A stretch of DNA of 22,657 bases, taken from a virus. Both the position numbers and the translations under genes were made by a program. The notes beneath the pieces were generated by a model. That model saw nothing but the letters and a program-made list of their open reading frames with translations, was not told where the DNA came from and made no database searches. The stretch is from IMG/VR virus record IMGVR_UViG_3300009076_001666, positions 1-22,657 of that record; one strand, 5' to 3'. Below, in pieces: positions 1 to 22,657 of the stretch; the first letter of the stretch is position 1; each line of letters starts with the position of its first letter.

Positions 1-177
1 CATGGCCGAACGCACACCATAACTGCGCGCCTCATAATTACAGGTGGCAATCACCCCGCGCCGATCCGCCGAACCACCGACCGCCAAGGGCTTGCTGGCC
101 AGGCTCGGGTCATCCCGCATCTCGATTGCCGCGTAGAAGCAGTCGCAATCGACGTGGATGATCTTTCTTTGCTTCAT
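1..177 (-). CDS. dinB: DNA polymerase IV, N-terminal part (runs off the left edge)
   Basis: Reading leftwards from ATG 177 gives 59 residues beginning [20 protein letters not shown], the start of a Y-family translesion polymerase. The HVDCDCFYA motif carries the first metal-binding Asp and the steric-gate region (FYA), and the following [26 protein letters not shown] matches the fingers/palm start of DinB. The enzyme extends primers past lesions during the SOS response. The rest of the gene lies outside the window. No strong Shine-Dalgarno precedes the ATG, and I found no LexA box in the roughly 500 bases upstream, although dinB is commonly SOS-controlled; this suggests that the prophage separates the gene from its native promoter (inference). 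Best read as the chromosomal flank of the prophage. Confidence 0.93.
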
Positions 178-686
178 AAGATATTGATATTCATGGCATT
201 AAGAATAAATCTTCCAAAAAATACCCGCATCAATACCCGCTATTTTATCCACTTGGAGCTCGGACAACGTCTGACAAAATGGTGTGAATGCTTTCCGACA
301 GACGGCTGACATCGTACGCAATGATACCCACGTTTGCTGCTATCGAACTGCACCACCATCTATACAAAAGGCCCGGTATCACAGAATGTACCTGCGGTCC
401 CGGACCTCACTGTCTCCACATAGTGGTATTGCTCGGGTTCAGCATGTCCAGCTCAGGCCCCGGCCCGCCGCCAACACCCTGTAAGGCCGATAGTCTGCTT
501 CGTATCACTGGGCTGCCCTAGCGTTGGTTGATCTTTACAAATTCTGTTGCCGCTACAAAGGCCTGTTATTGGCTACCGTAAGCAACAACGATCGGCCAGA
601 AGCGGGTGCTGGGGGTCGATAGAAATAGCTCACAAACGGAAACTCTCCAGTGGTATCGAAAGCCGAAGCGGAGTAAGGGGGAGAGC
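178..686. other. 509-base gene-poor stretch, likely chromosome/prophage junction
   Basis: No open frame here has a convincing start, ribosome binding site or recognisable protein; the two short plus-strand frames between 284 and 521 have proline-rich, composition-driven translations and look like chance. A tandem 9-base repeat AATACCCGC occurs at 220-228 and 232-240 (12-base period), and a related GATACCCAC at 323-331. Because dinB is chromosomal and the following genes are cargo of a prophage, an attachment site should lie in or near this stretch, but its partner is outside the window and cannot be compared. Confidence 0.5.
220..240 (+). repeat. Tandem AATACCCGC repeat between dinB and prophage cargo
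   Basis: Two identical 9-mers AATACCCGC separated by ATC, giving a 12-base period, lie about 45 bases upstream of the dinB start. Short direct repeats of this kind occur as integrase arm-binding sites or near attachment cores, which would fit the position at the edge of the prophage. No integrase or second attachment site is in view, so the role is a guess. Confidence 0.4.
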
Positions 687-1676
687 ATGAAAAAAATAAC
701 TGCGGGTCACGGAGAGCCCCGCTACACGCTTTACATTCCGCTTGTGATGCATCGTTTATCGCGGCCCATCGATTTGCAGCTACTGGCAAGCGAGCTCGGC
801 AAGAAGCTTTCCGTGGAAGATGCAACGATTCACGGGAGTAACGGCTGGGAGCAGTTGCGCATGGGGCCGTTTGCTACTGAGGAGATGGCTAATGAGGTCT
901 TCCATCGCACCATTCGCTATCTCGTGACGCTTTGTGTCCAGGCCCAGTATCCAATTTTCTTTGGCCAGGAGCTTATGAAGGTAAGTGTGCCAGATGTGCT
1001 CTTGACCTTCGGCTTCGACGCCTCTATCGATGCGTTCGTGAATTTGGCTAGTGCGGTGGTCGTTCCTGAGCACCTCCAGGTTTATGACCAAGGCGTCATG
1101 CTGGGGCATGTCGATCCTCAAATGAGATCTCAGCAACTACGCGATGCTTTGGATCTGACGTGTGACCTGCCAGGCCCTCTTCTTCCCAAAGTACGTCTCG
1201 CTGTGGAGGCCTACATCGCTGCGTGTGCCACGCACACCCCCATGATGAAATTCGTTGGATTCGTAATCTGCTTAGAAACCCTGTGCGAACAGGAGAGTAG
1301 GCCTCCGGCCGAAGTCGCAGCATTAAAAGCGATTAGGACTTCTCTAAAGAAATTGGACTTTGCCACTGCTGATACGGTCCATGAGAGCATGTTGCAAGCG
1401 ACTTTAGAGTCCATCAGCAGGATTCAGAAGTTGTCGATAGGAGCGCAATTTCAGAGGCTCATCGTGGCGCACTCAACCAGCATCGCCACGCATCTGGAAC
1501 ATGGCCATCCTTGGATCAACGATATGAAAGAGGCGGCCAAATCTATTTACGCCATGCGCAGTAAGATCGTCCACGAAGGAAATTGGGGCGTTGACCATGA
1601 TTCGACTTGGATAGCGCAAAATTTCGCCAAAGTAGCGGCCAAAGCCGTCTTGCTGGACAAGCTCAGCAAACCTTAA
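687..1676 (+). CDS. HEPN-domain protein, ApeA-like (candidate RNase/defence protein)
   Basis: The 329-residue protein starts at ATG 687, preceded by a good Shine-Dalgarno (AAGGGGGAGAGC); the frame is open further upstream, but without a start signal. The C-terminal third is helical and ends with MRSKIVHEGNWG, where R291 and H296 form the R-x4-H motif that is the RNase active site of HEPN domains. The preceding FVGFVICLETLCEQ segment and the spacing resemble the Apea-like HEPN family. The N-terminal two thirds show no domain I know. HEPN proteins of this class are RNases in abortive-infection and toxin systems. It stands alone between the chromosomal dinB and a convergent umuD-like gene, with no antitoxin-like partner next to it. 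The motif is visible; the RNase activity and the defence role are inferred. It could also be a non-catalytic HEPN protein. Confidence 0.62.
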   Translation: MKKITAGHGEPRYTLYIPLVMHRLSRPIDLQLLASELGKKLSVEDATIHGSNGWEQLRMGPFATEEMANEVFHRTIRYLVTLCVQAQYPIFFGQELMKVSVPDVLLTFGFDASIDAFVNLASAVVVPEHLQVYDQGVMLGHVDPQMRSQQLRDALDLTCDLPGPLLPKVRLAVEAYIAACATHTPMMKFVGFVICLETLCEQESRPPAEVAALKAIRTSLKKLDFATADTVHESMLQATLESISRIQKLSIGAQFQRLIVAHSTSIATHLEHGHPWINDMKEAAKSIYAMRSKIVHEGNWGVDHDSTWIAQNFAKVAAKAVLLDKLSKP

Positions 1677-1772
1677 TGAGTAGCAGCCTTCGGGGACGAT
1701 TCCTCGCTATTGGAAGTTATTTGGAAAAAGTTAGGCGCTGCGGGCAATTCATCACCCAGGGCAATGGTTGGC

Positions 1773-2210
1773 TCAAGCATGATGGCGGTGGCGGCGCAGG
1801 CTGTCCGTCACAACACCCCATATCAGCAGCTCATCGCCTTCCATGACGTAGCGTGGCGGGTACTTGGGGTTCTCAGAGCACAGCACGTATTGCTGGCCGT
1901 TGCGCGAGAGGCGTTTGACGAAGGTCTCCCCGTTTAGCTCAGCCACGACAATATCGCCGTGCTGCACCGGCAGGGCCTTGCTGATGATCAGGATGTCATC
2001 CTCAAAGATACCCACGCCCGTCATGCTGTCGCCGATCACCCGCACCAGGTAGGTGTGCGGTGCATCGATGTCCAGCAGCTCATCGAGGGATAGCTTTTGC
2101 TCAAGATGATCCAGCGCAGGGCTTGGAAAGCCGGCCGGAATGCGGAAGGAATAAAAGGGCAGCTCGATTGCTGAACGGCCCAGGGGGCCGAGGAATATTG
2201 CAGTGGCCAT
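1773..2210 (-). CDS. umuD: UmuD/LexA-like self-cleaving S24 peptidase
   Basis: The 145-residue protein is the size of UmuD (139 in E. coli) and has no DNA-binding domain. The expected Ala-Gly cleavage site is A26-G27 (IPAGFPSP), the nucleophile is S62 in GDSMTGVGI, and the general base is K99 in TFVKRLS; the 37-residue Ser-Lys spacing equals that of UmuD. After RecA-stimulated self-cleavage, UmuD' joins UmuC to form translesion polymerase V. No umuC follows: the next gene downstream is the convergent HEPN gene, so this is an orphan that may modulate a host UmuC or polymerase, or regulate another phage protein (inference). It is divergent from the GIY-YIG gene, and a SOS box and sigma70-like promoter precede it. 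Confidence 0.85.
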   Translation of the reverse strand: MATAIFLGPLGRSAIELPFYSFRIPAGFPSPALDHLEQKLSLDELLDIDAPHTYLVRVIGDSMTGVGIFEDDILIISKALPVQHGDIVVAELNGETFVKRLSRNGQQYVLCSENPKYPPRYVMEGDELLIWGVVTDSLRRHRHHA

Positions 2211-2232
2211 TGAGGGATGCTCTTTCAGAATA

Positions 2233-2248
2233 CTGTATTTTTATGCAG
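2233..2248 (-). promoter_or_regulatory. LexA (SOS) box upstream of umuD-like gene
   Basis: CTGTATTTTTATGCAG keeps both the CTG and CAG half-site ends and the AT-rich centre of the gammaproteobacterial LexA operator, with one change in the ACAG half. It lies 23-38 bases upstream of the umuD-like ATG (2210) and overlaps the likely -10 element, so LexA binding would block transcription until DNA damage. Confidence 0.8.
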
Positions 2249-2268
2249 TTATTTTATCACCATGTGAA
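2240..2268 (-). promoter_or_regulatory. Sigma70-like promoter of umuD-like gene
   Basis: Read on the minus strand, a -35 TTCACA (2268-2263) is followed by a 17-base spacer and a -10 CATAAA (2245-2240). The -10 sits inside the SOS box. Matches to consensus are partial, but spacing and position relative to the operator are right. Confidence 0.45.
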
Positions 2269-2388
2269 GCGTCACCCATCAGCTAACGACAAGCACCGGT
2301 GATAGAGTGCGTGCAGCCATGCCTACCAACCTATACCCAGGGATGGTTCAAGCCACTAGTGATTGGTACAGGAACAAGGAGAGAAAGG

Positions 2389-3753
2389 ATGAGCCTGAGT
2401 GATTACTTCAAAGGACCAGCTCACAGGCAGCGCGCTGAACAACTTGAACAGCAGCTGACTAAACTTCAAGGCGAACTCGATCAAGTCAAAGCGCTAGCGC
2501 AGAAGTTCGGCGCAATGGATGCACTGCAAATCCAACACGAAATCGAACGCGAGAACCAAAGACTGCAGACCCTACGCTCAACTGCAAAGAGCGCCGAGAA
2601 CAACATCGCTGAACTCGCCCAGCGATCCAACCAGCTGCTTGACCAGATACTGGTACTGGAAGAGACGATACTTCTAGAAAGCTTTGCGCTCTACGAACCC
2701 AAGTTCAAGATGAGTTCAAGTACCGACTACAAGACCCGCCTTGCTGCAGTCCGCGAGCGGCAGAAAGAGATGATAAAAAGAGGAGAAGCTGCAACGGGGA
2801 ACATGGGCTGGGAGGTTAACGGGAGCAAGGCTGAAGGTCGAAAACTCGTCAATGACATGATCAAGCTGGTCATCCGCTCCTTTAACAACGAAGCCGACTA
2901 CTGCGTTGATAACGTAAAGTTCGACAACATTGAGTTGGGCGAAAAACGCATCCTCAAATCCTTCGAAACCTGTAACCGCCTCGGCCGGGTGATGACTGTC
3001 GAGCTTTCGAGCAAGTACCTAAAGCTCAAGCTTGACGAACTGCACCTTTCACATGAGTTCCAGATCAAAAAGCAGGAAGAGAAGGAGGAAGCTAAGCGTG
3101 TTCGTGAAGAACTGCGCGAGCAGCAAAAGCTTGAGCAGGAAATCCGAGCTGCGCGGGATAAGATCGCCAAAGAGCGCAAACACTTCACTAACGCGCTCAA
3201 AGACCTCCAAGCGCGACTCGATAAAGCCACCGATGAAGAAGAACGCGCAACTCTATTAGCTAAAGTGGCGGAAGTCGAAGCTGGCAAAGCCGAGCTAGAG
3301 AGTGAAGAGAAGCTCATAGACTACCGCGAGCAGAATGCCAAAGCAGGCTACGTTTACGTGATCTCGAACTTGGGCGCTTTTGGCGAAGGGGTTTACAAAA
3401 TCGGCATGACCCGGCGCCTTGAACCAATGGAGCGCGTCGACGAATTGGGTGATGCATCAGTACCGTTCTGGTTTGATGTTCACGCTATGGTCTTTTCAGA
3501 TAACGCACCTGGCCTGGAAGCAAAACTACACGAGCGCTTCGCCGCTGGGCGCCTGAATAAGGTGAACGGCCGCAAAGAGTTCTTCAGAGCCGATATTGCT
3601 GAAATTGAGGCTGTGATTCGTGAAAACTATGACGCAGCAGTTGAAGTCGTCCATGAGGCCTCTGCAGAGCAATACCGTGAGAGCTTACGCATGGCCATGC
3701 CTGCACCCTCTATACAGCAATCGGAACACGTTGCCGCTTTGAGCTTGAACTGA
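2389..3753 (+). CDS. DUF4041 / GIY-YIG (T5orf172-type) nuclease with coiled coils
   Basis: The 454-residue protein starts at ATG 2389 behind AAGGAGAGAAAGG; 30 further open codons upstream lack such a signal. Residues about 14-90 are an acidic/glutamine-rich coiled coil, about 105-215 resemble DUF4041 (YEPKFKMSSSTDYKTRL), and about 220-312 form a second, highly charged coiled coil. A C-terminal GIY-YIG domain of the T5orf172/MUG113 type spans about 320-400: YVYVISN at 321, VYKIGMTRR at 335 with the catalytic Arg, and LHERFAAGR plus KEFFR near the end. Family members cut DNA by a single-metal mechanism and are common in phages and in islands. Its target is not known. A hairpin at 3773-3796 follows the gene. 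It is divergent from the SOS-controlled umuD-like gene. Composition does not differ strikingly from its neighbours. Confidence 0.85.
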   Translation: MSLSDYFKGPAHRQRAEQLEQQLTKLQGELDQVKALAQKFGAMDALQIQHEIERENQRLQTLRSTAKSAENNIAELAQRSNQLLDQILVLEETILLESFALYEPKFKMSSSTDYKTRLAAVRERQKEMIKRGEAATGNMGWEVNGSKAEGRKLVNDMIKLVIRSFNNEADYCVDNVKFDNIELGEKRILKSFETCNRLGRVMTVELSSKYLKLKLDELHLSHEFQIKKQEEKEEAKRVREELREQQKLEQEIRAARDKIAKERKHFTNALKDLQARLDKATDEEERATLLAKVAEVEAGKAELESEEKLIDYREQNAKAGYVYVISNLGAFGEGVYKIGMTRRLEPMERVDELGDASVPFWFDVHAMVFSDNAPGLEAKLHERFAAGRLNKVNGRKEFFRADIAEIEAVIRENYDAAVEVVHEASAEQYRESLRMAMPAPSIQQSEHVAALSLN

Positions 3754-3772
3754 CCTACCCTTCATTGATCCA

Positions 3773-3796
3773 CCGCCCTTTCGCTGAATCGGGCGG
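3773..3796. terminator. Strong GC hairpin between convergent genes
   Basis: CCGCCC (3773-3778) pairs with GGGCGG (3791-3796), and the loop contains an inner TTC/GAA pairing. It lies between the stop of the GIY-YIG gene and the stop of the convergent 56-aa gene, where a two-way terminator is expected, but no T tract follows on either strand. Confidence 0.4.
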
Positions 3797-3813
3797 CGGG
3801 GCTTACACAGCGA

Positions 3814-3984
3814 CTAGACCTTCCAAACCTGTTTAGCCTTTTCAAACCCCACCCACTTGCCATCCCGATCCAGCCCGCGCCCCACCATCAGCTGCGCTGC
3901 AATCGCTTGGGTATCAACCTCACCCTTTGCCATGGCATTCAGCAGTTCGGTGGGCAGGGGTTGGAGGTGCTCGAGCAGGTTCAT
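3814..3984 (-). CDS. Small phage protein of unknown function (56 aa)
   Basis: MNLLEHLQPLPTELLNAMAK begins at ATG 3984 behind a good AAAGGAATCGACA ribosome binding site; the open frame extends 20 codons upstream without one. The protein is soluble, with no signal peptide or membrane segment; residues 10-35 look helical, and the end is GKWVGFEKAKQVWKV. It follows the dam gene on the same strand with a 65-base gap, so the two are probably co-transcribed. I do not recognise a family and infer no function. Confidence 0.6.
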   Translation of the reverse strand: MNLLEHLQPLPTELLNAMAKGEVDTQAIAAQLMVGRGLDRDGKWVGFEKAKQVWKV

Positions 3985-4049
3985 TGTCGATTCCTTTATG
4001 GTTTCCGTTGGCACCAGTAACGCTCTGGTACCGAGGCATAGCAAGCGAA

Positions 4050-4853
4050 TCAGACGCCATCAAACAGGCCTCCGAGCGAAGCCGGCACCCAATTCATAAT
4101 CACCAACTCGCCCGTGGTTTCAGCCACGCCCTGGCGCTGGTTGGTGCAGCTGTAGCGGATATCGAGCTGCTCCATATGGAAGCCATCGAACGCCCGGCGG
4201 ATATCGTGGTGGTCGTTGATGCTGACCATCACCTTGCCTTTGCAGCGCCGCATGAAGTCGGCCATGCGCTCGTAGTTCTCATACGGGAAGTCGACGCCAT
4301 AGCCGGCTGTCTGCCAGTACGGAGGGTCCATGTAGTGGAAGGTGTGCGCTCGATCATAGCGTTCGGCGCACTCAAGCCACGGCAGGTTCTCCACATACAC
4401 ACCGGCCAGGCGCTGCCAGGCGGCGGATAGGTTCTCTTCGATGCGCATGATGTTCGGCGCCGGGCCTGTCGTCGCGGTACCGAAGGTTTGCCCGCTGACC
4501 TTGCCACCGAAGGCATGGTGCTGCAGGTAGAAGAACCGGGCAGCGCGCTGGATGTCAGTCAGGGTTTCCGGGCGGGTGATCTTCTGCCACTCGAACAGCT
4601 GCCGGCTGGAGAGCGCCCACTTGAATTGCCGCACGAACTCCTCGACGTGGTTCTGCACCACTCGGTACAGCGACACCAGGTCGCCGTTGATGTCGTTCAA
4701 CACTTCCACGGGCGCCGGCTGCGGCCGCATGAAGAACAGCGCAGCACCGCCGGCAAAGACTTCGACGTAACATTCGTGGGGAGGAAAGAGCGGGATAAGA
4801 CGGTCGGCCAGGCGGCGTTTGCCACCCATCCAAGGGATGATAGGACTGGTCAT
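4050..4853 (-). CDS. dam: DNA adenine N6-methyltransferase, D12 class (Dam-like)
   Basis: The 267-residue enzyme starts at ATG 4853 (MTSPIIPWMGGKRRLADRLI) behind AAAGG; the N-terminal PWMGGK is typical of D12 enzymes. The AdoMet-binding motif is FAGGAAL at 33-39, and the catalytic DPPY is at 176-179. It transfers a methyl group from S-adenosylmethionine to adenine in a short DNA site. With no restriction endonuclease beside it, it is an orphan phage methylase that most likely protects phage DNA from host restriction or alters replication or transcription timing (inference). The recognition sequence cannot be read from the protein; GATC is a guess. The 56-aa gene follows, and a SOS-like site lies 17-32 bases upstream of the start. 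Confidence 0.92.
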   Translation of the reverse strand: MTSPIIPWMGGKRRLADRLIPLFPPHECYVEVFAGGAALFFMRPQPAPVEVLNDINGDLVSLYRVVQNHVEEFVRQFKWALSSRQLFEWQKITRPETLTDIQRAARFFYLQHHAFGGKVSGQTFGTATTGPAPNIMRIEENLSAAWQRLAGVYVENLPWLECAERYDRAHTFHYMDPPYWQTAGYGVDFPYENYERMADFMRRCKGKVMVSINDHHDIRRAFDGFHMEQLDIRYSCTNQRQGVAETTGELVIMNWVPASLGGLFDGV

Positions 4854-4869
4854 AGAATGCAAACCTTTA

Positions 4870-4885
4870 CTGTATAAATAAACAA
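4870..4885 (-). promoter_or_regulatory. Possible LexA-type site before dam
   Basis: CTGTATAAATAAACAA agrees with 14 of 16 positions of the form CTGTATAAATATACAG that I recall for Pseudomonas LexA sites, but the last CAG is CAA. It lies just upstream of the dam ribosome binding site. Confidence 0.4.
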
Positions 4886-4891
4886 GTTCTA

Positions 4892-5004
4892 GGCTCTCCC
4901 CCGCTTCGTGCACGGAGTGGGAGCCTTGGCTTGGCTTGCAGGAATGGCTGCGGGTCGAGTGGCCTGCCCGGGTGCTGTAACACCTGAGCGGGTCGCTCTT
5001 TTTT
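4892..5004 (+). ncRNA. Candidate small structured RNA ending in a terminator
   Basis: The 289-base gap between dam (-) and the membrane protein gene (+) has no credible frame but carries, on the plus strand, a hairpin GGCTC-T-CCC (4892-4900) / GGGAGCC (4919-4925), then GGTG/CACC with a flanking CCCG/CGGG stem, and ends with a classical terminator. No plus-strand gene ends here, so either a small RNA or an insulating terminator is served. No promoter is obvious. Confidence 0.25.
4986..5004 (+). terminator. Rho-independent terminator (plus strand)
   Basis: GAGCG (4986-4990), loop GGT, CGCTC (4994-4998), followed by six T. The T tract is on the plus strand only. It lies 138 bases upstream of the membrane protein start and would insulate that gene from transcripts coming antisense through dam. 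Confidence 0.65.
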
Positions 5005-5142
5005 GCGCACAAATTTGCAACGCGGCTAGTTATGTTGAGCAACCGTGGCGAGGCATGTGCTTAATAGCAGGAGTGACGCTCAAGGGAGGGCTAGGACTAC
5101 CCTTCCCAGGTGCGGTTTTGACAAACATTTACAGGGATAACT

Positions 5143-5925
5143 ATGTTCTGGAGCAGAAACAAGACAGTACGAGTAGAGCTAACGAACCCACTATCCATAT
5201 CGGTATTGGTTTCAGGGGTCGATCAAACTCAAGCACAACCGGCCGTGCCTGAACCTCCAACTTTTGATATCGGACTAGCGATAAAGCTCACCAGTCTGAT
5301 GATTATTGTTGCACAGGGCGCATTGCTTATATATGGCTATTCGGTGCTGGTAGGTAACTATGATTTCTACGGCATCGATATCAACGAACTAGAAATCGGC
5401 AAACCCACACTTTTGCTGTACGGGTATATCTATGCCCTTTCAACCATATTCAAAGCAAGTGAAGGCGTACCTTATGCGGGTACTGCGGCGTTGCTAATGT
5501 TGTGCTTGCTCATAAGCGCGGTTTTTGTTTTCGCGTTGGTTGGTAAGGCTAAGGCCAGTATACGGGCTAGCGTTCTGTTCTCGCTTTTCATACCTTTAAT
5601 CTTCATATCCATCACCCCAGCACAAGGCATTAGCCTTGGCTTAGATATCGGGCAAGCAGATCTAAAGAAATTCATTGGGAGCGACCAAGGTGGAACGTAC
5701 AAGGCAGAACAAAGGATTACCACTGCAGACAATAAAACCCTCGTGGGGAAACTTATCTTAGCGGATACCCGTATCACCTTTTTGCTAACCAAAACCACGG
5801 TGGACAATAGCTGTGCGCCGACGTTGACGATTTACAAACTCAGTAATGCCAATAATAAAGTACTGAGAGAAACGGTGCTCACTCTCCAGGCAGATGATGC
5901 TCATCCCGCGCCAAAGGGCTGCTGA
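5143..5925 (+). CDS. Multi-pass membrane protein of unknown function (prophage cargo)
   Basis: The 260-residue protein starts at ATG 5143 with CAGGGATA upstream. Hydrophobic segments at about 45-70, 88-104, 111-133 and 141-160 suggest three or four transmembrane helices; an N-terminal tail of about 40 residues and a C-terminal domain of about 95 residues (165-260) are hydrophilic. The segment YDFYGIDINELEIGKPTLLLYG connects the first two helices. I do not recognise the family. It runs opposite to the lysis genes and its 3' end overlaps the end of Rz by 47 bases. It is more AT-rich than the tail genes and has its own upstream terminator, as expected of a moron. Superinfection exclusion at the inner membrane is one possibility, but nothing in the sequence proves it. 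It is not a typical holin, being on the opposite strand and too large. Confidence 0.7.
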   Translation: MFWSRNKTVRVELTNPLSISVLVSGVDQTQAQPAVPEPPTFDIGLAIKLTSLMIIVAQGALLIYGYSVLVGNYDFYGIDINELEIGKPTLLLYGYIYALSTIFKASEGVPYAGTAALLMLCLLISAVFVFALVGKAKASIRASVLFSLFIPLIFISITPAQGISLGLDIGQADLKKFIGSDQGGTYKAEQRITTADNKTLVGKLILADTRITFLLTKTTVDNSCAPTLTIYKLSNANNKVLRETVLTLQADDAHPAPKGC

Positions 5926-6484
5926 CGGCACGCGCATATGCTTGGCAAGCAGCCAAGGCTATCACTCCTGCATCTCCATCATTGGTGATCCCGATAATTC
6001 GTTGAGCATGCGCAGGGTCAAGTTCGGCTCTCGGGGCTCCATAAACCAAACCTCCGGCAACGGCGGTGGAAGGCACTCCACAGTGCTGACCTGCACCGGT
6101 CTTGTCGAGTAAGAATGACAGCCGTAGGTCAGCAGTAGCAAGACGATCAAGCAGACGCTTAGTAACGTTTTTTGCATCAGTCAACTTCCTATGGTGGATT
6201 TCTGAGTCAGCTTGCAGTGCGACTTCGAGTTTCAGTCGCTTGTCGTGCTCGCTCCTTTGCTGCGCAGCTGCTGCACGCTGGATTTCGGTAAGGGTGTCGG
6301 CATGAAGTTTGTCGCGGCTGGCAAGTTGCTGCTCAAACCCCCGGCCCTGACGCTGTAATTGCTCGCCGTAGCGGTAAGCCTGGAACTGAGCGGCAGTACC
6401 AGCTGCCAGGGCCATCAGCACAGCTATGGCAAGACCAATTGCGAGCAGTCGATATTGCGTGGGGATTAGGCTGTAGATATTCAT
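5879..6484 (-). CDS. Rz: Inner-membrane spanin Rz
   Basis: The 201-residue protein has an N-terminal membrane anchor (about 12-33: LLAIGLAIAVLMALAAGTAA) followed by a long periplasmic coiled coil rich in Gln, Glu and Arg (about 35-120), the arrangement of the Rz i-spanin. With Rz1 it bridges and fuses inner and outer membranes at the end of lysis. Its ATG overlaps the endolysin stop (ATGA), so it is translationally coupled. The C-terminal 80 residues, beyond the usual coiled coil, partly encode Rz1 in another frame, and the last 47 bases overlap the convergent membrane-protein gene. Confidence 0.85.
   Translation of the reverse strand: MNIYSLIPTQYRLLAIGLAIAVLMALAAGTAAQFQAYRYGEQLQRQGRGFEQQLASRDKLHADTLTEIQRAAAAQQRSEHDKRLKLEVALQADSEIHHRKLTDAKNVTKRLLDRLATADLRLSFLLDKTGAGQHCGVPSTAVAGGLVYGAPRAELDPAHAQRIIGITNDGDAGVIALAACQAYARAVSSPLARDEHHLPGE
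5962..6177 (-). CDS. Rz1: Outer-membrane spanin lipoprotein Rz1, embedded in Rz
   Basis: The 71-residue protein MQKTLLSVCLIVLLLLTYGC has a lipoprotein signal peptide with lipobox LTYGC (lipidated C20); the mature part is about 52 residues and proline-containing (LPPPLPE), as in Rz1 o-spanins. It lies completely within Rz in another frame, with its own Shine-Dalgarno AGGAAG seven bases before the ATG. Frame, size, lipobox and nesting together make the call firm. Confidence 0.88.
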   Translation of the reverse strand: MQKTLLSVCLIVLLLLTYGCHSYSTRPVQVSTVECLPPPLPEVWFMEPREPNLTLRMLNELSGSPMMEMQE

Positions 6485-7032
6485 TCAATCACCTCATGCG
6501 CTCGCACCCACAGCTCACGGCGTTCTTTTAGGCCATTAACGCCGCCATTAATCGCCTTGGTGATCTCGGTGAATCGGCCCTGATCGGCCAGAGTGTTCAG
6601 CTCCTTGACCCACCAAAACCAGCCGGCCGACTGCGCCGCCCACTCGGGCTGCTCCAGCAGCTGCGGTTCACGCAACAAGCGGTCATCGCCGAACAACGCG
6701 GCACTGCACTTGCCGTAGTTGTAGCGGCCGGTGATCTGGATCAGCCCGCGCCCGCGATAATTCTGGCCATCGCCATCGGCCTCGGGCGTGTTGCCCAGGC
6801 GCTCGGCCAGCGGCCCGGTGTCGTACTTGGCAAGGTAGGCGTTGTTGCCCAGCTCGCGCGTCCACTGCAGTTGGCCGGACTCATGCCCGATCTGAGCGAG
6901 GAACGCGGCCATCCGCTTGGGTGTATCGAACTGCCAGCGCTTGGCGGCGGCGTTGATTGCAGGTACAAAAACGCCCGCAGATCGGCGGGCGTTGGGCATG
7001 ATGTTCAGCAACTGCTGCTCAGTGATCTGCAT
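6481..7032 (-). CDS. Endolysin, glycoside hydrolase family 19 (chitinase-like muramidase)
   Basis: The 183-residue protein starts at ATG 7032 behind CCCGGAGAAAAGT; 21 open codons upstream pass through a terminator and are not used. The hallmark of GH19 is present: GHES with E51, the second acidic residue E60 in WTREL, and YRGRGLIQITGRYNYG at about 93-108. The enzyme cuts the peptidoglycan sugar backbone during lysis. There is no signal peptide, so export should need a holin, and none is adjacent. Rz and Rz1 follow directly, completing a lysis cassette. A minus-strand terminator stands between this gene and everything upstream. Confidence 0.92.
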   Translation of the reverse strand: MQITEQQLLNIMPNARRSAGVFVPAINAAAKRWQFDTPKRMAAFLAQIGHESGQLQWTRELGNNAYLAKYDTGPLAERLGNTPEADGDGQNYRGRGLIQITGRYNYGKCSAALFGDDRLLREPQLLEQPEWAAQSAGWFWWVKELNTLADQGRFTEITKAINGGVNGLKERRELWVRAHEVIE

Positions 7033-7048
7033 ACTTTTCTCCGGGCAC

Positions 7049-7072
7049 AAAAAAGCCCGCGTGCTGCGGGCT
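7049..7072 (-). terminator. Terminator just upstream of endolysin (repeated cassette, copy 1)
   Basis: On the minus strand AGCCCGC (7072-7066), loop AGCAC, GCGGGCT (7060-7054), then six T, followed within a few bases by GTGCCCGGAGAA, the endolysin ribosome binding site. The GCGGGC arm could alternatively pair with the GCCCG that leads into the Shine-Dalgarno. Confidence 0.7.
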
Positions 7073-7120
7073 TGGTGGTTGGTTATGATCGCCATCCAAA
7101 CAACGAGGGAGACAGTTGGA

Positions 7121-7684
7121 ATGGAATCGATAGTGGATTATGTGGTGTATGTGATCCCCGAAGCGGCAAGCAGCCTTAGCGAAATTTCAAACGTTCTGGC
7201 AGCTATTGCATCACTTGCCTCAGTTCTTATTGCTTGCTTTGCCCTGAGGTTTAGCAATAAGCAAATCAAAATGCATGAACAACACAACAGATTGATGGCA
7301 ACACCTCATCTATCTGGTTGGAATCATATTGATGGTGATACCGGCACGTATATTTTCACACTTGAAAACAACGGGCTTGGCCCCGCAATTGTTCGTGAGA
7401 TCAATTTGCTGGTAGACGGCAAGCCTCTAGAAGGCGAAGGGCCTGAGCTAATTGACGCGGCCATAAAGACGATGTTTGACATTACGGCTGTCAACTACGG
7501 CGTAGAAATGTTTAATACCGGAGAGTTCATTTCCGCCGGCAAAAAATTCGATGTCTTTACGATAATCGTCCAAGGCAAAAGCGCCGAAGACACACGCAAT
7601 CTCGCCGCAGAAAGAGCGCGCCTACTGATCAAATATGACAGCATCTTAGGCGACTCATATCATTTCGACTCGGACAAAGATTAA
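7121..7684 (+). CDS. Single-pass membrane-anchored protein of unknown function (prophage cargo)
   Basis: The 187-residue protein starts at ATG 7121 (GAGGGAG upstream); an in-frame ATG at 7085 lacks a good signal. One transmembrane helix (about 24-43, VLAAIASLASVLIACFALRF) is followed by NKQIKMHEQHNRLMATPHLS and a soluble beta-rich domain (about 65-180, e.g. YIFTLENNGLGPAIVREINL). Many bacterial proteins of this layout are known, but none with a firm function that I can assign. It is on the strand opposite to the phage operon, has lower G+C than its neighbours and ends exactly in the remnant of a tail gene, whose stop codon it overlaps. Likely cargo. Confidence 0.65.
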   Translation: MESIVDYVVYVIPEAASSLSEISNVLAAIASLASVLIACFALRFSNKQIKMHEQHNRLMATPHLSGWNHIDGDTGTYIFTLENNGLGPAIVREINLLVDGKPLEGEGPELIDAAIKTMFDITAVNYGVEMFNTGEFISAGKKFDVFTIIVQGKSAEDTRNLAAERARLLIKYDSILGDSYHFDSDKD

Positions 7685-7830
7685 ACATCCACATCATAGT
7701 GCGGCAGGCATGGCGCCGGGCCGGTGATCACACCATCGGCGATCTGAGCCTTGCCGCTCACAAGCACATCAACACCTCGCACTGTCACCCGCGTGCCGTT
7801 CCGCAGCTCCACCTCACGGATACCAGCACT
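7681..7830 (-). pseudogene. 3' remnant of the 78-aa tail protein gene (partial duplicate of 8695-8844)
   Basis: These 150 bases align without gaps to 8695-8844 with about 18 differences by hand count (about 88% identity). Translation gives 49 residues plus stop (SAGIREVELRNGTRVTVRGV and onward to PHYDVDV) with 6 differences from the intact protein. Upstream of 7830 similarity stops abruptly, an in-frame stop appears at 7839-7837 and there is no start codon. A dead fragment left by a recombination or insertion event; its divergence says that it was not copied recently from the intact gene. Confidence 0.85.
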
Positions 7831-7945
7831 CGTGAGTTAAATCGAAACCCAAACAACACGCCCTAAGCAGGGTGTATTGGATAAAGCAACTTGCTTTGTT
7901 GCAAAAGAGGCCGACGCAAAACCGCATGGAAAGCGGACTTGGCAG

Positions 7946-7975
7946 TTGGTGAATTTATCCGGTCTCGTCTAGATT
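7946..7975 (+). promoter_or_regulatory. Possible promoter of the small secreted protein gene
   Basis: TTGGTG (7946-7951), an 18-base spacer and TAGATT (7970-7975) resemble sigma70 elements. Downstream, in the leader, AGTGGC/GCCACT form a 6-bp hairpin with loop AAACC (7987-8003). Confidence 0.3.
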
Positions 7976-8032
7976 GATTAATGCCAAGTGGCAAACCGCC
8001 ACTACCGCACCAAACAACATGGAGAAGTTAAA

Positions 8033-8269
8033 ATGCTGCGATATCTGATTGTTTTACTTCTGGCGGCCTCATCCGGTTATGCACTGGCGGCGCCAGCCTG
8101 GCGAGACGCTGCTACTGGGGTCTGGTACAACGACCGTTGCCGCGCCATTCACGACCCAAACCTCTATTGGATATATTCAGGGAACTGGATGCCCGTCGGC
8201 GCTCCTTGCTCCTTACCTCCACCAGGCCCAGGGATGCCCCCAATTCCCGGGCGCGTAGCATCCGACTAA
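8033..8269 (+). CDS. Small secreted/periplasmic protein of unknown function
   Basis: The 78-residue protein starts at ATG 8033 behind GGAGAAGTTAAA. The first 19-20 residues are a signal peptide (MLRYLIVLLLAASSGYALA, cleavage near ALA-AP). The mature part of about 58 residues has two cysteines (C36, C59) that could form a disulfide, an aromatic-rich core (WYNDRC, YWIYSGNW) and a Pro/Gly-rich tail (LPPPGPGMPPIPG). I do not recognise the family. It lies on the plus strand inside the island between the two copies of the tail gene fragment. Probable cargo acting in the periplasm or outside the cell. Confidence 0.6.
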   Translation: MLRYLIVLLLAASSGYALAAPAWRDAATGVWYNDRCRAIHDPNLYWIYSGNWMPVGAPCSLPPPGPGMPPIPGRVASD

Positions 8270-8332
8270 CCATCCCATACGCTCAACTCGTCGCAACGAG
8301 AGCAGCTGCATAGCACCGCCCAAACACGCAAC

Positions 8333-8355
8333 AAAAAGCCCGCACTTAGCGGGCT
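8333..8355 (-). terminator. Terminator downstream of the small membrane protein / tail operon
   Basis: On the minus strand AGCCCGC (8355-8349), loop TAAGT, GCGGGCT (8343-8337), then a T tract (8337-8333). It lies just after the 57-aa gene and would end the transcript of the tail operon. The stem is nearly the same as in the three cassettes before late genes. Confidence 0.7.
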
Positions 8356-8369
8356 TGCTTGCCTTAACG

Positions 8370-8543
8370 TTACAAGGCCACGACTGGCGCAACGGCATCC
8401 GGCATACAGACGGGAAGCTCAATAACTTCAAACCCGAGAGGGATAGTGTCCAGGCCATGGTTGTAGCCGATGTACCAAAAAACGCTAGCGAAGATGGTGG
8501 TGCACGGATAGAAGATAACGCGGGGAATGGTGAGCACGGACAT
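8370..8543 (-). CDS. Small membrane protein (57 aa), unknown
   Basis: Starting at ATG 8543 (MSVLTIPRVIFYPCTTIFAS), with AAGGAG ten bases upstream, the frame gives 57 residues with one hydrophobic helix at about 8-27. It is on the phage strand, 151 bases after the 78-aa tail gene, and is followed at once by a terminator, which supports a real end-of-operon gene. A holin-like role is conceivable because no other holin is seen, but charge pattern and length do not prove it. It may equally be part of the inserted cargo. Confidence 0.45.
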   Translation of the reverse strand: MSVLTIPRVIFYPCTTIFASVFWYIGYNHGLDTIPLGFEVIELPVCMPDAVAPVVAL

Positions 8544-8694
8544 AATAGGCAAACTCCTTTTGCACAGGTGCCTAGGAGCGTAGCGCGCCAATCCGGATAT
8601 TCCAGCTCTCGGCAACCCAACGGCATTGCACGCCGCGTGATATCAGAATCCGCCGTAAAGAGCTGCTAGCTCACGAGCTAAGATAGATGCGGCA

Positions 8695-8931
8695 TTAAAC
8701 ATCCACGTCATAGTACGGCAGGCTCGGCGCCGGCCCGGTGATTACCCCATCGGCGATGTAAGCCTTGCCGCTCACAGGCACATCAACACCCCGCACAGTC
8801 ACCCGCGTGCCGGTACGCAGCTCTACCTCACTGATACCGGCACTGCTGTTGATGCTGATAACCTCGGCCACCGTGCGCACCCCGCCAGGCAGTAGGCCGA
8901 TAAAGCGCTTCCAGGGATTAACGGTCGCCAT
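8695..8931 (-). CDS. Small tail-operon protein (78 aa), unknown
   Basis: MATVNPWKRFIGLLPGGVRT starts at ATG 8931, which shares a base with the stop of the hub-like gene (TAATG); GAGAGG lies upstream. The protein has a basic N-terminus and a beta-rich body (SAGISEVELRTGTRVTVRGV) with a conserved-looking end PYYDVDV. No membrane segment. As last gene of the coupled tail series it is probably a minor virion or assembly protein. Its 3' 150 bases exist a second time, diverged, at 7681-7830. Confidence 0.7.
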   Translation of the reverse strand: MATVNPWKRFIGLLPGGVRTVAEVISINSSAGISEVELRTGTRVTVRGVDVPVSGKAYIADGVITGPAPSLPYYDVDV

Positions 8932-10694
8932 TAGAAGTGCCTCTCTAGTTTGAGCTGCTGATCTACCCGCGCGGCACCCGTGCCGGTGGCGCTGATATCT
9001 ACTGCTAGGCACAGCCCCTCCCAGGCGCCACTTTCCTCAGGCACTCGGCAGAGCTGAGCTGGCAACACCAAGCCAACGCCATGGTCATCCGTGAACGGGA
9101 ATAGCGGAATAGAGATCCCGACAATCTCCGTATTGCCGCCCTTGCTCAGCTCATGCACACCGCGTGCTCGGTTGGCCTCCTCACCGGTGATCCAGTCATC
9201 GAACACATCCGGTGCCGGGTTATCGCCCGCAGTGCCAGCACGCCGCACAAGCATAGAAACACCGTGGCTGGTGCCCGACACATAGCAGGCGTTCCAGGCT
9301 GGCTGCGGTGTCCACTCACCACCGAGGGCAGTCATCATCGCGGGCGGAATGATGCGATCAATGGGGGCGTCTACCTGCCCCCACTCCCAAGGCGGCACCG
9401 GGTAGCGCGGCCGCACCTCAAGTTCATCCGTGGCGCGCGCGGGCCGCACAACCGCACCGACTGTTTCGGCAATGCGGGCAATCACCTGCATAGCCGTTTG
9501 GCTTTGATAGCTCAGCGCGCCGGCCGGGAAGGTCCAGTCAGCAGGCCCCACCGTTTCAGCATTCCAAACCAGGCTAAAGCCGGTGTACAGCAGTTGCTCA
9601 GTTGCCGCCTGCAGCGCAGTGATGGGGGCGGCGTTCAGCCCGGTGCGCAACGGCGCATAAGGCCCAGCCAGCAGCTGAGTGCGCGTGGCGCCCTTGATGC
9701 TGTAGGCCTCGGTCGGGAACTTGAGTTGCCGGCTGTAGCCCTCCACCAGCAACACCCACTTCCAGCCGTTGATATCCAGCTCGATCTCTTTGGCACCATC
9801 CTCATCAGGCGCCACCAGGTCGAGCGCCGCCTTGGTGAAAATGTCCGTGCTGAACTTCCAGCTGAAGCTGTCGGCATCTAGACCGATGCGCACGTTCTTC
9901 GCCTCAATCGGCGTGCGCGACGGCAGCACCACCAGGTTCACGGTATTGGCAATCATGTAGGTATCCAGAATGGTTGGATCAGCAGGCGGCTCGGGTAACG
10001 GCTTGACCGGGCCGGGGTAGTCCACATAGGGCAGCCCGGTTAACGCTCCATCCAGCACCCGTGCCTTGCCCCACGGCATGCGCGCCTGCAGGTTGAGCCG
10101 GCGAGCATCCTGCCAGCGCACACCACTGCCGCTGTCCACCGGTTGAATGCGTGGCGTGGCTGGCGTGTACTGGAAGTTGAAGAACACCAGCGGCGAGGTT
10201 GGAGGGAAGTACGGCCTGCCGCCGAAGTTGAACGACAACGGGCCATTACCTGGCACATACAAGCTGGCCTGCACCGCCGCCGCCGCGTCATAGCGCGGGC
10301 CGAAGGCATTCACCCGGCGGCTGGGGCTGGCCACAAGGACATCCTTCTTAGCTGGCATCGGGTTGTAGATCAGCACCAGGCGCACGTCACGCGGGCGGAT
10401 CGAGCGATCCCACCGCCCAGCAACATCGCAATCCTTGGCCGGCACATCTTTCCACGGCCCAACCGCAGCAGCGTCCGCCCCAACGGCGCCTCCCCAGGCA
10501 CCGGCCGCCAACAGATCCTTGCCGGCAAGCTCATCCCAGGGCAGCGTCGCTGCCACCTCGTGCCCCACCGCGCGCCGCCAAGCTGCCTGGGCTTCAAGCC
10601 CCAGCGGCACGGTGCTGCCCCACTGCGCAACAGACGGGCGCGGGTTAACCGGACGCGCTGTAGACCAGCCGCCCCCCACTTCGATTGAGAGCAT
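8931..10694 (-). CDS. Phage tail protein, probable baseplate hub-like
   Basis: The 587-residue protein starts at ATG 10694, coupled by TGATG to the preceding gene. There is no signal peptide or coiled coil. The first 130 residues are Ala/Trp-rich; the centre (about 230-330, TYMIANTVNLVVLPSRTPIE, FSWKFSTDIF) and the C-terminal part (IVGISIPLFPFTDDHGVGLV) look like the beta domains of siphophage tail hub proteins, and the VLPAQLCRVPEESGAWEGLC segment is typical of tail tip proteins in Pseudomonas phages. Position after tape measure and fibre-like genes agrees. Assignment as hub is inferred from position and general resemblance. Confidence 0.6.
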   Translation of the reverse strand: MLSIEVGGGWSTARPVNPRPSVAQWGSTVPLGLEAQAAWRRAVGHEVAATLPWDELAGKDLLAAGAWGGAVGADAAAVGPWKDVPAKDCDVAGRWDRSIRPRDVRLVLIYNPMPAKKDVLVASPSRRVNAFGPRYDAAAAVQASLYVPGNGPLSFNFGGRPYFPPTSPLVFFNFQYTPATPRIQPVDSGSGVRWQDARRLNLQARMPWGKARVLDGALTGLPYVDYPGPVKPLPEPPADPTILDTYMIANTVNLVVLPSRTPIEAKNVRIGLDADSFSWKFSTDIFTKAALDLVAPDEDGAKEIELDINGWKWVLLVEGYSRQLKFPTEAYSIKGATRTQLLAGPYAPLRTGLNAAPITALQAATEQLLYTGFSLVWNAETVGPADWTFPAGALSYQSQTAMQVIARIAETVGAVVRPARATDELEVRPRYPVPPWEWGQVDAPIDRIIPPAMMTALGGEWTPQPAWNACYVSGTSHGVSMLVRRAGTAGDNPAPDVFDDWITGEEANRARGVHELSKGGNTEIVGISIPLFPFTDDHGVGLVLPAQLCRVPEESGAWEGLCLAVDISATGTGAARVDQQLKLERHF

Positions 10695-11482
10695 CAGATT
10701 ATCTCGACGGTTACCGGCCCATGGGCCAACGGTTGGTAATAACGCACAGCGACCGCGCGGGCCGTACCGAGCAAACGCGGGACGTTGTCACCCTCCGCTG
10801 CCCACCACTCTGGCTCACTGGCTGGCAGGGTGCCGGCCTCGGTGATGCGGTAGAGCCAGCCGGTGTACTCGCTAGGGCGAATGGTCTGCCCAACAGTTAC
10901 CGCCAGCGAGCCGGTAAACGCCGTACCCCAATCATCAACCCCAATGGCATACACACTACCGTCGGTTACCCGTATATCCAGAGCGGCATCACCACCCACC
11001 GCTAACCCATGACCCGCCAACCGCCACTGGCCATCGCTTGGCTTTTCAACGAATACCACCTCACGGGCAGCCAATAGACCATCGACACGTACGCGGGCCT
11101 GCACAACTGCCGGCGTGCCTGCATCACCGCCGCCGTCGCCGCTGCTTAAATTGAACGTGTAAGTGCCCGACGCAGCCAGATTAAGGTACGCAGAGCGCAC
11201 CACACGCGGCGACGCATCATCCAATCCGAGCCCCAACCAATCACCCTGAGCCAGCAACGTGGCGAGGTCGAGACGGTAATACTGGGAGAAACCGTCAGAG
11301 CCAACCTCCGCCCAAAACACCGCTGCAACGTTGGTCATGTCATCTCTATTGGCATAAAGACGCAGCTCTTTGGCAGAGGCAGTAGCTTCACCATCACGTA
11401 GCAAGCGGAACCGTATGGCCACCGTTGGCGGCGCTATAAATGAGGGTATGCCTACCCGGTAGGCAATCGTGGCGGCAGTCAT
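10694..11482 (-). CDS. Virion/tail protein of unknown role (262 aa)
   Basis: MTAATIAYRVGIPSFIAPPT starts at ATG 11482, overlapping the preceding stop (TGATG); an upstream TTG in the same frame has no advantage. The protein is beta-rich, with a Gly-rich linker (SSGDGGGDAGTP) near the middle joining two domains. The C-terminal part has SEYTGWLYRITEAGTLPASE and EWWAAEGDN, motifs I associate with accessory modules of tail or decoration proteins in phages, without a proven function. No enzyme motif seen. It is the penultimate large gene in the coupled tail series. Confidence 0.6.
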   Translation of the reverse strand: MTAATIAYRVGIPSFIAPPTVAIRFRLLRDGEATASAKELRLYANRDDMTNVAAVFWAEVGSDGFSQYYRLDLATLLAQGDWLGLGLDDASPRVVRSAYLNLAASGTYTFNLSSGDGGGDAGTPAVVQARVRVDGLLAAREVVFVEKPSDGQWRLAGHGLAVGGDAALDIRVTDGSVYAIGVDDWGTAFTGSLAVTVGQTIRPSEYTGWLYRITEAGTLPASEPEWWAAEGDNVPRLLGTARAVAVRYYQPLAHGPVTVEII

Positions 11483-12450
11483 CACCAAAACGCCGGGTTG
11501 TCAGTAAGTAGGAATGGCGCGCAGTTCAGGTGCCCGCCCCTCACGAAGTAGGTATGCCCATCCCCCAGGTCAATCGGCGTCGCTGAATCACGGTAAGACA
11601 TGACGGTTGGGAAGCCCAGACACTGCGCCATTTCGCTAGCACCGCGCGCATCGTTGAGGCACGGCGTCAGGGCAATGCCCCGCAACCGGCCCGCCAAAAC
11701 ACCACCCCCAAACCACGGCTGCCGCACAAGGTCTGCTGAATCAAACGCACCGACTGGAGAGTTGCGAATCGTCGTCATAAGAAGCCCTGGAGTCATCACC
11801 GCCAACGAGCCAAGGCCGACCAGGAGACCCGTCGCTGGGTTCTTTAGGCTTGTAAAACCTAAAGAACCCTCAAACTCCAGCTGGTAAAAGGCACCGTTCG
11901 CGCTGGTATTGCTGTTACCGCCAACCGCGATAAATCCCCCAGCCGTATCCTCCCCGACATAAAGCAGCTGACCATTACCCCCAGTTACCGCGCTGGCCGA
12001 TGACGCGGACGGCCCTGACAGGTTGTTAATGACAAACGTCTTACTGTCTGCGACCAGCTTCCAGGCCGTAGCCGCATCCGAATAAGCCACATAAGAAGCA
12101 CCAACTGCCTGCGGGGTGGCGTTATTCGCTGCAGTGCCGGTTTTCAGGCCAGCACCCGTCATTACATCGCCACTCATCCCGGTAAACGTCTCGGCCAACC
12201 ACACCCGGACTGCTCCACCAGTAACCCAGCTACGGCACACATACCCGGAGTGGGTTCCATTACGCAGCACAATGTAATTGGTGCCTTCGGCAATCAGCGC
12301 CCAGCCTGCTGCAGCCTGAGAGCCGTAGCCGGTAACCAGGCACGCTTTGAGGATAGTTTTCAGAGCGGTGAAGTGGGCGTTTGCGCCAGACGTTGTGTTG
12401 TAAACCAACGCCGGAGCCCCTGCCTGATCCCGATGATAAGCAATAGCCAT
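11482..12450 (-). CDS. Virion structural protein with N-terminal NGYG-type module (322 aa)
   Basis: The protein starts at ATG 12450, overlapping the stop of the large gene (TGATG). Residues about 28-70 contain ILKACLVTGYGSQAAAGW followed by GTNYIVLRNG; this ACLVxGYGxxAAAGW module is recurrent in virion proteins of Pseudomonas phages. The remainder is Gly/Ser/Ala-rich and beta-like, ending DGHTYFVRGGHLNCAPFLLT. No signal peptide or membrane helix. Probably part of the tail tip or a side fibre; precise role unknown. Confidence 0.6.
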   Translation of the reverse strand: MAIAYHRDQAGAPALVYNTTSGANAHFTALKTILKACLVTGYGSQAAAGWALIAEGTNYIVLRNGTHSGYVCRSWVTGGAVRVWLAETFTGMSGDVMTGAGLKTGTAANNATPQAVGASYVAYSDAATAWKLVADSKTFVINNLSGPSASSASAVTGGNGQLLYVGEDTAGGFIAVGGNSNTSANGAFYQLEFEGSLGFTSLKNPATGLLVGLGSLAVMTPGLLMTTIRNSPVGAFDSADLVRQPWFGGGVLAGRLRGIALTPCLNDARGASEMAQCLGFPTVMSYRDSATPIDLGDGHTYFVRGGHLNCAPFLLTDNPAFW

Positions 12451-15400
12451 CAGTCCGCATCCCCTCTGATATGCAACTTGAAGTTGTCGTTATCAACCGT
12501 GCCCTGCCCACTGATCACGGTGCGGATGCACCACATAGCGCCCAAGGCCGAGTCGGTGTTGAAGCGGACAGCGTTGGCGGCCGCCCAACCGCTGCCCCAA
12601 CCTTCCTTGCGAATGGTGAAGTACGGTTGGCCAGTGAGCGCGTTGATCGGCGAGCAATCGGCCGAGGTGTTGCCGGTGCTAATCACACCCAACTTTTCCT
12701 CAACCACGTTGAAGACGGTCGCGGAGGTAAACACCAGCGCCCACTTGCCGTCGACGGCGCCCGCGTTGGTGATCACAGGCGGGTAGCTCAGGCTGTTGTA
12801 TTGCGCGGTAGTGGTGTTGCCCACCGGAGCGTTCGTCCAGTTCGGTGCACCCTGGCTCCAGGTTTGCTGGGTGAACCAGGTGTGAATGCGCGCCTGCAAG
12901 TCACCCCACGCCACAGCACTGCTCACCTTGGTTTCACCTGCAGGCAGATCCCACGGCAACGGTGAACTGATGCCCAGCGCGCCGGTTATCTGCACCTCGG
13001 TGCACATGGCCATGTGCTCCACGCGGTCACGGATGATCAGTGGCAGGCTCAGCGGGTTGCCTTCGGCATCCTGCATCACCAACGGGTTGGCCCAGGTCAC
13101 GGTGCCCAACTCGCGATCAACATCGAAGGACTCAGCCCGCAGCACCACGCCGTTGCCGTCCACCACATCAATCTGCGCCTGCTGCTGACGGTCCAGCGTT
13201 ACCGTGCCACCAGGCGCAGGCGATGCGATGAAGGTTTCAGCCGTGTGATGGATCACCAGCACATTGCCGTCACGGTAAATCGGCACTCGCCCATCCGACG
13301 GCAACCGCACCGGGTCAAGGCCAAGCAGGCCAGCATCGAGCGGCAACCGGGTTTGCACCACGGCGTTGTAGCGCATCAGCAGCGGGATCACCGGCACGTC
13401 GCTGGCTCCGGTGTCGTCATCTGGGTCTGTGGTAAATGCCAGCCGCGCAATACCCGTGGTAGTGTCGACCGAGCCCCGAATGATGCCTGTATTGAACTCA
13501 CCATTAAGGTTCGCTGCAGCGGTTACAAGCTCGGCCGTGTCGGTGCGCACCACTGTCAGCTGCATGCTGCCCGCGCGCAACGGTGAGCCTGGCGTACGGA
13601 AGGTAGCGCCCGTCACGCTGAAGCCGGCCGCTGCAGTCAGACAGGCCAGCAGCGTGACTGCGCCTGTGGCATTGCCGCTATAACTGCTGAGCGTTGCGGT
13701 GCGGTCGGCATAGTTCACCGTGCCTACAGCGATACCGCCATTCGTGGCACTGGCCACGTCCCGGTAGAGCATCCCGGAGCGGTCGCAATACAAGCCGCCG
13801 TTCCAGCTGAACAGCAGCGAGCCTGGCACGATTGGCTCGGCAATACCCGGCAGCAGCTCGACGGTGATCGCCGGCTGAGCCTGGCTGGCTGTCTGCGGAT
13901 CAGTGCTCACGCTGTCAGCTTGGGATGCATGCGTGATGGTGCCGCCAAACGCCTCGCGCACCTCAACGGGCGTGGTTACCAAGGCCGGCGTTGTTACGGC
14001 CCCACCAAAGAAGCGCCGCGCTACCGTGGTGTAGGTGTACTCGGTGTAGCTGTACAGCTGCGCCACCTGCAACGTGACCTGGCCCGTGGTGTAGTTGATG
14101 GTGCCAGCACGGCCGCCCTGCCAACCACCGCTGCCGTTGTCGGCCGCAACATTGCTCACGTCAAGGTAGCCGTCATAAACCGGCAGCGCGTTGCCACTTT
14201 CGATCACCTGCCAATTGATGGCCGGTGCGGCCTGACGGAGCGTGGTGAGCCAGTTCACACGCACGCTACCCGGCTTAAGCGGCGCGCCCGGAATAGTAAA
14301 GGTGGCCATGCCACTACCATCGCTGGCCACGCTCTGCGCGCCACTGTCCACGCTGCCCTGCTGCCAGCTGTAGGTAATGCCGCCGGAGGGAGTAGCGGCG
14401 AGCAGCATGATGATCTCACCAGAGCTGTAGGCAATGGTGCCCGTGCCGCCAGTACCGGTCAGGTTGCCCTGGCCGTCATCGGTTATGGTGCGCGCCGTAC
14501 CGGCGGTATAACTTGCCGAGAACGAGCCAGGCAGAACCCCACCGTCAGCCAGGGTGTAACGCACCTCCAGCTTGGGCACCACACTGCCTCCAGCACGCTG
14601 GGTAATGGCGTTATCTGCTGAGCTGACGTAGCTGTACACCAGTGAACCGCCTACATCCGGCAAGGCATTGAGGGTGACGGATACGCTACCGGTGGCGAAC
14701 GAGATAGTGCCAGCACCCTCCCCAGTCAGCAGGCCATCGCCAAGATCTCGAAGCTCGTACCACTTACCCAGCGCCATATAGCTTACGGACAGGGTGCCAG
14801 CACGCGGCACTGCCCCAGCCAGGTTCAAGGTGTACACATAGCCACGATTGCCCAGGGTGATTTCCAGCTCACCGGTAATGGTGTCGCCGATAGCAGCTGC
14901 GCCTGGGCTGTAGTTGCCGGTGGCAGAGCCGGTCCAGCTTGTACCGGTGCGGATCAAGGTGACCTCACCGGTCTGGTAATCCACCCGGCCGGAGCTCAAC
15001 CAGTTGCTGCCCGATACGAAGCGCAGGCCGCCCTTGCTGTCATCAGCAAAGGTGCCGCCATTGGCCACAAGGCTAAGGGTACCCGGCGCACAACCAGTGC
15101 CCAGGAAGGTACGCGACTCCCCCACCACAGCGCCTGCGGCCACAGTCAGGGTTACCGCGCGCGATGGCCCAGCCGGCACATAGAGTTGCCGCTGGTAACC
15201 GCCAAGCACGTCGACCAGAGCGCTCTCTTTGGTGGTGCTCGGCACCAACTGGCTGTACACAGACTGCACACGCAGGTTCAGCGCGCCTTGCGACACGGCC
15301 TCGGCCAGCGGGCTGATGCCATAGTAACGGGCAGCGTCCGCCACCTGGGTGGACAGCACGCGCGCCTTGGCGGCACCACTCAGCGAGGTGCCTGTAGTGC

Positions 15401-16028
15401 CAGCAGGGGTCACTTGGCCCCCGGGGTACTCATTGAGCAGCGGCGCACTGATCGTAAGATCGAGCCGGCGCCGGGTGAAGTTCACAAAGTTGGCATTGCC
15501 GTAATCGTAGGTGAACTGCTCCAGACGATCCGCCACACCCGTTAACCGCACGTACTGGGAGTTACTAGCGCTCACCAACTGGAACACATCGCCGATCTCC
15601 GGCACGCGCTGCTCCTCACGCTGCACGCAAGCGATTGCGCGTTGGCCGGCCAACTGGGTGCCCAGCAAGTCGAATTGCGCGGTGGTAGCAGCAGCCACAT
15701 AGCTTTCGATTGCGTTCTGCGCATCGCGACGTTCGTCCGTTTGGCTGTCGGTGTTGAACAGCAGCACGCTCACGCGAGGGTCAGCCGGGGCTTCTGTGAC
15801 AATCGCATGGGCGCCCAGGTAAGCATCCGCGTTGAGAGTCATAGGGCCGCCATACAGCTTGCGCAGGTTGATGCGGCCAGTGGTGCGGTCGAGCCGGCTG
15901 ATATCGGGGAATACGTTGTTTACCTCACCATCGACCACGGCATTGCCGGTGGCACGGCCACCGCCATCGTCTTCATCGGTCAGGCGCTGGCTTTTGAGCA
16001 GCTTCACATCGGTGACGTTGATCGTCAT
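12450..16028 (-). CDS. Large repeat-rich tail structural protein (1192 aa)
   Basis: MTINVTDVKLLKSQRLTDED starts at ATG 16028 behind CCCGGAGATTGGC; ten more open codons upstream run through the terminator and are not used. Residues 1-190 look like a globular attachment domain. From about 335 to 1000 there are six or seven degenerate beta-repeats of the form G-T-I-x-Y-x-T-G-x-V-x-L (e.g. RAGTINYTTGQVTLQV, GTGTIAYSSGEI, GAGTISFATGSVSV, GTVNYADRTATL, RELGTVTWAN). The last 150 residues (HTWFTQQTWSQG to NFKLHIRGDAD) form a separate domain, a candidate receptor- or partner-binding tip. It follows tape measure and a 142-aa tail gene and is likely a central fibre or baseplate wedge protein; 'fibre' is inferred. 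Confidence 0.68.
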   Translation of the reverse strand: MTINVTDVKLLKSQRLTDEDDGGGRATGNAVVDGEVNNVFPDISRLDRTTGRINLRKLYGGPMTLNADAYLGAHAIVTEAPADPRVSVLLFNTDSQTDERRDAQNAIESYVAAATTAQFDLLGTQLAGQRAIACVQREEQRVPEIGDVFQLVSASNSQYVRLTGVADRLEQFTYDYGNANFVNFTRRRLDLTISAPLLNEYPGGQVTPAGTTGTSLSGAAKARVLSTQVADAARYYGISPLAEAVSQGALNLRVQSVYSQLVPSTTKESALVDVLGGYQRQLYVPAGPSRAVTLTVAAGAVVGESRTFLGTGCAPGTLSLVANGGTFADDSKGGLRFVSGSNWLSSGRVDYQTGEVTLIRTGTSWTGSATGNYSPGAAAIGDTITGELEITLGNRGYVYTLNLAGAVPRAGTLSVSYMALGKWYELRDLGDGLLTGEGAGTISFATGSVSVTLNALPDVGGSLVYSYVSSADNAITQRAGGSVVPKLEVRYTLADGGVLPGSFSASYTAGTARTITDDGQGNLTGTGGTGTIAYSSGEIIMLLAATPSGGITYSWQQGSVDSGAQSVASDGSGMATFTIPGAPLKPGSVRVNWLTTLRQAAPAINWQVIESGNALPVYDGYLDVSNVAADNGSGGWQGGRAGTINYTTGQVTLQVAQLYSYTEYTYTTVARRFFGGAVTTPALVTTPVEVREAFGGTITHASQADSVSTDPQTASQAQPAITVELLPGIAEPIVPGSLLFSWNGGLYCDRSGMLYRDVASATNGGIAVGTVNYADRTATLSSYSGNATGAVTLLACLTAAAGFSVTGATFRTPGSPLRAGSMQLTVVRTDTAELVTAAANLNGEFNTGIIRGSVDTTTGIARLAFTTDPDDDTGASDVPVIPLLMRYNAVVQTRLPLDAGLLGLDPVRLPSDGRVPIYRDGNVLVIHHTAETFIASPAPGGTVTLDRQQQAQIDVVDGNGVVLRAESFDVDRELGTVTWANPLVMQDAEGNPLSLPLIIRDRVEHMAMCTEVQITGALGISSPLPWDLPAGETKVSSAVAWGDLQARIHTWFTQQTWSQGAPNWTNAPVGNTTTAQYNSLSYPPVITNAGAVDGKWALVFTSATVFNVVEEKLGVISTGNTSADCSPINALTGQPYFTIRKEGWGSGWAAANAVRFNTDSALGAMWCIRTVISGQGTVDNDNFKLHIRGDAD

Positions 16029-16044
16029 GCCAATCTCCGGGCAA

Positions 16045-16068
16045 CAAAAAGCCCGCACTGGGCGGGCT
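16045..16068 (-). terminator. Terminator upstream of the 1192-aa gene (repeated cassette, copy 2)
   Basis: On the minus strand AGCCCGC (16068-16062), loop CCAGT, GCGGGCT (16056-16050), then a short T tract, followed by GTTGCCCGGAGATTGGC and the ATG. As before endolysin and tape measure, the 3' arm of the stem is complementary to GCCCG at the ribosome binding site. Confidence 0.65.
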
Positions 16069-16076
16069 GTTTAGGG

Positions 16077-16505
16077 TCAAGGTTCAGGATCGGGCGGCGG
16101 CGCCACGGTAATCAGCCGCAGGGTCAGCTCATGCAGCCAATCGGCGTCAGGGTTGACCTGGCGAAACAGGGGTTTGGCCTGCACGGCGGGACCGGCGGCG
16201 CGATTCCAGGTCACGTAATGCTGGTCACCGGTCGGCAAGGTGAGCAGCATCACGCCCAAGCGCACAGCGGCCTTGGCTTCCAGCTCGCGCACCTTGGCCA
16301 GGGTGAACCACGCCGCCCCGTTGCTGCTGAGCGTGATCGGACGGCCATACAGCTTGATGCCTTCCTGCACGATCAACGCACCGGTCAGGCTGCGATCCTG
16401 CTCCTGCTCGATGGCGTTCCATTCCCACTCATCCGTCCATTCGAGCTGCTCACCGCCTAGGTCGGGGTTATCCGCCAGGTCGATGCTGTCCAGGGTTAAT
16501 GCCAT
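16077..16505 (-). CDS. Conserved small tail protein (142 aa) after tape measure
   Basis: MALTLDSIDLADNPDLGGEQ starts at ATG 16505, overlapping the tape measure stop. The protein is soluble and beta-rich, with DEWEWNAIEQEQDRSLTGAL and QHYVTWNRAAGPAVQAKPLF, and ends in an acidic/proline tail PPPDPEP. Its position directly after the tape measure is that of distal-tail or tail-tip proteins of siphophages. A terminator follows 9 bases after its stop. Family resemblance is to unnamed proteins of Pseudomonas prophages; precise role unknown. Confidence 0.65.
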   Translation of the reverse strand: MALTLDSIDLADNPDLGGEQLEWTDEWEWNAIEQEQDRSLTGALIVQEGIKLYGRPITLSSNGAAWFTLAKVRELEAKAAVRLGVMLLTLPTGDQHYVTWNRAAGPAVQAKPLFRQVNPDADWLHELTLRLITVAPPPDPEP

Positions 16506-19500
16506 TACACGGCCCTCAACCCAGCATCCTCAAGAATGCTGAGCAGGTTGGTTTCATCACTAGCACTATTGACGGCTATGTCTACCGCTTTGCCCCTGGA
16601 TGTTTCCAGGCGAATAACCTTGGCGGGCGCGGCCTGTTGTGCAACGGGCGCGGGGTTGGCCTTCTGCTGATCATCAATGCGCTTTTGTTGCTCAGCACGC
16701 TGCCGCTGCTGGGTAGTCTCGGCCTCGATCTGCCGCAGCATACCCAGCGCGCGGGAGGCATTAGCCACCGCCTGCGAATCACCGCCGGCCTGGGCCTCTG
16801 CCAACTGCGCTTGCAACTCCCGCTGCCGGGCCGCAAAGCGCCGCCGCTCAATATCTTCGGTGCGACCCTGTAGACCATCAAGCTCATCCATCAAGCCTTC
16901 CAGCGTGCCGCGCGTGGATTGGTTCATCTGGTCCATGCGCTGCTGCGCCGCACTGATGGCCGACTCCAGGCCGCTCAAATCGGACTTATCCAAAAGCCCA
17001 AGCGCCGACTGAGCACCGCGCGCTGCTGATATAAAGTTCCGGGCTGACATTCCCCCACGGGCATACTCGGCCAACAGCGCCTGAAGGCTCGCCTTCTGCC
17101 CCAGAAAAGCCTGCTGCGTTTCCAGGCTCGCCCGCTGGGTTTCTAATGCCCACTTGCCCAGGCCACTCATCATTGGCCTTGAGGCTGCAGCCTGAACATC
17201 ACCCAGCGCTTTCGTTACTCGCTCAAGTGAAGCCTCTGTAGAACCCAGGTCACTGGTGTCGATTGAGACATCAACCGAGGAAATCCCACGGAGCTTATCG
17301 AAGGCATCCAGGGCGGCCTTGCTCATGGAAGCCAGTGACTCACGCGCACCACTAATAACGCCGGAAAAGAAACCTTCCAGCGCACCCATATCGCGCTTTG
17401 CTTCAGAACTACCCTTGCGCCGATCCTGCATCGCCTGGTCGCCAGCCTTGCGCTCGGCTTCCATGCGCTTGCCGCTTTCACGGCGCAACTGCTCGCTGGT
17501 GACAATGGCCTGCTTGTCGACGGCGTTCTTTTGAGCCTGAGCCTTGCTGCCTTGCTCGACAGCGCCCTTGAGTTCCTTTTGGCGCTCGCTGGCTTTCTCC
17601 AGTTCCGCGTTGTACTGGGCAGCAGATATCTGGCCGTCGTTGTACAGCTTCTTCAGTGCGGCACGGATGGCGTTGATATCTACATCTGTTTTGGCATTGC
17701 TAATTGCAGCCTGCACCTGAGCAAGGTCGCCGAGCTTTTCCTCAAGGTCAGATACACCATTCGCTGCGCCCTTGGCGGTTCCACCTATTTCAGACAGCTT
17801 GCTATTGAGCAGGCTGGTGGCTTGGGCGTATTCCTCTTGGCTTAGCTGGCCTTCTTGAAACGCCGTGAGTAGTGCACCGCGCAGGCCTTCCAGTTGCTGC
17901 ACGGATCTAGCGGTGTCGATCAGATTGATCGCGTAACCGATATTGGTAATTGCTGCAACGCCGCTAGCTGCTGCGGCCAGCGCTGCATCCTTGACCTTGC
18001 CCTGGTTTGCGATCAACTGATCAGCATGCGCCTGGTCCAGCATGCGCTGCTGCTTCAACGCACTTTTAACTGCAGCCGTCTGTTCCCCGGCAGCAGTTTT
18101 GGCGGCATCAGCAGCATCGGCACCAATGCCGAAGAACACCAACTTAAGGTCTTCGGCATCGGTTTTGACACCGGCGACCGAGTCTTTCAGAGACGCCTTA
18201 ACCGTGGCACTCATATCCGCCACGGCTGCTTTCAGCTTAGTACCGCCAATTGACTCAGGCAGCACGTTCGCAATCAGCCCGGCCACTTCCAAAATACCAA
18301 GCTTCACAGTCGCGAACAGGGTATCAGCACTGGAGCCGGCAATGGTCAGCGCGTTCCAGAATCCCCGGGTGGTTGCAGTGAACGCGTCAAAGCGAGCTAG
18401 AGCAGTATCAACCCCAGTGCCGAATCCGTTGAGCCACTTGGTGCTGTCATCGATCAATGTCTTGAAGTCGACTTTCAGCAGCTTCTGGGCAAACTCCTCG
18501 GCCTTGCTGGCTCCGTCTACAAATGCCTTGCTCAGCGAGGCCGCCAACGCATCAAGTCGACCATCTTTATCCATCTGATCGATGGTGTCTGCCAGGGCCA
18601 TTAGGCGGCCCTTTACATAGTCCAGCGCACCGCTATCCGCTATCCGATCAAGAAAACCAGACCACGTATCACTGAGGTTGCTGGCCAGACCGGTCAGCGT
18701 TCCCATGCTAGACGCCGCCGCACCCTGGGCGCTTTTGCCAATTTCAGCAATCAGCGCCTTGATCACGTCACGCCCAAGCTTTCCCTTCGAGGCCAGCTCC
18801 GCCAGCTGCGCCGCGTTCTTACCGGTGACCTTCTCCAGCATTGACCAAGCAGGGACGCCACGCTCAACCAGCTGCAGGATCTCTTCGGTCTGCAACTTCT
18901 GCTTCCCGTAGGCCTGACCAAGCGCCGAAGCGATACCGGTTAACCGTTCGAGGCCACCACCTAGCTCCTCGTTTTTATCCACAACGGCTTGCAGCGTTCC
19001 GTCCATCGGGTCGAGCCCGTAGGTCTTCAGCAGCGCAAACGCCTCAGTGACTTCCGCCACTTCTAGCGGGGTGTCTTTGGCGAACTTTTTAATCCAGGCC
19101 GTGGCACGCTCACCGCCCGCAACCGACCCCATCAAGGAAGCCAGGCGTTTATCTAGCAGCTCAAACTGGTCACCGGTTTGCAGCATCGAGTAGATGCCGT
19201 CACGCACCAGGTTTAAGCCCTTCTGCACCAAGCCGAACGCTGCGTTGAGTGAGATGTACGCAGCGGCAAAGGCCAGCACCTGCTTTGCACCACTGGTCAT
19301 TGTCCCGCGCGCAGCATCAATACGGGATGCGTGTTCTGCCGCGCCGCGTGCCGCGGCCGCCTGATCACGCTGGAGCACCTTGAGCTGCTGGCAATTTGAG
19401 TCAAGCGCAACCCTGGCCCTGTCGACCTCGGCCGCCAGGCGCTTTTCTTCACCGGCAAGGTTGTTGGTATCGATGCCCGCAGCCTGGGCTGCCTTTTCTT

Positions 19501-19861
19501 GGTCAGCCAGGCTTTTGCGCAGGCCATCGAGCCCACGCTGCATCCGCCGGGCTTCGCGCTCGGCATCCTTCAACGACTGTTCCAAGCCTGCAGAGCCAGG
19601 CGTTTTGGTCAGTGCATCGCGCAAGTCCTTAACTTGCAGGTCAGCCTGAACCAGACCGCGCTCGGCACGCTCAGCAGCGCGCTGGGTGGTTTCCAAACCA
19701 CGGGCCAGGCCGCGGGCATCCTTGGCAGAGTCGAGCACTTTGCCTAGTCCCTCAGCTTCAGCACTGACCGCTGCCAGCGCTTCAGCGCTCTTCTTGGCCT
19801 CTGGCGAAAGCTCATCTTTGCCACGCAGCACGAACTGAATCAGGCGGTCTTTAATGCTCAC
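16505..19861 (-). CDS. Tail tape measure protein
   Basis: The frame gives 1118 residues from GTG 19861 (SIKDRLIQFVLRGKDELSPE follows); GGAGAA lies six bases before the GTG, whereas an upstream in-frame TTG lies before the Shine-Dalgarno. Residues about 20-170 are a coiled coil (Ala, Glu, Arg, Lys), about 185-420 is the tape-measure N-terminal domain (DQFELLDKRLASLMGS, WIKKFAKDTPLEVAEVTEAF, LLKTYGLDPMDGTLQAVV, LQLVERGVPAWSMLEKVTGK), and there is a further long helical region with coiled coil at about 1000-1080. Length sets tail length: at about 1.5 angstrom per residue, on the order of 165 nm. It fixes the phage as long-tailed, most likely siphovirus-like since no sheath gene is seen. Confidence 0.93.
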   Translation of the reverse strand: MSIKDRLIQFVLRGKDELSPEAKKSAEALAAVSAEAEGLGKVLDSAKDARGLARGLETTQRAAERAERGLVQADLQVKDLRDALTKTPGSAGLEQSLKDAEREARRMQRGLDGLRKSLADQEKAAQAAGIDTNNLAGEEKRLAAEVDRARVALDSNCQQLKVLQRDQAAAARGAAEHASRIDAARGTMTSGAKQVLAFAAAYISLNAAFGLVQKGLNLVRDGIYSMLQTGDQFELLDKRLASLMGSVAGGERATAWIKKFAKDTPLEVAEVTEAFALLKTYGLDPMDGTLQAVVDKNEELGGGLERLTGIASALGQAYGKQKLQTEEILQLVERGVPAWSMLEKVTGKNAAQLAELASKGKLGRDVIKALIAEIGKSAQGAAASSMGTLTGLASNLSDTWSGFLDRIADSGALDYVKGRLMALADTIDQMDKDGRLDALAASLSKAFVDGASKAEEFAQKLLKVDFKTLIDDSTKWLNGFGTGVDTALARFDAFTATTRGFWNALTIAGSSADTLFATVKLGILEVAGLIANVLPESIGGTKLKAAVADMSATVKASLKDSVAGVKTDAEDLKLVFFGIGADAADAAKTAAGEQTAAVKSALKQQRMLDQAHADQLIANQGKVKDAALAAAASGVAAITNIGYAINLIDTARSVQQLEGLRGALLTAFQEGQLSQEEYAQATSLLNSKLSEIGGTAKGAANGVSDLEEKLGDLAQVQAAISNAKTDVDINAIRAALKKLYNDGQISAAQYNAELEKASERQKELKGAVEQGSKAQAQKNAVDKQAIVTSEQLRRESGKRMEAERKAGDQAMQDRRKGSSEAKRDMGALEGFFSGVISGARESLASMSKAALDAFDKLRGISSVDVSIDTSDLGSTEASLERVTKALGDVQAAASRPMMSGLGKWALETQRASLETQQAFLGQKASLQALLAEYARGGMSARNFISAARGAQSALGLLDKSDLSGLESAISAAQQRMDQMNQSTRGTLEGLMDELDGLQGRTEDIERRRFAARQRELQAQLAEAQAGGDSQAVANASRALGMLRQIEAETTQQRQRAEQQKRIDDQQKANPAPVAQQAAPAKVIRLETSRGKAVDIAVNSASDETNLLSILEDAGLRAV

Positions 19862-19880
19862 GCTGTTTTCTCCGGGCAAT

Positions 19881-19902
19881 AAAAAACCCGCCGGTGCGGG
19901 TT
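19881..19902 (-). terminator. Terminator upstream of tape measure (repeated cassette, copy 3)
   Basis: On the minus strand AACCCGC (19902-19896), loop ACCG, GCGGGTT (19891-19885) and a T tract, followed by ATTGCCCGGAGAAAACAGC and the GTG start. The plus-strand lipoprotein gene begins on the other side, so the terminator separates tail tube and tape measure transcripts. Confidence 0.65.
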
Positions 19903-20020
19903 AAGGGAAAAATTTACAAAAGCCAGAGTTCAACTACATTTTCAACCTAGGCCATTAAAACGACATCATTAACTGATCACATCTATTACCGTCATCAAAA
20001 CACACAAAGGAAAGGAAGCC

Positions 20021-21016
20021 ATGATCTATTCACGCATGCTAAGAATACTTTTTCTTATCCCTGTCCTTATCACAACTGGATGCGCGCCGATCAAAAACAT
20101 GATTCCGAGCAATTGGGGAAAAGAGGAAGGTGAAGTGTGGTGCAGCAATCGTTACTTAGATATGAATGAGTATTATCAACACCCTGAAACATCAGGTGCT
20201 GCCTTCAGAAAAAGACTGGCCCTTTCTGAAAAAGGCTACCTGTACTCACTGGCCGCAGCGTACACACTGCAAAGTCCTAAAAGCGACAAGTACAACTTCC
20301 GACTTCCTAGTTACATGACAAAAATCGACTCATTGTCACGGAACGATAAGTCCGGCTTTCAGGCAGAGACTTTTATTATTATTAACCCGAGCACCGGCAA
20401 CAAAAATGTTGTCGTAGCATTTCGCGGAACCGATCAATTCAAAGATTGGTACAAACATAACGCTTGGCTCTGGCCCAATCAATTCGAGCCAGCACGAAAC
20501 TATATAAAAGATGTAGTTGCTCACCCTGAATCCAATGGTCTTGATTTAATCGTCTCTGGCTACTCTCTTGGAGGAGGTTTGGCAGTGCATGTTGCACAAC
20601 ACCCAGACACTAGAGGATATGTCATTGAAGCTTGGGCTCTAAACCCAAGTCCTAGAACAGGTGTTCCAAGAGAAGAGGACAAGCGTATCTATATGCTAAC
20701 TGCTGAGGATGAAGTCCTAAACATATTGCGTCGCGCATCCATTGGCGCGCCAATTAACCAGAATGCAGAGGACTTTGATCTTTTATCTTCAAGCTCTTGG
20801 TATGCACACTCCCGCTGGGTGCTCACCAGACAAATAATGATATACGCGGATCTATCTTTGTATATCAAGTCTGGGAGAACTGCAGAAAGCACCCCTCCCC
20901 TTGATATTTTAAAATCCAAGAAATTCGTAGGCTGCAGGGCGGAGGATGAGGCAAGAACGGAAGCACGACGCAAGAAATATCGCTTCGTACCTCGGTCTGT
21001 AGATACTACGATCTGA
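20021..21016 (+). CDS. Lipoprotein of the class 3 lipase type (alpha/beta hydrolase), prophage cargo
   Basis: The 331-residue protein starts at ATG 20021 behind AAAGGAAAGGAAGCC. A lipoprotein signal peptide ends in the lipobox ITTGC (C21). The hydrolase core shows VVVAFRGTDQFKDWYKHNAW (about 130-150, oxyanion region of class 3 lipases) and the nucleophile elbow SGYSLGGGLA with S182; D230 in LTAEDEV and H263 in WYAHSRW are plausible triad partners. It would act on lipid or ester substrates from the periplasmic side of a membrane, or be displayed at the outer membrane. It is AT-richer than the tail genes and interrupts the operon between tail tube and tape measure. Role (lipid remodelling, effector, superinfection exclusion) unknown. 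Confidence 0.82.
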   Translation: MIYSRMLRILFLIPVLITTGCAPIKNMIPSNWGKEEGEVWCSNRYLDMNEYYQHPETSGAAFRKRLALSEKGYLYSLAAAYTLQSPKSDKYNFRLPSYMTKIDSLSRNDKSGFQAETFIIINPSTGNKNVVVAFRGTDQFKDWYKHNAWLWPNQFEPARNYIKDVVAHPESNGLDLIVSGYSLGGGLAVHVAQHPDTRGYVIEAWALNPSPRTGVPREEDKRIYMLTAEDEVLNILRRASIGAPINQNAEDFDLLSSSSWYAHSRWVLTRQIMIYADLSLYIKSGRTAESTPPLDILKSKKFVGCRAEDEARTEARRKKYRFVPRSVDTTI

Positions 21017-21055
21017 CACCATCCTCAAATCAGCTTGCTCTTCCAAGGCTGCACC

Positions 21056-21095
21056 TAGAACTGAACAGCTCAGTTCTAAGTGCAGAACTTGTTCT
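21056..21095. repeat. Two adjacent palindromes sharing AGAAC/GTTCT
   Basis: TAGAACTGA (21056-21064), spacer ACAGC, TCAGTTCTA (21070-21078) is a perfect 9-bp inverted repeat, followed by AGAAC-TT-GTTCT (21084-21095). Either hairpins of the 3' end of the lipoprotein transcript or paired operator sites. Confidence 0.6.
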
Positions 21096-21104
21096 ACCTT
21101 CAAG

Positions 21105-21125
21105 CCCCGCATGTGCGGGGTCGTT
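21105..21125 (+). terminator. Rho-independent terminator of the lipoprotein gene
   Basis: CCCCGC (21105-21110), loop ATGT, GCGGGG (21115-21120), then TCGTTTT. It lies about 90 bases after the lipoprotein stop and before the convergent tail tube gene. Confidence 0.75.
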
Positions 21126-21158
21126 TTACTTACAGATCACTCCACATCTGAGGAATGA

Positions 21159-21911
21159 TCACGCAGCCTTGTCGACGATATTCATCTCGCAAAACTTGGA
21201 GATGTCGTTGCTCAGCACCAGCGGATCAGCCAGCAGCTCGGCAGGGCCTTCCAGCTTCAGGTACTCCTGGCCGAACACTGGCAACTCCGACAGCATGCCG
21301 AATTTCACGCGGCGCAGGTGCAAGCTGTAGGGCTCACCGCTCTGGGCATCGTTTAGGCCAGCAATGTAGATCTCCAACTCCACCTGGCTGCCGTTGAGCA
21401 TCTGCACAGCGCTCGACTTCAGTTTGGTGTAGGTGGCCTTGATCCCGGCAGAGGTGATAACCCCACTGCCCGTCACCAGAATGCCGTGCGGCGTAACCAG
21501 GTAGTCAGTACCCGGCTGCAGGGCAGCATCAGCAGCAGTGACAACCGTGATTGGTGCGGTCAAGTCAGGCAGGTGTTTGAAAGGAATCAGCTCGCCTTCA
21601 ATACCCTCACAGGTACGCGGCTCAGCAGTGATCACCCCTGCTGCAACCGGTACGACAGTGGAGCGCGTAACCCGCGCCAGGTTGGTTGCGGTCAGGTCAT
21701 ACAGTCCAATGGTGGACGCCACGTCAGTGACCTGCTCGCGCACGTTGCGGTTGCCACCACCGCCACGAAAGTTTCGCAGCGTTTTACGGTCACTGGTGAA
21801 GCTGATGTTAAAGACGTCGCAGTTGCCAAGATCAAGAAAAGCATCCTGAGACTGGTAGGCGCGGGCATAGGGAATGCCCTCGCCAATAAACGAGCGGTCG
21901 ATTTGAGGCAT
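21159..21911 (-). CDS. Major tail (tube) protein
   Basis: The 250-residue protein starts at ATG 21911 (MPQIDRSFIGEGIPYARAYQ) behind AGGAGAGCTCAA. It is beta-rich without a signal peptide; segments CDVFNISFTSDRKTLRNFRG, IGLYDLTATNLARVT and a C-terminal NGSQVELEIYIAGLNDAQSG with LHLRRVKFGM and SNDISKFCEMNIV are typical of siphophage tail tube proteins. A Gly-rich insertion RGGGGNRN lies near 50. Upstream are terminator-like and joining genes and downstream, after the inserted lipoprotein gene, the tape measure, which agrees with the usual order. No tail-assembly chaperone follows. Confidence 0.82.
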   Translation of the reverse strand: MPQIDRSFIGEGIPYARAYQSQDAFLDLGNCDVFNISFTSDRKTLRNFRGGGGNRNVREQVTDVASTIGLYDLTATNLARVTRSTVVPVAAGVITAEPRTCEGIEGELIPFKHLPDLTAPITVVTAADAALQPGTDYLVTPHGILVTGSGVITSAGIKATYTKLKSSAVQMLNGSQVELEIYIAGLNDAQSGEPYSLHLRRVKFGMLSELPVFGQEYLKLEGPAELLADPLVLSNDISKFCEMNIVDKAA

Positions 21912-21934
21912 TTGAGCTCTCCTGGCTGGGCGGG

Positions 21935-22126
21935 TTATTTGCCAGCTTCAGCCGGGGCGACAGGCGCTTCAGCTTTGGCTTTGGCTTTGGGTTTCGGGGT
22001 GTAGCCTTGCTTCAGGGCATGCTCAGCAACAGCTTGAGGCACATCCTGATCAGGGCCTTTTTTGTAGTGAGTCACGACCCCGCCCGAGGCGAAGTTGAAT
22101 GGCTCAGTGATAGTGATCTTGGGCAT
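21935..22126 (-). CDS. Small tail-operon protein with KAKAKA tail (63 aa)
   Basis: MPKITITEPFNFASGGVVTH starts at ATG 22126 with GAGGAC upstream; 67 further open codons overlap the preceding gene and are not used. The N-terminal 45 residues include HYKKGPDQDVPQAVAEHALK; the C-terminus is low-complexity Lys/Ala/Pro (KPKAKAKAEAPVAPAEAGK). It lies between tail terminator-like and tail tube genes, with 10 and 23 bases on either side. Small proteins of this sort occur in many prophages at this position; function unknown. Confidence 0.68.
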   Translation of the reverse strand: MPKITITEPFNFASGGVVTHYKKGPDQDVPQAVAEHALKQGYTPKPKAKAKAEAPVAPAEAGK

Positions 22127-22136
22127 TGCGGTGTCC

Positions 22137-22574
22137 TCACTTGAGGGGTTGCACGTAGGTGATCTGCACAGGCAGCACGTGACAGGCCCAGCTCCGGCCT
22201 TGGCCGGGGGGCATGGGGGTTTCAGTTTGAAAAGCAGCGAGCTGGACACCCTGGGTGGTAAGCCCTGCCTTGATACCTGGCAGAGCGACCTTGATGCCCA
22301 GTCGGGCTGCACGCAGGTGCACTGCAAAGTCGCGGCGCTTGGTAATGCAGGTGATGTTCAAGATCACACGCTCACGAACACCACCGCCGGACTGGCGCTC
22401 CACCTCCTCAGTGGTACCCGGCTGGATGACGATGAAGTCATCCGGCAAGGCGTCATCAGCGGAGTCGATGACGCGCAGCACACTGTCCTCAAACACCCGG
22501 CCGCCGAATGAATCGACGGCAGCCAGGCGCGCCTTCAACTCCGCAACGATGGCGGATTGCATATCGATAGGCAT
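22137..22574 (-). CDS. Tail terminator-like / tail completion protein (145 aa)
   Basis: The frame starts at ATG 22574 (MPIDMQSAIVAELKARLAAV), two bases from the stop of the joining gene; a second ATG four codons later is possible. The N-terminal helix followed by beta strands (DDFIVIQPGTTEEVERQSGG, RERVILNITCITKRRDFAVH), and the position between joining protein and tail tube, agree with the tail terminator that caps the tube end and docks to the head. Call is by position and shape, not by a distinctive motif. Confidence 0.6.
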   Translation of the reverse strand: MPIDMQSAIVAELKARLAAVDSFGGRVFEDSVLRVIDSADDALPDDFIVIQPGTTEEVERQSGGGVRERVILNITCITKRRDFAVHLRAARLGIKVALPGIKAGLTTQGVQLAAFQTETPMPPGQGRSWACHVLPVQITYVQPLK

Positions 22575-22576
22575 GG

Positions 22577-22657
22577 TCAGGGCTTCACATAGAAGGTGAT
22601 CAGGTGGCCGTCATCTTCGGCAATGCCGTCGATGTGCCAGGTCTTACCGTCAGCGCC
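22577..22657 (-). CDS. Head-tail joining protein, C-terminal end (runs off the right edge)
   Basis: The last 26 codons read GADGKTWHIDGIAEDDGHLI then TFYVKP and stop (TGA 22579-22577). The DGKTWHIDGI-x4-DGHL ending resembles small head-tail connector/stopper proteins, where the domain ends with this beta hairpin. The tail terminator-like gene starts two bases after the stop. The rest of the gene and of the head operon are outside the window. Confidence 0.55.
   Translation of the reverse strand, partial: GADGKTWHIDGIAEDDGHLITFYVKP

Follow-up and report, generated by a model that had tools for sequence, protein, structure and literature searches.

A solitary gene at a prophage-host junction encodes a probable HEPN-family protein with a plausible role in phage defence

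The window analysed here, i.e., the whole 22,657-nucleotide stretch of the IMG/VR virus record IMGVR_UViG_3300009076_001666 (positions 1 to 22,657), opens on host chromosome: the 5' end of dinB occupies 1-178 on the minus strand (a DNA match, with the reading frame assigned by eye), and window 1-165 or longer was matched at the DNA level in 146 of 149 Pseudomonas genomes. Recognisable phage genes begin at 1773-2210 on the minus strand with a umuD-like gene (Peptidase_S24, E 1.7e-29; PHROG UmuD-like, E 8e-44), which has no umuC adjoining it. Between the two, at 687-1676 on the plus strand, lies an intact single open reading frame (ORF) of 329 aa with its start ATG at 687, whose product, here called P0001, was placed in the HEPN family by the profile comparisons described below. 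The start is preceded at 675-683 (plus strand) by a strong Shine-Dalgarno-like sequence, AAGGGGGAG; a search for promoter-like sites upstream of the gene found none, and Rfam returned no RNA elements in window 1-2500. With host dinB on its left and the convergent umuD-like gene on its right, the gene is therefore solitary. A sequence-only reading of the window had located it outside the phage operon, by the chromosomal junction, and this placement was borne out, as were the ORF itself and its C-terminal RSKIVH motif (R291 and H296; window 1557-1574, plus strand).

The phage side of the junction could be followed by comparison with a related prophage of Pseudomonas peli (L034), in which umuD-umuC stands beside tRNA-Leu and queA (queA named by eye). 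Homology to this prophage ends at window 1757, 16 bp past umuD; thus umuC is missing from the window and the P0001 gene lies in non-homologous DNA. Closer to dinB, the 5' end of rimO (identified by eye) was found in decayed form at 440-540 on the plus strand by alignment with positions 2269-2323 of another Pseudomonas sequence, L110. The rimO-fragment junction recurred in one of 298 Pseudomonas genomes, namely L110, with an ankyrin-repeat gene (by eye) in place of the P0001 gene. The interval between dinB and rimO has the look of an insertion hotspot created by some recombinase, and the P0001 gene may be phage cargo or part of a separate insertion in this interval. In L110, a terminator hairpin follows the ankyrin-repeat ORF and an integron-integrase-like (IntI-like) ORF lies beyond rimO; an integron-cassette reading of the P0001 gene, considered on account of the IntI-like ORF, was dropped when no attC-like element was recognised.

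The GC content of the P0001 gene was 52%, against 59-64% for the tail genes and 51.5% for a homologue of PD-Lambda-1 at the same prophage edge. Two further ORFs on the plus strand run against the phage genes around them: i) window 20021-21016, lipoprotein-like (GC 45%, weak lipase/Mbeg1-like matches), is opposite to the tail-gene direction and is probably added cargo; ii) window 5143-5925 (260 aa, GC 47%) has no family match, is apparently membrane-spanning and is opposite to its neighbouring phage genes. A separate 43.9 kb contig, IMGVR_UViG_3300025621_001497 (L002, also L118), showed no difference from the window in the 7,362 bp compared; the identity starts at window base 2389 and ends inside a tyrosine integrase, and it does not quite reach the umuD-P0001 region.

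Searches with P0001 alone were uninformative. Nothing meaningful was returned from Pfam, NCBIfam, PADLOC or PHROGs, where no curated HEPN model matched, and direct searches found no relative among phages, plasmids, viral contigs and genome contigs, nor in about 1,170 genomes (398 Pseudomonas, 369 class-level and 398 phylum-level); every weak match inspected was a chance match. A tight DNA pattern for RSK[IL]VHEG likewise had no match in the viral contigs. Relatives were reached through the consensus of a group of proteins that the helix pattern suggested, which served as bait only; the evidence below comes from real proteins. Among plasmid proteins, the bait picked out one of Arthrobacter (WP_015062456.1; 46% identity, E 7e-21) and, with a weak match, one of Cytobacillus (WP_252240253.1). 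These plasmid relatives led on to an Alteromonas plasmid protein (WP_071960828.1) named 'HEPN domain-containing protein' in RefSeq, and a motif pattern search detected the viral relative (L125:12892-13431), which is present as an identical copy in two Mu-like viral contigs. Counting P0001, the five family sequences span Actinomycetota, Bacillota, Gammaproteobacteria and a Mu-like viral contig, and the four relatives are only about 20% identical to P0001. A family-profile search of 165 genomes gave a single weak match, which was rejected as a non-HEPN protein.

Several comparisons placed P0001 with these proteins. In BLASTP, residues 57-301 aligned co-linearly with the Arthrobacter protein (21% identity, E 2e-4 for a single comparison), and the pairwise alignments of P0001 with three relatives each beat all 1,000 shuffles. 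A profile built from the three plasmid proteins with P0001 excluded aligned to P0001 residues 168-299 and scored it at 31.7 bits; the top score among 5,000 shuffles was 5.7 bits, and the best unrelated sequence among 1,550 decoy ORFs reached 10.9 bits. With a HEPN-only profile that included the viral member, P0001 scored 34.1 bits; shuffles reached 6.4 and the best decoy, which proved not to encode a HEPN protein, 15.3. From the three-protein profile and the five-sequence alignment, the predicted HEPN domain covers residues 165-329 (window 1179-1673, plus strand). Sequence comparison thus gives good support for placing P0001, as a highly divergent member, in a small family of probable HEPN proteins that is not catalogued.

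The R-x4-H motif by itself is at chance level and no evidence for HEPN: it occurred in 46% of composition-preserving shuffles of P0001, and P0001 contains it twice, the other copy being R257LIVAH262. Taken in context, on the other hand, the motif exceeds chance. Nine residues (E197, L199, S250, L258, Y288, R291, S292, V295 and H296) are identical in P0001 and all four relatives; they fall in a family block composed of E-x-L in helix 1 (E197 and L199), S-[IV]...L, and Y-x-x-R-S-x-x-V-H. Within the predicted RNase active site R291-S-K-I-V-H296, the R, S, V and H are invariant in five of five sequences. R291 and H296 thereby correspond to the conserved R-x4-6-H of the HEPN superfamily in every member, and the polar residue that follows R and the acidic residue upstream have their counterparts in S292 and E197 (5/5). 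The latter correspondence is loose, since P0001 carries S and E-x-L where N, D or H and the acidic motif Ex3[KR] are typical (PMC3710099). The sequence-only reading had proposed a HEPN protein with a conserved R-x4-H and had named conservation of its R and H among homologues as a test; the relatives' profile score and the presence of both residues in all four relatives support that proposal.

In the N-terminal half, residues 1-83 (window 687-935, plus strand) are predicted to form a small beta-alpha-beta-beta-alpha domain. In the single-sequence model, pLDDT is mostly above 65 in this domain alone, and helices follow it before the HEPN part. Solved structures gave only generic ferredoxin-like matches to residues 1-83 (Z up to 7.2, short of what the tool treats as meaningful), and SPOR was matched weakly (Pfam E 0.12, sub-threshold; FtsN E 0.41); the SPOR matches fit a small alpha/beta domain and point to nothing more precise. 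Three of the relatives have an N-terminal region of comparable length, which the viral-contig one lacks. An earlier description of some 200 N-terminal residues without a known domain held as to the lack of a known domain but not as to extent, as the HEPN part starts near residue 165. The single-sequence AlphaFold models were too poor to use (mean pLDDT 45, and 50 for the HEPN half), and Foldseek searches with these poor models gave top matches with E above 1 and listed no HEPN fold.

Three known systems were compared with P0001. The surrounding helices had been called ApeA-like. In favour of this, the best matches among solved structures for a four-protein profile including P0001 were Ec2ApeA (E 4.8e-6) and Ec3ApeA (E 0.02; solved ApeA structures, PDB 9hxb to 9hxj), covering both the opening helices of the HEPN domain and the R-x4-H segment; ApeA was the sole solved match of relevance, and with the viral member added it stood at E 0.0015. 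When P0001 was left out of the profile, however, nothing was returned at E up to 1; the ApeA link is therefore suggestive but weak, and carried by P0001 itself. Moreover, HEPN_Apea (PF18739) did not match P0001 at E up to 1 in a Pfam scan, and ApeA-like proteins gathered with PF18739 from 199 Pseudomonas genomes included none alignable to P0001 beyond chance. The N-terminal layouts also differ: ApeA-NTD1 comprises about 300 aa and is mostly beta (PMC3710099), whereas P0001 has only about 165 residues before its HEPN domain, modelled as beta-alpha-beta-beta-alpha and then helices. With PF18739 unmatched and a beta-rich N-terminus of ~300 aa absent, filing P0001 as ApeA was rejected.

Tha, a tail-activated HEPN anti-phage system of the Staphylococcus prophages 80alpha and phiNM2, is a 301-aa protein with no assigned domain in its N-terminus and a C-terminal HEPN domain carrying R265NSIMH270; tail proteins of incoming phages are its trigger, its RNase is non-specific, and H270A abolishes defence (PMC11087260). 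P0001 shares the layout of Tha-1 of phage 80alpha, i.e., a single prophage gene of about 300 aa with a C-terminal HEPN domain and R-x4-H, but sequence kinship is not detectable: Tha-1 obtains -0.3 to 1.9 bits from the family profiles, less than many of its own shuffles, and an Ith-like inhibitor was not recognised beside P0001. As for Dazbog, the Alteromonas relative, which is similar in length to DzbB, weakly matched the DzbB profile over the C-terminal HEPN region (E 7e-4), while P0001 had no PADLOC match at E up to 10 and no DUF262 partner was seen among the neighbouring genes scanned around it.

Several family members have defence-type genes, or candidates for them, as neighbours. The Arthrobacter relative is followed by a SIR2 protein (PADLOC candidate class PDC-S25), and the viral-contig relative (L125 12892-14400 region) by an ORF with a SIR2-like GAGAS opening (Pfam SIR2_2 E 0.13, below the cut-off). 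The Alteromonas relative has a reverse transcriptase (RT_VI class) with an HTH gene on one side and a type I restriction system on the other; on that plasmid (L122 931-5814) a 397-aa protein without assignment also stands between the HEPN-family gene and the restriction genes. P0001 itself differs from the SIR2-adjoining relatives in having no SIR2 neighbour. The candidate defence gene in its neighbourhood is the PD-Lambda-1 family gene (DUF4041 plus T5orf172; PADLOC E 1.9e-147, and Pfam) at 2392-3753 on the plus strand, which is divergent from umuD and lies 0.7 kb from the P0001 gene at the same prophage edge. Family members thus appear to sit in defence neighbourhoods, a pattern drawn from a handful of cases.

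Judged from sequence, P0001 belongs to a family in which the HEPN motif residues are invariant, and its gene stands alone at the prophage-host junction. Since some of its HEPN-family relatives adjoin anti-virus genes, suicide-type phage defence is its most likely role. With moderate confidence, and by analogy, we read P0001 as a single-gene abortive-infection HEPN RNase at the edge of a Pseudomonas prophage, laid out like staphylococcal Tha; the genomic context and the Tha analogy make a single-gene defence role plausible and likely. RNase activity, dimerisation, N-terminal sensing and defence are what we infer for P0001, in the following form: i) P0001 would be a soluble HEPN ribonuclease carried at the prophage edge, with residues ~165-329 as its HEPN helical domain; ii) in a dimer, the R291/H296 pair would form a metal-independent RNA-cutting site; iii) the N-terminal half (small alpha/beta domain plus helices) would keep the HEPN dimer inactive until an infection signal arrives, possibly a phage protein (the case of Tha) or a nucleotide ligand (reported for ApeA, whose activation by deoxydinucleotides is stated in a title cited in PMC13405049); iv) the activated enzyme would cut cellular RNA (tRNA or mRNA) and growth would stop; and v) the growth stop would protect the lysogen population and the resident prophage against other phages.

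HEPN toxins with MNT antitoxins exist (PMC4621449) and the P0001 gene adjoins an integration junction, both of which would suit the toxin half of a toxin-antitoxin system that serves mainly in addiction or the stress response and not in phage defence. We consider this unlikely, as the partner gene is absent: dinB lies on one side and the convergent umuD on the other, and no antitoxin-like ORF (MNT or other) was recognised adjoining the gene. It is also improbable that P0001, at the prophage edge, is a HEPN protein with a housekeeping or non-catalytic RNA-binding function, or that its gene is decaying and without a present role. The flanks are indeed scarred (the decayed rimO piece and the lost umuC) and no search made found a close relative, but the 329-aa frame is intact, the ribosome-binding site is strong and R, S, V and H are fully conserved. 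Least credible, and indeed very unlikely, is a helical protein unrelated to HEPN whose R-x4-H arose by chance, for the profile score far over shuffles and decoys and two separate HEPN segments conserved co-linearly with family members weigh against the frequency of the motif in shuffles, the poor models lacking a HEPN fold match and the want of a matching curated HEPN model.

The reading as a single-gene abortive-infection RNase has a wider version, which we put forward tentatively as a possibility: P0001 and its four relatives may together make up a separate and uncatalogued group of single-gene HEPN defence RNases, distributed over several phyla, that has a new small alpha/beta N-terminal sensor and is partnered in some lineages by a SIR2 NADase. 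If this were true, one module would be able to act alone or to couple RNA cleavage with NAD depletion. Because no Pfam, NCBIfam, PADLOC or PHROGs model names the family and searches that start from P0001 by itself return nothing, defence-gene surveys would miss it. If P0001 protects against phages, the prophage-carried single-gene HEPN systems Tha and ApeA would be joined by another, one that differs from them in its N-terminal sensor.
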